This document shows, in pieces, positions 1 to 64,000 of a stretch of 64,000 nucleotides of DNA. The stretch spans positions 62,001 through 126,000 of the forward strand of contig CATLDC010000001.1 of the NCBI GenBank assembly GCA_949902595.1. The letters run 5' to 3'. Both the position numbers and the translations under genes were made by a program. How positions within the stretch are numbered: position 1 is the first letter of the stretch; each line of letters starts with the position of its first letter. This DNA comes from an uncultured Candidatus Melainabacteria bacterium. GTDB lineage: Bacteria; Cyanobacteriota; Vampirovibrionia; Gastranaerophilales; Gastranaerophilaceae. The notes beneath the pieces are model-generated. The model saw nothing but the letters and a program-made list of their open reading frames with translations, was not told the DNA's origin and ran no database searches.

Positions 1-511
1 TTAAAGTTGCGTCAGCGCCTATGTTAGTTGCGAAGATTTCTGTTATCAGGAAAGGAAACGGATCAATCTTCAACTCTTTTGCAATAGCAAAAGTAACAGG
101 CAGCACAAGAATCACGGTTGAGACATTATCAAGAAAGCTGCTCAAAAAAGCTGAAAATACGCCGAGTGCAATGAGCACAAAAGGCGGATAGCCCTTTGTG
201 AGTTTAAGAATCTCGTTTGCAAGATAATTAAACACCCCGCTTTTTGTCGTAATGTTTACAATAACCATCATTGAGACAATCAGGAATATAACGTTAAAAT
301 CAATAAAATTAACAAAGTAATCCGGATTCAAAGCCCCGCCAACAGTCTTATGCTGGCTCAACGGTCCGATAAGGATTGCAAGTCCAGCACCGAGAAGTGC
401 AATGGTTACTCTTGGAATCTTTTCAAACACAATGAACATGTACGAGACGAATAATATCATTACTGAAATTATCACGCTATGCGCGGAAAAAAAGTTCAAA
501 ACAGCTTCCAA
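1..511 (-). CDS. ArsB/NhaD-type ion permease, C-terminus outside window
   Basis: Reads off the left edge, so only the N-terminal ~170 residues are visible. They form several hydrophobic segments and carry FLDNVSTVILVLPVT and ITEIFATNIGADATL, which match the family signature of ArsB/NhaD (ion transporter superfamily) permeases, inner-membrane anion transporters or Na+/H+ antiporters. The chosen start is a TTG at 509-511 because an AAGGAG ribosome site sits about 7 bases upstream (complement of 519-524); a later ATG would cut the first membrane segment. The substrate cannot be told from this part. The family assignment is firm; the specific transport role is not. Confidence 0.8.
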   Translation of the reverse strand, partial: MEAVLNFFSAHSVIISVMILFVSYMFIVFEKIPRVTIALLGAGLAILIGPLSQHKTVGGALNPDYFVNFIDFNVIFLIVSMMVIVNITTKSGVFNYLANEILKLTKGYPPFVLIALGVFSAFLSSFLDNVSTVILVLPVTFAIAKELKIDPFPFLITEIFATNIGADATL

Positions 512-585
512 AAGGTCTTCTCCTTATAAAGTTTGTGAAAACTATTTTAACACAAATCAGAAAATAAATAAAATTTTTGCAGGTA

Positions 586-2376
586 CTAAATTTTTCTATA
601 AACCTCTGAAAGGTACTTGCTGTCCTTGATTTCACCAACACACCTTCCACCCCTTGCCTCATTTACGTACTTGTTTTTTAAAGGCAATTTCTTTTTTGCG
701 CCCATCAAAAACCATTCATACTCAACATCAAGGTGGCCTAAATCAAGAGCCCTTCTGCCGGAATTAGCTAAATCATAAGCAAGAACAGTAGCAGATGGCC
801 CGAGCGCGAGTATAAATAACGAATCACACGGAAGCTCCAGACACGTATCAAGAATTTTTTCATATGATGAAAACGCATTTTTGGGAGGGCAGAGTATACG
901 CCTGATAGATTTTGCGCCTGAGAACAAATCATTCCCGACCCCGAGTCTGGTTGCCTCTCCCTCAACAAAAACAACATTCTTATCCCTCCAGATATTTTTG
1001 AACCGGTTAAACATCTCTTCTGCTCTTTCATGCTCCGGATTCTTCATATAAACCCTTGAAATCATTGAATCGTAGTAAGTCTTTTTGAAATCAAGGTGAG
1101 AATAAATCTCCGCCCTGTTATAAGCAATGTATCTTCTCCAAAACCTCTTTTCCGAATCATTTGTGAAAGAATCCAGATTCCCGAATATATCGGGAATTGC
1201 AACCAAGATGTTTTCTGATGAGGATGTAAGTATCCGGCGAAGCCTGTTTGCAAGCTTTGAGCTTTGTTTTTGAAAACTTATGCTCTCACCGAGCAAGATA
1301 TTAAACTCGCCGTCACCAAACCTGCAAATAGATTTTCCGGTGCTCTCCAAGACATTCAAAGTGTCTTCTGCGCTTGAAACCGCAGGCATGAGCATTTCTC
1401 CTGATTCATAGGGTTCGTTAATCTTTTTTATTGCAGCGGGTGTTAATCTTCGTTTTCGCCAGACAAATTTCAAACCCAGAAACTCACCCAGGATTCGTGT
1501 TCCGGCGCTTTTTTGCAAGCTCAAAAAAGGAATCGAGCCAAACAGATAGAACTTCTTCAAGAACAAGTCTTCTTTTATTACAAGAAGGGTCAAAAACAGA
1601 ACTTTGAGTTTGTAGGACACTGTCAAAAATTCGCCCGCCTCAAGTTCGATTCCCTTTTGTCTCATAAAATTCAGAATATCATGCTGGCATAGAATCACAT
1701 CATCCGTCTTTTTCTGGGTCTTTTGGGATTTTACGATTGAGGTCGGGTTTACAAAATAGTAATAGTAAGTATCAGGCACGCTCACCGTCCTGTTAGCATA
1801 ATAAATCGCCTGCATGGAAAATATTCCGTCCTCAAACAGGCGCCCTTCCGGAAAGCTTAGCCCGTTAGACTCTATCAGGTCCCGTTTATAAATCTTGTTC
1901 CAAACGCAGCCAAGGGTAAGGTTTTTGCAGTGCCTCATCTTGTCATAAATATCTACAGACACTTTCTTCTCCCGAATCCCCATCCGGATTTTGTGTTTGT
2001 ACTTCCCCTTGCGGATAAAATCAGCATAAGCAATATCTGCGCCGTATTCCTGCGCGGTATCATAAAGCTTTTCAAAAAAATCAGAATCAATCCAGTCATC
2101 AGAGTCGACAAAACCTATGTATTCACCCGAAGCCGACTTCATGCCGGTATTTCTTGCACCTCCAAGCCCCTTATTTTTCTGATTAATTATCTTAATCCTG
2201 TTATCGCTTTTTGCAAACTTCTCGCAAATCGCTCCTGACCCGTCGGTCGAGCCGTCGTTTACAACAATTATCTCAATATCTTTCAGGCTTTGTTCAACAA
2301 CGCTTTTGAGGCACCTTTCCAGATACTTTTCAACATTATAAACTGGTATAATCACACTCACTCTAACCATTTTCAC
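586..2376 (-). CDS. Two-domain glycosyltransferase (GT2 + GT-D/DUF1792)
   Basis: 596 residues. Residues ~1-300 are a GT-A fold family 2 glycosyltransferase: PVYNVEKYL, VNDGSTDGS at ~39-47 and the metal-binding DSDD at 91-94. Residues ~325-590 match the GT-D (DUF1792, PF08759) fold, with the hallmark RFGDGE at 352-357 and a later GPSATVLAYDLA. Known GT-D enzymes such as Dgt1 of the streptococcal Fap1 pathway also join GT-D to a GT2-like domain, but with GT-D first; here the order is reversed. It is likely cytoplasmic and involved in a surface glycan or glycoprotein. The ATG at 2376 overlaps the end of the upstream broken GT2 gene by 14 bases, so the two were co-transcribed. Confidence 0.85.
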   Translation of the reverse strand: MKMVRVSVIIPVYNVEKYLERCLKSVVEQSLKDIEIIVVNDGSTDGSGAICEKFAKSDNRIKIINQKNKGLGGARNTGMKSASGEYIGFVDSDDWIDSDFFEKLYDTAQEYGADIAYADFIRKGKYKHKIRMGIREKKVSVDIYDKMRHCKNLTLGCVWNKIYKRDLIESNGLSFPEGRLFEDGIFSMQAIYYANRTVSVPDTYYYYFVNPTSIVKSQKTQKKTDDVILCQHDILNFMRQKGIELEAGEFLTVSYKLKVLFLTLLVIKEDLFLKKFYLFGSIPFLSLQKSAGTRILGEFLGLKFVWRKRRLTPAAIKKINEPYESGEMLMPAVSSAEDTLNVLESTGKSICRFGDGEFNILLGESISFQKQSSKLANRLRRILTSSSENILVAIPDIFGNLDSFTNDSEKRFWRRYIAYNRAEIYSHLDFKKTYYDSMISRVYMKNPEHERAEEMFNRFKNIWRDKNVVFVEGEATRLGVGNDLFSGAKSIRRILCPPKNAFSSYEKILDTCLELPCDSLFILALGPSATVLAYDLANSGRRALDLGHLDVEYEWFLMGAKKKLPLKNKYVNEARGGRCVGEIKDSKYLSEVYRKI

Positions 2377-3232
2377 CCTCCAATTCCGGATAGCGCGTTA
2401 CTCTGCAACATGGCAGAACCCCAAGCAGATAAAATATTCGGGTAAACCTGTACTCCTTGATTTTTAGCACTAAAATCTTGAAAAAATACCATTTGAATCT
2501 TGTAACAACCTTCTCTTTTTCAGTGAGCCTAATATTATTCCTTTCAAAAAAATCTACCAGCTCCTTATAAGCGTTATAAAAATCTTCCTGCTTCTTCACA
2601 GAAGGTATGAGTTTGACAATAGAATCCGGATTCGCGCGGTAATAATAATTCACCCCGCTTACGGTAACAATGGAATCAAGCCTTGAAAGAGCCTGAGGAG
2701 TCCAAATCATGTCTTCAAAAAACACGCCCTCTCTAAAATCTAGCTCCTTAATCTTTTCAGCCTTATACAGTTTGTTCTACACATAGCAGCACCCCGGAAT
2801 TTTGCACGCCTCAACCATATCATCGAGTGAGCAGAAAACATTTTCGGCTGTGTAGCGCACTCTGTATTTTTCTGTAATCTCTCTTTTTCGGATAATAGAA
2901 GCGCAAGCAGCGTCGCAACCGTTTTCTAAAACCGCATAATAGAGTTTTTCAAAATAATCCGAATCCACCCAATCATCAGAATCAACAAAGCCGATGTATT
3001 CACCACAAGCGGCTCTCATGCCGGCATTTCTTGCAGCTGACACGCCCAGATTCTCCTGATGAATAACAATAATGTGCGGATACTCTTCAAGAATCTCCTG
3101 CGAGTCATCAGTTGAGCCGTCATTTACGCAAATGATTTCCATATCCTTAAATGTCTGGCCGGTCAGGCTGTCAAGGCATTGCCTCAAATACTTTTCCGAG
3201 TTATAAACAGGAACAACAACGCTAATCTTCAT
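2363..3232 (-). pseudogene. Family 2 glycosyltransferase interrupted by in-frame TAG
   Basis: A GT2 gene of about 289 codons read from ATG 3232: VVVPVYNSEKYL, VNDGSTDDS and FVDSDDWVDSD. It stops at a TAG at 2777-2779, but the same frame continues without another stop to 2363 (…NKLYKAEKIKEL…FFEDMIWTPQ…). The intact neighbour has GCVWNKIYK where this gene has CYV-stop-NKLYK, so the stop sits exactly at a conserved Trp: a single TGG to TAG change. Both parts overlap their neighbours as operon genes do. It is either a recent pseudogene, a sequencing error, or a gene needing read-through; the first is most likely. The intact N-terminal 151 residues would still contain the nucleotide-sugar binding half. 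Confidence 0.8.
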
Positions 3233-3407
3233 TTTTCAATTTCCTTTTCCACACCACAAAACACCCGAACAGAACATATTCTTCCCACTCACCATTCAAA
3301 ATTCTGGTTAGCACAGCAAAAGATGAATCGCCAAACATGACCTCAATTAAAACTTCTTTTTCATATTGCATAGCTTTTAAATTTCCGTAAAATTTATTGT
3401 TACACAT
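3222..3407 (-). CDS. Small hypothetical protein before the GT2 gene
   Basis: 61 residues, family not recognised. It overlaps the start of the broken GT2 gene by 11 bases, as a co-translated operon gene would. A -35/-10 pair (TTGATT, 16 bp, TATAAT at 3412-3417) lies only four bases before the ATG, so the message would be leaderless or start at a later Met (residue 13, ATG ending at 3371). No Shine-Dalgarno sequence is visible. The C-terminus is basic (KRKLKNED). Coding potential is moderate. Confidence 0.5.
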   Translation of the reverse strand: MCNNKFYGNLKAMQYEKEVLIEVMFGDSSFAVLTRILNGEWEEYVLFGCFVVWKRKLKNED

Positions 3408-3499
3408 AATTATTATACTAGTAAAACTTTATAAATCAACAATTTTATATCGTACTACTGAATTATATAGAAACAGGGTTTAGCACATAATAAATAAGC

Positions 3500-3817
3500 A
3501 TGAACAATATCAAAAAACTTTTAGGCAAAAGATTACAAGAAATTAGAAAACATAAGAAAATGACGCAAGAGCAGGTTGCCGAGCTTGTGGGCATGGAGAC
3601 TCCGAGCATAAGCAACATTGAGAACGGCAAGTATTTTCCGAGTGCAGAGAATCTTGACCGGATTATGAATGTGCTGGGGGTTCGACCAAGTGAGATATTT
3701 TTCTTTGAGAGTCTGGCTCCCAAAGACGAGCTTATTCAGGAAATGTACGATGCGATGCAAAACGACGAAAAGCTTGCAAGGCTGATGTACAAATTTTACC
3801 TTTCAGTAAAATACTAA
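3500..3817 (+). CDS. XRE-family helix-turn-helix regulator
   Basis: 105 residues. Residues ~5-60 are a standard Cro/C1-type HTH domain: LGKRLQEIRKHKKMTQEQVA, then METPSISNIENGKYFPSAE, then a helix ending in ILGVRPSEIF-like sequence. The C-terminal ~40 residues are helical and acidic and resemble a dimer or ligand-response tail. It lies divergent from the glycosyltransferase unit and convergent with the GH57 gene one base later. The region 3408-3499 holds both upstream regions, so it could regulate the glycosyltransferase genes, but no operator repeat was found. There is no clear Shine-Dalgarno site. Confidence 0.85.
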   Translation: MNNIKKLLGKRLQEIRKHKKMTQEQVAELVGMETPSISNIENGKYFPSAENLDRIMNVLGVRPSEIFFFESLAPKDELIQEMYDAMQNDEKLARLMYKFYLSVKY

Positions 3818-3818
3818 C

Positions 3819-6044
3819 CTATTCTCTTGTCATGGAAAGCAAAATCTCCTGCGGGATGTAGGTATTCTTGACTCCGGAATCAGTGTTCGCCATGAAAAAC
3901 TCCACTGTCTCGCCACGTCTTACATCCAGCTTATCAAACGGAATGCAGACATCAATCACGTCCTCAAACACAATTTTTATCCCTTCCGGGTTATCAAGCG
4001 TCCACATGTTCGGGTGCAGAACGGTCGTGAATCTCGGGGGATAGAGCGTGTCCTTCAAGAGCGTAAGCGTGAGTTCGTGTTCAAACTTCTCGGTCAGAAT
4101 CGGGTACGGGTTATCTGTTTTGCTTATGAGTCTTATATATGCCCTGTCGTTGATTCTGCTTGCGTTTCTTATATAAATATAAAACTGGTTAATCCTGTCA
4201 ACAAAGCTTATCTCTCCGGAGCCCTTATTGATGTGGAGTCTGAAATAGATATTTTCACTGTCGCAGCCGAAATTAATCTTATCAACGTTTTTGTTTTCCC
4301 TGAAAACAGGCCCGTCGAGCATGCTTATGAATCCTGAATCCCGCCAGTCATCGGAGCTTGAAACAAGTCCGTCAACACGGGGAGAAATCGCGCTTTTCTG
4401 GTGTTTGAACGGAACGTCAATCGAAGTGATGATGGTTTTGTCCAGATATTCTGGAGGCTCAAGTCCCAGAATCAGGTAAACATTTTTAAGTCGTTCTCTG
4501 AACATGTAATCAAAGATAAAGTCCTGTCCGGAGTTATTCGGCTCACCGTACCACCAGAACCAGTCACTTCCTTGTGCAATCAGGAGTTCGCGTCTTGCCT
4601 GCAAAAAGTTTTCGTGGGTTTTATTTTCATTCAGGGCATCTTTTGCTGATTTAAGATAAGCCCACGCCTTGTTTTTCTCCAAGTCACCTATCCAGTACTG
4701 GAAAGTTTTATCAATCCAGGAGCCGGAGTATATCTTTTTGAGCGATTTTTTGTGCCGGTCGCCTTCGATGTAGTCCGAGATTAAGACTGTTTCAAGGGTC
4801 TCGTCGTCTTCAATCATGGAATAGATATTTTCAAGAAAATCAATCCCGTCTCTCTGGTAGTTTTCCCAGCAGTTTTCGCAGTCAGAAGCGACCGTGAGCA
4901 GGTGGGTTTCATCAGGTGAGACAAGAAGCTTGCCCTGAATAACCTTAATTTTGTCATACAAATCACCTGCTGCCATCTTCGGGTTCAAGCCCGCGTACTC
5001 AAAGTTGATAAGATTAGGAATCGAGCGGTCTCTGAATATAACATCGATTTCCGAGTCTTTGTTCTGGTAGTTATACACCTTAAGCAGGTGGTAAGGGTCG
5101 TTGAGGTTGCCCTTAAAATCTCTGATAAAATCAAACCCGATAGAGCTTGAAAGTATACCCTCATCCGAAATCGTCCATTTAACGCCTTCTTTTGCGAGCA
5201 TATTGAGTGTTTTAGGTCCGAGACAGAGTTCCGGAGGCCACATGCCTTTTGGTCTCACTCCGAAGATTTCCTCAACTCTATCCAGCGCGCTTTTAATTTG
5301 AAGTCGCGCATCATCAGCCATATCAAGGGCAGCAGGCAGGCCGTCTGTTGTGATAACAGATTTGACAGAGGATTTCATATCAGTCAGAATCGGGAGTATT
5401 GCGTGATAATACGGGCTTGTGGTGAGTTCGATTCGACCTTGTTGAATATATTTTTTGTAAGCGGGAATGATTTCCTGAATAATCTGGTTCTGGATTTCAA
5501 GAATCTCAATTCTGTTTTCGCGTGTGTAACCGCTCTGAATTTCCCAGAGTTCTTTGAGTCTCGGGTATCGCTCATAATGCACCGGGTCAATCCACACGAG
5601 ATTAAACAGCGCCATCAAATCAGAGTACTCTTGCAAAGAAAAGTCCTCAATCACCGCAACATCGCGTGAGAAGCGTTTTTGGTAAAGGTTGCTGTAGGTT
5701 TCGCTTCTATAGACCATTGTTTCGAATTTGGAGCTAAAGAAATTATTGAGAATAAAGGCTTTTTCCTCGTCCGTAAGCGCTTCCACATCAGAGACAGCTA
5801 GTTCTGCGTGGATATCGCGGCAGGCGTTTTCAGAGTAGTCAATAATCGCGTCAAGAAGCGCAGGAACGATATTAAAATTGAGTTTCAGTTTCGGGAATCG
5901 TTCCAGAAACAGCGCCATATCCAGATAGTCTTTGACGGCGTGAAGCCTAACCCATGGCATCAAATATGTGCCTTCAAGTTCATAGACCGGTTGATGCATA
6001 TGCCAGTAGACGGCAAGCGATAATTTCTTCACACGCTGATTCAT
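3819..6044 (-). CDS. Glycoside hydrolase family 57 protein
   Basis: 741 residues. It begins LSLAVYWHMHQPVYELEG, the usual GH57 start (H-x-H-Q-P), followed by LNFNIVPALLDAI. The catalytic-core region has GMWPPELCLG, where the Glu is the likely nucleophile, and a later TVASDCENCWENY that holds the likely acid. GH57 enzymes act on alpha-glucans (amylase, 4-alpha-glucanotransferase, branching enzyme); this subfamily corresponds to COG1449-like proteins with an extra C-terminal beta-rich region (~520-741). No signal peptide, so likely cytoplasmic glycogen or starch turnover. The phosphohexomutase at 8975 fits the same carbon-storage theme. Exact activity is not deducible. Confidence 0.88.
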   Translation of the reverse strand: MNQRVKKLSLAVYWHMHQPVYELEGTYLMPWVRLHAVKDYLDMALFLERFPKLKLNFNIVPALLDAIIDYSENACRDIHAELAVSDVEALTDEEKAFILNNFFSSKFETMVYRSETYSNLYQKRFSRDVAVIEDFSLQEYSDLMALFNLVWIDPVHYERYPRLKELWEIQSGYTRENRIEILEIQNQIIQEIIPAYKKYIQQGRIELTTSPYYHAILPILTDMKSSVKSVITTDGLPAALDMADDARLQIKSALDRVEEIFGVRPKGMWPPELCLGPKTLNMLAKEGVKWTISDEGILSSSIGFDFIRDFKGNLNDPYHLLKVYNYQNKDSEIDVIFRDRSIPNLINFEYAGLNPKMAAGDLYDKIKVIQGKLLVSPDETHLLTVASDCENCWENYQRDGIDFLENIYSMIEDDETLETVLISDYIEGDRHKKSLKKIYSGSWIDKTFQYWIGDLEKNKAWAYLKSAKDALNENKTHENFLQARRELLIAQGSDWFWWYGEPNNSGQDFIFDYMFRERLKNVYLILGLEPPEYLDKTIITSIDVPFKHQKSAISPRVDGLVSSSDDWRDSGFISMLDGPVFRENKNVDKINFGCDSENIYFRLHINKGSGEISFVDRINQFYIYIRNASRINDRAYIRLISKTDNPYPILTEKFEHELTLTLLKDTLYPPRFTTVLHPNMWTLDNPEGIKIVFEDVIDVCIPFDKLDVRRGETVEFFMANTDSGVKNTYIPQEILLSMTRE

Positions 6045-6222
6045 TAATCATGAGTATACTAAAAATATACGAAGTTCGCAACAGGGATTAGGTGTTATGG
6101 ACAAATTGGAATATTTATTATAAAATTATAAAACAGGGTAAAAAAATCTCTTTTCAAAAGGAAACACACCGACAAAACTAATTGAGACTTCGGGTATGTT
6201 TCCCGGCTAGAAAGGGGGTCAT

Positions 6223-6303
6223 ATGGATAAATTCAATTTAAGTTTATTTTTAATTTTTTTGATTTTATTTATATTAAAAAATGGTTCCCAGCATAAAAGC
6301 TAA
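6223..6303 (+). CDS. Small hydrophobic peptide, putative type I toxin (copy 1)
   Basis: 26 residues: MDKFNLSLFLIFLILFIL followed by a polar tail KNGSQHKS. A single membrane-spanning helix with a short hydrophilic end is the form of type I toxins such as Fst, Ldr and Ibs. An AAGGGGG ribosome site lies about 5 bases before the ATG. Three homologues in this window keep N-L-x-L, FLIL and a Lys/Arg-Asn/Ser pair while the DNA differs, which supports translation. The last codons also form the stem of the antisense RNA terminator. Confidence 0.65.
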   Translation: MDKFNLSLFLIFLILFILKNGSQHKS

Positions 6304-6357
6304 GAACCATTGAGACTTCTAAAGGGATTTTGGTAGCTTAGGAAACTACCACCCTGT
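6272..6357 (-). ncRNA. Putative antisense antitoxin RNA (copy 1)
   Basis: A minus-strand promoter (TTGACA-17-AATAAT) would start an RNA near 6357. It would form a 5' hairpin (GGTAG/CTACC, 6332-6350), carry the complement of the direct repeat, and end at a strong terminator: AATGGTTC/GAACCATT (6280-6310) followed on the minus strand by TTTTTAATAT. The ~86-nt RNA is complementary to the toxin mRNA 3' end and, through the repeat, to a site just before the toxin ribosome site. Confidence 0.55.
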
Positions 6358-6549
6358 ACATTTATTATTTACCATTTTTTCCAATATGTCAACCTGAACG
6401 CAATAAAATTCTGTTATAGCATAATTTGTAGACAAATTGGAAAACTTATTGTAAAATTGTATAACAGGGTAAAGGATGCATTTCGAAAAGGAAACCGCTA
6501 ACAACATACTTAGAACTCGGGTTGGTTTCCCGACTAGAAAGAGGTCAGT

Positions 6550-6630
6550 ATGAACGATTTCAATTTGACTTTATTTTTAATCTTTTTGATTTTAGTCATA
6601 TTAAAAAGTGGCACTAACCTGAAAAGGTAA
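6550..6630 (+). CDS. Small hydrophobic peptide, putative type I toxin (copy 2)
   Basis: 26 residues: MNDFNLTLFLIFLILVIL then KSGTNLKR. The hydrophobic core is nearly identical to copies 1 and 3 and the tail is polar and basic. An AGAGGT ribosome site precedes the ATG by about 5 bases. The tail codons double as one arm of the antisense terminator: AAGTGG at 6606-6611 pairs with CCACTT at 6634-6639. Confidence 0.65.
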   Translation: MNDFNLTLFLIFLILVILKSGTNLKR

Positions 6631-6684
6631 GCACCACTTAGAACTCTAAAGGGCATCCGGTAGCTTAGCAAACTACCACCCTGT
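6600..6684 (-). ncRNA. Putative antisense antitoxin RNA (copy 2)
   Basis: Predicted from the minus-strand promoter TTGACA-17-AATAAT. The RNA would start near 6684 at ACAGGGT, form the GGTAG/CTACC hairpin, carry the complement of ACTTAGAACTC, and end at the AAGTGG/CCACTT hairpin, which on the minus strand is followed by TTTTTAAT. Confidence 0.55.
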
Positions 6685-6880
6685 TATTTTATTATTTACT
6701 ATTTTTTCCGATTTGTCAATGTGGACAGAACAAAATTCTGTTATAGCATAATTTGCAGACAAATCAGAATATTTATTATAAAATTATATAACAGGGTAAA
6801 GGATGCTCTTTCCTAAAGGAAACTAACCGACAAACATAATGCAGACCTCGGGTTAGTCCCCGCTAGAAAGGGTGGTCGAT

Positions 6881-6970
6881 ATGAATGACTTCAATTTGAC
6901 TCTATTTTTAATCTTTTTGATTTTAAGCATATTGAAAAACGGCTCTCACCCAAAGGATAAGAACCGTTAG
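6881..6970 (+). CDS. Small hydrophobic peptide, putative type I toxin (copy 3)
   Basis: 29 residues: MNDFNLTLFLIFLILSIL then KNGSHPKDKNR. It has the same membrane core as copy 2 with a slightly longer basic tail, because the stop has moved into the downstream arm of the terminator stem. An AAGGGTGG ribosome site precedes the ATG. Confidence 0.65.
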   Translation: MNDFNLTLFLIFLILSILKNGSHPKDKNR

Positions 6971-7012
6971 ACCTCTCAGAGTATCCGGCACTTTCTCAAG
7001 GTGCCACCCTGT
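6931..7012 (-). ncRNA. Putative antisense antitoxin RNA (copy 3)
   Basis: Minus-strand promoter TTGACA-17-AATAAT. The RNA would begin near 7012, form the GGCAC/GTGCC hairpin, carry the complement of AGACCTC, and end at the AACGG/CCGTT hairpin, followed on the minus strand by TTTTTCAAT. Confidence 0.55.
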
Positions 7013-7058
7013 AACTTTATTATTTACTATTTTTTCCGATTTGTCAACTGAACCCACT

Positions 7059-7082
7059 AAAAAAGGGCTTTCGCCCTTTTTT
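7059..7082. terminator. Bidirectional intrinsic terminator downstream of fliD
   Basis: AAAAAAGGGC, loop TTTC, GCCCTTTTTT: a perfect 10-bp stem with a T-run in both directions. It ends fliD transcription on the minus strand and insulates fliD from the toxin-antitoxin array on the plus strand. Confidence 0.9.
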
Positions 7083-7086
7083 AAAC

Positions 7087-8823
7087 CTATTGCAAGAATG
7101 AACTGTAATTCTGCTGCATTGAGGCAATCATCTGTTCCATCTTCTGGAACTTGTTCTCAAGCTGCTTCTTATACGTTTCAATACTTGTATTCTTTTTGCT
7201 TATCTTTGTTTCCATTTTCTTGATGTCAGCATCCAGAGAAGTCGTTTTAACATCAAAATACCCGACTGACGCCTTCATGCTCTGCTCAACAGCGCCTTCC
7301 ATCATATTCAAAACCCCGTTCTCGCCGGCAAGAATCGCCTTCACTGAATCAGGATTTTCTTCAAGCGCCTTGAGGAATTTTTCTTCATCAAGCTTGAGCG
7401 CGTTTGTATCAGCTGAAAGGTTGTTCGAATCAGCCGCTGCTGTTGAAATACCAATCTCAGACAACAACTTGTAAACCCCGCCGTTGGTTCCGTTTGAACC
7501 GTTTGCATAACGTCTGATTGTGTTTCTCAAACTTGTCAAAGTGCTTTCACCGTGAAGGTCAGCACCGTTGGCTGTTACCTCGTCAACCTTCGCAATCGCG
7601 TCGTTATACGCTGTAATAAATGCATTAACAGCATCCTTCAAGCCGGACGTATCCTGCGTAATCTTAAGCGTTGTGTTTCCGTCTTCTTCTGTGTTTGCCC
7701 TGTTAAGAGTCAATGTAACACCGTCAATTCTTGAAATGTCAGAAGTTACAGTGTTTGAAGTAGATGTCATTGTTGTACCGTTTACGCTGAATATTGCATT
7801 CTGACCCAACTCTTGAGCGTCAGTAAACATTTTTGAAGATACAACATTACCATCAGCGTCCCACTCGGATTCTGTAAGCCCCATTACATCAGTAAAGTTG
7901 CTTGTTCCAGCCTCAATGTTGATATAAGAAGCACCCTCTTTTGTAGACGTAATCGACAATTTGCCGGTTGCATCGTCCCAGTAAGCATAAGCCTGCGCTT
8001 CGTCATTGTTGTTAATCTGCGAAATCAATGATGAAAGAGTTGTCTTATCATCAATTGTAAATGTTGCAGCACCGATTGTGAATGTTCCGGCCTTAATCTG
8101 CTCGCTAAATCCGGAGTTCTCATCAGTTAGCTTGGAAGCAATTGTTGCCTTGTACAAAGAGTTTGTAGAAGCATACGTTCCGTCTTCCTGCCTTGCAAGC
8201 CCGATTAAAGACGAAAGGTTTGTCTTATCCGTAGTTGCACCAACATTAATCGTGTCGCCTTCGTTCTGTGCAGAGAACTTAAGCACACCCTTGTCATCTA
8301 TTTCGGTCTTCACACCAAAAGCAGCCATTTGTGACTTCAAATCGCCCAATGTGTGTTCTTTTTCAATATTTACAGTATTTTTCTTCCCGTTTACATAAAC
8401 TGTGAAAGAACCCTCGCTTACACCGAGGTTAGAAAGCTTTGTACTGTCATCAGCTACAGCACTTGCAGACTCTTTTGATTGAGCCTTTGTATAAGTCGCA
8501 ATCTGCTGAACCTTAATATCATAATTCTGTCTCAATGCAGCGTTGCCAGCTGTTGCAGTAAACACATCTGTGTTCGAAGATGTTGCAGTGTTTTTGCCGA
8601 ACAAGTCGAATGTTCCGCCAAACTTCGCGTCAGTAATCTTTTCAAGAGCGCTTCTTAATGCTGTAAATGCCGATCTTGTATCTGATAATGTTGATTTTAC
8701 TGTTTGCTTTGATTTAAGCGTGTTCTCGAGCTTTGTTACGTCTGCTTTTTTAACTGATACCAGCGCTTCCACCCATCCGGATGTGTCTAAACCTGAAGCC
8801 AAACCGCTAAATGATATTGACAT
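7087..8823 (-). CDS. fliD: Flagellar filament cap protein FliD (HAP2)
   Basis: 578 residues. The N-terminus ISFSGLASGLDTSGWVEALV is the conserved FliD start (s-GLaSGlDt-iv--L). The central part is Ser/Thr-rich and variable, as expected for the exposed cap domains, and residues ~505-578 form a coiled coil (KMETKISKKNTSIETYKKQL) ending in QQNYSSFLQ. FliD is exported through the flagellar type III apparatus and caps the growing filament. Here it is alone, without fliS or fliT next to it and far from the fliF-I operon. Upstream 8824-8974 shows only A/T-rich -10-like sequences; no convincing sigma-28 promoter was found there. Confidence 0.95.
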   Translation of the reverse strand: MSISFSGLASGLDTSGWVEALVSVKKADVTKLENTLKSKQTVKSTLSDTRSAFTALRSALEKITDAKFGGTFDLFGKNTATSSNTDVFTATAGNAALRQNYDIKVQQIATYTKAQSKESASAVADDSTKLSNLGVSEGSFTVYVNGKKNTVNIEKEHTLGDLKSQMAAFGVKTEIDDKGVLKFSAQNEGDTINVGATTDKTNLSSLIGLARQEDGTYASTNSLYKATIASKLTDENSGFSEQIKAGTFTIGAATFTIDDKTTLSSLISQINNNDEAQAYAYWDDATGKLSITSTKEGASYINIEAGTSNFTDVMGLTESEWDADGNVVSSKMFTDAQELGQNAIFSVNGTTMTSTSNTVTSDISRIDGVTLTLNRANTEEDGNTTLKITQDTSGLKDAVNAFITAYNDAIAKVDEVTANGADLHGESTLTSLRNTIRRYANGSNGTNGGVYKLLSEIGISTAAADSNNLSADTNALKLDEEKFLKALEENPDSVKAILAGENGVLNMMEGAVEQSMKASVGYFDVKTTSLDADIKKMETKISKKNTSIETYKKQLENKFQKMEQMIASMQQNYSSFLQ

Positions 8824-8940
8824 AATAAAAAATCCTTTTCGTATATATACTATATATCCAATTATAAATCATGTTTGGCCGGATTTCAACCCTTTATACG
8901 TATGAGATTGTTACAAATGTTAAGATTTTTTCGCTTGTGT

Positions 8941-8946
8941 TATAAT
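8941..8946 (+). promoter_or_regulatory. -10 box for the phosphohexomutase gene
   Basis: A perfect TATAAT 28 bases before the ATG. A matching -35 is unclear, with TTAAGA-like sequence 15 bp upstream. The leader contains an AGGAGAGG ribosome site. Confidence 0.6.
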
Positions 8947-8974
8947 AAAATCTGAATTTAAACAGGAGAGGATT

Positions 8975-11236
8975 ATGTACAAAAAACAACCAGGTTGCGA
9001 ATTAGAAAAGGAGTTGTTCAAAAACGTTTTTGAGAAAACTCCGGATTATATAAAAAATTTAGACTTAATGAATTTTGATAACGAAGGCAAATTTACTTTC
9101 ACGCTCAAAAAAGAGCACCTTTACCCGCACTCTGACGAGAATCCGGAGGGCTTGAACCTTCTTGAGTGGTTTGCAAACTACTCAAAAGAGGCAAAAGTCT
9201 CCACAGCAGGGATTAGAGGCCCGCAAAACATTCTCTACCCGCAGGATACGAGATTCCCGATTAACCTCGTTGGTATCGTGCTTGCAACACTAGCCAAAGC
9301 GCTTGTTGCACGTGAAAAATACCAAGGCAAGCAGGTGGTTAAGCTTGCTGGAAGCGAAGTTCGCTACAACTCTGATTTGTACCTTGACGCAATTGCCAGG
9401 GTTCAGGCTGCGCAAGGAATCAAAACACTTACGCCAAAAGAGAGAAAGACGATTCCTATCTGGCTTGCGTCTTTTCTTGCGTTCAAACTTGACCTTGTGG
9501 GCGGTGAATACATCACCTCAAGCCACGGGATTTCGGTAAAGACAGCGACAAAGGACTTAAACTCCCAGGGAAGCCAGTATTTGCCGGAAGAATCGCTCGA
9601 GTTTGTTGACAAGATTCAGGAAATCTTTGACATCACAGAGCGCGAAGGCTCTTACGAAATCAGGATTCCAGCAAAAAACGACCCGCTCATTGACGACTCA
9701 GTAATGGCAAAGCTCAACGACGGCGTGGATTTGTACGTTGAGTACCTCAAATCAGGCGTTGCGCAAAACCTTGACAGCGTTAAGAAAATGAATTCAAAGC
9801 TCTTTATCGAAAGCGTTGGAGGCTGCGCGTACAGAACCCTTAGTCGCGTGCTTGAAAAGCTCGGGATTCAGGATAAGTACATCTGGAACAACACCGAGGA
9901 AGACCCGTTTTTCCACTCAATCGGGAAATACGACACAGACCCAAAGGGCAACAAGGTTTTCTACGACTACTCTGTGGACGCGACAGTTGTTGCAAAAAGA
10001 CCGAACGGCGAAAGATTTTTCCCTGTAATCGAGTCTCTGCATTATGACAAGGTGCTTGCTGATTGTCCTCTTGGCACAATCGTGCTTATCACAGACCCGG
10101 ACCATGACAGGCTCACGGTTTGCCAGATTGAAGCAATCGGGAACGAGCCGGCGCTTGACGAGTACGGAATTTCTTACATCAAGCTTGACGAAAGTCGAAT
10201 TTTAACCATATACAGCGCAAATCAGGCGTTTCTAATGCTCATGAACTACCGTGTTAAGCAGCTCAAGGCTCATGGCACATTCAAGAACCACCCTAGGTTT
10301 ATGATTAAGACAACGGCTTCCGCGCTTTCATGGGATGAATGGGCAAAGGCTCACAAAATCAAGGTTGTGAATGTTCCGGTCGGGTTCAAGGAAATCGCGA
10401 ACATCATGAAAAAGGTTGAGCTTCAAATCAAAAACAACCCTGAAAAAGAAGTTATTGTCGACGACGTATTTGGAAACGCAATCAACCTTGGCGTTCAGCC
10501 TCGTCTAATCTTTGGCGGTGAGGAATCAGGAGGGATGATTATGGGCTCCGAGGATTTGATTGAATCACTTGCTGGCAGAAAAGCAATTGCAATGCGCGAA
10601 AAGAGCGCTACAGAAGCCATAATCGTTGCTTCATCTCTTGCTGCGCAGCTTGAGGAAGAAAACAAGACGCTTTCTGAGTACCTCACAGAGATTTTTGAAG
10701 AGAACAGAATCATCGCAAAATTTGACGTCAGAGAGGACATTTCTTACTACAACGAGTCAGAGCCTGACATTGAGAAGCTCAAGCTCGCAAAAGTTGAGGG
10801 TGAGAAGCAGAGAACAAAGAACGATCTTTTCTACCTGTCGCTCGCAATCGCAATCAGAGAAGGGATTGCGGATGTGGAGGCCGTGAAGAAGGTTCTCAAC
10901 AACGCGTTTGCAGAGTTGAATTTTGACAACTTAAAATCAGTGAAGTTTGTAGGTGACGGAACTTATTTAGAATTTACGGACAAGTACGTTGAAATCAGGC
11001 CGTCCGGCACGGATGCAAAGACAAAGGCTTACGCCGGCGGTGAAAACCTTGAGGTTATCGAGAAGTTCTCAAGGGTGCTCGGAAACTATTCTGGTGAAAG
11101 AACAGAGCTTCACAAAGAGCTCATATCAGACGAGTTTTACGAAAACTCCAAGGAAACAGCTTTGAATTACTACCTACAGTTTGTGGAAAAAGACGCGAAC
11201 AACGAGGAGTTTGTGATTCCGGAGTATAGTTTTTAG
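8975..11236 (+). CDS. Large phosphohexomutase (phosphoglucomutase/phosphomannomutase family)
   Basis: 753 residues, longer than the usual 450-550. The four family motifs are present: VSTAGIRG near 76-82; an atypical active-site loop ITSSHG at ~180-185 in place of TASHNP; metal-binding TDPDHDR; sugar-binding GGEESGG; and phosphate-binding RPSGTDAKTKAY. The Ser of TSSHG would be the phospho-carrying residue. It likely interconverts hexose-1- and 6-phosphates, feeding glycan or glycogen synthesis together with the GH57 enzyme nearby. An AGGAGAGG site lies about 7 bases before ATG. Substrate choice (glucose or mannose) cannot be read from the sequence. Confidence 0.88.
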   Translation: MYKKQPGCELEKELFKNVFEKTPDYIKNLDLMNFDNEGKFTFTLKKEHLYPHSDENPEGLNLLEWFANYSKEAKVSTAGIRGPQNILYPQDTRFPINLVGIVLATLAKALVAREKYQGKQVVKLAGSEVRYNSDLYLDAIARVQAAQGIKTLTPKERKTIPIWLASFLAFKLDLVGGEYITSSHGISVKTATKDLNSQGSQYLPEESLEFVDKIQEIFDITEREGSYEIRIPAKNDPLIDDSVMAKLNDGVDLYVEYLKSGVAQNLDSVKKMNSKLFIESVGGCAYRTLSRVLEKLGIQDKYIWNNTEEDPFFHSIGKYDTDPKGNKVFYDYSVDATVVAKRPNGERFFPVIESLHYDKVLADCPLGTIVLITDPDHDRLTVCQIEAIGNEPALDEYGISYIKLDESRILTIYSANQAFLMLMNYRVKQLKAHGTFKNHPRFMIKTTASALSWDEWAKAHKIKVVNVPVGFKEIANIMKKVELQIKNNPEKEVIVDDVFGNAINLGVQPRLIFGGEESGGMIMGSEDLIESLAGRKAIAMREKSATEAIIVASSLAAQLEEENKTLSEYLTEIFEENRIIAKFDVREDISYYNESEPDIEKLKLAKVEGEKQRTKNDLFYLSLAIAIREGIADVEAVKKVLNNAFAELNFDNLKSVKFVGDGTYLEFTDKYVEIRPSGTDAKTKAYAGGENLEVIEKFSRVLGNYSGERTELHKELISDEFYENSKETALNYYLQFVEKDANNEEFVIPEYSF

Positions 11237-11247
11237 GAGAAAGCATT

Positions 11248-11766
11248 GTGGTTGAGACAGTAGTTACAATACAAAACCTTATATACGAAATCAGAGGACA
11301 AAAAGTTATGCTTGATAGTGATTTGGCAAAACTTTATCAAGTATTAACAAAAAACCTAAATAAGGCTGTGAAAAGAAACATTCACAGATTTCCTTCTGAT
11401 TTTATGTTTCAACTTACTAATGAAGAGTATGAAAGTTTGAGGTTCCAAATTGGAACCTCAAACATAAAACGAGGCGGACGCCGGTTTATGCCGTACGTCT
11501 TTACAGAACAGGGAGTCGCAATGCTTTCAACAGTCTTAAATTCCGAACAAGCTATTGCAATCAATATACAGATTATGCGAACATTTGTTCAGATGAAACG
11601 TGTTGCTATTGAAAACAAAGACCTCGCGGACAGAATCAAAAGCGTTGAAAAATACCTGATTGAGTATTCTAAAGAAACTAATCAGGAAATTGATAGAATC
11701 AATGATGCAATAAACTATCTTTTAGAGGTAACACGTCCTTCTAAAATAGGTTTTAACACAAAATAA
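11248..11766 (+). CDS. ORF6N-domain DNA-binding protein
   Basis: 172 residues from a GTG start with AGGAG 9 bases before. Residues ~8-95 match the ORF6N domain (PF10543), found in phage antirepressors and mobile-element regulators: IYEIRGQKVMLDSDLAKLYQ, NKAVKRNIHRFPSDFMFQLT, YVFTEQGVAMLSTVLNS. A helical tail (~120-165) probably mediates oligomerisation. It sits 11 bases after the mutase, so it may be read through from that promoter, but its function is unrelated and suggests a mobile-element remnant. Confidence 0.85.
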   Translation: MVETVVTIQNLIYEIRGQKVMLDSDLAKLYQVLTKNLNKAVKRNIHRFPSDFMFQLTNEEYESLRFQIGTSNIKRGGRRFMPYVFTEQGVAMLSTVLNSEQAIAINIQIMRTFVQMKRVAIENKDLADRIKSVEKYLIEYSKETNQEIDRINDAINYLLEVTRPSKIGFNTK

Positions 11767-11778
11767 AAGGCAATAACT

Positions 11779-12177
11779 TTGAAAAAATACTGGTTTAATT
11801 TATCAGACAAAATAAGGTTTTTATTCGTCGGCGGGTTCAACGCCGGCGTATCTTACCTTATTTATTCCGCATTCTGCCTGATTCTCGGCTCCGGCGCATA
11901 CCAGATAGCGCTTGCAATCGCCTGGATTATCTCGTCCGTTGTATCGTTCACAACCCAGAAATTTCTTGTGTTCAGAGGCAAAGGCAACTGGCTAAAAGAA
12001 TACCTGAAATGCTGCACAACATGGTTTTTCAGCTACCTAATCAATGCAGGCCTTCTTGAAATCATCGTGAAAATCCTGCACCTTAACGTCTTTGTGGCGC
12101 AAATCATTGCAACACTCGCAGCAGCCGTCTTCACCTACATTCTTTTCAAAAAATTTGCTTTCAGAGCAAAGTGCTAG
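11779..12177 (+). CDS. GtrA-like membrane protein
   Basis: 132 residues, four predicted membrane helices. KIRFLFVGGFNAGVSYLIYS is the typical GtrA N-terminal helix, followed by SSVVSFTTQKFLVFRG and a C-terminal LAAAVFTYILFKKFAF. GtrA proteins help move undecaprenyl-linked sugars across the membrane in surface-glycan decoration. The start is a TTG at 11779 just after the ORF6N gene. It is convergent with the solute-binding protein, overlapping by four bases. Confidence 0.85.
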   Translation: MKKYWFNLSDKIRFLFVGGFNAGVSYLIYSAFCLILGSGAYQIALAIAWIISSVVSFTTQKFLVFRGKGNWLKEYLKCCTTWFFSYLINAGLLEIIVKILHLNVFVAQIIATLAAAVFTYILFKKFAFRAKC

Positions 12178-12968
12178 CTAAGCCCCCACTTTTTGCGAAG
12201 CCTGTTGATGACGTTTTTCTGCTTCATATCAGAGATTGCAAAATCGATGTTTTCCTTGAACTCTCTCGAACTTACGCCCTTTTGAAACCCGATTCCGTAA
12301 GGCTCGCGTGAATACCTCTTAGGCAAAAGCTTTACCGACCTGTCGTCAATTGCAAACCGGCTTAAAATCGTGTCATCAGAGGTTATTGCGTTTATGCTCC
12401 CGTTCTTGAGCGCAAGATAAGCGTCCTTGTAGCTTTTGAACCCGAGTAAATTCGCAGACGGCACAAGGTTTTGCATATTCTTTTCGGCAGTTGTTCCAAA
12501 AATCACCCCGACATTTTGCCCAGCAAGGTCGTTTATGGAAGTAATCGCGCTTGTTGACTTAATCAAAACCGCCTGACCTGCTAAATCATACGGGATAGAG
12601 AAATCCAGAATCTCGAGCCTTTGCGGAGTAATTGTCATTGTTGCAATCACAATATCAACTTCACCGGTTGAAGCCTTTAGCATTCTGTTTGCAGGTGTTA
12701 CAGGCACAAACTGAACAGCATTCGGGCTTTTTAAGATATACTGCGCAATATAGCGTGCCAAATCCGCGTCATAGCCCTGGATTTCGCCTTTTTCATCAAC
12801 AAATCCGAACGGTTTTGAGTCGATATTGATTCCGACCTTGAGCGTACCGCGCTGGATTATTTGTTCATAGAGGTTAACAGGCGTGTATTTTTCAGGCGCA
12901 AGAATGAAAAAATAAATCGCCACGAGCGCTAAAAATATTAATGTCAGAACAATCGCGAGGTTTCTCAT
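12174..12968 (-). CDS. Periplasmic amino-acid-type solute-binding protein
   Basis: 264 residues. An N-terminal hydrophobic segment (~3-25) acts as signal or anchor. The rest matches bacterial extracellular solute-binding family 3: GTLKVGINIDSKPFGFVDE, GEIQGYDADLARYIAQ, GEVDIVIATMTITPQR and EPYGIGFQKG. Family members bind polar amino acids for ABC importers. No permease or ATPase gene lies alongside. Its ATG overlaps the thyX stop (ATGA), so the two form a translationally coupled pair. Confidence 0.88.
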   Translation of the reverse strand: MRNLAIVLTLIFLALVAIYFFILAPEKYTPVNLYEQIIQRGTLKVGINIDSKPFGFVDEKGEIQGYDADLARYIAQYILKSPNAVQFVPVTPANRMLKASTGEVDIVIATMTITPQRLEILDFSIPYDLAGQAVLIKSTSAITSINDLAGQNVGVIFGTTAEKNMQNLVPSANLLGFKSYKDAYLALKNGSINAITSDDTILSRFAIDDRSVKLLPKRYSREPYGIGFQKGVSSREFKENIDFAISDMKQKNVINRLRKKWGLS

Positions 12969-13660
12969 TGTGCTAATTTAGGCATCCTTCCGCAAGATTT
13001 GTCTTCGTCGCAAAACCCGTTTCTAACGCATTTTGGCACAAGATAAGGCGCAAGCCAAGGTTCAACCTTAACAAGCTCGTCGCACATCAGCTTGACCATT
13101 GTTCTAATTTCGTATTGGGCTCTTGTGCAGAGTCTCAGATTGGCAAGGTGAATGAGTTCTCTAAGGTTAAGGCTTGCCACAATCGAGCTGGCTGCCGCGT
13201 TAGGGAGCACAGCGCGCGCGTCTTCTGCCGGAATCCCTGCTTCTACAAATTCTGAATACTTTTGAGAGATTTCGCCCATAAATTCCACGAATTTCGCTTT
13301 CAACTCCTCATCACGCGCGATTGTCGGCGGGATAATATAATCAAACTGGCCTTTTTCCTTTACATAGCGTTGTGATTTTTGGGAGAAAGACATGTGGCGG
13401 TGTCTTACAAGCTGGTGGGTACAAGCTCTTGACACGTTTGAGATAGCGAAAGTCACCTGTATGTGCTCGATTACAGAATAGTGACCTGAGCCGACCACGC
13501 GTTCGATGAGTTTAAGCATTTTCTCTTCATCGTCAGTACTGTTGTAGATATTAATAGGCATATCTGCGCTGTAGCAGGTTCTGGCTGCCGTATAAATTGT
13601 TTTAAGCATATTTTCCGGTCTTGAAATCAGGTTAACAACCGGTTTATTATTCTCTTCCAT
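12965..13660 (-). CDS. thyX: Flavin-dependent thymidylate synthase ThyX
   Basis: 231 residues from ATG 13660, chosen because GGAG lies 10 bases upstream; a longer reading to 13723 has no ribosome site. The ThyX signature RHRxxSxxxxSxR appears as RHRHMSFSQKSQR. ThyX makes dTMP from dUMP with FAD, NADPH and methylene-tetrahydrofolate. The C-terminus is Cys-rich (CVRNGFCDEDKSCGR). Its 3' end overlaps the next gene by four bases. Confidence 0.95.
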   Translation of the reverse strand: MEENNKPVVNLISRPENMLKTIYTAARTCYSADMPINIYNSTDDEEKMLKLIERVVGSGHYSVIEHIQVTFAISNVSRACTHQLVRHRHMSFSQKSQRYVKEKGQFDYIIPPTIARDEELKAKFVEFMGEISQKYSEFVEAGIPAEDARAVLPNAAASSIVASLNLRELIHLANLRLCTRAQYEIRTMVKLMCDELVKVEPWLAPYLVPKCVRNGFCDEDKSCGRMPKLAQ

Positions 13661-13817
13661 ACTAATTAAACTCCTTTTTCTTATAATAGCATAATCGGGC
13701 AAAAAGGGAAATATTGTAAACATTGAATTTTGGGTTTAGATGTAAAAAAATCTTTACAATCCTTAGTCGGAAATTCAAAAACAGCTATAGTTTTAGATAT
13801 CAAAATATGGAGGTTAT

Positions 13818-14705
13818 ATGTCGAACAAGAAAAATGATATCAAGTACCATGAGATTTTAAAACAAGCTGCGATATTTTCATATCGGGGTAAGAATGCAAA
13901 GCTGCCAGAAGGGTACAAGGTGATTGAAACAGCACAGAACGAAAGAAACGGGTTTTATGCGGATGTTTTATCTAATGGAAAGGATGTTGTTATTGCTTAT
14001 AGAGGGACAGAAGTTAATTATAAAGAGCTTCAGGATTTAAAAAGTGATATTGCAATGGCTAAGTCAAAAATTCCAACCCAAGCTACCGATGCGATTGCTT
14101 TATACGATAGAGTAAAAAGAGAACACCCTAAATCAGATATAACCATTACAGGACATTCCCTTGGCGGAAGTCTTGCTGAAATCGTATCAGGTTTAAGAGG
14201 CGGTTTAGCGGTTACTTTTAATGCTTATGGGGTGAAAGACATGTTTAAATCCGGTACAAGTTTAAAAGAAAACAATGTCGTTAACTATGTCAATGAATAT
14301 GACGCTGTTACTATGGTGAATGGTGAAAATCATATCGGAGAAATATACTCCGTTTCTAAATTTCAAGAAACACCGTGGAAAAGGCATTACATTGAGTATA
14401 TGGATGCTTTATCCGAAAGAAAAGAAAAAACTGTAGCGGAAATTAAAAGCACAAAGGACAGGCTCCATCCTAATTCAGTAAAAATAGCAAAAGCAATTAA
14501 GGCTCCGGAAAAACTTAAGCAAAAAGCAGTGACTGAAATTGGAAAACAAAAAAAGACAAGAGATAAAAATCACCGAGAATTTATACATTCCAATAAATCT
14601 TCCTCCGCATGTGTCGGCTCATATCCCGTAAGCGGCTACACCCGTTCTGACGGAACAGAAGTTTCAAGCTACGTCAGAACTTGCGGTGCGAAACACGCTA
14701 ATTAA
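13818..14705 (+). CDS. Lipase-like alpha/beta hydrolase with C-terminal YTRSDGT motif (cassette 1)
   Basis: 295 residues. VVIAYRGT at ~57-64 is the oxyanion segment and ITGHSLGGS the nucleophile elbow, with Ser 114, as in class 3 (fungal-type) lipases; Asp in NEYDAV and a His further on can complete the triad. There is no signal peptide. The last ~30 residues carry GYTRSDGTEVSSYVRTC, a motif repeated at the end of the second lipase at 49383. A perfect GGAGGT lies 5 bases before the ATG. The gene runs tail to tail into a membrane protein. A phospholipase effector with a membrane immunity partner is a plausible role, but this is inference. Confidence 0.82.
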   Translation: MSNKKNDIKYHEILKQAAIFSYRGKNAKLPEGYKVIETAQNERNGFYADVLSNGKDVVIAYRGTEVNYKELQDLKSDIAMAKSKIPTQATDAIALYDRVKREHPKSDITITGHSLGGSLAEIVSGLRGGLAVTFNAYGVKDMFKSGTSLKENNVVNYVNEYDAVTMVNGENHIGEIYSVSKFQETPWKRHYIEYMDALSERKEKTVAEIKSTKDRLHPNSVKIAKAIKAPEKLKQKAVTEIGKQKKTRDKNHREFIHSNKSSSACVGSYPVSGYTRSDGTEVSSYVRTCGAKHAN

Positions 14706-15291
14706 AAAAAATTAAAGTTAAAATCAAAAATCCTAAAAACAGTAAAATATACGCAAACCAAAAGTAATAGAAAAATACCTTTACAAAATTTTTGTAGTAC
14801 TTATTCTGGGTTAAAAATGTATTAGGAATAAGAAATTTTTTCTTACTGTCAAAAATGCATAGAATAGGAATCAATAAAAATATCGGCAAAAAAATGCAGA
14901 AAGTGTGTACATATACGGCTAAAAAATTGATTAGAATTTTAAAAAGCTCGAGGTTAAATAATAAATACAAAATCAAAACAAATATTAGAACAAAACTAAT
15001 CAAAGAAATAAAAGGAAATCTATTTTTGGGCACTTTGCATAAGAAAAAGAACGGAATTGATAAACCCAAAACTGTAAATACAAACGCAAATCCTAACAGG
15101 GAAGAACTCATCAGAAAAGCAAAAATTATTGTTTCAAAAAACTCCAATAAACCACTAAAACAAAAAATTTCTTTTTGAAAAGGATAAATGGAAGACCAGA
15201 AAACACATAAAAAACTCACAAATCCCGTTAGCGCCAAAAAATTTGCGCTCCAATATTCAGACAAATTGTTTAAATAACCATTAGTTTTCAT
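14698..15291 (-). CDS. Multi-pass membrane protein, possible immunity partner (cassette 1)
   Basis: 197 residues from ATG 15291 with about five hydrophobic helices; family not recognised. The longer frame to 15384 is rejected because it would overlap a small gene with its own ribosome site, and because a TATACT box ends six bases before ATG 15291. The C-terminal part (LTQNKYYKNFVKVFFYYFWF) resembles the same region of the protein at 50350 (VKNKYFRYFKNTGVMITLLF), which partners the other lipase. The stop overlaps the lipase stop by 8 bases. An immunity role is inferred from this repeated pairing. Confidence 0.6.
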   Translation of the reverse strand: MKTNGYLNNLSEYWSANFLALTGFVSFLCVFWSSIYPFQKEIFCFSGLLEFFETIIFAFLMSSSLLGFAFVFTVLGLSIPFFFLCKVPKNRFPFISLISFVLIFVLILYLLFNLELFKILINFLAVYVHTFCIFLPIFLLIPILCIFDSKKKFLIPNTFLTQNKYYKNFVKVFFYYFWFAYILLFLGFLILTLIFFN

Positions 15292-15297
15292 AAACAG

Positions 15298-15303
15298 AGT
15301 ATA
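15298..15303 (-). promoter_or_regulatory. TATACT -10 box six bases before ATG (leaderless)
   Basis: Minus-strand TATACT then six bases then ATG. Transcription would start at or within a base of the start codon, giving an mRNA without leader or Shine-Dalgarno site. The same spacing occurs at the partner gene 50350 and at 59098 and 63942. Confidence 0.55.
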
Positions 15304-15333
15304 ACATATTTTTGAAAAAAGAGGTAAATAAAT

Positions 15334-15474
15334 ATGAATCAGAAAAACGAAGACAAAGAACTCATCTGGGGAGAAATTTCCCAAACCGATATCTTAAAAT
15401 CACTGTACAGAAACCGTAAGCTCGATGAGATGGAGGAAGCAGAAGTCAATCAAATGCTTGAAGATTTGATTTGA
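15334..15474 (+). CDS. Small acidic hypothetical protein
   Basis: 46 residues (MNQKNEDKELIWGEISQTDI … EEAEVNQMLEDLI). GAGGT lies 8 bases before the ATG. It is charged and predicted helical. It is divergent from the cassette 1 membrane protein. No family recognised. Confidence 0.6.
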   Translation: MNQKNEDKELIWGEISQTDILKSLYRNRKLDEMEEAEVNQMLEDLI

Positions 15475-15596
15475 GCTTATCAGCCATCACCCTCCTATAT
15501 AACTTGCAAAAACTTCAAAATAATTGTATGATATATCGGCAGGGATATAACAGAATACATTCTCTGGTATTACACTGGCAAAATAAGCGGGGTTTA

Positions 15597-16154
15597 GTGA
15601 ATATAAATTCGTCTCCAAATATAAGTTTCCAAAAATCTGTGTACGATAATTTTTTTAAGCGGCTGCCTAACAAAGATATCAAAAATCAGGCTGCCCTCAA
15701 CAAAGCCGGCCACACACTCGCAAGCCCGCACTGGAACAGACTTGCAATCGGAGGCGCTGCAATCCTGACCCAGCCGTTTATTGACGGCCACAACCCGAGA
15801 GTGGACAAAGACACAGCAAGAGCGTCAATGCTTAGAACAACAGGCAAAATCATTGCCTGCACATCCGTTGGCTTTGTTGTGCGCGGCGCTTGTTACAAGC
15901 TTACAAACAAGTTTATGCACGCAACAAAAGCCGAAGGCTCAACGCTGCTTACGCCAAAAGCAATTCTGAACGAGCTTGACCCAAAGGTCAGAGAAAACAT
16001 GCTGAAGCTTCACAAAAACGCGTTCTCAACAGTTTCGGCGCTCGGCGTAATGCTTTTTACAAACCCGCTTGCTGATGCGCCTTTGACCACAATTCTTTCA
16101 AATAAATTCCTTGCAATAGATTCTAAAAGGCAGCATAAGGAGGCACACGCATAA
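15597..16154 (+). CDS. Hypothetical protein with N-terminal Ser-x-x-x-Ser-Phe motif
   Basis: 185 residues from a GTG at 15597 preceded by GCGGGG; an upstream in-frame TTG at 15471 overlaps the small gene and is less likely. It starts NINSSPNISFQKSV, like the 35752 protein (NSINSNVNFQ), a start common among orphan proteins of this genome. Two moderately hydrophobic stretches (~60-75, ~100-125 from this start) could be membrane-associated. It overlaps the next gene by one base (TAATG), so the two are coupled. Function unknown. Confidence 0.65.
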   Translation: MNINSSPNISFQKSVYDNFFKRLPNKDIKNQAALNKAGHTLASPHWNRLAIGGAAILTQPFIDGHNPRVDKDTARASMLRTTGKIIACTSVGFVVRGACYKLTNKFMHATKAEGSTLLTPKAILNELDPKVRENMLKLHKNAFSTVSALGVMLFTNPLADAPLTTILSNKFLAIDSKRQHKEAHA

Positions 16155-16807
16155 TGTCAGGATGTCTCGCAAGATTTGCAAAATCTGCCTCTGAAAAGGT
16201 TTACAAATATTTCGGCAAAAACTCCGGAAACATGCTGCTTGCAACAAGCATTCTCGGGTTTACCATCTCATCGCTTGCCCAGATTGCAGCAATTATGGTT
16301 AACAAGAAGTACTCTGTCTCACAAAAGGCCTTCATGGTGCCTCAGGAATTGGGCGAGCTTTTTGTTGCCTCATCCGCAATTTTTCTGATTACAAAGCCGA
16401 TGCAAAAATTCGCGTCAAAGCTTGTAAAAACAGGGAAAATCATGCCAAAAAGTCTTTCGCAGTACGTCAAAGAAAACAACCTTGCGTCAAAGCGAGGGAG
16501 TCTTGATTTTGATTTCTCCAAAGAGGTGAAAGGGATTATTGAGCGGATTCAGAAGTCAGACAGTTACATCAACTCTAAGGAAAAAGAGCTTCTGCTTGAA
16601 AAGCACCATCAGGCATTAAACAGTTACGAATCAACTGCTGACGCGGTCTCTGCGCTAACCACAACCGCTGCCGGGCTTTTAACCACCGGATTAGTCGTAC
16701 CTGTTGCAAGAAACAGGTTTGCGTCTTATTATCAGAAACAGAATATGGATGTTTACAACAATATTGTTACAAGAAGAAGCACGAGCCCTTCTCCAATCAA
16801 AATTTAG
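16154..16807 (+). CDS. Hypothetical protein with two membrane segments
   Basis: 217 residues. Hydrophobic stretches at ~28-50 (LATSILGFTISSLAQIAAIM) and ~65-85 are followed by a soluble helical part and a further weak hydrophobic stretch near 165-190. Translationally coupled to the preceding gene. No family recognised; both proteins look like partners in one membrane-linked function. Confidence 0.65.
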   Translation: MSGCLARFAKSASEKVYKYFGKNSGNMLLATSILGFTISSLAQIAAIMVNKKYSVSQKAFMVPQELGELFVASSAIFLITKPMQKFASKLVKTGKIMPKSLSQYVKENNLASKRGSLDFDFSKEVKGIIERIQKSDSYINSKEKELLLEKHHQALNSYESTADAVSALTTTAAGLLTTGLVVPVARNRFASYYQKQNMDVYNNIVTRRSTSPSPIKI

Positions 16808-16917
16808 CGTGTAAGTTTACTGGCACAAGGTTTTCAGGGTGTATTGCACCAAAAACAGGTTTATGTTAATATCAGTACAAAAGAATATGCAGTAATATAT
16901 ACAATTAAGGAGTACGT

Positions 16918-17475
16918 ATGATTTCAGTAAACGATTTAAAGAATGGCTTAACACTTGAATTAGACAACGGCTTATGGTCAGTTGTTGAGTTTTTGCACGT
17001 TAAACCGGGCAAGGGCGCAGCATTTGTAAGAACCAAGCTTAAAAACGTTGAATCCGGTAACGTTATTGAAAAGACTTTCAGAGCCGGTGAAAAAGTTGCG
17101 AAGGCTATGCTTGACCGTAGAGAAATGCAGTATTTATATAAAGAAGGCAAAGATTACGTTATGATGGATAACGAGTCTTACGAACAAATTCAGCTTACAG
17201 AAGCGCAGGTTGGCGACGGAATCAAGTACCTCAAGGAAAACATGGTTGTACAGGTTCTCAAGCACGACACAAGAATCATCGGTGTTGATATCCCTGCACA
17301 CGTTGAGTTGGAAGTTGTTGACACTCCGCCTGCTGAAAAAGGAAACACAGCTCAGGGCGGTACAAAACCTGCAACGCTTGAAACAGGCGCTGTTGTTCAG
17401 GTTCCGTTCTTCGTTGCTAACGGAGACGTAATTAGAGTTGATACCAGAAGCAACGAATACCTTGACCGTTGCTAA
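16918..17475 (+). CDS. efp: Translation elongation factor P
   Basis: 185 residues, the normal length. It begins [20 protein letters not shown] and has [17 protein letters not shown], whose Lys in PGKG is the tip residue that enters the ribosomal peptidyl-transferase site. It ends with [16 protein letters not shown] rescues ribosomes stalled on polyproline. AAGGAG lies 6 bases before the ATG. It heads an efp-accB-accC group, an order also seen in Cyanobacteria and Firmicutes. Confidence 0.97.
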
Positions 17476-17498
17476 TAGTATCTCAAAAGGAGAAAATA

Positions 17499-17954
17499 AT
17501 GAAATTTGAAACAGATTATATAGAAAAACTAGCAAAAATCATTGCTGACAATGGTTTGACCGAGATTTCAATGGAAGATGGCGAGCAGGCTATCACCATC
17601 AGAAAAGACTTACCGGAAGTTGTAATGGCTTCAGCACCGGCAGTTGCTGCTCCGGCAGCCGCTCCTGCACCTTCTGCACAACCGGCTCCTGCTGCAAGCA
17701 AGCCAGAAGCTGAGGTTAAGGGCAAGGCAATAACTTCTCCGATGGTAGGTACGTTCTACGCAGCGTCTTCTCCTGAGGCTGCTCCGTTTGTTGAAGTTGG
17801 TTCTACTATCGCTTCTGGTGATGTTGTATGTATTATCGAAGCTATGAAGTTGATGAACGAAATCAAGTCTGAACAGAGCGGAAAGGTTGTTCAAATTTGT
17901 GTTAAGAACGGTGACCCTGTTGAGTACGGTCAGGTTCTGATGTACGTGGAGTAG
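17499..17954 (+). CDS. accB: Biotin carboxyl carrier protein of acetyl-CoA carboxylase
   Basis: 151 residues from ATG 17499 (AAAAGGAG 6 bases upstream). An N-terminal helical part (~1-45), an Ala/Pro-rich linker (~46-75), then the biotinyl domain with [11 protein letters not shown], whose Lys is biotinylated. It carries carboxybiotin between AccC and the carboxyltransferase in fatty-acid synthesis. 23 bases after efp. Confidence 0.96.
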
Positions 17955-17957
17955 ACA

Positions 17958-18060
17958 AGCGTGGCTCGGAGTGAAGTCCCGAATTTGGCTGCGTGAGCAG
18001 GCAAGCTGAGGGCGAAACTTTACGTCGCCGCCGTTTCAAATCTGTGATTTGACAGGCGGA
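17958..18060. repeat. Dispersed repeat A (copy 1), between accB and accC
   Basis: About 105 bp, closely similar to 19838-19943. Shared blocks include TGAAGTCC, CTGAGG, AAAC, TACG, and CGTTTCAAATC-TGATTTGACAGGC. The last block forms a hairpin TCAAATC/GATTTGA with a 3-base loop, extended by CCGCC/GGCGG in this copy. It splits the usual close spacing of accB and accC, so it looks like an inserted REP-like element. Confidence 0.75.
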
Positions 18061-18083
18061 ATATAGATTTAAAAGGAAGTATT

Positions 18084-19430
18084 ATGTTTAAAAAGGTTTT
18101 AATAGCTAACAGAGGTGAAATAGCAGTCAGAGTAATTAGAGCGTGCAGGGAATTAGGGATTCCGACTGTCGCTATATATTCAGAAGCAGACGCAAAGTCG
18201 CTTCACGTAAGACTTGCAACAGACGCCTACTGCATAGGGCCTGCACCCAGCGCCCAGAGCTATTTAAACATTCCTGCAATCATCTCAACAGCGCTCATGA
18301 CAGGCTGCGACGCAATCCATCCGGGTTACGGATTCATGTCAGAAAGGGCTGATTTTGTTGACATCTGCACAGAGCACGGAATCAAGTTTATAGGGCCTAC
18401 AGCAGAGTCAATGAGAAAGATGGGCGACAAGGCAACTGCGCGTAAGACAATGATTGAGAACAACGTTCCTGTAACACCGGGGACAGGGATTCTAGAGACA
18501 GTTGAGCAGGCAAGAGAGTTTGCGCACAAGGCAGGTTACCCGATTATCCTCAAGGCAACAGCAGGCGGGGGCGGAAAGGGTATGAGAATCGTGCGTTCTG
18601 ACGACGAGTTGGAAACGAACATGACTCTTTGCCAGCAGGAAGCAGAAAAGTTCTTCGGCAACCCCGGGGTTTATGCAGAAAAATTCCTTGAGAACCCTAG
18701 ACACATTGAGGTTCAGATACTTGGCGACTCGTTCGGAAACGTTATCCACCTTGGTGAAAGAGACTGTTCAATCCAGAGACGTCACCAGAAATTGTTAGAA
18801 GAAGCGCCTTCTCCGGCGATTGACGAAAAGACCCGAAAAGAAATGGGCGCGGCAGCTGTACGTGCTGCTAAGGCAATCAATTACGAGGGTGCAGGCACTT
18901 GCGAGTTTCTGCTTGACCACGACGGGAAATGGTACTTTATGGAAATGAACACACGTGTTCAGGTTGAGCACTGTGTAACAGAAATGATTTCGCAGATAGA
19001 TATTGTAAGAGAGCAGATTCTGGTTGCTTCCGGCAAGAAGCTCGGTTACACGCAGGATGACGTGCTTTTAAGAGGTCACGCAATTGAGTGTCGTATCAAC
19101 GCGGAAGACCCTGAACACGACTTTATGCCTTGTCCGGGTAAGATTGATGGGTATTTTGCGCCGGGCGGATTTGGAATCAGGGTTGATTCTCATGTTTATC
19201 CGGGGTATTCGATTCCGCCTTATTACGATTCAATGATAGGGAAGCTGATTTGCTGGGGTGAGAACAGGAACGAAGCAAGGCGCAGGATGTATCAGGCGTT
19301 GAAAGAGTATGTTGTCACAGGAATCAAGACAACGATACCTTTCCACCAGCAGATTGTAGAAGACGAGGTGTTCATGAGCGGGAAGTTCAACACCGGGTTT
19401 ATTGAAGATTTTTACAAGAGAAAAGGTTAA
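18084..19430 (+). CDS. accC: Biotin carboxylase subunit of acetyl-CoA carboxylase
   Basis: 448 residues, full length. [20 protein letters not shown] is the family start; the ATP-grasp glycine loop is [13 protein letters not shown], followed by [37 protein letters not shown] and [14 protein letters not shown]. It carboxylates the biotin on AccB using ATP and bicarbonate. AAAAGGAAG precedes the ATG. Confidence 0.97.
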
Positions 19431-19439
19431 AAAATTTAA

Positions 19440-19511
19440 GCGGAGGTAATTCAGTGGTAGAATGCAACCTTCCCAAGGTTGACGTCGCGGGTTCGAGTCC
19501 CGTCCTCCGCT
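19440..19511 (+). tRNA. tRNA-Gly (anticodon CCC)
   Basis: 72 bases. Acceptor GCGGAGG pairs with CCTCCGC. The anticodon arm CAACC-TTCCCAA-GGTTG gives anticodon CCC. The T arm has GCGGG-TTCGAGT-CCCGT. No CCA is encoded. It lies 9 bases after accC. Confidence 0.95.
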
Positions 19512-19535
19512 TACTTTTTCTGGAGAAAAAGTAAG
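19510..19535. terminator. Hairpin after tRNA-Gly
   Basis: CTTACTTTTTC, loop TGGA, GAAAAAGTAAG: a perfect 11-bp stem starting at the tRNA 3' end. No long T-run follows, so it could act in processing or as a weak terminator. Confidence 0.5.
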
Positions 19536-19654
19536 CAAAAAGACTTTTCATATTAGGTTTAAGTTTATCAGGACATTTTGGATGGGTGTTGTTAAGTAGA
19601 AGTGCCGAATTGTTAGGAGTTAAAGGCATATTAATAGTCTTGAGATGTACCGGA

Positions 19655-19787
19655 CTATTTTTGCACTTTTGTCCTATTTTTTGCACTCTTTTGCACTGAT
19701 ATTTAGTCATGCTGAACTCGTTTCAGCATCTATCCCGCTTAGTGTTTGATATTTAGCGAGTGCAAAATAGTACAACATAGTGCAAAA
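19655..19787. repeat. Cluster of five TTTTGCACT motifs flanking a REP-like hairpin
   Basis: Three direct copies (starting near 19658, 19678 and 19689) and two inverted copies AGTGCAAAA (near 19758 and 19779). GATATTTAG also occurs twice inside (19698, 19748). Such arrays are bound by recombinases, replication initiators or repressors. The place between a tRNA gene and a restriction island favours a recombination or att-like role, but no integrase gene is in the window. Confidence 0.55.
19709..19729. repeat. REP-like palindrome ATGCTGAA…TTCAGCAT
   Basis: A perfect 8-bp stem with loop CTCGT. From general knowledge, similar GTCATGCTGAAC…GTTTCAGCAT palindromes are scattered in many bacterial genomes as REP-type sequences. 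Confidence 0.6.
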
Positions 19788-19837
19788 ATAATTTATCTTT
19801 CAGTTTGATATGTGTCGAAATGTCTCTGAGATTGAAA

Positions 19838-19943
19838 AGCGTAGCCGGTGTGAAGTCCGAATTCAGCGCCGGGGAGGCGGCGAACTGAGGACAAAACACT
19901 ACGATGCCGTCGTTTCAAATCTTTGATTTGACAGGCAGAAATG
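19838..19943. repeat. Dispersed repeat A (copy 2)
   Basis: Homologous to 17958-18060 in the same orientation. The TCAAATC/GATTTGA hairpin and the TGACAGGC end are kept, while the 5' half has diverged. It lies in the gene-poor stretch between tRNA-Gly and the restriction island. Confidence 0.75.
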
Positions 19944-20003
19944 AGATTTCGGACTTGATTTATTCCGAAAGGTGAGTGATGAATGTTTGGGAGGTAATTT
20001 ATT

Positions 20004-20180
20004 ATGACAAACTTCACACCCGAAAAATGTAAACAAATAGCACTCGCAAGATTAGATATTGTTCATCAATGGCTTGAATTCAGGAAGAGATTTCAATTTA
20101 ATCCAGCTTTTTCCATACGCCCCCCCTTATCGTGTCTATTCATCACTCAAAATCTACAAATTATCAAACGAACTTTATAA
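20004..20180 (+). pseudogene. Short reading frame, possibly a truncated gene
   Basis: 58 codons with a good GGGAGGT site 8 bases before the ATG. The first ~29 residues (MTNFTPEKCKQIALARLDIV … WLEFRKR) look like real helical protein, whereas after a C-run at ~20120 the composition becomes unlike protein. This suggests the 5' end of a gene cut off when the downstream island entered. Family unknown. The rest of 19512-20302 holds repeats and the island promoter, and no other gene. Confidence 0.4.
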
Positions 20181-20199
20181 AACTTAACAAAATAAAATC

Positions 20200-20278
20200 A
20201 TGAGTATGACAACTTACTACAAAAATAATCTTGACAAATGTCACTTTGATATGATATATTATGAGTATAACAACTTAC
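20200..20278 (+). promoter_or_regulatory. Island promoter bracketed by an 18-bp direct repeat
   Basis: TTGACA 20231-20236, 18 bp, TATATT 20255-20260. The repeat ATGAGTAT(G/A)ACAACTTAC occurs at 20200-20217 and 20261-20278 (17 of 18 identical), 61 bp apart, about six helical turns. One copy lies upstream of -35 and the other covers the transcription start, an arrangement suited to a looping repressor. The RhuM protein encoded within the operon is one candidate regulator. Confidence 0.6.
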
Positions 20279-20302
20279 GACCATAATTTTTAGGAGTAAA
20301 GC

Positions 20303-20893
20303 ATGGTCAAGCACTTTAAAAATATATCTACTATTATAACAGGGCATGTTTTTAGAAGCAAGATACCCTATAGTACTGACGGAAATGTAAATTTATTGAA
20401 TATGGATGCTATTTCTACTGCTGGTATAGTCCGTATTTCAGAAGAAGATGTAAAAAAGATACAGCTAAATGATATTAAACCGGAAGAAATTATCATGCCG
20501 GGAGATATTTTATTTAAAGCAAAAGGGCTCAATAATACTGCTGTGCTAATTGATAGTATTCCTTCAAATACAACCGTGACAGCTTCCTGTCACATTATAA
20601 GAGTTGCAGATAAAAATTTTCTACCGGAATATGTCTGCTCATGGCTAAATAGTTCAGTAGCAAAAAATCATTTTTCAAAGGGGGCAGGTCAAGCTACAGG
20701 AGTCACAATTGCAAACGTCAGCAAAGCAACGCTTGAATCGTTAGAAATCCCCTTGATACCACTAAAGAATCAAAAGCTAATTTCTAATATAGAAGAATGC
20801 GCTAAAAAAGAAAAAGAACTATCTATACAAATTGCAGATAATAAAAATTTATTATATCGTGCAATTATTGAAAAAGAATTACAAAAATATTAG
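20303..20893 (+). CDS. Single-domain type I restriction specificity (HsdS-like) protein
   Basis: 196 residues with one target-recognition domain, then the usual end EIPLIPLKNQKLISNIEECA and a helical tail. Full HsdS proteins have two such domains; half-size proteins can work as dimers or exchange with the full one. AGGAG lies 8 bases before the ATG. It is the first gene of the operon and precedes HsdM by 10 bases. It is distinct in sequence from either half of the HsdS at 24127, so it is not a simple truncation of it. Confidence 0.75.
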   Translation: MVKHFKNISTIITGHVFRSKIPYSTDGNVNLLNMDAISTAGIVRISEEDVKKIQLNDIKPEEIIMPGDILFKAKGLNNTAVLIDSIPSNTTVTASCHIIRVADKNFLPEYVCSWLNSSVAKNHFSKGAGQATGVTIANVSKATLESLEIPLIPLKNQKLISNIEECAKKEKELSIQIADNKNLLYRAIIEKELQKY

Positions 20894-20903
20894 GAGATAA
20901 ACT

Positions 20904-22403
20904 ATGGCAGTAATCAATCAAGATGAAATTAACAACATTGTATGGAAAGCGTGTGACACTTTTAGAGGAGTGGTTGACCCTTCCGAATACAAAAATTACA
21001 TTTTGGTATTCTTATTTATCAAATATATTAGTGATGTATGGAAAGATAAGTATGAAGAACTAAAGAAAGAATTTGGTAATGATACTGAAAGAATTAAAAG
21101 GCGTCTTGAAAGGGAAAGATTTAGATTAGACGAAACCTGTACTTACGATTATTTATTCAAGCATAGAAATGATAATCAAATCGGACAGTTAATAAATCAA
21201 GCTTTAGAAAAGATTGAGGAAGATAACAAAGCTAAACTTGAAGGTGTGTTCCGAAATATTGACTTCAACTCAGATATGCAATTAGGTGAAACTAAAGAAA
21301 GAAACGCTCGACTCAAAAATTTGATAGAAGACTTTTCTGATCCTAGATTAGACTTAAGACCTTCAAAAGTAGGCAAATCAGACATTATTGGTAATGTTTA
21401 TGAATACTTGATTGCAAGATTTGCTGCCGGCGCAGGTAAAAAGGGCGGAGAATTTTACACGCCATCACAAGTATCTGTTCTGCTTTCAAAATTGGTTGAA
21501 CCAAAAGAAGGAGATAGAATTTGTGACCCTGCTTGCGGTTCAGGTTCACTTTTGATAAAGGCTGCAAATGAAGTTGGTTCAGATAATTACTCTTTGTATG
21601 GGCAGGAAAGCAATGGCGGCACTTGGGCATTATGTAAAATGAACATGTTTTTGCACAGCAAAGATAACGCACGCATTGAGTGGGGTGACACCTTAAACAA
21701 CCCTAAACTTATTGAAGGTGATACAACAATGAAATTTGATGTAGTTGTTGCTAATCCTCCATTTTCGTTAGACAAATGGGGGGCTGAAAATGCTACTTCT
21801 GACAGGTTTAACCGTTATTGGAGAGGTGTTCCTCCTAAAAACAGAGGCGATTATGCATTTATTTCACATATGATTGAAACCGCAGTAACTGATGGTGGTA
21901 AAGTCGGAGTTGTAGTACCTCACGGAGTTTTGTTCAGAGAAGGTGCAGAAGGTAAAATCAGAAAGGAATTTATTGAAAATGATAATTTCTTAGATGCTGT
22001 AATAGGTTTGCCACAAAATTTATTCTACGGTACAGGAATTCCGGCCGCAATTTTGGTGTTCAAGAAAAACAGAAAAAATAATGATATCTTGTTTATAGAT
22101 GCTTCAAGAGAATATGAATCAGGTAAGAACCAGAATATATTGCGTGATTCAGATATTGAAAAAATTGTTCAAACCTATAAAAAGCGTGAAACAATTGACA
22201 AATATTCTTATCTTGCAACTTTGGACGAAATTAAAGAAAACGAATATAACCTGAATATTCCTCGCTATGTTGATACTTTTGAAGAAGAAGCAGAAATTGA
22301 TATTCAGGCTACACAAAAGGAAATTGAAAACCTTGAAAAACAATTGGCTGATGTTCAATTGAAAATGAAAGGATACTTAAAGGAGCTTGGAATAAATGGA
22401 TAA
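20904..22403 (+). CDS. hsdM: Type I restriction-modification adenine methyltransferase
   Basis: 499 residues. The N-terminal HsdM_N helical domain (~1-150) is followed by the methylase core with SAM-binding DPACGSGSLLIKA and catalytic NPPFS of the N6-adenine class. The C-terminal coiled coil (IQATQKEIENLEKQLADVQL) contacts HsdS. GGAG precedes the ATG. It methylates host sites and joins HsdS and HsdR in the complex. Confidence 0.95.
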   Translation: MAVINQDEINNIVWKACDTFRGVVDPSEYKNYILVFLFIKYISDVWKDKYEELKKEFGNDTERIKRRLERERFRLDETCTYDYLFKHRNDNQIGQLINQALEKIEEDNKAKLEGVFRNIDFNSDMQLGETKERNARLKNLIEDFSDPRLDLRPSKVGKSDIIGNVYEYLIARFAAGAGKKGGEFYTPSQVSVLLSKLVEPKEGDRICDPACGSGSLLIKAANEVGSDNYSLYGQESNGGTWALCKMNMFLHSKDNARIEWGDTLNNPKLIEGDTTMKFDVVVANPPFSLDKWGAENATSDRFNRYWRGVPPKNRGDYAFISHMIETAVTDGGKVGVVVPHGVLFREGAEGKIRKEFIENDNFLDAVIGLPQNLFYGTGIPAAILVFKKNRKNNDILFIDASREYESGKNQNILRDSDIEKIVQTYKKRETIDKYSYLATLDEIKENEYNLNIPRYVDTFEEEAEIDIQATQKEIENLEKQLADVQLKMKGYLKELGING

Positions 22404-23472
22404 AGATAACGAAAAAATTTTACCGGAAGAAAAGAAAAGCAATATTGTTAGCTCTGAAAATTCACTTGGCGAATTCTTAATTTATACAACTCCTGATGGT
22501 GAGAAGCAGATACAGGTTAGGTTAATTGATGAAACAGTTTGGCTTTCTCAAAAATTAATGGCGGAACTTTTTCAAAAAGACATAAGAACCATTAACGAAC
22601 ATATCCTTAATGTATTCGCCGAAAATGAGTTCCCGCAGGACTTTTCAACTATCCGGAAATTCCGGATAGTTCAAAGCGAGGGCGGGCGCGAGGTTTCACG
22701 TGAAATATCTTTTTATAGTTTAGAAATGATTATATCCGTTGGTTACAGAGTAAAATCATTAAGAGGTACTCAATTTAGGCAATGGGCAACTCAAAGAATC
22801 AAAGAATATTTGATTAAAGGGTTTACTATTAATACAGAATATTTGAAAAACCCTGAAGGCAAAGATTATTTCGAAGAACTGTTAAAAGAAATCCGCGAAA
22901 TTCGTGCAAGCGAAAAACGTTTCTATGCAAAGATTAAAGATATTTATGCAACAAGTGTTGATTACGATAAAACGGCTGACGTTACAAGTGCTTTCTTTGC
23001 AATGGTTCAAAATAAGATGCTTTGGGCTGTTACTGGTCAAACGGCTGCAGAAATTATTCATTCTAGAGCTAACGCAGAAGAACTCAACATGGGCTTAACA
23101 ACTTGGAACGGTAAAAAATTACTTGCGCCGGATGTTGTTATTGCTAAAAATTATCTTAAAAAAGACGAGATGGAAAAGCTTGACCGATTAACGGTTATGT
23201 ATCTTGATTATGCAGAATTACAAGCAGAACGCAGAATTCCGATGACAATGGTTGATTGGGCTACAAAACTTGATGGACTGTTAAGCCTCAATGAAATGGA
23301 AATATTAACTCATAAGGGTAAAATTTCTAAGGAATTAGCGGAAAAGAAAGCGAAAGCAGAATATCACAAATATGATGAAAAACGCAGACAGCAAGAAATC
23401 ATAGACTCCGATATTGAGTTTGCAAAAGAAATTGAAGAAATTAAAAGAATAACTAAAAAGGATAAGGAGTAG
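22396..23472 (+). CDS. RhuM-family protein inside the restriction operon
   Basis: 358 residues. It matches the RhuM family (virulence protein, PF13310): GEFLIYTTPDGEKQIQVRL, DETVWLSQKLMAELFQKD, INEHILNVFAENEF and SLEMIISVGYRVKSLRGTQF. The C-terminal half (~215-350) is a helical domain often found with it. RhuM proteins are frequent passengers of type I systems, possibly as DNA-binding regulators. It overlaps the hsdM end by 8 bases, so it is translationally coupled. Confidence 0.9.
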   Translation: MDKDNEKILPEEKKSNIVSSENSLGEFLIYTTPDGEKQIQVRLIDETVWLSQKLMAELFQKDIRTINEHILNVFAENEFPQDFSTIRKFRIVQSEGGREVSREISFYSLEMIISVGYRVKSLRGTQFRQWATQRIKEYLIKGFTINTEYLKNPEGKDYFEELLKEIREIRASEKRFYAKIKDIYATSVDYDKTADVTSAFFAMVQNKMLWAVTGQTAAEIIHSRANAEELNMGLTTWNGKKLLAPDVVIAKNYLKKDEMEKLDRLTVMYLDYAELQAERRIPMTMVDWATKLDGLLSLNEMEILTHKGKISKELAEKKAKAEYHKYDEKRRQQEIIDSDIEFAKEIEEIKRITKKDKE

Positions 23473-23474
23473 TT

Positions 23475-23678
23475 ATGCAAAGGATACCTGTTGTTTCTAC
23501 AAATGTTAATAGTATTGGATATGCGAATGGCATTATTGAAGTAGAATTTACTGATGGTAGCATATATCAATATTCTGGTACAAATGAATATGTTTTTAGG
23601 AATTTTTTAAATGCTCCTTCTAAAGGCAGATTTATACATTACTACTTAAAAGGTTATAGTTATCAAAGGGTGGCATAA
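23475..23678 (+). CDS. KTSC-domain small protein
   Basis: 67 residues. It matches the KTSC domain (PF13619): VNSIGYANGIIEVEFTDGSIYQYSG pattern, then VFRNFLNAPSKGRFIHYYLKGYSYQRV. The domain is found alone or fused to nucleases and RNA-linked proteins; its role is unknown. A GGAG site lies 4 bases before the ATG. It ends in TAATG, coupled to the next gene. Confidence 0.85.
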   Translation: MQRIPVVSTNVNSIGYANGIIEVEFTDGSIYQYSGTNEYVFRNFLNAPSKGRFIHYYLKGYSYQRVA

Positions 23679-24127
23679 TGGCAATATTAAAATTTTTACA
23701 ACAGAATGCTGAATGGATGTGTACAATAGCGATAGTCGGATTCACCGCTGTTCAATGTTTGCTTGCATATCAACAGAATATGCAAAATATCAGAATGAAA
23801 CGGCTTGAACTCGCAAGTAAACTTGATGAGGTTGCAGCACAATTCTTAGGTGATAAAGAAGAGGCAAAAATTGTCAGGACTTGGTTAGTTTCAAATGCAA
23901 GCAATTTCGGGGTACTTTTAAATTCAAAAGACATAAACTCATACAAAAAGTTGTCGGTATTTATATATAACTATCTGAATTTGAATATAATAAAACCGGA
24001 AGAACAGGTTTTGGTGCTTCGACAATTTACTGATTTAGTTTCGGAATTGGATGCGGTGCTAATTAATGCAAAATACGGTTTTGTAAAAGCCGGAAAAGAA
24101 TTTGAATCAACAAATAAGGAAAAATAA
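23678..24127 (+). CDS. Membrane-anchored hypothetical protein in restriction operon
   Basis: 149 residues. One N-terminal membrane helix (~15-33, CTIAIVGFTAVQCLLAY) is followed by a charged helical cytoplasmic domain (~40-145). No family recognised. Coupled at both ends by TAATG overlaps (KTSC before, HsdS after), so it belongs to the operon. Similar small anchored proteins are seen as accessory genes in defence islands. Confidence 0.7.
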   Translation: MAILKFLQQNAEWMCTIAIVGFTAVQCLLAYQQNMQNIRMKRLELASKLDEVAAQFLGDKEEAKIVRTWLVSNASNFGVLLNSKDINSYKKLSVFIYNYLNLNIIKPEEQVLVLRQFTDLVSELDAVLINAKYGFVKAGKEFESTNKEK

Positions 24128-25395
24128 TGACGGAAGTAATTGAAAAAACTGAAAATAAAAAAGGTTATAAGAAAACAAAACTCGGCTGGATTCCTGAAGA
24201 TTGGGAAGTAGTTAAGTTAGGAAATATTGCTACTGAAATAAAGGACAAGGTTGGGACAAAACAAAGAACTCCTATGAGTTTGTCAGCTGGAAAAGGTTTT
24301 GTTGCGCAAGCAAAAAAATTCGGAAAGGATATTGCGGGAAAACAATATGCTCAATATACTTGCTTACCTCCAAGAACATTTGCATATAACAAAGGAAACT
24401 CATTAAAATATCCTCAAGGGTGTATTTATCAACAGCCATTTAATGAAGAAGTTGCAGTTCCAAATGTATTTATTTGTTTTTCGTTGGACAAAAATCGTTG
24501 TAACAATAACTTTTATGAACAACTATTTAAAAATAATGCACAAGGCAAAGAACTTTTCAAATATATAAATAGTGGGGTTAGGAATGACGGTTTATTGAAT
24601 TTAAATGATAATAATTTCTTTAAAATAAAATTAGTTTCACCACCGTTAAAAGAACAAGAAAAAATTGCAGAGATATTGTCGGCTTGGGATGACGGAATTG
24701 AAACTTTAGAAAAACTCATTGAACAAAAAGAAATTTTCCATAAAGCTCTTATGAAAAATTTATTAATAGGTAAAATAAGACTTTCCGAATTCAGTAGTAA
24801 ATGGACTCATTCAAAATTCAATAGCATATTTGAACGCATTACTCGTAAAAATGAAGAATTAAACAGTAATATTTTAACAATATCTGCACAAAATGGTTTA
24901 ATTAGTCAAAAAGATTTTTATAATAAAAGAATTGCAAGTGTAGATACTTCAAAATATATATTATTAAAAAATGGCGAATTTGCATACAATAAAAGTTATT
25001 CAAACGGTTATCCTCTAGGTGCAATTAAAAGACTTGACCTATACGAAAAAGGGGTTGTTTCTAGCTTATATATCTGTTTTAAGCTAAATAATACAAATAG
25101 TTGTTCTGATTTTTGGAAATATTATTTTGAAGCAGGAATGTTGAATCGTGAGATAAAAATGATTGCACAAGAAGGTGCAAGGAATCACGGCTTATTAAAT
25201 ATGTCAACAGAAGATTTCTTTAATATGCTACTACTCTATCCAAAAGATTTAAAAGAACAACAAAAAATTGCAGACATATTAAATAAAAGTGAAAAAGAAA
25301 TACAATTATTAAATTCCAAGCTAGAGAAGTTAAAAGAGCAAAAAAAAGGTTTAATGCAAAAACTTCTCACAGGCAAAATAAGAGTAAAGGTATAA
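24127..25395 (+). CDS. hsdS: Type I restriction specificity subunit HsdS
   Basis: 422 residues with two target-recognition domains. Each ends in a similar conserved helix: PPLKEQEKIAEILSAWDDGI at ~178-197 and LKEQQKIADILNKSEKEIQL at ~378-397. The N-terminus (KKTKLGWIPEDWEVVKLGNI) is typical. It recognises a bipartite DNA site and positions HsdM and HsdR. The stop and start of the neighbouring gene overlap (TAATG). Confidence 0.94.
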   Translation: MTEVIEKTENKKGYKKTKLGWIPEDWEVVKLGNIATEIKDKVGTKQRTPMSLSAGKGFVAQAKKFGKDIAGKQYAQYTCLPPRTFAYNKGNSLKYPQGCIYQQPFNEEVAVPNVFICFSLDKNRCNNNFYEQLFKNNAQGKELFKYINSGVRNDGLLNLNDNNFFKIKLVSPPLKEQEKIAEILSAWDDGIETLEKLIEQKEIFHKALMKNLLIGKIRLSEFSSKWTHSKFNSIFERITRKNEELNSNILTISAQNGLISQKDFYNKRIASVDTSKYILLKNGEFAYNKSYSNGYPLGAIKRLDLYEKGVVSSLYICFKLNNTNSCSDFWKYYFEAGMLNREIKMIAQEGARNHGLLNMSTEDFFNMLLLYPKDLKEQQKIADILNKSEKEIQLLNSKLEKLKEQKKGLMQKLLTGKIRVKV

Positions 25396-25441
25396 AGGAG
25401 AAATTTGAAGGTATTTATTATATTTTATTTGGAGACAATTT

Positions 25442-25777
25442 ATGGACATAAAAACAATTAAAGATAATGTAAAAGCAATAAAGGAAATTGCCGATGCGAC
25501 ACAAAACCTTGAACTTAAAGCACATATTCTTGATTTAAAAGAACAAGTACTTGAGTTAAGAGAAGAAAATCTCAAACTAAAAGACAAATTATCTCAAAAA
25601 TCAAAGTTTAATATGATATTTGAACGTCCTGTCTACTGGAATAAAATTGATTTGGAACAAAAAGATGGTCCTTATTGTTCTGCTTGTTTGGATAAGCATG
25701 GAAGTGCTATTAGATTAATAACAGGAAATCCGGGCGTTTACTATTGTCCTATATGTAAAACTTATTACTATGATTAA
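25442..25777 (+). CDS. Coiled-coil plus zinc-ribbon hypothetical protein
   Basis: 111 residues. Residues ~15-58 form a coiled coil (LELKAHILDLKEQVLELREE), and the end has two Cys pairs (CSACLDKHG … YCPICKTYYYD) as a zinc ribbon. GGAG lies 7 bases before ATG. Proteins of this build often accompany restriction and phage-defence genes, role unknown. It lies between hsdS and hsdR, in place of the usual direct junction. Confidence 0.75.
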   Translation: MDIKTIKDNVKAIKEIADATQNLELKAHILDLKEQVLELREENLKLKDKLSQKSKFNMIFERPVYWNKIDLEQKDGPYCSACLDKHGSAIRLITGNPGVYYCPICKTYYYD

Positions 25778-25790
25778 AGGGAGTAATTAA

Positions 25791-28700
25791 ATGCAAACAC
25801 CATCATTTATAGAAGATCATATATCGCAAATACCGGCGCTGCAGTTGCTGCAGAATTTAGGTTACACTTATTTAACTCCTGAAGAAGTCTTAAAAGAACG
25901 TCAGGATAAATTAAGCAATGTTATTTTAGAAGACATTTTAGAGCAGCAGCTTATGAAGATAAATGAGATAAACTTTAAAGGAAAAGTTTATCCATTTTCT
26001 CCTGCTAGCATTCGTGGTGCAATTGATGCTATAAAAAATGTTCCTATGTTTGATGGTTTAGTTACAACCAATTCAAAAATCTATGATTTATTAACTCTCG
26101 GTAAAAGTTTTGAAGAATCAATCGGAAACGACAGAAAAAGTTTCACTATAAACTATATTGATTGGAATAATATTGAATACAATGTATTCCACGTTGCAGA
26201 AGAATTTGAAGTGAACAGAACCTCAAGCGATAAAAAATATCGTCCGGATATTGTTCTTTTTGTAAACGGAATACCGCTTTGCGTTATTGAATGTAAAAGA
26301 CCTGATATCAAAGAACCATTAGAAGAAGCAAAATCACAACATTTAAGAAATCAGCAGGAAGACGGAATCCCGCATTTATATAAATATTCTCAAATATTGC
26401 TTGCATTAACATCCAATAAGGTTCAATATGCAACAACCGGAACACCGAAAAAATTCTGGGCTACTTGGAAAGAACAAAAACTTAAAGAGTCCGACTTGCA
26501 AGAGCTGGTAAATAAGCCATTATCTGATGAACAGAAAGATAAACTTTTTTCTGACAGATTTAAATATGTAAGGAAATATTTTGATAACATAGAATCCAAA
26601 GGACGACTTGTTACAGAACAAGACAAGTTGCTTTATTCATTATGCCAGCCCAAAAGACTATTAGAACTTATGTATAAGTACATTGTGTATGATGCAGGTG
26701 TTAAGAAAATTGCTCGTTATCAACAGTATTTTGCGATTCAAGATACATTAGAAAGAATTAAAATTACAAGAAACGAACACAGACAGGGTGGTGTAATATG
26801 GCATACTCAAGGTAGTGGAAAATCTCTAACTATGGTTATGCTAGCAAAAGCAATCTCACTTGAACCTGAAATTGTTAATTCAAAAGTCATAATCGTAACT
26901 GATAGAATTGACCTCGATAAACAAATTTCAGATACTTTCAAATCTTGCGGTAAAGTAGTCAGAAAGGCAACTAGTGGTGAAGATTTAGGAAATATTATTG
27001 CGGATAATAAAGAAACTATAATAACAACGGTTATTAACAAATTTCAGGCAGCATTACGCAAGAAAAGAGTTATTGACAGCTCTAAAAACGTATTTGTTCT
27101 TGTTGATGAAAGCCACCGCAGCCAATATGGTAGTGCCAATGCTCTTATGCAGAAAGTATTTCCAAATGCTTGTTATATTGGTTTTACCGGAACTCCATTG
27201 ATGAAAAAAGAAAAAAGTACAGCTGTTAAATTTGGTGGAATTATAGGTACTCCATACACAATCAACCAGGCTGTAGAAGATGAAGCTGTGTTGCCTTTAT
27301 ATTATGAAAGCAGATTGGCTGTTCAGAATGTTGCACAAAACTGCATCGATAAATATTTTGACATTATATCAAGAGACTTAACTGATAAACAAAAAGCTGA
27401 CCTGAAGAAAAAATTTAGCACAAGAAGAATTCTAAACGAAGCTGAACAAAAAATTGCCAATGTTGCTCTTGATATCAGTCAGCATTTTGAACACAAATAT
27501 AAAGGTACAGGCTTTAAGGGACAATTAACAGCACCCTCAAAAGCAATTGCTCTAAAATATAAAAAATATTTAGATGAGCTTGGAATGGTAACTTCTGAAG
27601 TTGTTATTTCTGCTCCTGATACCAGAGAAGGTAATGATGATATTTATGAAGAAAACTCTAGTGAGGTAAATCAATTCTGGAAGCGTATGATGGACAGATT
27701 TGGAAATGAATCAGAATATAATGCTCAAATTATTAACCAATTTAAAAATGCTCCAAACCCTGAAATATTAATCGTAGTTGACAAACTTTTAACAGGTTTT
27801 GACGCTCCTAAAAATTCAGTTCTATATATTGCACGTTCGCTAAAAGAACATAGTCTTTTGCAGGCAATTGCCAGAGTTAATCGTCTTGAAGAAGGAAAAG
27901 ATTATGGTGAAATTATAGATTATTATGGACTTTTAACAGAATTAGATGAAGCCCTTTTAACTTACAGTAATATTGGCGATTTTGATGAAGAAGATATTCA
28001 AGATGCACTTATATCAGCACAAGAAGAAATTAAAAAATTACCGCAATTACATTCAGATTTGTGGGAAATATTTAATGGTATAAATAAATATGATATTGAA
28101 GCTTATGAACAACATTTAAAATATGAAGATGACAGAGATAAGTTTTATGATAAATTGAGTCAGTATTCAAAAGTATTACAACTTGCATTGGGTAATTTCA
28201 AATTTTTGGAAGAAACTTCAGAAAGTAAAATTAATACTTACAAGAATGACTTGAAATTCTTCTTGAATTTACGTGTTTCATTAAAGTCCAGATATGCAGA
28301 ATCTATTGATAGAAAAGAGTACGAAGCAAAAATCCAAAAATTAATAGATACTTATGTTACTTCAGATGAAATTATACAAGTTACAGAACCTGTTGATATT
28401 TTTGATACAGAAAAATTCAAAGCGGAAATTGAAAAGAAACTCAGCGCAAGATCAAAAGCGGATACAATTGCATATAGAATTTCTCGTACAATATCCGAGA
28501 AATGGGACGACGATCCGATTTTTTATAAAAAGTTATCTGAACTATTAAAGGAAGCTATTGCTAAATATTCAAAACAAATAATAGATGAAGCAGAAAGACT
28601 GAAAAATGATAATGCTTATTTTAATAGGGTTACGGAAATATTAATAATGGCAAGAACAAGAACGGGCGATGATATTCCAATTTCTATTTTGAATAATGAA

Positions 28701-28982
28701 GTTGCAAAAGCTTTTTATGGTGTAGTTTTTGAAATAATCAAGAAATATAATGCTACAAAGGATTCTGCAGCAGAACTTGCACTCAAAATAGATAAGATTA
28801 TTTTGGATAATCAATATGTTGATTGGATAAAAAATACTGATTTGCAAAATAAAATTATCAATGATATTGAAGATGTTTTATTTGAGTTTAAAGATACAAA
28901 TAAGATTGATATTACTTTTGATGATATCGATTTTATTATAGAAGAATCAATGAAAATTGCTAAAAGAAGGTATGCAAAATGA
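25791..28982 (+). CDS. hsdR: Type I restriction endonuclease subunit HsdR
   Basis: 1063 residues. The N-terminal nuclease has the PD-(D/E)xK core PDIVLFVNGIPLCVIECKRPD-like segment at ~155-175. The motor has Walker A (HTQGSGKSLTMVMLAKA, ~341-357), DESH box (VLVDESHRSQYG) and FTGTPL, with later helicase motifs ITARVNRLEEGKD-like. The C-terminal helical region binds the methylase. It translocates DNA and cuts unmodified DNA at a distance. GGGAG lies 7 bases before the ATG. Confidence 0.96.
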   Translation: MQTPSFIEDHISQIPALQLLQNLGYTYLTPEEVLKERQDKLSNVILEDILEQQLMKINEINFKGKVYPFSPASIRGAIDAIKNVPMFDGLVTTNSKIYDLLTLGKSFEESIGNDRKSFTINYIDWNNIEYNVFHVAEEFEVNRTSSDKKYRPDIVLFVNGIPLCVIECKRPDIKEPLEEAKSQHLRNQQEDGIPHLYKYSQILLALTSNKVQYATTGTPKKFWATWKEQKLKESDLQELVNKPLSDEQKDKLFSDRFKYVRKYFDNIESKGRLVTEQDKLLYSLCQPKRLLELMYKYIVYDAGVKKIARYQQYFAIQDTLERIKITRNEHRQGGVIWHTQGSGKSLTMVMLAKAISLEPEIVNSKVIIVTDRIDLDKQISDTFKSCGKVVRKATSGEDLGNIIADNKETIITTVINKFQAALRKKRVIDSSKNVFVLVDESHRSQYGSANALMQKVFPNACYIGFTGTPLMKKEKSTAVKFGGIIGTPYTINQAVEDEAVLPLYYESRLAVQNVAQNCIDKYFDIISRDLTDKQKADLKKKFSTRRILNEAEQKIANVALDISQHFEHKYKGTGFKGQLTAPSKAIALKYKKYLDELGMVTSEVVISAPDTREGNDDIYEENSSEVNQFWKRMMDRFGNESEYNAQIINQFKNAPNPEILIVVDKLLTGFDAPKNSVLYIARSLKEHSLLQAIARVNRLEEGKDYGEIIDYYGLLTELDEALLTYSNIGDFDEEDIQDALISAQEEIKKLPQLHSDLWEIFNGINKYDIEAYEQHLKYEDDRDKFYDKLSQYSKVLQLALGNFKFLEETSESKINTYKNDLKFFLNLRVSLKSRYAESIDRKEYEAKIQKLIDTYVTSDEIIQVTEPVDIFDTEKFKAEIEKKLSARSKADTIAYRISRTISEKWDDDPIFYKKLSELLKEAIAKYSKQIIDEAERLKNDNAYFNRVTEILIMARTRTGDDIPISILNNEVAKAFYGVVFEIIKKYNATKDSAAELALKIDKIILDNQYVDWIKNTDLQNKIINDIEDVLFEFKDTNKIDITFDDIDFIIEESMKIAKRRYAK

Positions 28983-29683
28983 TTGCTACAACTGAAAAAA
29001 TTGAATACGGAAAAGAAGTAATTGAGTTTGAATTATTACAAGAAGATAGAAAAACTTTATCTATAGAAGTTTTACCTACCACTAAGATTAAAGTTAAAGC
29101 TCCGGAAAATAAAAACAAACAAGATATTATAAAAAAAGTCCAAAATAAAGCAAAATGGATTACAAAACAAAAATGTTACTTCATTGATGATTACAAAAAA
29201 CCTGATGAAAAGAAGTATGTTAGCGGTGAATGTTTTAGATATTTAGGAAAACAGTATCGTTTGAAAGTAATTAAATCCGATATTGATTCTGTTAAATTGA
29301 AAAATGGATATCTTATAGTTGAATACAATCTAAAAACTCCGGAAAAATTAATAAATAAATGGTATAAGGATAAAGCAGTAACTACATACGAAAAAGAGTT
29401 AGATAAATGTTTTCAACAGTTTTCTTCATATGATTTCGTCAAGCCAACTCTGAAAATTCGCAAATTGACAAAACGATGGGGTAGTTATAACAAAAATAAT
29501 AATACAATAACTATGAATATTGAGACTATAAAAGCAAATAAAAATTGTATTGATTATGTTATTTATCATGAATTGTGTCATTGTATGTATTTTTCACACA
29601 ATAAGCTATTTTACACTTTGCTAGAATCAAAATGCAAATACTGGAGTAAGTTAAAAAATAAACTTGAAAAATTAACATTATAA
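28979..29683 (+). CDS. YgjP-type (DUF45) metallopeptidase
   Basis: 234 residues. The zinc site HELCH is in IDYVIYHELCHCMYFSHNKLF near 188-208, and TKRWGSYNKNNNTITMN is the preceding conserved block. DUF45 proteins are commonly the last gene of type I restriction operons; a proteolytic role on the complex is conceivable but unproven. Four-base overlap with hsdR. Confidence 0.9.
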   Translation: MIATTEKIEYGKEVIEFELLQEDRKTLSIEVLPTTKIKVKAPENKNKQDIIKKVQNKAKWITKQKCYFIDDYKKPDEKKYVSGECFRYLGKQYRLKVIKSDIDSVKLKNGYLIVEYNLKTPEKLINKWYKDKAVTTYEKELDKCFQQFSSYDFVKPTLKIRKLTKRWGSYNKNNNTITMNIETIKANKNCIDYVIYHELCHCMYFSHNKLFYTLLESKCKYWSKLKNKLEKLTL

Positions 29684-29685
29684 CT

Positions 29686-29799
29686 ATGGAACAAAAAACT
29701 TTTACCAGAAAACAATTATATGAACTTGCTTGGAAGAAGCCAAATTACAGACAACTTCTATTACTCCGCGGTTTAGAAGCTTATTTAGCTGAACTTTAA
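29686..29799 (+). CDS. Short protein at the end of the restriction island
   Basis: 37 residues (MEQKTFTRKQLYELAWKKPN …). RKQLYELAWKKP resembles the start of HTH-type proteins, so this may be the remnant of a longer DNA-binding protein. Two bases after the metallopeptidase stop. After it, 29800-30009 is A/T-rich with no convincing gene. Confidence 0.4.
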   Translation: MEQKTFTRKQLYELAWKKPNYRQLLLLRGLEAYLAEL

Positions 29800-30009
29800 C
29801 AGTTGTGTTATAGATTTGCATACTATAATAAAAACCAAATTTTTTTGTTAGTAAATTTTTGTAACAATCTGAGCAGATTTTACATTTAGGCGTTTTATAA
29901 TAAAAAACATGATACCAATAAGTATGCATTAGAACTTTTTGACAAGGCATTCTTAATTCTTTAGACGCCCGAACATTTGAGGGGTATATCAATTAAATGA
30001 ACTTCAAAG

Positions 30010-30348
30010 ATGAACATGAAACTCATAAAATACATATTAGAAAGCGCGTTCATAATTATAATCCTGCCTTACCTGTCTGTGAGCCTCGCAACATCAATCA
30101 CAGGGCTCGGGCTTGCTATTGTGCTTTTTATGGCAATACTGCCTGTGTATTTTGTTATCTCCCCGCTTAGATTTAGCCCGAAAACAAAAATCATCTGGCT
30201 TATACCATTATTTAATGCCCTGCTGTTCTTTCTAAGCGCGAGACTAACTTTTAACAACAGCGCAGACTCGTACCTCGTTGTTTACATTCCTCTAGCATAT
30301 CTCGGGATTTTGATAAAAACGTTAATTTACAGACATGCTAAGAAATGA
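30010..30348 (+). CDS. Small integral membrane protein
   Basis: 112 residues, about four hydrophobic helices: ~7-30, 32-50, 60-78 and 88-105. No family recognised. Base composition returns here to that of the core genome, which marks the right edge of the A/T-rich island. Confidence 0.65.
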   Translation: MNMKLIKYILESAFIIIILPYLSVSLATSITGLGLAIVLFMAILPVYFVISPLRFSPKTKIIWLIPLFNALLFFLSARLTFNNSADSYLVVYIPLAYLGILIKTLIYRHAKK

Positions 30349-30377
30349 TATAATAAGAAAAAAGGACAAAACCGCTT

Positions 30378-30803
30378 ATGATGAAAAAGATTCTTGTTGT
30401 TACAGCTCTATGCCTTCCGGCGTGCGTTATCGCCGAAGATATCGACGGAGTCGTCGAACCATTGTGGAAAGACTTTGCTCCTCCGGCTTTTGTGAATGTT
30501 GAAGAACCAAAAGGGCTCGGAAAACTCAATGAAACAGCTGCTTACTGGTACAAGAGAAAAGTCGAATTTGATACCGCTATTGAAAAATGCCGCGCGCTTG
30601 AATCAAGCGACGTAAAATTCACCTGCTATCAGGATGTGAAAGTTAAACAGTACCAGAAAAACAGCGACTACAACGCAAAAATCGAAGCGCAGGAAAACGC
30701 AAAACGTATGCCGCAGGAAATGTACGACAGAACCGATAACATGCTCCCGATTGGCGGTTACCTCAATAACTTCACACGGTTTCAGCCTAACGAATTCCGT
30801 TGA
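30378..30803 (+). CDS. Secreted/periplasmic hypothetical protein
   Basis: 141 residues. Signal peptide ~1-19 (MMKKILVVTALCLPACVIA, then ED), soluble mature part with two Cys (CRALESSDVKFTC) that may form a disulfide. TATAAT ~27 bases upstream and AAAAGGA before the ATG. It overlaps the ribD 3' end by 22 bases. Family unknown. Confidence 0.7.
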   Translation: MMKKILVVTALCLPACVIAEDIDGVVEPLWKDFAPPAFVNVEEPKGLGKLNETAAYWYKRKVEFDTAIEKCRALESSDVKFTCYQDVKVKQYQKNSDYNAKIEAQENAKRMPQEMYDRTDNMLPIGGYLNNFTRFQPNEFR

Positions 30804-31813
30804 TTCCTCACAAGAGACTTGATGAGCAAATCCGAACCAATCCTTTTAACCTCGTAGATTTCAAGCCCGCTCGCGCCTGAAATATTTTCTACACGCGCAC
30901 CGTTGAAACAACTCAAACCGGTGTTGTCGTTGAGCAGCTTTGGCGCCATAAAATGGTAAACCTCGTCAATCAGCCCGTCTTTTAGCATTGAACCCGCAAG
31001 CGTCCCCCCGCATTCCACAAACACGGTGTAAATCCCCCTGCTGTAAAGCTCTTTCAAAACCGTCTCAATATCAAGCCTCCCGTCCTTTAGCGGCGTGTTC
31101 TTGGAAGAAGCAACGTAAATCTCACCCTGACTGTAGATTTTTGAGTATTTGTCAGTGCGCAAATCCTTGTCCAGTATACACTTAAACCGGTGCTCCATTG
31201 TCGGATTATCTGCTATCACAGTGTTTGAACTCGTCATTATGCAGTCAAACTCTTTTCGCATCCTGTAAACCTCTGCCCTTGATTCGCTCGAGGTTATCCA
31301 CTTTGAAGAACCTGTGCTGGTCGCGATTTTGCCGTCCATTGTAGAGGCGGTTTTAAGAACCACATAAGGCATTTTAAAAGTCATGTTTTTGATAAAAACC
31401 CTGTTCAAGAATCGGGATTCAGGTTCTAACGCATAATCCACCTTGATTCCGAGAGCTTCCAGTTTTTGTATCCCGCAGACTTTCGGGTTAACATCCTTCA
31501 TCCCAATAACAATCCTTGCGAGTTTTCGCTCAATGATAAGGTCAACACACGGTGGAGTCTTGCCGTAGTGCGAGCATGGCTCCAGATTAACATAGAGCGT
31601 TCCGCCCTCTGCCTCGTTATTTTGCAATTTGAGCAGAGCGTCCCGTTCAGCATGGTTTTCGCCGTACTTTTTATGGTATCCTTTTGATACCACATTTCCG
31701 GATTTATCCAGCACTATGCAGCCGACCATCGGATTAGGCGAAACCTTGCCTCTGCCTTTCTTTGCAAGGGCAAAACACATCCGCATGTACTTCTCATCGA
31801 GGTTTGAAGCCAT
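30782..31813 (-). CDS. ribD: Bifunctional riboflavin biosynthesis protein RibD
   Basis: 343 residues. The N-terminal deaminase has the zinc motif HAERDAL and PCSHYGKTPPC (~50-85); the C-terminal reductase (~145-340) has VVLKTASTMDGKIATSTGSS and FVECGGTLAGSMLKDGLIDE. It carries out the deamination and side-chain reduction steps that lead to 5-amino-6-ribitylaminouracil phosphate. It lies 2 bases after the dCMP deaminase gene, a pairing of two deaminase-fold enzymes. Confidence 0.95.
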   Translation of the reverse strand: MASNLDEKYMRMCFALAKKGRGKVSPNPMVGCIVLDKSGNVVSKGYHKKYGENHAERDALLKLQNNEAEGGTLYVNLEPCSHYGKTPPCVDLIIERKLARIVIGMKDVNPKVCGIQKLEALGIKVDYALEPESRFLNRVFIKNMTFKMPYVVLKTASTMDGKIATSTGSSKWITSSESRAEVYRMRKEFDCIMTSSNTVIADNPTMEHRFKCILDKDLRTDKYSKIYSQGEIYVASSKNTPLKDGRLDIETVLKELYSRGIYTVFVECGGTLAGSMLKDGLIDEVYHFMAPKLLNDNTGLSCFNGARVENISGASGLEIYEVKRIGSDLLIKSLVRNQRNSLG

Positions 31814-31815
31814 GG

Positions 31816-32277
31816 TTATACCTTAACCGGTTCCGGGTTTTCGAGTTCGCGCCTTATATCGTTCACAGAAACGTGGAGCACAGGTGCGTTATCGTCTTTT
31901 TTGAGGTAGACATCTGTTATTCCTGACTGCACAATAAACCGTTTGCAGAGGATACAGATAAAATTATGGCCGTAGATATACATTGAGGCACCCATGCATC
32001 TGTCCTGACCTGCCTGAATAATAGCGTTTTGTTCCGCATGAATCGAGCGGCAGGTTTCGTAGCAGGTGCCTGAAGGGATATTATTTTTTATCCGGAAGCA
32101 TTCGCCGCGTTCGTAGCAGGATTCCACACCTGACGGGGTACCGTTATAGCCGGTTGCTTTAATCTTTTTGTCCTGACCCACAATCACCGCGCCGACCTGT
32201 GCGCGCAAGCAGTTTGAGCGTGAAGAGCAGGTTTTTGCAAGGTCTAGAAAATACTCTGTCCATGATTTTATTGCCAT
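31816..32277 (-). CDS. dCMP deaminase family protein
   Basis: 153 residues from ATG 32277 (AAAGGAG 8 bases upstream). Zinc-binding motifs: CRSIHAEQNAI, and the later Cys pair in HNFICILCKR; CXXXC-like SRSNCLRAQVGAVIV precedes. Family members convert dCMP to dUMP, supplying ThyX; the ComEB group is closely related. It probably shares a transcript with ribD. Confidence 0.9.
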   Translation of the reverse strand: MAIKSWTEYFLDLAKTCSSRSNCLRAQVGAVIVGQDKKIKATGYNGTPSGVESCYERGECFRIKNNIPSGTCYETCRSIHAEQNAIIQAGQDRCMGASMYIYGHNFICILCKRFIVQSGITDVYLKKDDNAPVLHVSVNDIRRELENPEPVKV

Positions 32278-32316
32278 AATGAACGCTCCTTTTGGCAACA
32301 TTATACCTGAGCCGGA

Positions 32317-32350
32317 GCAAAAATAAAAGCTGTAGAAATAATCTACAGCT
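32317..32350 (-). terminator. Intrinsic terminator of the sigma-28 small gene
   Basis: AGCTGTAGA … TCTACAGCT stem (32328-32350) followed on the minus strand by TTTTATTTTTG. It closes the short transcription unit 32617-32317. Confidence 0.85.
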
Positions 32351-32403
32351 CTTTAATTGGAGGAAAATGTATATTTTTGAGGGGGGTAAATAGGGGTAAG
32401 TAA

Positions 32404-32559
32404 TTATACAGTGACTTCTTCTTTGAAATAGTCGACAACTGTGTCTAACACATTATCAAAGAAGAAGTCCAATTCTTGTGACAATGTTACCTCTGTTGAA
32501 TTCATTTGTAAGTTTGCTTCTGTGTTGAATCTTGATAACATTTCGTTTTCGATACGCAT
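32404..32559 (-). CDS. Small acidic protein from a sigma-28 promoter
   Basis: 51 residues (MRIENEMLSRFNTEANLQMN … LDFFFDNVLDTVVDYFKEEV …), acidic, amphipathic C-terminal helix, no signal peptide. AAAGGA lies 7 bases before the ATG. It is the only gene between a near-perfect FliA promoter (32617-32643) and a terminator, so it is a dedicated late-flagellar transcript. Candidates include a filament-class chaperone or an anti-sigma-like protein; sequence does not match FlgM clearly. No family recognised. Confidence 0.7.
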   Translation of the reverse strand: MRIENEMLSRFNTEANLQMNSTEVTLSQELDFFFDNVLDTVVDYFKEEVTV

Positions 32560-32616
32560 ATTCTAAATCCTTTCCTGTATAATTCTCTGGGGTTTATGTT
32601 TTTGCTTACACTTTTT

Positions 32617-32643
32617 ATATCGGCATTTTTTTGAAAAACTTTA
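32617..32643 (-). promoter_or_regulatory. Sigma-28 (FliA) promoter
   Basis: Minus strand TAAAGTTT (complement of 32636-32643), 11 bp, GCCGATAT (complement of 32617-32624). The enterobacterial FliA consensus is TAAAGTTT-N11-GCCGATAA, so this matches 15 of 16 positions with exact spacing. Confidence 0.88.
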
Positions 32644-32684
32644 GGGTTTTGAGAGATTTTGTTACAATTGTTTACATCTCCTTA

Positions 32685-32713
32685 TTGTTGTTTAATGAGA
32701 AAACTGCTAAAAT
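32685..32713 (+). promoter_or_regulatory. Promoter of the GT4 gene, leaderless spacing
   Basis: TTGTTG, 17 bp, TAAAAT (32708-32713), then CAAGTAA and the ATG. The seven-base gap leaves no room for a leader or ribosome site. TAAAATCAAGTA also precedes the ATG at 63942. Confidence 0.55.
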
Positions 32714-32720
32714 CAAGTAA

Positions 32721-33914
32721 ATGAAGAGAAAAATATTGTTTATATCACAGGAATCCATCCTGAACGCCATGAACGGCGCGACCCAGATGTTCTACTACAT
32801 GGCAAACCAGTTTGCACAAAGGGGTTATGAAGTTGTTGCAGCCTACCCGCACCTCGACAATCCGGTTGAGGATGCGAGACTTTGCAGCAATGTCAAGTTC
32901 TACAACCTTAACTACGTTGACACACAGGGGTTTAAATCCAAAAGAAGAGCGCCTTCTATCATTGACAAGATAATAAGAAAGCGTACGCAGTCGATTGTTG
33001 ACCTGCTAAAAATCGATTTACTCTCGGACAAAATTGAGGCGGTTGTGGAAAAGGAAAAGCCGGACGTGATTGTGCCGTTTTTTGCGCATGTCACATGCCA
33101 GCTCGTGTTTGAGAAGAAATACGAGATACCTATTATCCAGATGAATCACACCCACCCTTCAATGTACTACTCCAAGATTAACCCGTTCAAAAAAGACGTT
33201 CAGCCGATGGGGCTTTTGTTCTGGCACTGTGTTAAAAAAGCCGGCTACTTGCAGGTGTTTTTTGAAAGTTACGCGGATTATCTAAAAAACTGCCTCAAAA
33301 ACAAAACGGTCGTAATCCACAACCCCGTTCCAAAGGCGGTCATGCCGGCAAATCCGGAGGAGGAGAAGAAAAAGATAATATATCTTTCAAGGATAGACAA
33401 GAACAAGGGTCAGAGCCTGCTTATAGACGCGTTCTCAATTATTGCAAAGCTTTATCCGGACTGGGAAGTCTTGCTCTACGGCGATGCGGAGCCAAAGGAG
33501 TACGGGAAGATTATTCAGGCAAAGATAAAGAATTACGGGCTAGAAAACCAGGTTAAGCTCATGGGTGTGACAAATCAGGTTGAGGAAGTGTTGAGAAGCG
33601 CTGACATCGGCGCTTACACAAGCCTGTACGAAGGCTTCCCGCTCGGTCTGTCACAGGCGCTCGCAACAGGGGTTCCATGCATTGGTCTGCGCTCTGCAAG
33701 CGGGGTCAACGAGTTGATATCAGACGAGCGCAACGGGCTGCTTTGTGAGAACGAGCCGGAAGATATTGCCATGAAGCTTGTGAAGCTCATGGATGACAAG
33801 GAGTTGCGCATAAAGTACTCTCAAAACGCCATAAAATCCATGGAGAAGTATTCTGAAGAGGCGTTTTTCGAAAAGTGGGAAGACATTATTGAAAAAGCGG
33901 TTACTCGTAGTTAG
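32721..33914 (+). CDS. Family 4 glycosyltransferase
   Basis: 397 residues, GT-B fold. The C-terminal donor domain has KIIYLSRIDKNKGQSLLIDA, GDAEPKEYGKI, ADIGAYTSLYEGFPLGLSQA and the E-x7-E type segment ending in EPEDIAMKLV. It would add a sugar to a cell-surface glycan from a nucleotide donor, in the cytoplasm. A single-gene unit with its own promoter; 3' end overlaps a minus-strand gene by 14 bases. Confidence 0.92.
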   Translation: MKRKILFISQESILNAMNGATQMFYYMANQFAQRGYEVVAAYPHLDNPVEDARLCSNVKFYNLNYVDTQGFKSKRRAPSIIDKIIRKRTQSIVDLLKIDLLSDKIEAVVEKEKPDVIVPFFAHVTCQLVFEKKYEIPIIQMNHTHPSMYYSKINPFKKDVQPMGLLFWHCVKKAGYLQVFFESYADYLKNCLKNKTVVIHNPVPKAVMPANPEEEKKKIIYLSRIDKNKGQSLLIDAFSIIAKLYPDWEVLLYGDAEPKEYGKIIQAKIKNYGLENQVKLMGVTNQVEEVLRSADIGAYTSLYEGFPLGLSQALATGVPCIGLRSASGVNELISDERNGLLCENEPEDIAMKLVKLMDDKELRIKYSQNAIKSMEKYSEEAFFEKWEDIIEKAVTRS

Positions 33915-34278
33915 CAAGTGATTGAATCGCTCTCATTGTGTAGAGGTTGAAATCATCAAAGTTGTTGTGTTCAATGCTTTTCTTGCACTCTTCCTGTTTG
34001 GTCTCCGGATTGTCAAGAAGTTGAAGTTCTTCTTCGATTTCTTTTCCTGCTGCAATAAAATCATTGATACAGTTTTCGTTAGAGGAGGCTTTGTAAAAAC
34101 TGTAGGAAAGCTCACGTGCTTTATATACTTTGCCATGAAAATCAAGTTCAAGGTTTCCACCGCTTGCCTCGTCCATGTTTCTGATGTGGATTGCAAGGTT
34201 CATCAGGTCAACAGAGACCCTCTGTTGTTGTTCATTCAGGCTGCTATTGGGGTTAAATTTAAATTCTACCTTATCCAT
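33901..34278 (-). CDS. Hypothetical protein, third gene of sigma-28 unit
   Basis: 125 residues, soluble, acidic, predicted mostly helical (LNEQQQRVSVDLMNLAIHIR). No family recognised. It follows the EF-hand-like gene by 18 bases, so it is likely on the transcript started at 35655-35681. Confidence 0.65.
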   Translation of the reverse strand: MDKVEFKFNPNSSLNEQQQRVSVDLMNLAIHIRNMDEASGGNLELDFHGKVYKARELSYSFYKASSNENCINDFIAAGKEIEEELQLLDNPETKQEECKKSIEHNNFDDFNLYTMRAIQSLANYE

Positions 34279-34296
34279 TAATCCATCCTTCTTATT

Positions 34297-34842
34297 CTAG
34301 TCCCAGTCCCAGTTAAACAGTCTGTATGCAAATTCCTGAATCGGGTTGCTAAATACAGGTGTTTTACCTTCACCCAGGCGTATAAACTTCTGCGCGTTCT
34401 TGTCATTAAGCTGATAGTTGTGCCACGTATCAGGGTTTGAAGGCGTTTCATTGTATTTTGAATCACGTGATACCAAATCCATGTGGTGTTCCTCACCACT
34501 AGCCATAGTAAGAACGCATTTTACAGGCTTTCCGTCTTTGTAGTAGAAAGTCTGCTGAGAATTATCCTTCAAAGACAAGCACTTTTTGGAAGTCTTCCCG
34601 CTCTGGTCTTTTTCCTCGTAATAAACAGAATACCCGTCACAAGAAGAAATTGCAAAATTGTTATATTTCTTCAAGAAATCGTTTATTTCTTTATTTTCTA
34701 ACAAACCGTTGCCGTCTTTATCAAACTCCTTAGCTTTTTCAAACACTGAACTATTCTTGATGGAATTAAGTTCAATGTCTCCGTTGTCGTTAACCTTTAA
34801 AACATTTTGAGGCGTTGTATCGCCAGTTTTGTTTACATTCAT
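34297..34842 (-). CDS. EF-hand-like protein in sigma-28 unit
   Basis: 181 residues from ATG 34842. A longer frame to 34905 would overlap the upstream coding region by 59 bases, so this start, four bases after the preceding stop, is preferred. DKDGNGLLENKE is a canonical 12-residue EF-hand calcium loop, and VNDNGDIELNS earlier looks like a degenerate partner. The rest has no recognised domain. It could bind calcium. No signal peptide at this start. Confidence 0.65.
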   Translation of the reverse strand: MNVNKTGDTTPQNVLKVNDNGDIELNSIKNSSVFEKAKEFDKDGNGLLENKEINDFLKKYNNFAISSCDGYSVYYEEKDQSGKTSKKCLSLKDNSQQTFYYKDGKPVKCVLTMASGEEHHMDLVSRDSKYNETPSNPDTWHNYQLNDKNAQKFIRLGEGKTPVFSNPIQEFAYRLFNWDWD

Positions 34843-34846
34843 ATTT

Positions 34847-35623
34847 TTACAATCCAGCTCCTGTTGAAGATCCATAATGAACATAGCCCGTAGTAGAGCT
34901 GCCATAAATTATCCCACCACCTATTCCAGCATTTCTACAAGCATTACCTATAGACGTTCCTTCTGTAGTAGGATCAGCAGCAGTAGATGCAATCCACTCT
35001 CCACCGGTTAAAGCAAGTCCGGCCAGAGCTAAAGGACTACAGCATAAACCTGTTTCAATAGTATGTAGTGCAAGAGCAGCACCTGATGTCTTTCCCTGAG
35101 CATAGTTCGAAACATCATTAGCTAATGCAAACAGAGCGCCTGCTGTACCCAATTTACCGGCAAGCTTAGAAAGTGTACCTGTAGTACTGCCGGCCATAAG
35201 AGCCGCAGCAGTATTTCTTACTGCTTTACTGTTTTTCGCAGCTGTAATTACCCCGGATTTTGCAGCATCAACAATCGTAGAATATGTGCTTCCCCAATCA
35301 GCAACAGTATCATCCAGCCCGTCCCAGTAGTTTCCGATTCTTGAGTTTCCGTCGCTTCCTGATGTATAACCGTTTGTGCTGCCAGCAACCGGGCTGTATC
35401 CGGTTGTTCCGGTTGAAGAATTTGGAGTGTACGCTTGAGTTGTCATGCCAGCAGTTGAATAGCCTTGAGTGGTGTATGCCTGAGTCGTCATGCCGGTAGT
35501 TGAATATCCTTGGGTAGTATACGCCTGCGTAGTCATACCTTGTGTAGAATATCCCTGGGTTGTATAGCCTTTTGTGGTATATCCATGTGTAGAAGGCATG
35601 TTCGAATAATTACCAAAGCTCAT
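34847..35623 (-). CDS. Tyr/Thr/Gln repeat protein from a sigma-28 promoter
   Basis: 258 residues. The N-terminal ~65 residues are tandem repeats of a GY(S/T)TQG and GMTTQAYTTQ type, a low-complexity, adhesive-looking sequence. Residues ~105-258 are Gly/Ala-rich with weak hydrophobic stretches (LSKLAGKLGTAGALFALAND). No classical signal peptide. AAAGGAG lies before the ATG, and a FliA promoter at 35655-35681. Late flagellar regulation suggests an extracellular, perhaps type III exported, protein used with motility. Family not recognised. Confidence 0.75.
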   Translation of the reverse strand: MSFGNYSNMPSTHGYTTKGYTTQGYSTQGMTTQAYTTQGYSTTGMTTQAYTTQGYSTAGMTTQAYTPNSSTGTTGYSPVAGSTNGYTSGSDGNSRIGNYWDGLDDTVADWGSTYSTIVDAAKSGVITAAKNSKAVRNTAAALMAGSTTGTLSKLAGKLGTAGALFALANDVSNYAQGKTSGAALALHTIETGLCCSPLALAGLALTGGEWIASTAADPTTEGTSIGNACRNAGIGGGIIYGSSTTGYVHYGSSTGAGL

Positions 35624-35654
35624 AGTACTACTCCTTTAAAATAAGACATGTAGT

Positions 35655-35681
35655 ATAACGGCAGTTTTTTGAAAAACTTTA
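35655..35681 (-). promoter_or_regulatory. Sigma-28 (FliA) promoter
   Basis: Minus strand TAAAGTTT (complement of 35674-35681), 11 bp, GCCGTTAT (complement of 35655-35662): 14 of 16 consensus positions with exact spacing. The flanking CCCTAAAGTTTTTCAAAAAA is shared with the promoter at 32617-32643. Confidence 0.85.
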
Positions 35682-35751
35682 GGGCATGGAGAAAATTTGT
35701 TACAAATCTTAATGCTAATTTTTTGTATAATAAACCTGTCAGGAGTTTTTT

Positions 35752-36015
35752 ATGCGAGTAAATAGTATTAATTCAAATGTTAATTTTCAGGCGGTAAATC
35801 AGAAATATTTGCAAAGGGCACAAAAGGAGTACAAACAAATAGGCTGTATTACAAATCATTTACAATTTTGTCTCGTATCAGATGTTGTTCTATTTAAAAA
35901 CATGCCGATACAGGATGGAATTGACACCCTAAAAGCTATAAAAAATTTGGTAAAAAATTCTGATGCCTGTATCGATAAGGACATAGAGCTCCTAACAAAA
36001 CTCTTACGAAAATAA
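35752..36015 (+). CDS. Small hypothetical protein with N-terminal SNVNFQ motif
   Basis: 87 residues beginning MRVNSINSNVNFQAVNQKY, then a helical charged body. TATAAT ~21 bases upstream and AGGAG before the ATG. Shares its N-terminal pattern with the protein at 15597. Convergent with the next gene with 12 bases overlap. Function unknown. Confidence 0.7.
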   Translation: MRVNSINSNVNFQAVNQKYLQRAQKEYKQIGCITNHLQFCLVSDVVLFKNMPIQDGIDTLKAIKNLVKNSDACIDKDIELLTKLLRK

Positions 36016-36852
36016 TCCTGATACCTTTGCACCAATTAATGTTCCAGCTGCAACACCAAGAAGAGAGCCGGCTGCTCCGAAATGCTTCGCTCCCAGAGCA
36101 CCGAGAGAGCCAACTCCTACAATTGTAGAGCCTAAGCTTAGCGCAGTATTTTTTGTTTCTGTTAGAAAATCTGCTCCGTCATCAACTTTGTGTTTGACAT
36201 GCATGGAGCCAATACCGACAATTGCAAGTGTGCCTAAAACAGAGGTACGAAGCATGCTTCGAGCTAGCAAATCCTTAAAAGGATTGTTTGAGTTAACCTT
36301 GAACGCATGAATATAATGATGAAAATCTTCTGTGTAATAAATGCTTGGTAGTGTTGTTGTAATCTTTTCAACACTAATCCCTAATTTTTCACAAATAAAT
36401 TTTCCCAACCTTGTCTCAAGCAAACTCTTGTCAAACTTCAACAACCATTTCGACAACTTAGGAAATACACAATCAGAAGACAACGGATTCATGTACTCTC
36501 TAAGAATTGAACCTTGGAAAAACGAAAACGGGTGCTGCGCTATCTTGTTGTCATAAGGAGGAGTATAGGGCTTGCCAGTGAATTTTGACTTGATTTGTTT
36601 CATTGCAGAAAACAGGTCTCCGATTTCTTCCGGTCCGTTGAGGACTGCAAGGGTAGCAAGGGCGGAGGCGCAGCTGTAGTCATGGCCCACGAGTTTGGAG
36701 GGGAGTTCTTTGAGTTTGCCATATATCGGGACTGTGTCAAATATTGAGCTGTCGTCATCGTCTGGGGAGACGACTTTTCGCAGCGTCTTGTAGTCCTGAT
36801 AGATTTCAGGGAGTTTGGCATATTGATGTTCGTACAAAATTGGGTTTATCAC
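36004..36852 (-). CDS. Hypothetical protein with Gly/Ala-rich hydrophobic C-terminus
   Basis: 282 residues from GTG 36852 (AAAGGTGT 4 bases before); an in-frame start at 36948 is possible but would add a Cys-rich unlikely leader. Residues ~200-282 contain two hydrophobic glycine-rich helices (LGTLAIVGIGSMHV; GSLGALGAKHFGAAGSLLGV). No recognised domain. It is likely membrane-associated. Confidence 0.6.
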   Translation of the reverse strand: MINPILYEHQYAKLPEIYQDYKTLRKVVSPDDDDSSIFDTVPIYGKLKELPSKLVGHDYSCASALATLAVLNGPEEIGDLFSAMKQIKSKFTGKPYTPPYDNKIAQHPFSFFQGSILREYMNPLSSDCVFPKLSKWLLKFDKSLLETRLGKFICEKLGISVEKITTTLPSIYYTEDFHHYIHAFKVNSNNPFKDLLARSMLRTSVLGTLAIVGIGSMHVKHKVDDGADFLTETKNTALSLGSTIVGVGSLGALGAKHFGAAGSLLGVAAGTLIGAKVSGLFS

Positions 36853-37007
36853 GCATACACCTTTATCTACACACACGTATAGATTATAAAAAACACAGTG
36901 AACGCATAAATTGCCTAACATAAGAGAATTATTTACAAAAGTTAACAAAGTGCTTAAAAGTCATTTTTACTTGTAAATTTATCCCGTTTGTATTAAAATT
37001 ACTGTGT

Positions 37008-37013
37008 TATAAT
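37008..37013 (+). promoter_or_regulatory. -10 box of dnaN
   Basis: A perfect TATAAT 21 bases before the dnaN ATG, followed by a GAGGGG ribosome site. Confidence 0.6.
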
Positions 37014-37034
37014 GTCAATTCGAGGGGTATAAAG

Positions 37035-38156
37035 ATGAAATTTGTTGCTAATAAAGATGATTTATTGAACGGGATTAAGATTGTAGAAAGAGCAACTGTG
37101 GTTAAGGGTTTGCAGCCTGTGCTTGCAAACGTACTCATTGAGACAGTCGGTACAAATCAAATCAAACTAACAGCAACAGACTTTGACCTTTCAATAATTA
37201 CCCTGATTGACGCGAGTGTTGAGACAGAAGGCAAGTTTACGCTTCCTGCAAAGAAGCTTGGTGAAATCCTTTCAAGGCTCAATGACGAGCTTATAAACCT
37301 CGAGCTCAACGGTTCAACTGCAACAATCACCTGCAAAAACTCAAAGTTTGACATTATAGGGATTTCAGCAAACGAATTTCCGCAGGTTGAAGAGAACATT
37401 GCAGAGACTGACTGCATGGAAATCGAGACAAGGCCGTTTACAAAAGCCATAAGGCAGGTTGTATCAGCAGCAGCCGGTTACGAGACCAACAACCTTTTAT
37501 CAGGCGTTGTGTGTGAGGTTAACAAGAATGTGCTAGAGATGGCTGCAACTGACGGAAACAGGCTTGCAAGGGTTAGGGAGGTTGTAAAAAACAACTCCAC
37601 TGACGGTGAAAACCCGTTTGAGATGCTCATTTCTTCAAAAGTACTTTCAGAGCTTTCAAAGATTTCGCTCATCACTGAATCTGACACAATCAAGATTTGC
37701 AAGGAAATGAAAAAAATCGTCATCACAATCGACAAGACAAAGATTGTAACAAGGCTTATGCAGGGTCAGTTCCCGAAATACAACCAGCTCATTCCTCAAT
37801 CCTTCCCGAAAGAAGCGACTGTTGAGAAGAGCAACCTAATTTCTGCGCTTGAAAGAGTTGCGGTTATGGTTAACGAAAAGAACAGCATTGTGAAATTTGA
37901 GTTTGCAGACAACACGCTCAAGCTTTCAGGTGATTCTCCTGAGGCTGGTAATTCGCAGGACGAAATCGACATCAAGTATATGGGCGAGCCTCTTGCGATT
38001 GCGTTCAACTACAAGTTCATTCTTGAGTTCCTCAAGATTGCGGAATCCGAAGAAATCAAGGTTCAGCTTAACACTCCGCTTAGCGCGACAGTATTTGCGC
38101 CTTGTTCTGACGAGGATTATTTGTATCTTGTAATGCCGGTTCAGTTGAGAGGATAG
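37035..38156 (+). CDS. dnaN: DNA polymerase III beta sliding clamp
   Basis: 373 residues, usual length with three clamp domains. MKFVANKDDLLNGIKIVERA, ATDGNRLARVREVV and the C-terminal YLYLVMPVQLR (family pattern y-vmP-r). It forms the ring that holds the polymerase on DNA. It is not beside dnaA here, and leads a unit with a leuD-like gene and a zinc-finger protein. Confidence 0.96.
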   Translation: MKFVANKDDLLNGIKIVERATVVKGLQPVLANVLIETVGTNQIKLTATDFDLSIITLIDASVETEGKFTLPAKKLGEILSRLNDELINLELNGSTATITCKNSKFDIIGISANEFPQVEENIAETDCMEIETRPFTKAIRQVVSAAAGYETNNLLSGVVCEVNKNVLEMAATDGNRLARVREVVKNNSTDGENPFEMLISSKVLSELSKISLITESDTIKICKEMKKIVITIDKTKIVTRLMQGQFPKYNQLIPQSFPKEATVEKSNLISALERVAVMVNEKNSIVKFEFADNTLKLSGDSPEAGNSQDEIDIKYMGEPLAIAFNYKFILEFLKIAESEEIKVQLNTPLSATVFAPCSDEDYLYLVMPVQLRG

Positions 38157-38164
38157 GAAGTAAG

Positions 38165-38659
38165 ATGAGGGGAAGAGCTTTTAAATTCGGAGACAACATT
38201 TCTACAGACCACATTGCACCGGGGCGTTTGTTCCACCTGCGTTCTGACTTGCAGGAGTTTGCAAAGCATGTGCTTGAGGATGCTGACGAAAATTTTGCAA
38301 AGAACATGTCAAAGGGCGATTTTGTTGTTGCGGGTAACAACTTCGGGCTGGGCTCATCAAGAGAGCATGCACCTCAGATAATAAAAATTGCGGGCGTGGG
38401 AGCGGTCATTGCAAAGTCTTTTGCGCGGATTTTTTACAGGAACGCAATAAACATCGGCCTGCTTGCAATCGAGTGTGACACGGACGGGATTGACGCCGGA
38501 GACGAGCTGGATTTGGATATCAAGGCCGGGGTATTAAAAAATTTGACAAAAGGTACTATAATACAAATAGAGCCTCTGCCGGATGTTATGATAAGGCTCC
38601 TCAACGACGGAGGGTTAATCGAGCATATCAGGAAGAATGGCGACTTAGTGTTAGGATAG
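38165..38659 (+). CDS. leuD: Isopropylmalate/homoaconitate isomerase small subunit
   Basis: 164 residues. GRAFKFGDNISTDHIAPGR and NFGLGSSREHAPQIIKIAGV are the swivel-domain motifs of LeuD-type proteins of the short bacterial/archaeal class. Together with a large Fe-S subunit, not in the window, it isomerises isopropylmalate in leucine synthesis, or a homologous substrate. It lies 8 bases after dnaN. Confidence 0.88.
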   Translation: MRGRAFKFGDNISTDHIAPGRLFHLRSDLQEFAKHVLEDADENFAKNMSKGDFVVAGNNFGLGSSREHAPQIIKIAGVGAVIAKSFARIFYRNAINIGLLAIECDTDGIDAGDELDLDIKAGVLKNLTKGTIIQIEPLPDVMIRLLNDGGLIEHIRKNGDLVLG

Positions 38660-38671
38660 GAGAGATAAGCA

Positions 38672-39187
38672 ATGGCTGACAACAAAGAAATAATTAAATG
38701 CCCTGCATGTGATAACGAAATGAAAAAGATTTTTATACCGGACGCTGGTATCAATATTGACATCTGCACAGAAGGCTGCGGAGGGATACTTTTTGACAAC
38801 CGCGAGTTAAACAAGTTTGACGAGCCGCACGAAAATATTGACGAGATTCTTAAGGCAATCGACGGCAAGACTTTCATCAAGGTTGACGAGTCAGAAACAA
38901 GAGTTTGCCCGCTTTGCAATGTTCCGATGGTTAAAATGGGCGCCGGAGCAGGCGGGGTTGAAATCGATGTTTGCAACACCTGCGGTGCGAAATTCTTGGA
39001 TAACGGAGAGCTTCAAAAAATCAGGGGTGCAGAAGAAGTAAAAAATGAACGTCTTGATGCGCTTATGAACTCTTTGTACAAAGAAAATCTGCACGATGTT
39101 ATTGGCAAGAACGCAGACAAAAACATCAAATCATCTCCAAGAAGACAGTTCTTTGAGGATTTGGTTTACAAGCACCTGACAAGATAG
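38672..39187 (+). CDS. Double TFIIB-type zinc-ribbon protein
   Basis: 171 residues with two zf-TFIIB-like ribbons (PF13453): CPACDNEMKKIFI…GGILFDNRELNKF and CPLCNVPMVKMG…CNTCGAKFLDNGELQKI. Cytoplasmic, role unknown. AGGAG 8 bases before ATG; likely in one transcript with dnaN and leuD. Confidence 0.85.
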   Translation: MADNKEIIKCPACDNEMKKIFIPDAGINIDICTEGCGGILFDNRELNKFDEPHENIDEILKAIDGKTFIKVDESETRVCPLCNVPMVKMGAGAGGVEIDVCNTCGAKFLDNGELQKIRGAEEVKNERLDALMNSLYKENLHDVIGKNADKNIKSSPRRQFFEDLVYKHLTR

Positions 39188-39189
39188 GT

Positions 39190-40587
39190 TTACTGCTTCA
39201 GCTTGCTTATATCAATCACAAGCCTGTTCTCTTCAGGTGACATCTTGTAGACTTTTGAGACATAAGATAAGATGTACGCTCTGCTTAGGCCAAGCTTCTT
39301 AAAAGTGCCGTCATTGTAGAGTTCAATCAATCTGTCAACGTATTTCTGGCAGTTCTGGTATGTTTCAGGGTGTTTCTTGAGCTGCTCGCGGAAAGACTTG
39401 TGAGCGCGTTCCTCGTTCATAGAAACAGAGGCGAGCGCGTAGTTGCAAAGCTTATCCTCGCCGCCGCGTTTAGCCGGTGTCAGGTGCTCTATGCTGCCCA
39501 TCGTGCCGTAAATCATATCAAACCCGATTTTTTCCGAGGAACTCCCTGTCGCTTTTACAATGAAAGCTGAAATGTCCTGTTTGGAAGTCGGAAGTTTGAT
39601 TGCAGTCTGGGTCATTTTGTGCGCCAGTTTTTTGTCCTCGAGCTCTTTGGTAATCTTCAAAAGGTCATAGATAAAGGATTTTCTGTTAAAAGCGTAGATT
39701 ACAGGAATCTTATAAATCCGCGCGCGTGATTTTATCAGCAAATCGTTAAGTTCTCTGTCTTTGCTCAAAGGCGAGGATTGCAGCACCCTTGAAATCTGTC
39801 TAAGGTTTTCAGCCTGTTTCCTTGTAAAATTCTGAATAACTCTGGATTTTTTGGCCAACTTAATTCCTTTTTTAGCAGAAACCTTCTCAAACATCTCGTC
39901 TTCAGTGAAGCTGGAAAAATTCTGCGCCATTTTCATGAGTTTTTTCATGGTACTGACTTCCTGAGGGTTGTTCCTGCTCTTAATTCCTTCTTCGATTCTT
40001 GCCAGCTTGTACTTGAACTCTTTTGCGCTAAACTCCATCACAACCGGCTTGTAATCGAGTTTTTCTTTTGTAAAGTCCATAAGCTCTGCAAACTTTTTCT
40101 GCTGTTCTTCCGGCATATTTTTAGCGAGCTCTGAAAGTTCATCAAACACAGGCTGCTGAATGGCTCTCAAGCGCTTCTGGTGAATCGGCGCAATCTCGTG
40201 AATGATGTCTTCGATATTTCTGTCAGGGTTAGCGCGCGAAGCTGATTTCAGGATTGAGAGCACGGATTTTTCGACCGGATACAGGCAGTCCTCGTAAGGA
40301 ATAAGCGATTTTACAACAGTTCTTACAGAGCTTGAGAAGACCTTGCGTTTCAGAAACCGCTGCACGGTTGAAGGTGACATCATAGTCCTTCCGGAGTACA
40401 TGTCAGGAATCCTGTAGTCAAGCAGCTTTTTAAGCAGGTCGCCATTCGGTACCCCGCCGGTAAACGAAACAGTGTCGCATCCAGAAGGCATTCTCAATAC
40501 TCTGTATTGAGAACAATCATTATGATTGTTGATTTTCAACCCGGCTGAGGGTCTGAATGTATTCATGATAATTGGTGTTATTCTCAC
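39190..40587 (-). CDS. Hypothetical protein with an HNH-like motif
   Basis: 465 residues from GTG 40587. The middle (~100-340) is helical. Near the C-terminus (~400-430) lies SIEHLTPAKRGGEDKLCNYA followed by an Asn and Arg (MNEERAHKSF). This matches the HNH pattern (E-H-x-x-P … GG … L-x-N-x-A … N-x-x-R), though the usual second Cys pair is absent. The N-terminal TVSFTGGV resembles the short motif of other orphan proteins here. A nuclease role is possible, not certain. Confidence 0.6.
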   Translation of the reverse strand: MRITPIIMNTFRPSAGLKINNHNDCSQYRVLRMPSGCDTVSFTGGVPNGDLLKKLLDYRIPDMYSGRTMMSPSTVQRFLKRKVFSSSVRTVVKSLIPYEDCLYPVEKSVLSILKSASRANPDRNIEDIIHEIAPIHQKRLRAIQQPVFDELSELAKNMPEEQQKKFAELMDFTKEKLDYKPVVMEFSAKEFKYKLARIEEGIKSRNNPQEVSTMKKLMKMAQNFSSFTEDEMFEKVSAKKGIKLAKKSRVIQNFTRKQAENLRQISRVLQSSPLSKDRELNDLLIKSRARIYKIPVIYAFNRKSFIYDLLKITKELEDKKLAHKMTQTAIKLPTSKQDISAFIVKATGSSSEKIGFDMIYGTMGSIEHLTPAKRGGEDKLCNYALASVSMNEERAHKSFREQLKKHPETYQNCQKYVDRLIELYNDGTFKKLGLSRAYILSYVSKVYKMSPEENRLVIDISKLKQ

Positions 40588-40647
40588 AATAATAGAATAA
40601 CAGTAAAAGATATTTTTTGTCAGATTGTTAACAAAGTGTTACAAATA

Positions 40648-40677
40648 AAGGCGCCGGACATTCTGTCCGGCGCCTTT
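40648..40677. terminator. Strong terminator after secDF
   Basis: AAGGCGCCGGACA, loop TTC, reverse complement TGTCCGGCGCCTT: a 13-bp stem with T-rich sequence on the minus strand (CTTTATTTG). It ends the secD-secF unit and lies between it and the 39190 gene start. Confidence 0.92.
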
Positions 40678-40693
40678 GGTTAAATTTCAAGAA

Positions 40694-41644
40694 CTATGCA
40701 GCGGTTTTACCCGGTACTTTTTTGTCTTCCCAAACATCAACAAGTGTTGAGCAGAAGAAGATACTTGAATAAGTACCGATTGCAATACCGAGAATCATTG
40801 CGAGTACGAAGTCTCTTGTAGTTACCCCGCCAAGGAAGTAAAGTGCGAGCAAAGTAATCAAAGTTGTGAGTGAAGTGTTGATACTTCTTGCAAGAGTCTG
40901 GTTAATACTTGCGTTCATAATCTCGCCGAAAGACATTTTCTTTGAGTAGTATTTAAGATTTTCACGTACTCTGTCAAATACAACGATTGTATCGTGAACA
41001 GAAAACCCGATTACGGTAAGCAGTGCTGTTACAAAAAGAGCATCGATTTGTACACCATAAACCAACCCCAGGATTGAGAACACCCCGAGTACAAAAAGCG
41101 TGTCGTGAACGAGCCCCAGAATTGCAGCAAGAGCGTAATCAAACTGGAATCTGAATGTCAGGTAAGCAACAATACCAACAAGTGCCAAAGAAAGCGCTAT
41201 CAAAGAGTTTTTGAAAAGCTCCATACCCAAAGTAGGCCCGACTGATGATACTTGAACAAGTTCAGGTGAGTCAAATTCAGAATCAACAATGTTTGTAATC
41301 TGTTCTTGTTCGGTTGAACCTTCATCAATGAACTTTGTTCTGATTGAAAGAATTGATTTCAGGTCAGTATCCTGTTGAGAATTTACGTTAATGATTTGCA
41401 GGTAAGGGTTTTCAATACCGCCTTTTTCAAGGCTGCTTCTAACAGAAGCAAGCTTATCATTAGTAATTGCTTCTTTTACACCGTACTGCAAAGTAGTACC
41501 ACCAGTGTAATCAATCCCGACTTTCAAAGGTGTATGAGTCGGATAAGTAATTGTTGAATAAATCATTGCAACAATCCCCGGCAAGAGCAGCAATGCTGAC
41601 AGTGCTAAAAATATAAATCTGTTTTTTACAATATCTAATTTCAT
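40694..41644 (-). CDS. secF: Protein-export membrane protein SecF
   Basis: 316 residues with six membrane helices. GIDYTGGTTLQYGV is the SecF start motif, then SVGPTLGMELFKNSLIALSL, FSVHDTIVVFDRVREN and LARSINTSLTTLITLLALYF. With SecD it uses the proton gradient to assist SecYEG export. 20 bases after secD. Confidence 0.97.
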   Translation of the reverse strand: MKLDIVKNRFIFLALSALLLLPGIVAMIYSTITYPTHTPLKVGIDYTGGTTLQYGVKEAITNDKLASVRSSLEKGGIENPYLQIINVNSQQDTDLKSILSIRTKFIDEGSTEQEQITNIVDSEFDSPELVQVSSVGPTLGMELFKNSLIALSLALVGIVAYLTFRFQFDYALAAILGLVHDTLFVLGVFSILGLVYGVQIDALFVTALLTVIGFSVHDTIVVFDRVRENLKYYSKKMSFGEIMNASINQTLARSINTSLTTLITLLALYFLGGVTTRDFVLAMILGIAIGTYSSIFFCSTLVDVWEDKKVPGKTAA

Positions 41645-41664
41645 TTTTGTATCCTTATATCTCT

Positions 41665-42972
41665 TTAGTCTAGTATTCCGAACTTAGCCTTTTCTCTGCT
41701 AGTCTCAACCGCCTGGAAGCTGTCATTGATTTCGCTTGCCTTCAAGCCGAAGAGTTCAGGATGAGTAAGTTTTCCGGTACCGAATATCAGGTGCATAAAG
41801 TTTCTTGTAATCGTAATCGCAGAGAACATTGAAACAATTACACCGACTGCAAGAGTGAGCGCAAAACCTTTTACAATGCTTGTACCGCAGCAGTAGAGGA
41901 TTACGCAGGTGATAATCGTTGTCATGTTTGAGTCGAAAATACTTGTAAACGCTCTGTCAAAACCTGAGTTAATCGCGGTGAACAATGTTCTGCCGGCTTT
42001 AAGTTCTTCTTTTGTTCTTTCAAAGATAAGAATGTTAGCGTCCACTGCCATACCGATACTCAGGATAAAACCTGCAATACCTGCAAGGGTCAGAGTAATC
42101 GGGATTGCTTTGAATAAAGCAAACAAGAATAGCCCGTAAAGCACAAGTGCCAAATCAGCAATCAAGCCAGGTGCTCTGTAATAAATTGCCATAAATATCA
42201 TTACGAATCCAAGCCCGATAGCGCCTGCAATCTTTGATTTTGCGATACTGTCAGCACCTAGAGTAGGTCCTACTGTATTTTCTTCGATAATTTTTGCAGG
42301 AACAGGAAGCGCACCGGCATTCAAGAGGTCAACCATTTTCTTTGCTTCTTCGTAAACAAATCCGCTGTCACCGCCTGAAATCTGTGCACGTCCGCCTGTA
42401 ATAGCTTCTCTTATAACAGGTGCTGACTGTAATTCACCATTAAAGAAAATTGCCATTGGCTGACCAACAAGCTGTTTTGTTAAGTCTGCGAATTTCTTTG
42501 TGCCTTCTCCGTTGAATTCCAAATCAACAACCCACTGACCGTTCTGGGAATTAGTGCTCAGGTTTGCTCTTGAAAGGTCTTTACCTGTAAGTCCTGTTGC
42601 TTCCCATTCAGCTTCTCCATTTTTCATAACGGGTTTTCTGAAATCAAGTTCAGCTGTTTCACCAAGATAAGCTTTTGCCTGATTCAAATCTGAAACATCC
42701 GGAATCTCTACAACAAGTCTTTTTTCACCGGATCTTTGTACAACAGTTTCTGAAACACCGAGTTTGTTAACTCTGTTTTCGATTGCGAATTGCAAGCTTT
42801 CCATCATATCAGGTGTAATTTGTGCAATCGTATCAGAAGTTTGCGCTTCAAGAACAAGGCGGGAGCCGCCTACCAAATCCAAACCGAGTTTTGTCGGCTT
42901 TGTACAAATAACCACAATAGATGTTATGGCGAGAAGTACAATCACCCAAAACATTATCAGTTTATTCTTCAT
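41665..42972 (-). CDS. secD: Protein-export membrane protein SecD
   Basis: 435 residues. GLDLVGGSRLVLEA, then the periplasmic domain, NTVGPTLGADSIAKSKIAGA and the SMAVDANILIFERTKEEL helix-loop that carries the family's key acidic residue. It is shorter than E. coli SecD, as in many other phyla. It heads the secDF unit. Confidence 0.97.
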   Translation of the reverse strand: MKNKLIMFWVIVLLAITSIVVICTKPTKLGLDLVGGSRLVLEAQTSDTIAQITPDMMESLQFAIENRVNKLGVSETVVQRSGEKRLVVEIPDVSDLNQAKAYLGETAELDFRKPVMKNGEAEWEATGLTGKDLSRANLSTNSQNGQWVVDLEFNGEGTKKFADLTKQLVGQPMAIFFNGELQSAPVIREAITGGRAQISGGDSGFVYEEAKKMVDLLNAGALPVPAKIIEENTVGPTLGADSIAKSKIAGAIGLGFVMIFMAIYYRAPGLIADLALVLYGLFLFALFKAIPITLTLAGIAGFILSIGMAVDANILIFERTKEELKAGRTLFTAINSGFDRAFTSIFDSNMTTIITCVILYCCGTSIVKGFALTLAVGVIVSMFSAITITRNFMHLIFGTGKLTHPELFGLKASEINDSFQAVETSREKAKFGILD

Positions 42973-43043
42973 CTATACACTCCTTTTTTATTTGATGTTT
43001 AAATATTATCCCAAATCTGAAAATATGAATCTTACCCGACTGG

Positions 43044-43922
43044 CTAGATTGAGTCGAGCGTGAAGATTAATTCTGTTCTCTCTGTCTTGGTAAGTTCAAC
43101 AAGAGGACGTCTTACGTAATCTTCAATAATTTCTTTGTAAGCCAAAGCTGCCTTAACAGGTACAGGGTTTGGCGCCATAAACAGTTTTTTGAAAATCGGA
43201 TAAAGCTTTTGGTGCATGTTTCTTGCTGTCATTGCATCACCGGTTTTGAAGTTTCTAATCATAGACTTAATCTCTTTTCCGAACAGGTGAGAAGCAACAG
43301 AGATTACGCCATGAGCGCCAACAGAAAGCATTGGAAGAGTCAGGCTGTCATCACCTGAATAGATTGCAAAGTCGTTCGGGCAGCTCATCTTGAGGTCTGT
43401 AATTGTGTCCATATCACCGAAGCTCTGTTTCAAAGCCACGATATTCTGATATTTTCTTGCAAGGGTTTTAACCGTGTCCACAGACATGTTAACCCCTGTT
43501 CTTGAAGGTATGTTGTAGAGGATTACAGGAATGTCAACCGCTTCTGCAACAGCTGAAAAGTGTTCAATCATGCCTGCCTGAGACGGTTTGTTGTAGTAAG
43601 GCACAACCGTAAGAATCGCGTCTGCGCCTTCTCTTTCAGCTTTCTTTGACATCATAACAGCTGTCTCGGTTGAGTTTGAGCCAGTACCCATGATGACTTT
43701 TCCTTTACCGCCAACCGCTCTTTTTGCGCTCAGAAGGATTTCGATTTCTTCTTCGTGGGTAAGAGTCGGGGACTCGCCTGTTGTTCCTGTTACAAGGATT
43801 GCGTCAGAGCCGGTATTCACAAGCTGATAAGCCAGTGTCTCAACTTTTTCATAATCCACTTCTCTTTTTTCGTTAAATGGTGTAACCATTGCTGTAATTA
43901 CTTCACCGGCATCATATCTCAT
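43044..43922 (-). CDS. dapA: 4-hydroxy-tetrahydrodipicolinate synthase
   Basis: 292 residues from ATG 43922 (AGGAG 9 bases upstream); a longer reading to 44036 is unsupported. AMVTPFNEKREVDYE, TGTTGESPTLTHEEE, VPYYNKPSQAGMIEHF with active-site Tyr, and YNIPSRTGVNM; the Schiff-base Lys is in NIVALKQSFGD. First step of the lysine/diaminopimelate branch needed for peptidoglycan. Confidence 0.96.
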   Translation of the reverse strand: MRYDAGEVITAMVTPFNEKREVDYEKVETLAYQLVNTGSDAILVTGTTGESPTLTHEEEIEILLSAKRAVGGKGKVIMGTGSNSTETAVMMSKKAEREGADAILTVVPYYNKPSQAGMIEHFSAVAEAVDIPVILYNIPSRTGVNMSVDTVKTLARKYQNIVALKQSFGDMDTITDLKMSCPNDFAIYSGDDSLTLPMLSVGAHGVISVASHLFGKEIKSMIRNFKTGDAMTARNMHQKLYPIFKKLFMAPNPVPVKAALAYKEIIEDYVRRPLVELTKTERTELIFTLDSI

Positions 43923-43974
43923 CTTTACCTGCTCCTTTATTAATCTAATTTCTCTTATCTTTTTTCTAATTATA

Positions 43975-44841
43975 CTACAGACTCGACTTAAACTCATGCA
44001 TCTCAAGAGTTCCGGCGCCGTCGCTGAACAAACCAATCTGACAGGTATCGTACCTGCGTATTTGGTTGTACTCGTATCTGTAAGCCGTATCCGAGCCCAT
44101 GCTTATCTTTCCTAGCACCTTTAATTTCACCAGTTTTTCCATAAGTTCCTTGTCTCTGACAGGGTTGTTAGTAGAAATCTGGACGTTTATGGAATAATTA
44201 ACAGGCGCTTTTGAGTTGAGCACCCTGAAAAACACGTCAAGCGCGTAATCAATTTTTTCAAAATCGTTAAAGTTGTAAACGAACCCTTCGCCGAGTCTTG
44301 AAGGGTTAACATTAAGCTCGCCCATCAGGAATTTGTTCATAATTCTGTTTTGCTCATCCATATCCACAGCAAGTTTGCTGTAAGCGTTTTGTTCCTTAGG
44401 GTAAGTCGTTACAACAATAGAGTATTTCGAAATCTGTTTCTGAATCTTTGTCATGTCATCCTGCAAGGATTTGTTCATCGCAGCTTCCTCAACTTTTTTG
44501 CACAGGAAGTGTCCGCTTTTGTATAAGCCTTCCAGCATACAAATCCCCATTGTAATAAGGTTCATCAGGAACACAAGCCCGATAAGGATTATAACCGCGC
44601 TAAGGTATTTGAACTCCAGTGTTGCGCCAAAGAACGTAAACGAGATTGAGTAGATTGAATTAGCAACATTTAAAAGCCCGTCAAGGAATGGTTTTATAAA
44701 ATTGAGCCAGCTCCAGTCAGCCTTAATAATATTTTGAATCCAGTAGAAGGTCAGCATCATTGTGCTGAAGATAAAAAACAGTTTAAACAAATAAACCAGA
44801 TTTTTTAAGAAGTTAAAAACCCCTAAAATAAATTTATGCAT
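43975..44841 (-). CDS. Conserved-looking inner-membrane protein
   Basis: 288 residues. Three hydrophobic stretches in the first ~115 residues (~12-35, ~50-70, ~78-102) and a soluble domain (~125-288) with no recognised family. It is placed directly after panC (stop and start adjacent) and before dapA, so it is likely in one transcript with panC. Confidence 0.7.
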   Translation of the reverse strand: MHKFILGVFNFLKNLVYLFKLFFIFSTMMLTFYWIQNIIKADWSWLNFIKPFLDGLLNVANSIYSISFTFFGATLEFKYLSAVIILIGLVFLMNLITMGICMLEGLYKSGHFLCKKVEEAAMNKSLQDDMTKIQKQISKYSIVVTTYPKEQNAYSKLAVDMDEQNRIMNKFLMGELNVNPSRLGEGFVYNFNDFEKIDYALDVFFRVLNSKAPVNYSINVQISTNNPVRDKELMEKLVKLKVLGKISMGSDTAYRYEYNQIRRYDTCQIGLFSDGAGTLEMHEFKSSL

Positions 44842-45753
44842 TTATTCCTCCTCCCCCAGATAAATATTATCAATAAGTCTGACCCCTTCAACACGGCACG
44901 CAATAAGGGCGATTGTGTCCTTGTCCGCCTTTTCTTTTTCTTCGAGCGTGTTTTTATCAAGGATTTCTAAGTATTCCAAATCGTACTTATCAGTAAGATA
45001 CGCATAGGCTGTTTCTTTTAAAGCAGAAACATCGTTAATGCCGCGCTTAAAGCAGGCTTTAATGTTGTTCAGAATCCTGCTCAAGACAAGCGCGTCCTGT
45101 TTGCCTTGTTCTGTAAGGTATTTGTTTCTGGAGCTAAGCGCGAGTCCTGAATCTTCTCTCACAATCGGACATTGGATAATCTTTATCGGCACATTCAGGT
45201 CATGCACCATTTTTTTAATAACAATAACCTGTTGCGCGTCTTTTTGACCGAAGAACCCGAAATCAGGCTGGACAATATTAAAGAGTTTGAGCACAACCGT
45301 GCAAACCCCGTCAAAGTGTCCGACCCGTGATTTCCCGCAAAGTTTATTAACGTAGAAAAACGGAGGGCAGACGTAGGTTAGGGTGTCGTTGGAGAGTCTG
45401 TTGCCTTCCTCATACGCGTCAGGTTTGGACTCATTACTTCCGGCTGATTCACATTTACCCCCGTACATTTCTGATGGACTTGGCGCGAAAACAACATCCA
45501 CTCCTGCTGATTTGCAGAGTTCCACATCTTTTTCGAGCGTTCTCGGGTATTTATCAAAGTCTTCTGATGGCCCGAACTGAATCGGGTTTACAAACACAGA
45601 TACGACCACTTTGTCACAGGTAGCCTTTGCTTTTTTGATAAGGCTCAGGTGGCCTTCGTGGAGTGCGCCCATTGTCGGCACAATCCCGACTGTCAAGTTG
45701 CCGTCCCAGCTTTTTCTCAGCTCTCTTAATTCCTTAATTGTATGTACTAACAT
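44842..45753 (-). CDS. panC: Pantothenate synthetase
   Basis: 303 residues. GIVPTMGALHEGHLSLIKKA is the HIGH-type ATP site; VSVFVNPIQFGPSEDFDKYPR, FGQKDAQQ and DSGLALSSRNKYL follow. It joins pantoate and beta-alanine. A low-complexity stretch (GGKCESAGSNESKPDAYEEG) in the middle is an unusual insertion of about 30 residues. Confidence 0.96.
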   Translation of the reverse strand: MLVHTIKELRELRKSWDGNLTVGIVPTMGALHEGHLSLIKKAKATCDKVVVSVFVNPIQFGPSEDFDKYPRTLEKDVELCKSAGVDVVFAPSPSEMYGGKCESAGSNESKPDAYEEGNRLSNDTLTYVCPPFFYVNKLCGKSRVGHFDGVCTVVLKLFNIVQPDFGFFGQKDAQQVIVIKKMVHDLNVPIKIIQCPIVREDSGLALSSRNKYLTEQGKQDALVLSRILNNIKACFKRGINDVSALKETAYAYLTDKYDLEYLEILDKNTLEEKEKADKDTIALIACRVEGVRLIDNIYLGEEE

Positions 45754-45970
45754 AACATTCCCTCAAAAATCATTGTTCGGGTTTAGCATAGCCCACATTT
45801 ATTATACCACATGATAAAATTTTGATTATATTTTTAAAGCAAAAATAGACAAATTGGAAAACTTATTGTAAAATTGTATTACAGGGTAAAGGATACTCTT
45901 TTTCCAAGAAACATCGGCACAACAGACACACTTCGATTTCGGTCGATAGTTCCGAGGAAAGGAGGCTATT

Positions 45971-46051
45971 ATGGAAAATCTCAATTTAACTCTAATAATG
46001 GTTTTCTTGATTTTATTCATAATAAGAAATAGCACCTACCCGAAAGGATAA
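45971..46051 (+). CDS. Small hydrophobic peptide, putative type I toxin (copy 4)
   Basis: 26 residues: MENLNLTLIMVFLILFII then RNSTYPKG. The most divergent of the four, yet the same length, same N-L-T-L start, FLIL core and polar-basic tail. AAAGGAGG lies 7 bases before the ATG, the best ribosome site of the set. Confidence 0.65.
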   Translation: MENLNLTLIMVFLILFIIRNSTYPKG

Positions 46052-46105
46052 GCGCTACTTCGATTTCTATAGAGTATCCGGCACTTTCTCAAGGTGCCAC
46101 CCTGT
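46022..46105 (-). ncRNA. Putative antisense antitoxin RNA (copy 4)
   Basis: Minus promoter TTGACA-17-AATAAT; start near 46105; GGCAC/GTGCC hairpin; complement of ACTTCGATTTC; terminator-like TAGCGC…GTGCTA stem followed by TTTCTTATT, weaker than in the other copies. Confidence 0.5.
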
Positions 46106-46145
46106 AACTTTATTATTTACTATAAACCCCTGTTTGTCAAGCTTC

Positions 46146-46970
46146 CTACCCCAACCTTGCCTTCTCGCGCTCGTCTAGCTCAAAGGATTCCTTTTGTGAC
46201 GGAAAAATCTCTTCCTTTACCTCACGTTTGTAAGCGCAAACCCCCCCCAACACAACATCATGCAGATTTGCGTATTTTTTCACAAACTTCGGCGTGAAAT
46301 CAGTGAACTTGCCCAGAATATCGTCTGTCACAACAATCTGACCGGAGCAATCTTTGCCCGCACCGATTCCGATTGTCGGAATATTCAAGTTCTCGGTTAT
46401 ATACTTCGCGCTCTCTGCCGGCATAAGTTCAAGCACAACCGCAAAGCACCCTGCCTGTTCGAGTTTTTTTGCGCACTCCAGAATCTGTTCAATCTTATCT
46501 GCGCTTTTGCCCTGAATCCTGTACCCGCCAATAGTATTCATAAGCTGCGGTGTAAACCCGAGGTGTCCGAGAACAGGGATTCCTGACTCGACTGCGCGTC
46601 TTACAAGGTTCAGAATATGTTCGTTGCAGCCTTCTAGTTTTACAGCAGAAGCGCCTGCTTTAATCATCTTTGAAGCGTTTTCAAGCCCTTGTTCAACGCT
46701 CAGATTGTAGCTCATAAACGGCATGTCGCCCACAATAAACGAGTTTTTCGCACCTCTTGAAACAGCTTTTACAAAAACAAGCATTTCGTCGATTGTTATA
46801 TTGTAAGTGTTCTCGTATCCAAGAGCCACCATCGCAAGAGAATCCCCCACAAGGATTCCGTCGATTTCAGCCTTATCAAGAACCTGTGCGGTCGAATAAT
46901 CGTAAGCTGTAAGCATTGCTATTTTTTCGTTGTTGTCTTTCAATCTCTGAAATGTGTTGACTGTTTTCAT
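46146..46970 (-). CDS. panB: Ketopantoate hydroxymethyltransferase
   Basis: 274 residues. MLTAYDYSTAQVLDKAEIDG, LVGDSLAMV, VGDMPFMSYN, AVKLEGC, GHLGFTPQ and IGIGAGKDCSGQIVV are all family blocks. It makes ketopantoate from ketoisovalerate. Its ATG overlaps the stop of the preceding CofD-like gene (TAATG). Confidence 0.96.
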   Translation of the reverse strand: MKTVNTFQRLKDNNEKIAMLTAYDYSTAQVLDKAEIDGILVGDSLAMVALGYENTYNITIDEMLVFVKAVSRGAKNSFIVGDMPFMSYNLSVEQGLENASKMIKAGASAVKLEGCNEHILNLVRRAVESGIPVLGHLGFTPQLMNTIGGYRIQGKSADKIEQILECAKKLEQAGCFAVVLELMPAESAKYITENLNIPTIGIGAGKDCSGQIVVTDDILGKFTDFTPKFVKKYANLHDVVLGGVCAYKREVKEEIFPSQKESFELDEREKARLG

Positions 46971-48280
46971 TATTTCTTCATTGACCTTCTGTACCAGTAG
47001 TAAACCGCCCTTGCGACTCTGCGTGAGCTGTGTCTTACAAGCCCCTGTTTGTTTTCTTCAATAAGTTTTTGTGACACAACCTCAATCCCGATTGGCGCAA
47101 TGTTTTCCATATCTAACCTTACAGGAATTGACCCGCTCTTTGCATAACCCTCTGAAATATTTTCAGGCAGGATATCGTTTACAAGCACCGCGTCAATAAT
47201 CTTTTTGCCCTTTGCGTGGCTAATCAACGCATTAACGTGGCTCGCAACAGAGTAGTTGTCTGTCTCGCCCGGCTGGGTCATGATGTTGCACACGTAAATC
47301 TTTCTTGCGTGTGATTTTTCGATTGCTTCCACTATACCCTTAACAAGCAGGTTTGGAATTACGCTTGTGTACAAACTTCCCGGGCCAAGTATGATAAGGT
47401 CGGCTTCCTTAATCGCCTGAATAGCTTCAGGAAGCGCAGTACAAACCTCAGGCTCTGTATAAAGCTGTTTGATTCTTTTATGAGCCTCAGGAATATTTGA
47501 CTCGCCCTTAACCATTGTCCCGTCTTCAAACGTAGCAGCAAGCTTCATATCGTCCAAAGTCGCAGGAAGCACAACCCCTCTGATATTCAAGACCTTTGAA
47601 GACACCTTAACCGCTCTTACCATATCGCCTGTGATTGAGCAAAGCGCAGTAAGGAAAAGGTTCCCAAAGCTGTGTCCTTCAAGTCCTTCGCCGTTTTTAA
47701 AGCGGTATTGGAAAAGCTCGGTAATCAAATCTTCGTCGTCGCCAAGGGCTGCAATACAGTTTCTGATATCGCCCGGAGGCAGAATTCCCATTTCTTCTCT
47801 GAGTCTTCCGGAGCTTCCGCCGTCGTCTCCCACTGTTACAACAGCAGTAATATTATTTGTGTATTTTTTCACCCCTCTAAGCAGCATTGAAAGTCCCGTT
47901 CCGCCGCCAATTGCAACGACTTTCGCGCCCTTATTGAGTTTTCGTCTTCTGTATAATTTTTCAAGAACAGAGCTGTTGCCTGTTCTGTTGTCCATATCCA
48001 TAATTGAAAGTGTGGTTTTTTGCCAGCCTTTAAAGAAAATCACCGCACCGATTAGGATAAATATTGCAGCAAGCAGGTTTGTCGGCAGGACAAGGGCTGC
48101 TTTTCTGATGAGTTCAAGCATAAGATAGATTGGGCGCACATTTGCAAGCACCATGAACCCGAGAACTATCATTATGGAGCCGATAAAGATTAAAAAGAAC
48201 CATCTTTTTACTTCGAGCCCCGGAATAAGCCAGCCAACATCTTTTGATACTTTAACGTTTTCTTTAAAATTAAAAGCCAT
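46970..48280 (-). CDS. CofD/YvcK-like protein with N-terminal membrane helices
   Basis: 436 residues from ATG 48280 (GGGTGG 8 bases upstream). Two membrane helices (~25-50, ~70-95) precede a YvcK/CofD domain: VVAIGGGTGLSMLLRGVKKY, TVGDDGGSSGRLREEMG, PGDIRNCIAAL and LIILGPGSLYTSVIPNLLV. YvcK (gluconeogenesis factor) binds UDP-sugars and affects cell-wall and carbon flux. The membrane extension fits the family as seen in Cyanobacteria. Translationally coupled to panB. Confidence 0.9.
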   Translation of the reverse strand: MAFNFKENVKVSKDVGWLIPGLEVKRWFFLIFIGSIMIVLGFMVLANVRPIYLMLELIRKAALVLPTNLLAAIFILIGAVIFFKGWQKTTLSIMDMDNRTGNSSVLEKLYRRRKLNKGAKVVAIGGGTGLSMLLRGVKKYTNNITAVVTVGDDGGSSGRLREEMGILPPGDIRNCIAALGDDEDLITELFQYRFKNGEGLEGHSFGNLFLTALCSITGDMVRAVKVSSKVLNIRGVVLPATLDDMKLAATFEDGTMVKGESNIPEAHKRIKQLYTEPEVCTALPEAIQAIKEADLIILGPGSLYTSVIPNLLVKGIVEAIEKSHARKIYVCNIMTQPGETDNYSVASHVNALISHAKGKKIIDAVLVNDILPENISEGYAKSGSIPVRLDMENIAPIGIEVVSQKLIEENKQGLVRHSSRRVARAVYYWYRRSMKK

Positions 48281-48282
48281 AA

Positions 48283-49080
48283 TTAATCCACCCATCCTGA
48301 ACTTTTTGCGTTAATGTAGTTAACCGGAGCAGGAGTAATAAGGTTTCTTGCCTGCTGAATCAAATCCAAAGAGTTTTTGTATTTGTTTGAAAAATGAATT
48401 GTATTAACATCTGCAAAGCTCATTCCGCCTAGGTTGTTGCGGATTTGGGATGTGTGTAAAAGGTGCTGCAATCTCTTTATAAGGTGATAATTGTCAGTGT
48501 TATCAGGAACAGAATAATCAATCGTCAAATCAGGGTTGTAAGTTTTTTCCAGAGAAAGTTCCTGCGCTGTTTGGATATTAACATAATCAGCAACCTTTGC
48601 AGTAACATCACCGACCGGAGCGTAGTAAACAAGCCATTCAGAGCATTTTTTAACAGCTTTTGCAATCGTGCTTGAGAATATAAAATCCTCGCCCGCCATT
48701 TTGTACATCGCGCCGTGCGGTCTCACGTGTTCAATGCTTAGTCCGTAAGCTTTTGCAAACGACATAATCGCGCCGACCTGATAAACAACGAGCGCTTCGA
48801 GTTCATCTTCTTTGAGTTCAACCGGACGGTAGCCGAATCCCTGAATATCGTTGAATCCGATGTGCGCGCCGATTGCGACATTTTTTTCTTTAGCCTTAAG
48901 CATAGCTTCCTTGATTGTCATAGGGTCACCGGCGTGGAATCCGCAGGAAATATTAACCGAGCTCACATAGTCCAAAAGCTCGTATTCCTGAACATTTTTG
49001 TATATCCCGTAAGCCTGCGCCAAATCGCAGTTAAAATCTATGTTCTTGATTGATTTTTTCTCTAAAACTTCCTGCATCAT
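48283..49080 (-). CDS. pxpA: LamB/YcsF family, 5-oxoprolinase subunit A
   Basis: 265 residues. IDFNCDLAQAYGIYK, VNISCGFHAGDPMTIKEAM, GAHIGFNDIQGFGYRPVEL and EHVRPHGAMYKM are the LamB/YcsF blocks. PxpA works with PxpB and PxpC to open 5-oxoproline to glutamate; pxpB/C are not seen here. The family usually has S-F-G at the start (D-L-N-E-S-F-G); here it is CDLAQAYG, a small deviation. Confidence 0.85.
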   Translation of the reverse strand: MMQEVLEKKSIKNIDFNCDLAQAYGIYKNVQEYELLDYVSSVNISCGFHAGDPMTIKEAMLKAKEKNVAIGAHIGFNDIQGFGYRPVELKEDELEALVVYQVGAIMSFAKAYGLSIEHVRPHGAMYKMAGEDFIFSSTIAKAVKKCSEWLVYYAPVGDVTAKVADYVNIQTAQELSLEKTYNPDLTIDYSVPDNTDNYHLIKRLQHLLHTSQIRNNLGGMSFADVNTIHFSNKYKNSLDLIQQARNLITPAPVNYINAKSSGWVD

Positions 49081-49158
49081 ATTCTCCCTGTATTATAGTA
49101 AGATTATACAACTAAAAGAATATTTTGCTAGATGGAAATCAGTAGAAATTTGACAACC

Positions 49159-49187
49159 TTGACAAACCCTGAAAGATGAATAATAAT
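49159..49187 (+). promoter_or_regulatory. Promoter of small-RNA candidate
   Basis: TTGACA 49159-49164, 17 bp, AATAAT 49182-49187, the same pair of boxes and spacing as the antitoxin RNA promoters. Transcription would start near 49193-49196. Confidence 0.55.
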
Positions 49188-49192
49188 ATGTA

Positions 49193-49308
49193 TATAGGGG
49201 CAAGCCCCGAGCAAGTACTTTTACTTGAGGCTTGACTTAGTACCCTATAAACAAAGTAGAATAATTTGTAAAATCGCTATCATTACCGTGATAGTGATTT
49301 TTATTTTT
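49193..49308 (+). ncRNA. Stand-alone structured small RNA candidate
   Basis: Three nested stems form one long hairpin: TATAGGG/CCCTATA (49193-49199 with 49243-49249), CAAGCC/GGCTTG (49201-49206 with 49229-49234) and CAAGTA/TACTTG (49212-49217 with 49222-49227), loop CTTT. A linker and strong terminator follow. No open reading frame. It lacks the signal-recognition RNA or tmRNA motifs. A competing GGGG-CAAG-CCCC hairpin is possible. Function unknown. Confidence 0.6.
49273..49308. terminator. Terminator of the small RNA; also faces fliI remnant
   Basis: ATCGCTATCA, loop TTACCG, TGATAGTGAT then TTTTATTTTT on the plus strand. On the minus strand the same stem is followed by TTTTACAAATT, so it could originally have ended the fliI operon. 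Confidence 0.85.
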
Positions 49309-49389
49309 ACATTTACCCGCCTCCGGCAAGCTGGTTCAGCTGCAACAGCGCACTTATTGTCTGGTCGTAGTCAAACTTGTCATCAGTTT
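49304..49389 (-). pseudogene. Duplicated 3' end of fliI
   Basis: About 85 bp nearly identical to the real fliI end at 50794-50880, including the last ~24 codons (…LLQLNQLAGGG) with its own stop TAA and the flanking TTTTTACATTTACCC. Only a few substitutions and a 4-base gap separate the copies. The lipase stop codon lies inside it. The pair of repeats brackets the lipase/membrane-protein cassette. Confidence 0.85.
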
Positions 49390-50315
49390 GGACAAGCTCT
49401 GTAATACCCGCTTACGTGTGTCCCATCAGAACGAGTATAGTCGTCTACATATATTAACTCTCCAAATCGGGCTCGCCTGTCAAGCTCTTCTTTTTTAGGA
49501 AATCTGTCTTGTTCAAACATTTGATTCAAAAATAGGTCTCTCGTAATATCATCCATATCTTCAATTTTTATCTCACCATCATATAAAACCCTATTAGTAG
49601 GATTAAATATCCTGTCATCATAATCTGAATACTCAATTCCGGTTTTAAGAAAAGGGACGTCAGAAGCATCAAAATCTTCTTTTTTATATTCTATACCCTT
49701 TGATAAATCACCAAGGTTTTCAATTAAATGGGGCTGCTTTTGAATCTTATCTAAGGGTTTATCCGACTTTGAAATATTTTCAGCATTGTGGATATTAGAG
49801 TTTAGTACAATTGTTTCACCAATCTGATTATCAATATTTGAAATATATACAAAATCTCTAGCATTGCCATAATTAGTTATATTATCCTTATAAATAGCTC
49901 TCGTTCCATATAGATTTGCTGTTCCGTATGCAGAGAATGTGATTGTTTCACAACCGGTTTCTGCCCCCATTACCTGTGCGTTGCTTCCACCTAAAGAATG
50001 ACCTGTAAAAATTATTTTACAGTCCGGATAACTTCTCCTAATTTCTTTATAAAACTTTCTGGCATCTTTTATTTGTGAAGGAATGCATTTTTGAACCATA
50101 TTTATATCATTATTAATTACATCTATAGGAGTATCAGTTCCTCTGTAAACAATGATAATGTCATTTTCTTTTTTGTATACGCCAGCTCTGAATCCGGTCA
50201 AAATGTTACTTTTTGTTTTTGTACGAGTCCAATCCTCCGGTGCTTTTATGGTGCTATTTTTGCATTCTGCACCGGAAATTAATTTGCAATCGTTATGCAA
50301 CTTGTAATCTACCAT
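49383..50315 (-). CDS. Lipase-like alpha/beta hydrolase with C-terminal YTRSDGT motif (cassette 2)
   Basis: 310 residues. IIIVYRGT and FTGHSLGGS (Ser 107) mark a class 3 lipase-like hydrolase, with TFSAYG and a likely Asp in NARDFVY. The C-terminus YTRSDGTHVSGYYRACPN matches the end of the lipase at 13818. No signal peptide. GGAAAA lies before the ATG. Its start lies 34 bp from the divergent membrane-protein gene. Target lipid unknown. Its last codons come from sequence at the junction with the fliI duplication, which suggests recent insertion. Confidence 0.82.
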   Translation of the reverse strand: MVDYKLHNDCKLISGAECKNSTIKAPEDWTRTKTKSNILTGFRAGVYKKENDIIIVYRGTDTPIDVINNDINMVQKCIPSQIKDARKFYKEIRRSYPDCKIIFTGHSLGGSNAQVMGAETGCETITFSAYGTANLYGTRAIYKDNITNYGNARDFVYISNIDNQIGETIVLNSNIHNAENISKSDKPLDKIQKQPHLIENLGDLSKGIEYKKEDFDASDVPFLKTGIEYSDYDDRIFNPTNRVLYDGEIKIEDMDDITRDLFLNQMFEQDRFPKKEELDRRARFGELIYVDDYTRSDGTHVSGYYRACPN

Positions 50316-50337
50316 TATCTTTTCCTTTCATTTGTTC

Positions 50338-50343
50338 TATAAT
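50338..50343 (+). promoter_or_regulatory. TATAAT -10 box six bases before ATG (leaderless)
   Basis: Perfect TATAAT then ACATTT then ATG at 50350. It mirrors the arrangement at 15298-15303 for the first cassette's membrane protein. It lies in the 34-bp space shared with the divergent lipase. Confidence 0.6.
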
Positions 50344-50349
50344 ACATTT

Positions 50350-50721
50350 ATGAAATTTTTAGAAAAATTAGACAATCTGAATCAGTATATTAGTTTTAAT
50401 ATTTTTGCAATATGTGGTTGGCTGTATGTACCTGTATTAATTTGGGTCTTCACATTTAAACATGAAAATTACTATACAATGTTTTTCTATATGCCACTAT
50501 TCATTTTTTTATTAATCCCATGGTTAATTACCACAATAGCTCTTATAATCTTTTTATATGAAAGTTTAACTACTAAACGCCTGACTAATAATTTTTGTGT
50601 GAAAAATAAATACTTCAGGTATTTCAAAAACACAGGAGTTATGATAACCCTGCTGTTTTATCTTTACATGATTTTTTATTGTGCTATTTTGACTCTTCCT
50701 ACGCAATCTATGGGCAAATGA
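50350..50721 (+). CDS. Small multi-pass membrane protein, possible immunity partner (cassette 2)
   Basis: 123 residues, three hydrophobic helices (~14-36, ~42-68, ~90-115). It begins MKFLEKLDNLNQYISFN and the first cassette's protein MKTNGYLNNLSEYWSAN, an N-terminal similarity (L-N-N/L-x-x-Y), plus the NKYF/NKYY segment before the last helix. No family recognised. An immunity role is inferred from its repeated pairing with the lipase. Confidence 0.6.
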   Translation: MKFLEKLDNLNQYISFNIFAICGWLYVPVLIWVFTFKHENYYTMFFYMPLFIFLLIPWLITTIALIIFLYESLTTKRLTNNFCVKNKYFRYFKNTGVMITLLFYLYMIFYCAILTLPTQSMGK

Positions 50722-50805
50722 TTTTGTTTCCGAGTGAATATGGTTTTATTATACGCAATTCTTAAAACCACATAAGAATTGTAACAAATTTTTTACATTT
50801 ACCCT

Positions 50806-52131
50806 CTACCCGCCTCCGGCAAGCTGGTTCAGCTGCAACAGCGCACTTATCGTCTGGTCGTAGTCAAACTTGTCGTCAGTTGACTGGCATAAAAACGTGT
50901 TAATATCTCCCATCATTGCAATCGCCTTGTCACAAGCAGGGTCAGAGCCCTTCACATAAGCCCCGATGTTAATCAAATCCTCATTCTTCTTATGAACAGC
51001 AAGCAGGTTTCGCAAAACTCCCGCTGCGTTGCGGTGCTCTTTGGATGTCACATCACCCATAACACGGCTGAGCGATTGAAGCACATCCACAGCAGGATAG
51101 TGGTTCTTGTGCGCCAAATCACGTGAAAGCACAATGTGACCATCTAAGATACTTCTTGCCGTGTCGGAAATCGGCTCGTTGAAGTCATCGCCCTCAACAA
51201 GTACCGTGTAAAGCCCCGTAATCGTCCCGTTTTCGTTTGTTCCGGCTCTTTCCATCAGCTTTGGCATAAGCGCAAACACAGAAGGCGTATACCCTCTGGT
51301 TGCAGGAGGCTCGCCAATCGCAAGCCCGACTTCTCTTTGTGCCATCGCAATACGGGTAACACTGTCCAGCATGAACAGAACATCCATTCCCTTGTCTCTA
51401 AAATACTCGGCAATTGAAGTCGCAACAAACGCAGCCTTAATCTTAACCAGAGAAGGCTGTTCAGAAGTCGCTGCGATTACGATTGAGCGCTTCATGCCTT
51501 CAGGCCCCAAGATTTCTTCAATAAATTCCTTAACCTCACGTCCGCGTTCGCCAATCAGCGCAATAACGTTCAAATCCGCGGTCGTGTTTTTTGCCATCAT
51601 ACCGATTGTCGTACTCTTACCAACACCAGAGCCCGCGAAAATCCCCATTCTCTGGCCTTTTCCCACGGTCATAAACCCGTCGATTGACCTTATGCCAAGT
51701 GAAAGCGGCTCCGAGATTCGTTTACGCTTAAGCGGGTTAATCGCGTCAGCCTTTGTTGAGCGGTATTCTGAAAATCTGATATCTCCAAGAGTGTCAATCG
51801 GGTTTCCGAGCCCGTCAAGCACGCGCCCGATAAGCTGGGTGCCAACCCCGATTCTCATTGCCCCGCCTGTATTCACAACAAGTGCGCCCGGGCGAATTCC
51901 ATCAGGAGAAGCCAATGGCATTAAAAGGATTTTGTCGCTCTTAAACCCCACGACCTCCGCCATTGTCGGAGTGTCGTTATAGTCGTTGTAGATGTAGCAC
52001 AAATCTCCGATTGAAGATTTCGGGCCGTCTGATTCAATCGTAAGCCCGATAATCTCGGTGATTTTTCCGATTTCCTTAATAGTCTGTGTGCTATTAATTA
52101 TGTCTAAATACTTATTCTTGTCCCAGCTCAT
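50806..52131 (-). CDS. fliI: Flagellar type III export ATPase FliI
   Basis: 441 residues. Walker A GIFAGSGVGKSTTIGMM (~165-180), IGERGREVKEFIE, VLFMLDSVTRIAMAQREVGL and LVEGDDFNEPISDTARSILDG are the F1-like ATPase motifs of FliI. It drives export of flagellar parts through the basal body. Last gene of the fliF-G-H-I unit, overlapping fliH by 20 bases. Confidence 0.97.
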   Translation of the reverse strand: MSWDKNKYLDIINSTQTIKEIGKITEIIGLTIESDGPKSSIGDLCYIYNDYNDTPTMAEVVGFKSDKILLMPLASPDGIRPGALVVNTGGAMRIGVGTQLIGRVLDGLGNPIDTLGDIRFSEYRSTKADAINPLKRKRISEPLSLGIRSIDGFMTVGKGQRMGIFAGSGVGKSTTIGMMAKNTTADLNVIALIGERGREVKEFIEEILGPEGMKRSIVIAATSEQPSLVKIKAAFVATSIAEYFRDKGMDVLFMLDSVTRIAMAQREVGLAIGEPPATRGYTPSVFALMPKLMERAGTNENGTITGLYTVLVEGDDFNEPISDTARSILDGHIVLSRDLAHKNHYPAVDVLQSLSRVMGDVTSKEHRNAAGVLRNLLAVHKKNEDLINIGAYVKGSDPACDKAIAMMGDINTFLCQSTDDKFDYDQTISALLQLNQLAGGG

Positions 52132-52870
52132 CGTCTACGCCCGTTAACATTTTTTCGGCAATCTCTGCAATCTGTCTTGAAATCCTTGAATCAAGCCGCG
52201 TTTTGAGTGTCTCAACAATAACTCCGTCAGGTGAAAGCGAGTTGTCTTCAAGAATTTTAAGCGTCTCAAGTTTCGGAAATTCCTGCCTTAATTCCGGAGC
52301 AAGGTTGTTGATGTTCTCAACCAGCTTAGGATTCACAATAATTGTAATGTTTTCCTTGTCATGGAGCTCCCGTATCGCATCAACCGTAATCCTGTGCAGA
52401 ACTTCGTCGTCAAAAGACAGGTGGCAAACCTTGGCTGCAATTGTAGAAACCAGGTCAACAATATCGCGCGAAGCTGATTCAATTATGTTATTCTTAATTT
52501 CAAACGAGCTGGAAGAGAGTGTATCCAGAGACTTAAGTCCTTCTACAGCGTCATTTTGGAATTTATAGAGCCCGTCTTGTTCGCCTTTTGCAAACCCTTC
52601 CTGATAAGCCTGATTCTTGATTGTTTCGTATTCCTGCTCGCCTCGTTTACGCGCCTCTTCAATGATTCTGGAAGCTTCTGTATTAGCTGTTTCAACAACG
52701 ATTCTGGACTTGTTTTCCGCAGCAGAGATTATCTGGCGCGCTTTTTCATCAGTCTCCTGAATGATTTGCTGGATTTTGGCCTGCTGTCTGGTCACGCCTG
52801 ACTGTTCAATGGGGAGCACAAAGTTGTCTCCCATCTGGATATTCTGGCCTATTATTCTGTTGCTACTCAA
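52112..52870 (-). CDS. fliH: Flagellar export ATPase regulator FliH
   Basis: 252 residues. A long helical region (~20-95, IIQETDEKARQIISAAENKS…) with the typical Ala/Glu-rich pattern is followed by a globular C-terminal domain (SLSPDGVIVETLKTRLDSRI). FliH binds and restrains FliI. Identification is by position between fliG and fliI and by this domain plan. Overlaps fliG by 8 bases. Confidence 0.9.
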   Translation of the reverse strand: MSSNRIIGQNIQMGDNFVLPIEQSGVTRQQAKIQQIIQETDEKARQIISAAENKSRIVVETANTEASRIIEEARKRGEQEYETIKNQAYQEGFAKGEQDGLYKFQNDAVEGLKSLDTLSSSSFEIKNNIIESASRDIVDLVSTIAAKVCHLSFDDEVLHRITVDAIRELHDKENITIIVNPKLVENINNLAPELRQEFPKLETLKILEDNSLSPDGVIVETLKTRLDSRISRQIAEIAEKMLTGVDDELGQE

Positions 52871-53912
52871 TTAATTCGTCCTCAACACTTGCACGTGTAA
52901 TAGTGATTTCGCCTGTTGCTTCAAGAGTTCTGATAGCGTTAACAATAGCAGTCTGTGCTTCCTGAACCTCTTTGGCTCTGACAGGTCCGAGGTATTCCAT
53001 ATCGTCGGTAAGCATCTGGCGTGCTCTTTCTGACATGTTCTTGAAGATTTTTTCTTTGATTTCTTCTTTTGTACCCTTGAGCGCAAGCGCAAGCTGCTTG
53101 GTATCGATTTCGCGGAGAAGTCTCTGGATGGATCTGTCGTCGAGGATAATAATGTCTTCGAATACGAACATGAGGTCGCGGACTTCCTGAGCCATTTTCT
53201 GGTTCTCGATGTCGAGCCATTCCATGATGTTCTTTTCTGTACCTCTGTCGCAGCAGTTCAGGATGTTTGCAAGAGATTCCACACCACCCGCATTTGAAAA
53301 ATCGTTAACAAGCAATGCAGAGAATTTACGCTGCACGATGTCTTCAATCGTCGAAAGAATTTCCGGGTTAGTCGGTGTCATATCCGCGATTCGCATTGAT
53401 ACGACCGCCTGAACATCAGGAGGAAGAAACGCAAGAACCTGCGCTGCAAGCTCCGGTCTCAAATACGCGAGAATCAACGCAAGAAGCTGCGGGTTTTCAG
53501 AAGAAAACGTATTTGCAAGCTGGGATGGGTCAGCTTCGTTAAGGAAGAAGAACGGGTTGGTGTTAACCATTGAGTTAACCCGTTCAAGAAGTTTTGCAGC
53601 TTCTGCTTCACCATAAGTCTGGATAAGGAGCTGTTTTGCATACCCGACACCGCCTTGTGCAAGGTAGTTTTTAGCCTGAAACACTGTTTTAAACTCGTTC
53701 AAGACATCGTTCAAATCCTCGTCGGACACCTTGCCAAGATTCGCAATATCAAGCGTGATTTGCTCCAAAAGCTCGTCGTCTTTGATGTTTTTCAGGATTT
53801 CAGAAGCCGTACCAGGCCCGAGAGCAATCAAGAGCGCCGCGACCTTCTGGCTCGGACGCACTATCGTCTTTTTTGCTTCTTCCTTGGCTTTTTTTATATC
53901 TTCTATGCCCAT
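52863..53912 (-). CDS. fliG: Flagellar motor switch protein FliG
   Basis: 349 residues. VAALLIALGPGTASEILKNI at the N-terminus; EHPQ-like segment appears as ENPQLLALILAYLRPELAAQ; LPPDVQAVVSMRIADM; and the C-terminal charged helix FEDIIILDDRSIQRLLREID that contacts the stator. It forms the torque ring of the motor. Confidence 0.97.
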   Translation of the reverse strand: MGIEDIKKAKEEAKKTIVRPSQKVAALLIALGPGTASEILKNIKDDELLEQITLDIANLGKVSDEDLNDVLNEFKTVFQAKNYLAQGGVGYAKQLLIQTYGEAEAAKLLERVNSMVNTNPFFFLNEADPSQLANTFSSENPQLLALILAYLRPELAAQVLAFLPPDVQAVVSMRIADMTPTNPEILSTIEDIVQRKFSALLVNDFSNAGGVESLANILNCCDRGTEKNIMEWLDIENQKMAQEVRDLMFVFEDIIILDDRSIQRLLREIDTKQLALALKGTKEEIKEKIFKNMSERARQMLTDDMEYLGPVRAKEVQEAQTAIVNAIRTLEATGEITITRASVEDELIE

Positions 53913-53929
53913 TTGGTTTTATTTTTCCT

Positions 53930-54023
53930 ATTAGTAGTTTTACCATTGAGGGAGACCCGTAGTCTTGCTTCTCACCTGTAGTGCCTCGATTGTCTCCCGA
54001 CCAATCTTCTACGTGCGTAGCAC
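53930..54023 (-). repeat. Structured dispersed element C (copy 1), between fliF and fliG
   Basis: Homologous to 58888-58983 over ~95 bp. Starts with a GTGC-TAC-GCAC hairpin, then a 7-bp stem GGGAGAC/GTCTCCC (complements of 53992-53998 and 53950-53956 read on the minus strand). In the other copy this stem is GGCAGAC/GTCTGCC, a compensatory C-G for G-C change. It would be inside the flagellar mRNA. Confidence 0.65.
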
Positions 54024-55562
54024 TTAGTCGCGGATAAATGAAGTTAACAGTTTGGCAGCTTCTTCAGGCGCTGCCATGATTGTTTCGTTCAACTCATTTA
54101 TGCTCTGTTCTTTTTGAGACTTTATCTCTCTTTTGCTAAACTCAAGCTTCGGAGCTTCCTCTTCTACATCAATTTCTTCCGGCTGACGCTCCATCAACTC
54201 TTCTGCATGCATCTTAGGCTTTGCAGAAGGAAGCTTTGCAACGAATGTCTTGAGAATATAGAGCGCAAAGCAACCGAGAATCAGCACAATCGCAAGCGGG
54301 ATTACAGAAGATGTAATAAAGTAGATTGTCTGCTCGCGCTGGTACTGCTTGTTAAACTCTTCCTGAGCCAGCTTGTCAATCGTAGCGCCCTCAAACTGCA
54401 ACCCGGAAACAGAGATTACGTCGCCCCTTGAATAATCAACCCCGGAAGCTGAAAGAACAAGGTTCTTCAACTCGTCTTTTTCAGCCTCGGTCAAAATCTT
54501 GTTAACCGCAACCGCGATAGAAAGCCTCTTCACCGTACCAGGTGCATAAACCACCTGCTTAACTTCCTTTGTCACGTTATAATTCACTGATGTTTTTTGT
54601 TTTGAGTAATTCAGATTCCTCTGGTTTACGTTGTTCGGGTTAGGAACATTATTCGGATTTTCGTAGGTCTCAACTTCTGTCTGGGAGCTTGTCACAACGC
54701 CCTGGTCTTTGCCTTCAAGCGGAATATAGCTTTCAATAGTTGCTTTTGCAGAATTGAAATCTATATCAGCATTAACCTGCACAGACACATTTCCCTTGCC
54801 CACAATCTTTTCAAGGACATCTGCGACTTTTTTGGCTGTTTCTTTTTCAAGATTACCCTTGAAGCTCTCCATGTCAGTAGAGTTTTTGGAGGTCTCGTCC
54901 GAAAGGCTGTTTCCGTTCTGGTCGGTGATGAACACCTGTTCAGGAGTCATTCTCGGAACAGCGTAAGCAACGAGGTTTTTAATAGCCTTGACCTGCGAGC
55001 TTTTTATTTTGTATCCCGGGTCTAGGACAAGGACTACAGAGGCTGTAGGTTTTGCGTCGTTGTCATCGAAGATAGAGCGTTCCGGTTCTGCAAGCTGAAC
55101 TCTTGCGTATTTCACGCCCTGAATTTTTTCGATTGAGCGGGTAAGTTCGCCCTGAAAGATTCTTTGTCTTGTCAGTTTGTTTTTGAAATCAGTTGAGCCG
55201 AGCTGCATGTCGTCGAGAAGCTCAAAACCTGTGTCTCCGTTTTTAATCAGGTCGTTTTCTGCAACAAAAACCCGCATGTCGTCTCTTAGTTTTGAAGGTA
55301 CGAGAATTGTTTTGTGGTCTTCTGATACTTTGTATCTGTACCCGTTTTTCTTCATGCCTTCAACAATGCTTATTGCGTTGACTTCGTTCAAGTCAGAATA
55401 TAAAACAACCCAGTCCGGCTCCATTGCTTTGGAAAGGAAAAACGAAGCAGCTGCAATCGTCACAACGATTAATGCGAGCATACCAAGCTTCTGGTTCCCG
55501 TCTAAGCCGTTCCAGAGTTTCTTCACGTCATTAGCTAACAGTGCAAAATAATTATTTTCCAT
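54024..55562 (-). CDS. fliF: Flagellar MS-ring protein FliF
   Basis: 512 residues from ATG 55562, chosen because GGGGAG lies 4 bases before. N-terminal membrane helix (~20-40), periplasmic ring domains with DWVVLYSDLNEVNA-like start and the conserved GDTGFELLD, second helix (~420-440, YFITSSVIPLAIVLILG) and a cytoplasmic tail ending LLTSFIRD that docks FliG. It is the base on which the flagellum assembles. First gene of the operon. Confidence 0.96.
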   Translation of the reverse strand: MENNYFALLANDVKKLWNGLDGNQKLGMLALIVVTIAAASFFLSKAMEPDWVVLYSDLNEVNAISIVEGMKKNGYRYKVSEDHKTILVPSKLRDDMRVFVAENDLIKNGDTGFELLDDMQLGSTDFKNKLTRQRIFQGELTRSIEKIQGVKYARVQLAEPERSIFDDNDAKPTASVVLVLDPGYKIKSSQVKAIKNLVAYAVPRMTPEQVFITDQNGNSLSDETSKNSTDMESFKGNLEKETAKKVADVLEKIVGKGNVSVQVNADIDFNSAKATIESYIPLEGKDQGVVTSSQTEVETYENPNNVPNPNNVNQRNLNYSKQKTSVNYNVTKEVKQVVYAPGTVKRLSIAVAVNKILTEAEKDELKNLVLSASGVDYSRGDVISVSGLQFEGATIDKLAQEEFNKQYQREQTIYFITSSVIPLAIVLILGCFALYILKTFVAKLPSAKPKMHAEELMERQPEEIDVEEEAPKLEFSKREIKSQKEQSINELNETIMAAPEEAAKLLTSFIRD

Positions 55563-55592
55563 GTACTCCCCGCGCACAATTACTCAATATAT

Positions 55593-55621
55593 ATAATATC
55601 CTAACAGAAAAATCTTTTCAA
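55593..55621 (-). promoter_or_regulatory. Promoter of the fliF operon
   Basis: Minus strand TTGAAA (complement of 55616-55621), 17 bp, TATTAT (complement of 55593-55598): a vegetative-type promoter. No sigma-28 or sigma-54 pattern is present, as expected for an early flagellar operon. Confidence 0.65.
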
Positions 55622-55660
55622 ATTGTAAACATTTATAACGCAGGAGCTCAAATTGGGCGC

Positions 55661-55772
55661 GTTCCCTCCCTGGATGGGGAGGGTTAGGGTGGGGTACAGC
55701 CTTCTGTGCAAGGATTTCAGGGACTTGGGGTTGCCCCCTCACCCCAGCCCTCTCCCTAAGGAGAGGGGGTTA
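55661..55772. repeat. G/C-rich dispersed repeat with inverted ends
   Basis: A block CCCTCCCTGGATGGGGAGGG and TTAGGGTGGGG is followed ~45 bp later by its near-inverse CCCCTCACCCCAGCCCTCTC and GGAGAGGGGG. Related CCCTCACCCC…CTCTCCC…GGAGAGGGG sequence recurs at 58984-59065, 61820-61870 and 63846-63900. Base composition is very unlike the neighbourhood. It resembles a non-autonomous mobile repeat or REP element. Confidence 0.75.
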
Positions 55773-55786
55773 GTGCTAAAGTCGCT

Positions 55787-57181
55787 CTAAATATCTTGCG
55801 CTGCCGTTGCCTTGTAAAAACTTATGCAGTCAATCATGCAGTCAAACTTGCTTGAATACACCATCTTGTTTACGCTTAGCAAATTCTCCTGCATCTGATT
55901 CAAATCAAGCTTTGCAATCACGCCCTGCGCGTATTTCTGCTCTGAAAGCGCAAAATCCTTCTGCTCAAGCTCCTGAATCTTTTGCTGCTTGGAAAGCTTT
56001 TCCCTGTCCATGCTCACAGAAACAAGAGAGTCGTTAACCTCCTGCATTGAAGTCAGGTTAACCTTCTCATAATTCTTCAAACTCTTTTCGTAAGCAATCT
56101 TTTTGGATTTCAGATTAGCCTTGAGCTTCCCGCCCATAAACAAAGGCTGCATAATTGACCCGCCCAAAGCCCAGAGCATGTTGGATGTCGTAAACAAACT
56201 CTCTACGTGTTTTGTGTTGAAAAACACTCCGCCTCCGAGATTCAGCGAAGGGCACATCTCTTTTCTCGCAACCCTTACATCGATTCCGGCTTTTTCCAGC
56301 ATTTTTTCTGCCTTCAAATAATCCGGACGCTTCATGATAATATCAGAATCAATGCTTTCAGGAATCACACCCGTAAACGCCAGAGTTCTGTAATCGCTTC
56401 TTGCGTATTCCTCAATATTGTTCGGGCTGTCACCGGTCAAAACCGCAAGCTGGTGAAGACACTTTGTCCTGTCTTTTTTCAAATCCGTAAGGTCAGCAAC
56501 CCCTGAAATATAAGCCTGATTAGCTTTCACAAGGTCGGAAGTCGAAACAATACCCTCTGCGTTGCTTACTGACATTATTTCAAAAATCTCTTTTCTTAAA
56601 GCAACGATTTCTTCCTGCAAATCAATCATCGCGTCAAGTTTCACAATATTAATATAAGCGCTCCCCACAGCCGAAGCAATAGAAATGTAAGCAGCCTGCT
56701 CATCCAGAATAGAAGCCTCGTAAAGCTTTCTCACAGCGGTTGTTTTGTTGTGGTTCTTCCCGAATAAGTCCAGTTCGTAGTTCGCTATAATCGGAAGTCC
56801 CAGCCCGAAAGACGAAGGCCCGACAATCTTGCTAACCCCCGGCATCAACCCCGCCTGTATGCTTGGAAGCTCTCCTGCTCTTTGCATAACAACATTCTGG
56901 TAGTACTCGTCAATCGTGAGAGTCGCCATCTTCAAGTCTTTGTTGTTCTCAACAGCCTTAACAATATACCCACTCAAGTGTTCGTCATTGAACTGTTTCC
57001 ACCAGCCAAGGTTAACGTACTCGTATTTATTCTTAACCGGTCTTACTTTTTTTGGTTTCTTATTCTTATCAACTGTCTGTTCCGCGCCAGCGTTCAAAAC
57101 AGTCTTCTCTGCTGCGCAGACAGCGCTCACATTACTTCCGCAAATCGATATCAACAAGGCCAGTGCCAACATTTTTTTCAT
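55787..57181 (-). CDS. TolC/NodT-type outer-membrane efflux channel
   Basis: 464 residues from ATG 57181 (TGGAGAAAAG before it; a longer reading lacks a ribosome site). Signal peptide ~1-25 (MLALALLISICGSNVSAVCA), then the outer-membrane efflux protein domain: YVNLGWWKQFNDEHLSGYIV, VGSAYINIVKLDAMIDLQEE, IIMKRPDYLKAEKMLEKAGI and GGSIMQPLFMGGKLKANLKS. It forms the outer-membrane exit duct for the divergently encoded EmrA-type adaptor. Confidence 0.92.
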   Translation of the reverse strand: MKKMLALALLISICGSNVSAVCAAEKTVLNAGAEQTVDKNKKPKKVRPVKNKYEYVNLGWWKQFNDEHLSGYIVKAVENNKDLKMATLTIDEYYQNVVMQRAGELPSIQAGLMPGVSKIVGPSSFGLGLPIIANYELDLFGKNHNKTTAVRKLYEASILDEQAAYISIASAVGSAYINIVKLDAMIDLQEEIVALRKEIFEIMSVSNAEGIVSTSDLVKANQAYISGVADLTDLKKDRTKCLHQLAVLTGDSPNNIEEYARSDYRTLAFTGVIPESIDSDIIMKRPDYLKAEKMLEKAGIDVRVARKEMCPSLNLGGGVFFNTKHVESLFTTSNMLWALGGSIMQPLFMGGKLKANLKSKKIAYEKSLKNYEKVNLTSMQEVNDSLVSVSMDREKLSKQQKIQELEQKDFALSEQKYAQGVIAKLDLNQMQENLLSVNKMVYSSKFDCMIDCISFYKATAAQDI

Positions 57182-57218
57182 AATCTTTTCTCCAGGTACT
57201 TGATTTTTTCTAAGAGTA

Positions 57219-57249
57219 ATGATAGCATAGATGTGTTGCATTTGCAACA
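57219..57249 (-). promoter_or_regulatory. Efflux-channel promoter with overlapping MarR-type operator
   Basis: Minus strand TTGCAA (57242-57247), 17 bp, TATCAT (complement of 57219-57224). A perfect inverted repeat TGTTGCA-TT-TGCAACA (57234-57249) covers the -35 box. It lies 41 bp before the MarR-type gene, the classic place for its operator, so MarR would repress both directions. Confidence 0.75.
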
Positions 57250-57289
57250 TGTGGTAAAATAAACATACTTCAAATAGAGGATTTACAAA

Positions 57290-57760
57290 TTGGAAGAACT
57301 GGATAGAGAAGAACATTACACGGACACTATTTTTTATCAGATTGAGCTTACGGCAAAGTACTGCAAGCTTTTGGGAGCGCAGGTGTTTGACAAGTTCAAC
57401 GCAGGAATCTCATGTGAAGAGTTTTCGGTTCTGGATGTTCTACAGTGCAATCCGGAGCTTTGTCAGCGTGATTTAGCCAAGATTATTTTAAAGGACAGGG
57501 CGAACACGGGGAAGCTTTTGGACTCGCTTGAGAAGAAGGGGTTCATAACAAGGAAGCTTTCAATCAAGAACAACAGGCCGGTAAAGATTGTCAAAATCAC
57601 GCAGGCAGGGATTCAAAAATCTATCGAGGCAACAGAGAGAATCAGGCCGCATTTTGTACACATAAAAGAAAAAATCAACAACAGTGACATTGCAAGGGTT
57701 GGCGATTTGTTAAAAGAGTTAAGAAGTATTTTAGACAAGTCATTAGAGATACAAATATAA
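57290..57760 (+). CDS. MarR-family repressor
   Basis: 156 residues from TTG 57290 with AGAGGA 8 bases before. Winged-helix core: FSVLDVLQCNPELCQRDLAK, LKDRANTGKLLDSLEKKGFI and RKLSIKNNRPVKIVKITQAG. MarR proteins release DNA on binding toxic phenolic or similar compounds. It heads the unit with the adaptor gene 14 bases downstream. Confidence 0.9.
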   Translation: MEELDREEHYTDTIFYQIELTAKYCKLLGAQVFDKFNAGISCEEFSVLDVLQCNPELCQRDLAKIILKDRANTGKLLDSLEKKGFITRKLSIKNNRPVKIVKITQAGIQKSIEATERIRPHFVHIKEKINNSDIARVGDLLKELRSILDKSLEIQI

Positions 57761-57774
57761 AAAAGGATAAACCA

Positions 57775-58797
57775 ATGAGTGAAGAAAATAGAATAGAGGA
57801 AGAAAGCACAAAGAAGATGCCTGTTAGAAAGAGGTACATTTTCACATTCTTAGGAATAATAGCGGCGCTTGTTGGCGGGTATTTTATTTACGACACGCTC
57901 GGCTACCAGTCAACGGACGACGCTTATGTAGAGACAACAACTGTTTCTGTTTCACCGAAGGTATCGGGTCAGATAGTGAAGGTTCTGGTTGAGGACAACC
58001 AGCCGGTCAAAGCCGGTCAGGTGGTTGCGGTCATAGACAAGGTTGATTACGAGGTAAGGCTTGAGCAGGCAAAAGCTGCTTATGAAAAGGCTTTACTGAA
58101 CCAGCAGAACGCGCATGCGAACTTGAACGCGGCAAATTCAGAAATCGAGCTTGCAAAAAAAGATGTTGAGAGATACGAGAACTTATACGCAGCCGGTGCT
58201 GTATCCAAGCAGACTTTGGACAAGGCAAGAACAAATCTTGAGAGCATTCAGGCAAAGCAGGTAACTGCAGAGCAGGCAATTTTATCAAAGGACACTTCAA
58301 AGAGTGTGAAGGTTGCTGACGCTGATTTGAACGTATTAAAGGCGCAGAAGCGTGCGGCTGAGCTTGCGCTTGAATACACTGACATCAAGGCTCCGATTGA
58401 CGGCACTGTATCCAACAAGAAGGTTGAAGTCGGGATGATGGTTCAGCCGGGAAGTCCGCTTTTCGTGGTTGTACCGCACGACGTTTGGGTAGTTGCGAAC
58501 TTCAAGGAAACGCAGCTTGAGAAAATGAAGAAGGGCATGGATGTTGACATCAAAATCGACACGTATCCTCACAAGGTTTTCAGGGGCAAGGTTGACAGCA
58601 TCCAGAGGAGTTCCGGTGCAAAAGCGAGTCTGTTCCCGCCTGAAAACGCGGTCGGGTCTTTTGTAAAAATCGTGCAGAGAATCCCTGTGAAAATCGTGTT
58701 CACGGAAGAAATCGACCCGCAGGAATACGCTGTAATCCCGGGCATGTCAGTTGTGCCTAAGGTTAAAATCAGGGGGTTTAACCCGAACAAGAATTAA
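57775..58797 (+). CDS. EmrA/HlyD-type membrane fusion protein
   Basis: 340 residues. One membrane helix (~22-40), then DAYVETTTVSVSPKVSGQIV and VEDNQPVKAGQVVAVID (lipoyl half), a coiled coil (~95-175), and IKAPIDGTVSNKKVEVGMMV. It bridges an inner-membrane pump and the TolC-type channel. No EmrB-type or RND pump gene follows, so the pump partner must be elsewhere. Confidence 0.92.
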   Translation: MSEENRIEEESTKKMPVRKRYIFTFLGIIAALVGGYFIYDTLGYQSTDDAYVETTTVSVSPKVSGQIVKVLVEDNQPVKAGQVVAVIDKVDYEVRLEQAKAAYEKALLNQQNAHANLNAANSEIELAKKDVERYENLYAAGAVSKQTLDKARTNLESIQAKQVTAEQAILSKDTSKSVKVADADLNVLKAQKRAAELALEYTDIKAPIDGTVSNKKVEVGMMVQPGSPLFVVVPHDVWVVANFKETQLEKMKKGMDVDIKIDTYPHKVFRGKVDSIQRSSGAKASLFPPENAVGSFVKIVQRIPVKIVFTEEIDPQEYAVIPGMSVVPKVKIRGFNPNKN

Positions 58798-58841
58798 ACT
58801 TATTCATCATACAAACTACAATTTCAGTATTACGACTCTGT

Positions 58842-58879
58842 GACGGCAAGGCTATTCTTCATACTTACCGTCTTTTTTT
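58842..58879 (+). terminator. Terminator of the marR-emrA unit
   Basis: GACGGCAAG … CTTACCGTC (one mismatch) followed by TTTTTTT. 44 bases after the emrA-like stop. Confidence 0.75.
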
Positions 58880-58887
58880 GTGCTACG

Positions 58888-58983
58888 GTGCTACGCACGT
58901 AAACATATTGTCGGCAGACAATCGTGGTAATACTGGTTGGGATAGGGACTACAGGTCTGCCTCAATTGTGGAACGACTAGCTG
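58888..58983 (+). repeat. Structured dispersed element C (copy 2)
   Basis: GTGCTACGCAC at 58888-58898, then GGCAGAC 58913-58919 pairing with GTCTGCC 58955-58961. An alternative hairpin ATTGTC-GGCA-GACAAT shares bases with it, so two folds exclude each other. Inverse orientation relative to the copy at 53930-54023. Confidence 0.65.
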
Positions 58984-59065
58984 GGAGGGCGCGGACCCCT
59001 CTCCGGGGGGAGAGGGAGCAGCCGTTCGCGAGACCGCGTCGAGCGTTACGGATGCGGGTGAGGGT
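58984..59065. repeat. G/C-rich repeat (CCCCTCTCC…GGAGAGGG type)
   Basis: CCCCTCTCC-GGGG-GGAGAGGG hairpin, then a G/C-rich tail ending GGGTGAGGGTT. Belongs to the family of 55661-55772. The region 58798-59097 has no gene: it holds the terminator, element C and this repeat. Confidence 0.7.
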
Positions 59066-59085
59066 TGAACCCCGAAAATTTATGT

Positions 59086-59091
59086 TATAAT
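59086..59091 (+). promoter_or_regulatory. TATAAT -10 box six bases before the acyl-carrier ATG
   Basis: Perfect TATAAT, ACTCTT, then ATG 59098, again leaderless spacing. TTGAAC lies 15 bp upstream as a possible -35. It would drive the whole 59098-63907 operon. Confidence 0.55.
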
Positions 59092-59097
59092 ACTCTT

Positions 59098-59358
59098 ATG
59101 ATGGATATAGAAAAAGATTTAAAAATACTGATTATCGAGACATTAGAATTAGAAGAGATTACGCCTGACGATATCAAAAACGAGGAGCCGCTTTTTGGCG
59201 AAGGGCTCGGGCTGGACTCCATTGACGCGCTTGAGCTTGGCATGGCTTTGAAGCGGAAATACAACATTACATTGAGTACTGACAAGGAGCAGAACAAAAA
59301 ATTCTTCTACTCAATCAAAACGCTTAGTGAGTTTGTGAGGTCTAAAATCAATGGGTAA
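59098..59358 (+). CDS. Acyl carrier protein 1 of polyene-like cluster
   Basis: 86 residues. GEGLGLDSIDALELGMAL holds the Ser (in LDSID) that receives the phosphopantetheine arm. Matches the first of the paired carrier proteins in aryl-polyene clusters. Starts at one of two adjacent ATGs and overlaps the next gene by 8 bases. Confidence 0.88.
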   Translation: MMDIEKDLKILIIETLELEEITPDDIKNEEPLFGEGLGLDSIDALELGMALKRKYNITLSTDKEQNKKFFYSIKTLSEFVRSKING

Positions 59359-59605
59359 CAAATTTTCCAAAGAACAAATTTTTGAAGAAGTTAAAAAAAT
59401 CCTCGTTGAAGAAATGGAAATCGACGAAGGCTCAATTACCTTAGAATCAAACCTCTTTGAGGATTTGGACTTAGACAGCATTGACGCTGTTGACATTGCT
59501 GTCCGGATGCAGAAATTCACGGACAAGAAGCTTCCGCCGGAAGAGTTCAAAAAAATCAGGACAATTAAAGACGTTGTGGACGCGGTTTATGCGCTTCTGG
59601 AGTAA
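59351..59605 (+). CDS. Acyl carrier protein 2 of polyene-like cluster
   Basis: 84 residues. EDLDLDSIDAVDIAVRM contains the modification Ser; FEEVKKILVEEMEIDEGSIT is the usual first helix. Tandem carrier proteins differing in sequence are the hallmark of aryl-polyene type pathways. Confidence 0.88.
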   Translation: MGNKFSKEQIFEEVKKILVEEMEIDEGSITLESNLFEDLDLDSIDAVDIAVRMQKFTDKKLPPEEFKKIRTIKDVVDAVYALLE

Positions 59606-60011
59606 AGCACTAAGAATAACAAAAGCTCTCATGCCGGTGGTTACCATGTTTCTGGTAATAGCTGCATTCCATTTTACTGACCTTGTTCTTTTCAAATACT
59701 ATCCGGTTATTGTAAATTTTTTATTCTTTGTCGTGTTCTTTTCCTCAACTTTTCAGGAAAAAACAATTATACAAAAGTTCGCGCTCGCTGCAGAGCCTGA
59801 CGCAAATTCAGCCACGCTTGATTACACACGGAAGCTCACTTATTACTGGTCTGTTTTTATGTTTGTAAACTTCCTTATCGCCCTCGCCACGGTGTTTATG
59901 AGCGAAAAAGTCTGGGCGGTTTATAACGGATTTGTTTCATATATTTTCGTTGGAGTATTTTTTGGTATAGAATATATTGTAAGACTCAATTTCAAGAGGA
60001 AGAATGGCTGA
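59589..60011 (+). CDS. Small inner-membrane protein of polyene-like cluster
   Basis: 140 residues from ATG 59589, overlapping the carrier protein stop by 17 bases. Four helices (~14-34, ~37-52, ~82-105, ~110-130). It resembles the COG4648-type membrane protein that follows the carrier proteins in aryl-polyene clusters, mostly by position and form; its function is unknown. Confidence 0.7.
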   Translation: MRFWSKALRITKALMPVVTMFLVIAAFHFTDLVLFKYYPVIVNFLFFVVFFSSTFQEKTIIQKFALAAEPDANSATLDYTRKLTYYWSVFMFVNFLIALATVFMSEKVWAVYNGFVSYIFVGVFFGIEYIVRLNFKRKNG

Positions 60012-61305
60012 CACAATAAAAAAATTTCTTGAATCAGAAACAAATATTATAACCTTCACAACAGGCGGAACAACCGCCATGCAGAAGACTGTCACCAAGT
60101 CTGCGAAAAATATGATTGACGAAAGCAATGATATTTTTGAAGCACTCAAGCTCCCAAAAGGTCTGGAATTTATCACAACAACCACGACCGAGCACCTTTT
60201 CGGGTACACATTCTACTGCGTGCTTCCGACCCTGCACGGGTACAAAAGGAAGCCGGAGCGCATAAATTATCCCGAGGATTTGAAAATCAAAAACGCGCTT
60301 CTTGTTACAACGCCTTCGTTTTTGGAATCAATGCGGAAATTTGACTGCACACCGGAAGTCTGCCCCAAAATCATAATTACCGCAGGCGCGAAGCTCGAGA
60401 AAAAGACTTTTGAATACGCGAAAAAGATTTCCAATCGCGTTATTGAAATCTACGGAAGCACAGAAACAGGGGTTATTGCCTACAGAGAGAACCCTGATGA
60501 CGAAATGAAGCTATTCAAGGGGATTGAGATACTCTCGCTTGAGGATGACAGGGTAAAGATTTCGAGCAAATATTCGTCAAACGGGTTTGACATTCTTGAC
60601 GACAAAATAGAGGTCAAGGGTGACAGGATAAAATTTCTGCAGCGCTCCGGAAGGACTCTCAAGATACAGGAAAAAAGGGTTAACGCAGAGGAAATTGAGT
60701 CAGAAATCAAGTCCCACAAGTTTGTGGATGAATGTTACACGCTCGAGCATGACGGAAAGCTTGCTGCGCTTGTTGTTATGAACAACAAGGGGATTAATTT
60801 TGTTGTAGAAAACAGCACGCTCGATTTGATTAAGGATTTAAAAAACAGGCTGAATAAAAAGTTCGAAATCGTGCCACAGCGCTGGAGGTTTACGGACGAG
60901 ATTCCGAGAAAAGAGAACGGAAAAATTGACAGGAAGAAGATTGAAGAGGTATTCAACCTCAACCTTTCCTTCCCGCTAATGATTTCAAGGGAGTACGACA
61001 TGCTCTACGCGCAGTTTGAGATGCGGTTTTTGAAGACAAGCAACTTTTTTCAGGGTCATTTTGAAGGGTTTCCTGTGCTTCCGGGTGTGGTTCAGCTCTA
61101 TTTTGCGAGCTATTTCATAAAAGACGCATTCGGAATCGACTGCCACTGCGGCCAGCTTAGGAAAATCAAGTTCACAAACATTATCCGCCCTGACGGGATT
61201 GTGTACTTGAGGCTCGAGAAGGTCAAAAACGGGGTTTCTTACACCTTCTACGGGGATGATGCGACTTATTCAAGCGGGCTTTTACCGCTTACAAACTACT
61301 TGTAG
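60004..61305 (+). CDS. Acyl/aryl-AMP ligase fused to a hot-dog dehydratase
   Basis: 433 residues. Residues ~1-315 are an adenylate-forming enzyme: TTGGTTAMQK P-loop, IEIYGSTETG, and GKIDRKK near the end with its catalytic Lys. Residues ~340-430 are a hot-dog fold like FabZ/ApeI: FQGHFEGFPVLPGVVQLYFA with the active-site His. Aryl-polyene clusters encode these as adjacent genes; here they are one protein. The ligase part is short, lacking the usual N-terminal subdomain. It would load the starter acid and dehydrate the growing chain. Confidence 0.85.
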   Translation: MADTIKKFLESETNIITFTTGGTTAMQKTVTKSAKNMIDESNDIFEALKLPKGLEFITTTTTEHLFGYTFYCVLPTLHGYKRKPERINYPEDLKIKNALLVTTPSFLESMRKFDCTPEVCPKIIITAGAKLEKKTFEYAKKISNRVIEIYGSTETGVIAYRENPDDEMKLFKGIEILSLEDDRVKISSKYSSNGFDILDDKIEVKGDRIKFLQRSGRTLKIQEKRVNAEEIESEIKSHKFVDECYTLEHDGKLAALVVMNNKGINFVVENSTLDLIKDLKNRLNKKFEIVPQRWRFTDEIPRKENGKIDRKKIEEVFNLNLSFPLMISREYDMLYAQFEMRFLKTSNFFQGHFEGFPVLPGVVQLYFASYFIKDAFGIDCHCGQLRKIKFTNIIRPDGIVYLRLEKVKNGVSYTFYGDDATYSSGLLPLTNYL

Positions 61306-61314
61306 GTGACGGGT

Positions 61315-61812
61315 ATGAGAAAAACGCTTTTGCTAACGCTTATTCTTGCTTTTGCAACCACTGTTTTTGCAAACACACCTCTTGCTCAAATCATTAACGA
61401 GCTTCCTGAATTGAAGAGCACGGAGTGCAAATTCAGGCAGGAGAAGTTTTTGCCCTCATCAAATATTACGCTAAAATCCTCGGGTGATTTTAGGTTCGAA
61501 AAAGACAAGGGTGTGACTTTTTACACAACCTATCCCATAAAGAGCACTGCTTCATACACTTCAAAAGAGTACAGGCACATAAACAGCGTGATTACAGCGA
61601 TTTCAAACAAGTCTTATTCAAGGCTTGAAAAAGATTTCACTTTCTTTTTTGAAAAAAGCGGAAGTGTCTGGGATTTGAAGCTTGTGCCTAAAAATGATTC
61701 TGCGGTATCAAATTATCTGAAATCAATTGAGATTCAGGGTCAGGACGAGATTAAAAAGATTGTAATACTTGCGTCGGATTCGACAAGGACAGCAATCCAT
61801 TTTTACAAGTAA
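61315..61812 (+). CDS. LolA-like periplasmic carrier of polyene-like cluster
   Basis: 165 residues from ATG 61315; a GTG at 61306 is an alternative. Signal peptide ~1-20 (MRKTLLLTLILAFATTVFA). ECKFRQEKFLPSSNITLKSS and GDFRFEKDKGVTFYTTYP follow the LolA-type pattern (F-x-Q-x-k … G-x-f-xf-xkP). It probably shuttles the lipid product toward the outer membrane with the exporter that follows. Confidence 0.8.
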   Translation: MRKTLLLTLILAFATTVFANTPLAQIINELPELKSTECKFRQEKFLPSSNITLKSSGDFRFEKDKGVTFYTTYPIKSTASYTSKEYRHINSVITAISNKSYSRLEKDFTFFFEKSGSVWDLKLVPKNDSAVSNYLKSIEIQGQDEIKKIVILASDSTRTAIHFYK

Positions 61813-61819
61813 ACGCTGC

Positions 61820-61870
61820 TGACCCTTCTCCCCTGCGTGGGAGAAGGTGCCAGGAGGGTGGATGAGGGGG
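61820..61870. repeat. G/C-rich repeat (CCCTTCTCCC…GGGAGAAGG type)
   Basis: CCTTCTCCC, loop CTGCGT, GGGAGAAGG hairpin, then GGAGGGTGGATGAGGGGG. It supplies the purine-rich stretch used as ribosome site of the next gene. Confidence 0.7.
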
Positions 61871-61873
61871 ACA

Positions 61874-63907
61874 ATGAAAAAACTAACATTCCTAATACTT
61901 TCAATCCTGTTTTTTATCTTCTGCCTCATTCAACCTAAACCAGTTGAGACAGAGCTTTTGCAGGCGTTTATCTCGCCCACAAACGAGGCCGAAAAACATC
62001 TTGTTGCGCTCGCCTCCCTCTCCTCAAAAAAACTAAATATAGTCCTTGAAGCAGACGACCTTGACACATTGGACGATTTGAAATCAGAGTTCTCTACTTT
62101 TTCACAGGACACAAAGTTCAGCGAAGTGGTTGAGGTCTACAAAAACTATCCCGCAAACTTTTTGAGCAAAGAAAAGAGAACCCTAATCAGCCAGAAGAAC
62201 TACAAGGAGCTTGAAAAACAGGGGCTGGAGACTCTTTACAACCCGCTCGGCGTATACGTTTCACCGCCTGATAAAGACCCGTATTTTTTAGCGACCGATT
62301 TCGCGTTTTCTAACCAGAAGTTTCTGGAAGAAGAGACAAAAGAATTTAACGGAAAATATCATGCGCTAATACATGCTGAATCAAAAGACATCCAAAAGAT
62401 TCTGGACAAAAAAGAGTGGGTAAAAGAGGGGAATGTTTACCTTACAGGTGCTCCTGTGCACTCGTTTTTCACGGCTTCCAAATCGGTGTTTGAAATCAAC
62501 CTGATTTGCCTCATCTCGACATTAGGCTTAGTGCTTTTGGCCAAGTATTATTTCAAATCAATAAGAATCTTAATCCCTGTTGCCTCCGGAATCCTGTTCG
62601 GGCTGATTCTGGGTTACTGCGTTTCTTCGCTCGTTTTTGAGAAGCTGCACATTCTGACTTTTGTGTTCTCAACCTCGCTTATCGGAATAAGTTTGGACTA
62701 CTCGCTGCATTATTTTCTTACAGGAAAAGAAGCAGGATTCAAAAAGAGCCTCACAACCTCGATGCTCACAACGGTTATCGCGTTTTCAGTACTCGGGTTT
62801 TCTAATATTGAAGTCTTAAGACAAATCGCGGTATTTACATCATTCGGGCTTATCGGGGTTTATCTTTTTGTGCTTGTAATGCTTGACGGGCTTGAGTTTA
62901 GCGGTCGAAGTTTCAGAAAAATATCAGTCAGGTGGTTTAAGCCAGTTGCCTTATTGCTGATATTTGTTGTGATAATTACAGGCGCGCTCAAGCTCCGGTT
63001 CAACGACAGTGTGACAAACCTTTACACACCGCCTGCGAATTTAATGCAGGCAGAAAACCTTTACAAAGAAGTATTCAACCCCAAAAATCCGGAATTTTTG
63101 ATAACAACAGGAAAAAATCTGGATGAGATACTTGAAAAGCAGGAAAATCTTAAGAGTGATTCTGTTCTAGGGTTGAGCAATTTAGTGAGTTCAAAATCTT
63201 TGCAGGCAAAGAACAGGAAGCTTGTGGAAAGACTTTACAGTGAGGATTTAGAAGGGTATGCGAAGTTTTTGAGCAAGGAAAACATTTCTGGGTTAAAAAA
63301 AGGTATACAAGAAGACAGAGTTTATGATGTGGAGAATTTTCCTCTGAAATCGGAGTTCATGCTTGATGAAAACACGGCTTTTTCTTTTGTTTATGAATCC
63401 GGAGTGGACGGAGCAATCAATGTGCAGGAGAGCATTTCGGGTGTGTTAAAAAAGCTGAGGAAAGAGTGTTTTACTCTTATTCCTGCTGCGTTTTTTGTGC
63501 TGTTTTTGTTTTTGAGTTTTGTATACGGCTGGAAAAAAGCCTTAAAAATTACGGCTTCACCGCTTTTTGGAGCAGGGTTTGCAATCGGGGTTTTATCTCT
63601 TGCAGGGGTTGAGATAAATCTGTTTCATATACTTGCGCTGTTTTTGATAATCGGGTTCAGCCTTGATTATTCGATATTCAGGGCAAGCAGCAGCGAAAAA
63701 TCAAAAGACGCTGTTTTTATCTCGGCTGTTTCGACTTCGTTCTCGTTTTTGCTGCTTTCGTTTACAAGTTTTAAGTTAATAAGTTCGCTTGGAATCACGC
63801 TGTTTATCGGGATTGTGGCAGCGTATGTAATGAGTCTGATTGTGTTGCCCCCTCACCCCAACCTCGCCCCTTCGGGGTCTCTCCCTGAGGAGAGGGGACG
63901 CGCGTAG
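61874..63907 (+). CDS. MMPL/RND-type exporter of polyene-like cluster
   Basis: 677 residues from ATG 61874 (GAGGGGG 4 bases before). Two halves, each with one membrane helix, a periplasmic domain, then five helices: ISLDYSLHYFLTGKEAGFKK in the first and IIGFSLDYSIFRASSSEKS in the second are the paired proton-relay segments. Matches the exporter (COG4258) of aryl-polyene clusters. The last ~18 residues (PHPNLAPSGSLPEERGRA) are encoded by an inserted G/C-rich repeat. Confidence 0.88.
   Translation: MKKLTFLILSILFFIFCLIQPKPVETELLQAFISPTNEAEKHLVALASLSSKKLNIVLEADDLDTLDDLKSEFSTFSQDTKFSEVVEVYKNYPANFLSKEKRTLISQKNYKELEKQGLETLYNPLGVYVSPPDKDPYFLATDFAFSNQKFLEEETKEFNGKYHALIHAESKDIQKILDKKEWVKEGNVYLTGAPVHSFFTASKSVFEINLICLISTLGLVLLAKYYFKSIRILIPVASGILFGLILGYCVSSLVFEKLHILTFVFSTSLIGISLDYSLHYFLTGKEAGFKKSLTTSMLTTVIAFSVLGFSNIEVLRQIAVFTSFGLIGVYLFVLVMLDGLEFSGRSFRKISVRWFKPVALLLIFVVIITGALKLRFNDSVTNLYTPPANLMQAENLYKEVFNPKNPEFLITTGKNLDEILEKQENLKSDSVLGLSNLVSSKSLQAKNRKLVERLYSEDLEGYAKFLSKENISGLKKGIQEDRVYDVENFPLKSEFMLDENTAFSFVYESGVDGAINVQESISGVLKKLRKECFTLIPAAFFVLFLFLSFVYGWKKALKITASPLFGAGFAIGVLSLAGVEINLFHILALFLIIGFSLDYSIFRASSSEKSKDAVFISAVSTSFSFLLLSFTSFKLISSLGITLFIGIVAAYVMSLIVLPPHPNLAPSGSLPEERGRA
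63846..63900. repeat. G/C-rich repeat read as the exporter C-terminus
   Basis: CCCCCTCACCCCAACC … CTCTCCCTGAGGAGAGGGG, same family as 55661-55772. Because it lies inside the reading frame it replaces the original end of the exporter protein. Confidence 0.8.
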
Positions 63908-63941
63908 CCTGGCTGCTCCACTTTTGTGGTAAAATCAAGTA

Positions 63942-64000
63942 ATGGAAGTTGCAAGAAAACGAAGCCACAAAAAAGAATTAATTAGCGCGCTCACCGAAGC
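63942..64000 (+). CDS. Start of a further gene, truncated by the window edge
   Basis: 20 visible residues beginning MEVARKRSHKKELI. TAAAAT 63930-63935 lies six bases before the ATG (leaderless), in the same context TAAAATCAAGTA as the GT4 gene at 32721. It likely continues the polyene-like cluster. Product unknown. Confidence 0.5.
   Translation, partial: MEVARKRSHKKELISALTE

Follow-up and report, generated by a model that had tools for sequence, protein, structure and literature searches.

A 51-codon frame in the window, by which we mean the whole 64-kb stretch of DNA analysed (64,000 nt), is confirmed as a real gene that evolves as a protein. Its product, an acidic microprotein encoded behind a sigma-28 (FliA)-type promoter, more likely acts as a regulator within a broader sigma-28 programme than as an aid to filament assembly. 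We also observed upstream of the promoter a TGTAA tandem box that is phase-locked to sigma-28 promoters, which is a new observation.

The microprotein gene and its conservation

Contig C1, which carries the window, belongs to a genome of 2.1 Mb; the closest named relatives of this genome are Candidatus Gastranaerophilales genomes, many of them from rumen. On the minus strand, the locus reads tandem box, sigma-28 core, ribosome site, microprotein gene, terminator, and then two genes in the same direction that we take, by recognition of their sequences, to be comEB and ribD (Table 1). Because the terminator precedes comEB, the microprotein unit looks monocistronic. The initial annotation had described a single-gene unit with a terminator; both were found, the terminator lying just beyond the interval that had been given for the unit.

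Table 1. Features of the microprotein locus in window coordinates.
Feature	Position	Strand	Evidence or remark
HLR1-like tandem box GTTACAAT-TG-TTTACATC (+ strand); TGTAAAC...TGTAAC for the gene	32661..32678	-	17/18; putative activator site
Sigma-28 (FliA)-type core promoter TAAAGTTT-N11-GCCGATAT	32617..32643	-	15/16; 14-16/16 in 30/30 copies; halves at 32643-32636 and 32624-32617
Ribosome-binding site AGGAAAGGA	32568..32576	-	Direct reading; kept in nearly all orthologs
51-aa acidic microprotein gene MRIENEMLSRFN...LSQELDFFFDNVLDTVVDYFKEEVTV	32404..32559	-	Start ATG at 32559, stop at 32404, 51 codons; genus-wide conservation, dN/dS 0.18, homologs in 5 further genera
Intrinsic terminator between microprotein gene and comEB	32325..32353	-	12-bp stem, then T-rich tail

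Homologs were found in 32 of the 33 other genomes of the genus (Candidatus Gastranaerophilales) at 60-100% identity, and all 30 genus copies inspected had the same start, a kept stop and an open frame. Synonymous change was far commoner than non-synonymous change (pS 0.59, pN 0.18; median dN/dS 0.18). The N-terminal dozen residues (pN 0.07) and the C-terminal 22 (pN 0.06) were nearly invariant, and the linker between them had a pN of 0.49. Thus the tiny, easily missed acidic gene with a ribosome site that the initial annotation had pointed out is borne out, as is its 15/16 FliA promoter with exact 11-bp spacing. When relatives were searched for the protein together with such a promoter, as had been suggested there, both proved to be conserved, and the lack of conservation named as counting against the proposal was not seen.

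The microprotein has a net charge of -8, and the members of its family are about 46-53 residues long. Its C-terminal block is amphipathic as a helix, with a moment of 0.46 that is equally high in 0.65% of shuffles, and the charged as well as the hydrophobic residues of this helix are near-invariant. AlphaFold2 modelled the protein as a single helix spanning residues 2-50 (pLDDT 74.5). Searches of Pfam, NCBIfam and PDB gave no usable relative. In the library scans, in which four members were compared with Pfam-A and 19 members with NCBIfam, no match was obtained to the flagellar chaperone models FliS, FliT and FlgN, and chaperone, needle and substrate families in general gave none either.

Within the genus, the gene mostly stands beside a neighbour that we read as dnaN (46 of 66 loci); in the genus g31, it adjoins a gene read as alanine racemase, and elsewhere it has other neighbours. 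The neighbours are non-flagellar and differ from genus to genus. The gene thus has the appearance of a free-standing unit, with neighbours as would be expected of a free-standing regulator. A recurring element, ACTCAAAAATATACATTT (window 32365-32382), follows the stop codon in most orthologs of the genus, and in two other cases, L033 and the sigma-28 gene of L250, it was found in the leader instead. This element may be a transcript element of the sigma-28 regulon.

Sigma-28 sites and the upstream tandem box

The promoter matches 15 of the 16 positions of the consensus TAAAGTTT-N11-GCCGATAA. Five sites with at most three mismatches were found in the 64-kb window, against 1.2 expected, and that of the microprotein gene was the best of them. 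All 30 genus copies had a promoter of 14-16/16 with the exact 11-bp spacing, located 69-102 nt before the ATG, whereas the maximum in shuffled upstream regions was 13/16 in 3000 trials and never 14. In this genome, 35 sites with at most two mismatches were observed, as compared with 4 for a reversed control pattern; just four sites score higher than the microprotein promoter, which is accordingly among the best FliA matches there.

The other genes behind good sigma-28 sites in this genome mostly encode proteins with no recognised domains. None of the 13 flagellin upstream regions examined in this genome had a 14/16 FliA site: the best upstream scores of six flagellin genes with located starts were 10-11/16, and seven further upstream stretches had no site above 13/16. 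Thus the promoter is FliA-type, but the genes found downstream of promoters of this kind are not those of the filament.

Several other sigma-28-type sites were seen. One of 14/16 (window 35655-35681, minus strand) precedes the gene of a repeat-rich 258-aa protein with MTTQAYTTQGYST repeats (34847-35623), which is followed by same-direction frames at 34297-34905 (202 aa) and 33901-34278 (125 aa). Elsewhere in the genome, two proteins with identical N-termini, MGMAASQARLLTITARMHDVEYQAQS, are encoded at C2:6447 and C4:162-188 (L005 and L007) behind perfect sigma-28 half-sites with 12-bp spacing.

The tandem TGTAA box lies 17 bp upstream of the promoter, and its two boxes are 10 bp apart; in the 64-kb window, the tandem TGTAA[AC]-N4-TGTAA[AC] occurs at the microprotein gene only. 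Counted from the initial T of TAAAGTTT, TGTAA[AC] stands exactly at -33 and -23 in 28 of 30 genus copies. We surveyed the box in 0.985 Mb of this genome, about half of it. Among the 21 sigma-28 sites in this sample, TGTAA[AC] was present at -23 in 16 and at -33 in 11, and same-strand pairs of TGTAA[AC] numbered 41 at a distance of 10 bp versus at most 5 at any other distance up to 30. The tandem WWTGTAAM-NN-WWTGTAAM was found 28 times, as against 0.15 in shuffles. Of these 28 tandems, nine stand in front of a sigma-28 core. Further ones lie before flagellins whose core is different (L181, L186, L249, L257) and before additional unknown proteins. The shared tandem box is what most clearly ties the microprotein to the flagellins, and since some flagellins share it, an activator common to the microprotein gene and the flagellum is plausible. 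Two other core types, CGTTATTAAT...AATGTGGAATTATATAA and a TATATAC-type, were seen behind tandem boxes preceding flagellins or unknown proteins (L181, L186, L257, L259, L270), a pattern that a single activator working with several sigma factors would give.

Read on the other strand, the window box agrees with HLR1, KTTACAWW-N2-KTTACAWW, at 17 of 18 positions. In cyanobacteria, RpaB activates through HLR1 located at about -66 to -45 (PMC13421787). Assuming that transcription starts 7 nt after the -10 element, the window box would be located at about -68 to -51. The roughly half of this genome that was read holds two OmpR-family response regulators, at L257:16763-17467 and L184:1020-1724, both on the minus strand; with about 37% identity to an approximate RpaB-like query, they are candidates for the role of RpaB.

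FliA, export genes and diverged homologs

This genome has one FliA (TIGR02479, 234 bits, above the curated cut-off). On C18, an export cluster encodes FHIPEP and FlhB-family proteins, one of each, behind genes that read as FliP, FliQ and FliR, and a second, flagellar-derived cluster on C3 contains FliE, FliF, FliH and FHIPEP proteins. In a comparison of 382 class genomes, almost every member of the family had the C3-type FHIPEP (E about 1e-215), but the flagellar-type copy represented on C18 (E about 1e-260) occurred in just some genera. A FliA ortholog was present in 80 of 80 genomes tested, being 56-100% identical within the family, and was retained also in genera with only the C3-type FHIPEP.

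The genome further gave 19 flagellin-N matches, many of which lie in very long frames of up to 2619 aa (C1:162442, C4:96477, C14:23997, C20:9712). A link to flagellin through weak single-sequence matches in proteins of about 580 aa was dropped, as these proteins have membrane-like start segments and no flagellin N-terminus. The stretch C15:13009-14905 (L178:5010-6900) encodes, in this order, a FlhB/YscU homolog and a short sigma-70 region 4 protein, possibly an export-linked sigma factor; a sigma-28-type site comes next.

For FlgM, no genome of the family gave a match above the Pfam cut-off, whereas some genomes in other families of the class did; a recognisable anti-sigma-28 therefore seems to be absent from the family. 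Weak FlgM matches in this genome were rejected because the frames look unrelated. The microprotein itself had no Pfam FlgM match, and profile-profile comparison with the FlgMs of the class gave an hhalign probability near zero, so that its identity as a FlgM was rejected.

With the profile A2, shorter or diverged homologs were detected in five further genera, g31, g44, g37, g21 and g20. In all of these, a core of the sigma-28 type (TAAAG-N15-CCG) lies ahead of the gene, together with a TGTAA box whose position relative to TAAAG is -23 or -22. The g20 and g21 homologs are weak by sequence (E 3e-6 to 0.018), and their assignment leans on the common promoter architecture. Flagellar-type FlhA is present in g31 and g44 and was not found in g37, g21 and g20, where the absence of flagella is judged from the FHIPEP search. 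Published work infers that functional flagella were lost in parts of the order (PMC4040986). In genome G181 of g20, which is without flagellar-type FlhA, the sole sigma-28-type site in the 80 kb sampled is that at the microprotein gene; the 186 kb surveyed in genomes without flagellar-type FlhA held too few sigma-28 sites to describe a regulon. Most copies of the microprotein were found in genomes having flagellar-type FlhA. The profile search detected no homolog in many genera of the family that have FliA and the C3-type export system. Profile matches in G068, which has no promoter, and in G304, which has in-frame stops, were rejected as chance.

Candidate function and comparison with known systems

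Our tentatively favoured explanation is that the acidic, one-helix microprotein acts as a regulator, docking through the amphipathic helix at its C-terminus on a partner in the sigma-28/type III export programme. FliA holoenzyme would transcribe its gene together with the other sigma-28 targets, whose products may be exported by the flagellar-derived type III system that the family retains, and an OmpR/RpaB-like regulator would gate the gene via the HLR1-like box. The microprotein would remain cytoplasmic, and its helix would dock onto a single protein. Sigma-28 or its activator is the likeliest candidate, with the microprotein as a feedback regulator after the manner of FlgM or DegR; a component of the export apparatus or of a chaperone system would be a less likely partner. 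A regulator is favoured because the gene ranks with the best-conserved of the single-gene targets seen, because the family has no recognisable FlgM and because tiny regulators are known. The strong purifying selection and the two short blocks with a free linker between them also speak for a regulator, as do the amphipathic single helix, the high rank of the promoter among FliA matches, its pairing with the gene in the five further genera, the lone site in G181 and the retention of FliA. The one-helix model without a fold, the lack of FlgM homology and the weak sequence similarity of the g20 and g21 homologs speak against it. The microprotein may act like an anti-sigma factor, but we do not file it as a FlgM. 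An obligatory sigma regulator would not be expected to lack a detectable homolog in so many FliA-bearing genera, unless the protein has diverged further there. A bolder proposal is that the microprotein founds a class of sigma-28 partners not described before, as an anti-sigma factor or co-regulator replacing FlgM in this family, in a regulon where sigma-28 is uncoupled from the flagellins and placed under an HLR1-binding RpaB-like regulator inherited from the ancestor common with photosynthetic cyanobacteria; this we regard as rather doubtful.

An export or structural role is compatible with the same anatomy. The main rival explanation, which is possible if on the unlikely side, is that the microprotein belongs to the flagellar-derived type III export system, which the family keeps even without flagellar-type FlhA, as a part of it, a chaperone for it or a small substrate. 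Nearly all genomes of the family have the second FHIPEP with its FliE, FliF and FliH neighbours, the other sigma-28 targets are large domain-less proteins that could be exported, and the variable N-terminal part ahead of the conserved helix would suit an export substrate; however, the libraries searched gave no match to the families expected of such a protein, the gene lies away from the export genes, and it was undetected in many genera having the system. A membrane-binding amphipathic helix or a proteolysis adaptor, to which the sigma-28 promoter would be incidental, is quite unlikely: a single strongly amphipathic helix suits many partners, but the near-invariant charged and hydrophobic residues suggest a specific protein interface over lipid binding.

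Even less probable is a dedicated late-flagellar factor, a chaperone or regulator of filament assembly, as the initial annotation had proposed. The FliA-type promoter, the occurrence of most copies in genomes with flagellar-type FlhA and the tandem box common to flagellin genes are consistent with it, but homologs with the same promoter type occur in g37, g20 and g21, which have only the non-flagellar-type FHIPEP, the flagellins examined have no good FliA sites, and the models of FliS, FliT and FlgN found no match. Hence, of the regulator or chaperone suggested at that time, the regulator is retained as a possibility, and neither the filament-assembly chaperone nor the late-flagellar label is supported. 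Finally, it is hardly credible that the frame is untranslated, as a conserved small RNA or a chance open frame: the short unit with a strong promoter and a terminator would suit this, but the codon-level selection and the frames open in all copies have in practice already refuted it.

Taken together, these findings describe a protein family that is absent from the reference libraries searched and occurs in widespread uncultured gut bacteria, and whose promoter and conserved helix provide a handle for testing. They indicate that in this bacterial family the flagellar sigma factor persists after the flagellar export genes are gone and is used for other genes. Because the phase-locked box of the sigma-28 promoters matches the cyanobacterial RpaB site, the relation of a light-acclimation regulator's site to secretion and motility genes becomes testable in a dark-living sister group.

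FlgM is an anti-sigma-28 factor made from a sigma-28 promoter, with a variable N-terminal and a conserved helical C-terminal part. The microprotein resembles FlgM (PF04316) in this small-regulator logic, in the promoter and in the arrangement of the two parts; it differs in having no profile similarity, in being about half the usual FlgM size and modelled as one helix, and in being retained where flagellar-type FlhA was not found. DegR is made from a sigma-D promoter. In Bacillus subtilis, this tiny regulator protects a phosphorylated response regulator (PMC4348106). The likeness between DegR (60 aa) and the microprotein is that of a tiny regulator to a putative one of similar size. Chlamydia is non-flagellated, and its HctB is a basic histone-like protein, which differs from the acidic microprotein. 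With hctB and tsp as sigma-28 targets in an organism that has very few sigma-28 promoters, Chlamydia is the best parallel for a sigma-28 surviving with few targets (PMC3333780). With the RpaB/HLR1 system of cyanobacteria (PMC13421787), the locus shares an 18-bp tandem, which with the assumed transcription start would lie near the position from which RpaB activates; here, in contrast, the tandem keeps a constant phase to sigma-28 cores, the lineage is non-photosynthetic, and two OmpR-type regulators are the candidates for binding it.

Follow-up and report, generated by a model that had tools for sequence, protein, structure and literature searches.

Long-distance pairing between the 5' and 3' ends keeps the full-length toxin mRNA inert in hok/sok and AapA/IsoA, and the small toxins of Ldr and Ibs/Sib of E. 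coli occur, with their antisense RNAs, in tandem and dispersed copies. The par/Fst system (RNA I/RNA II of pAD1; Fst/Ldr family) has convergent promoters and a short membrane peptide; its direct repeats DRa and DRb, which vary between loci, give complementarity between mRNA and antisense RNA near the translation start, and the mRNA 5' end and Shine-Dalgarno (SD) sequence lie in an intramolecular structure (PMC7472228). Type I systems described before the 2025 Microcystis paper came from Proteobacteria, Firmicutes and Tenericutes only (PMC12390103). That paper presents msoT1/msoA1 of Microcystis aeruginosa as a candidate type I system in a cyanobacterium, and for six of its candidates the antitoxin overlaps the coding sequence and 3'UTR; its text names neither Melainabacteria nor Gastranaerophilales, nor does it speak of convergent promoters. 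Within the library searched, no literature was found that names Melainabacteria and type I toxins together, and none naming Gastranaerophilales and toxin-antitoxin was, by title, about cassettes of the kind described below.

Herein, we analysed a unit of about 300 bases that recurs in the window, by which we mean the whole 64,000-nucleotide stretch of DNA under study. A repeat search found three tandem copies at 6.1-7.05 kb, with a spacing of 327-331, and one more at 45.85-46.14 kb, between panC and panB. An earlier note on this DNA had described the latter as a diverged fourth copy whose peptide keeps its length and pattern. Both statements were borne out: the repeat search and blastn identified window 45846-46140 as a diverged copy of the unit with 68-74% identity to the array copies, and its peptide is MENLNLTLIMVFLILFIIRNSTYPKG, compared with MNDFNLTLFLIFLILVILKSGTNLKR and others. 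The profile HMM match spans 45843-46144 (E=5e-56); since this copy was among the seeds of the profile, blastn serves as the independent evidence. When the 311-nt unit was compared with its own genome by blastn, the array copies were recovered at E=7e-39 to 5e-18 and a further full copy was found on contig C8 (E=5.5e-44), which gives five full copies in the genome: three in the array, the panC-panB copy and the C8 copy. The array lies beside a FliD-like flagellar hook-associated gene (window 7087-8823). A sister species, G062, carries a single copy (G062:C2:8811-9085; L012, L063) whose left flank is that of the window array and whose peptide is like that of array copy 2; given this one copy at the array flank, the array seems to have gained or lost copies. 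Other repeats were also seen in the window, namely a 92-nt inverted repeat (53932-54023 and 58888-58979; 74% complementary, 4.9 kb apart) and a 91-nt direct repeat (49298-49388 and 50791-50881; 90% identical) that adjoins the ends of two minus-strand ORFs.

The features of the panC-panB copy, its sister copies and its neighbours are collected in the table. A strict rule parsed 50 of the 81 profile matches, the remainder including frame-broken, truncated or diverged copies; the statistics cover parsed units only and therefore lean towards intact ones, and in some copies the peptide frame is broken or was not parsed. The order in parsed units is P1, [A/G]CAGGGT at the predicted mRNA start, a leader with a direct repeat, the SD and the peptide, followed by a stop-codon hairpin, the second repeat, the complement of the mRNA start, a hairpin, ACCCTGT and, on the other strand, P2. 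The two promoter-like sites, recognized by consensus match only, face inward at the unit ends, and P2 is nearer to the consensus than P1. The peptide is mostly 26 aa long, with the consensus MxxFNLxLxLIFLILxIxK in parsed units, and is under purifying selection as judged by dN/dS among 40 distinct units. Folding predicts an mRNA whose 5' and 3' ends are paired (z=-4.8), and the complementarity of the two ends co-varies between units, the leftover mismatches being mostly of the G-U type. Across 27 units, the mean unpaired probability was 0.07 for the start codon, 0.23 for the SD and 0.69 for the leader repeat, compared with 0.37 for the whole mRNA. In the predicted antisense RNA fold, 14 of 26 pairs show a compensatory change.

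Table. Features of the unit between panC and panB, of related copies and of flanking genes (window positions unless a locus is named)
Feature	Position	Strand	Sequence or evidence
Array copy 1	6092..6399	+	peptide MDKFNLSLFLIFLILFILKNGSQHKS; repeat search, profile HMM
Array copy 2	6421..6722	+	peptide MNDFNLTLFLIFLILVILKSGTNLKR; repeat search, profile HMM
Array copy 3	6748..7051	+	peptide MNDFNLTLFLIFLILSILKNGSHPKDKNR; repeat search, profile HMM
panC	44842-45753	-	Pfam Pantoate_ligase, E=1e-103
P1, promoter-like, peptide mRNA (TAGACA-17-TAAAAT)	45846..45874	+	10/12 consensus matches; similar site there in many other units
Predicted mRNA 5' end ACAGGGTaaaGGATACTCT, complementary to mRNA 3' end	45881..45899	+	0/10,000 permutations; folding
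Leader direct repeat DRa ACTTCGATTTC, predicted exposed in leader loop	45930..45940	+	permutation tests, folding
Shine-Dalgarno AGGAGG, predicted paired	45960..45965	+	sequence, folding
26-aa hydrophobic peptide MENLNLTLIMVFLILFIIRNSTYPKG	45971..46051	+	dN/dS about 0.34
Predicted ~90-nt antisense RNA, two hairpins and linker	46018..46106	-	covariation; predicted fold z=-4.2
Terminator-like hairpin of antisense RNA, over peptide gene end	46026..46061	-	compensatory changes, folding
3'UTR direct repeat DRb ACTTCGATTTC	46057..46067	+	complement partly in linker between antisense RNA hairpins
mRNA 3' end: AGAGTATCC, hairpin GGCACTTTCTCAAGGTGCC, ACCCTGT; predicted to close on 5' end	46071..46105	+	permutation test, folding
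P2, promoter-like, antisense RNA (TTGACA-17-AATAAT)	46112..46140	-	11/12 consensus matches; scar of P2 kept in G062
panB	46146-46970	-	Pfam Pantoate_transf, E=1e-105
Second unit type, own genome	L058 741-1090, L059, L060 (C10, C14, C1:201.7k)		
Second unit type, further loci	L029, L054, L056, L067-L071		

The unit thus resembles par/Fst (PMC7472228) in its convergent promoter-like sites and short membrane peptide, in repeats that differ between loci and provide complementarity near the translation start, and in the predicted intramolecular pairing of the mRNA 5' end and SD. It differs from par/Fst in several respects. The peptide has no Fst-family match in Pfam or NCBIfam, where searches with both peptide types (the second is described below) returned only unrelated chance matches at E<=10, and the PXXXG motif was absent by eye. 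The shared bidirectional terminator was not seen: a terminator-like site lies on the antisense strand only, over the gene end, and no clear mRNA terminator was found in the unit. Moreover, the predicted antisense RNA of ~90 nt is about twice as long as the ~40 nt of par/Fst and, unlike it, seems to be contained entirely within the mRNA 3' region, and the host belongs to Gastranaerophilales rather than Firmicutes. Given that both the shared terminator and the Fst peptide are missing, we describe the unit as par-like in its working and do not file it as a member of par/Fst. The predicted 5'-3' pairing is like that of hok/sok and AapA/IsoA and the copied direct repeat is par-like, the comparison being made via Pfam, NCBIfam and Rfam only. 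The tandem and dispersed copies recall Ldr and Ibs/Sib; however, the unit gave nothing credible in Rfam at the gathering threshold or at E<=10. Six of the Microcystis candidates (PMC12390103) are similar in the overlap of antitoxin with coding sequence and 3'UTR, but the predicted toxins of that study are larger (39-81 aa, with two predicted membrane helices in MsoT1), a comparison made by description only.

The 10-11-nt repeat in the leader and 3'UTR varies between copies, and both repeats of one copy change together. With free alignment, co-variation within units was not matched in any of 10,000 permutations (z=15.6); this test preceded both anchoring rules and is independent of either. The first rule, which took the last TC for the 3'UTR repeat, fell in the wrong place in many units and gave 4.4 versus 2.9 of 8 positions. 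The fixed-anchor rule, the first TC after a fixed point, was chosen after that outcome had been seen and gave 6.1 versus 3.6 of 8 (z=11.1; 0/20,000 permutations). The permutations hold no model of shared ancestry, and the z-values for the repeats and the complementarity therefore overstate independence. The stronger point is that the varying repeats (26 distinct leader 8-mers) are matched within units, whereas slid controls reached 0.9-2.4 of 8; 30 of 69 close pairs of units met the strict criterion, and these controls and the close-pair comparison address the kinship of units only in part. In predicted duplex energy, the leader paired with its own antisense RNA at -25.5 kcal/mol on average, compared with -19.0 for others; among 36 units from all genomes, only 6 had their own antisense RNA as the strongest partner of the leader. 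Within the genome, the leaders of the panC-panB copy and of array copy 2 clearly paired best with their own partner; for array copies 1 and 3 a rival came within about 1 kcal/mol, and the C8 leader, whose repeat resembles that of array copy 2, had a rival stronger than its own partner. Orthogonality between copies is thus predicted to be partial.

The C8 copy is situated downstream of genes resembling those for a major head protein, tail proteins and an amidase, and in another genome (G063:C34) several copies lie near a terminase large subunit gene and the tail-associated gene of C8. Both contexts are prophages or prophage remnants, and prophages are one vehicle for the unit; no phage gene adjoins the panB-panC copy. 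Two exact DNA patterns found no match in viral contigs, and blastn found none in annotated phages and plasmids; the patterns and thresholds were strict, so these absences are weak evidence. Short matches at the 3' end revealed another type of unit, which shares these ends but encodes a different peptide of 22-26 aa (MI(D/E)KIIMLLLA and similar; MIEKIIMLLLAIAIVAIAF...); the genome of the window holds one fuller and two 5'-truncated copies of this second type. At the level of the genus, blastn detected the unit in 29 of 65 genomes, and at that of the family in 31 of 60, the weakest matches being short. A covariance model of the antisense region matched 74 of 192 genomes of the order (26 of 45 genera), all but one in the same family; the lone outsider (G132) has matched repeats and a related peptide frame, and one contig (G194:C28) carries five matches. 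In a phylum-wide draw, 56 of 292 genomes matched, all in the same family. Most of the 51 named contigs with a DNA-pattern match are labelled Candidatus Gastranaerophilales and others have generic names; two, named Brachyspira and Acinetobacter, were taken for mislabelled metagenome bins. The unit is patchy and multi-copy across one family of gut Gastranaerophilales relatives.

Considering these features, we think it probable that the unit represents a previously undescribed family of type I toxin-antitoxin modules that work in the manner of par/Fst. P1 would drive an mRNA for the 26-aa membrane peptide; the 5' and 3' ends of this mRNA would pair with each other, and its fold would hide the ribosome site and the start codon, so that the full-length mRNA would be inert. 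From the other end, P2 would drive the ~90-nt antisense RNA, terminated over the peptide gene end and fully complementary to the mRNA 3' region. Through the copied repeat, this RNA could bind the leader loop as well, immediately 5' of the ribosome site, and would so block translation; since most copies have a repeat sequence of their own, interference between paralogous copies would be reduced. Excess peptide would probably damage the membrane. Copies would spread with prophages and by recombination and be lost by deletion. The architecture, the selection on the peptide and the paired covariation are read directly from the sequence; transcription, pairing in the cell and toxicity we infer. An unlikely alternative is a non-toxic small membrane protein under antisense control, such as a peptide that acts in stress or modulates the membrane and whose copies have diversified in the service of regulation. 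The architecture indicates antisense control and not toxicity, the purifying selection on the peptide is of an ordinary kind, and the Pfam and NCBIfam searches gave no toxin family. However, multiple copies, patchy occurrence, carriage on prophages and decay would be more usual for toxin-antitoxin modules, and the predicted double silencing, by a hidden start and by antisense RNA, fits a harmful product.

The history of the panB-panC copy was read from 30 panB loci of the genus. Among these, the full unit lies beside panB in this genome only, and the unit profile matched none of the other loci. Where panC was found downstream, the gap was mostly -7 to 44 nt, with 84, 110, 273 and 673 nt in four genomes; it is 392 nt here. 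In G062, whose PanB is 99% identical, 337 bp are missing and the gap of 49 nt keeps the last ~29 nt of the unit, the P2 end, joined to the panC leader. Given this scar, the common ancestor of the two species probably had the unit, most of which was then lost from G062. Most simply, the unit inserted before the two species diverged, and a deletion through a short shared sequence followed in G062; alternatively, the scar may have arrived through recombination. The P2 retained in G062 (TTGACA-17-AATAAT; L064) now immediately precedes panC and could drive its transcription. In the window, a promoter-like TTGTCT-16-TATAAT (45811-45852, minus strand) lies between the unit and panC and might serve panC now, panB being 392 nt away.

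The earlier note had called the unit mobile or ancient, and the patchy spread in one family, the relatives without the unit at panB-panC and the G062 scar support it both ways. Far from always lying between these two genes and nowhere else, the unit has other copies, and relatives' loci are without it. Mobility is thus supported by comparison of genomes, but the further suggestion that the unit jumps as a whole is unproven: no target-site duplication was detected at the units (own 3.76 versus 3.73 in permutations), nor did the loci examined show a transposase. The distribution and the scar are likewise legible in the DNA itself, and the manner of insertion is one that we infer. The same absence of target-site duplication bears on a MITE-like element whose terminal inverted repeats read as promoters by chance and whose peptide is incidental. 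The unit ends are alike in inverted orientation (GACAAA..., ACAGGGT), copies are both dispersed and tandem, and relatives have no unit between panB and panC; nevertheless, a MITE has no coding function of its own, whereas this peptide is under selection, and the interior leader and 3'UTR repeats co-vary, which makes this reading highly improbable. Least probable is a cis-acting regulatory or attenuator element of neighbouring genes, e.g. panC, toward which P2 reads and whose promoter the G062 scar could be, since the unit adjoins unrelated genes, and does so also within prophage-like regions and tandem arrays.

Beyond the type I module that we favour for the single unit, the copies may together form a large lineage-restricted Gastranaerophilales family of at least two peptide types with the same ends, in which the 10-11-nt repeat would be an evolving address code that helps to separate the many paralogues of one cell; to this broader proposal we give slightly less than even weight. 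The panB-panC scar indicates that a promoter-like remnant of such a cassette can stay behind in a core operon, and the dozens of natural paralogues with matched repeats offer a data set for the evolution of antisense specificity after duplication.
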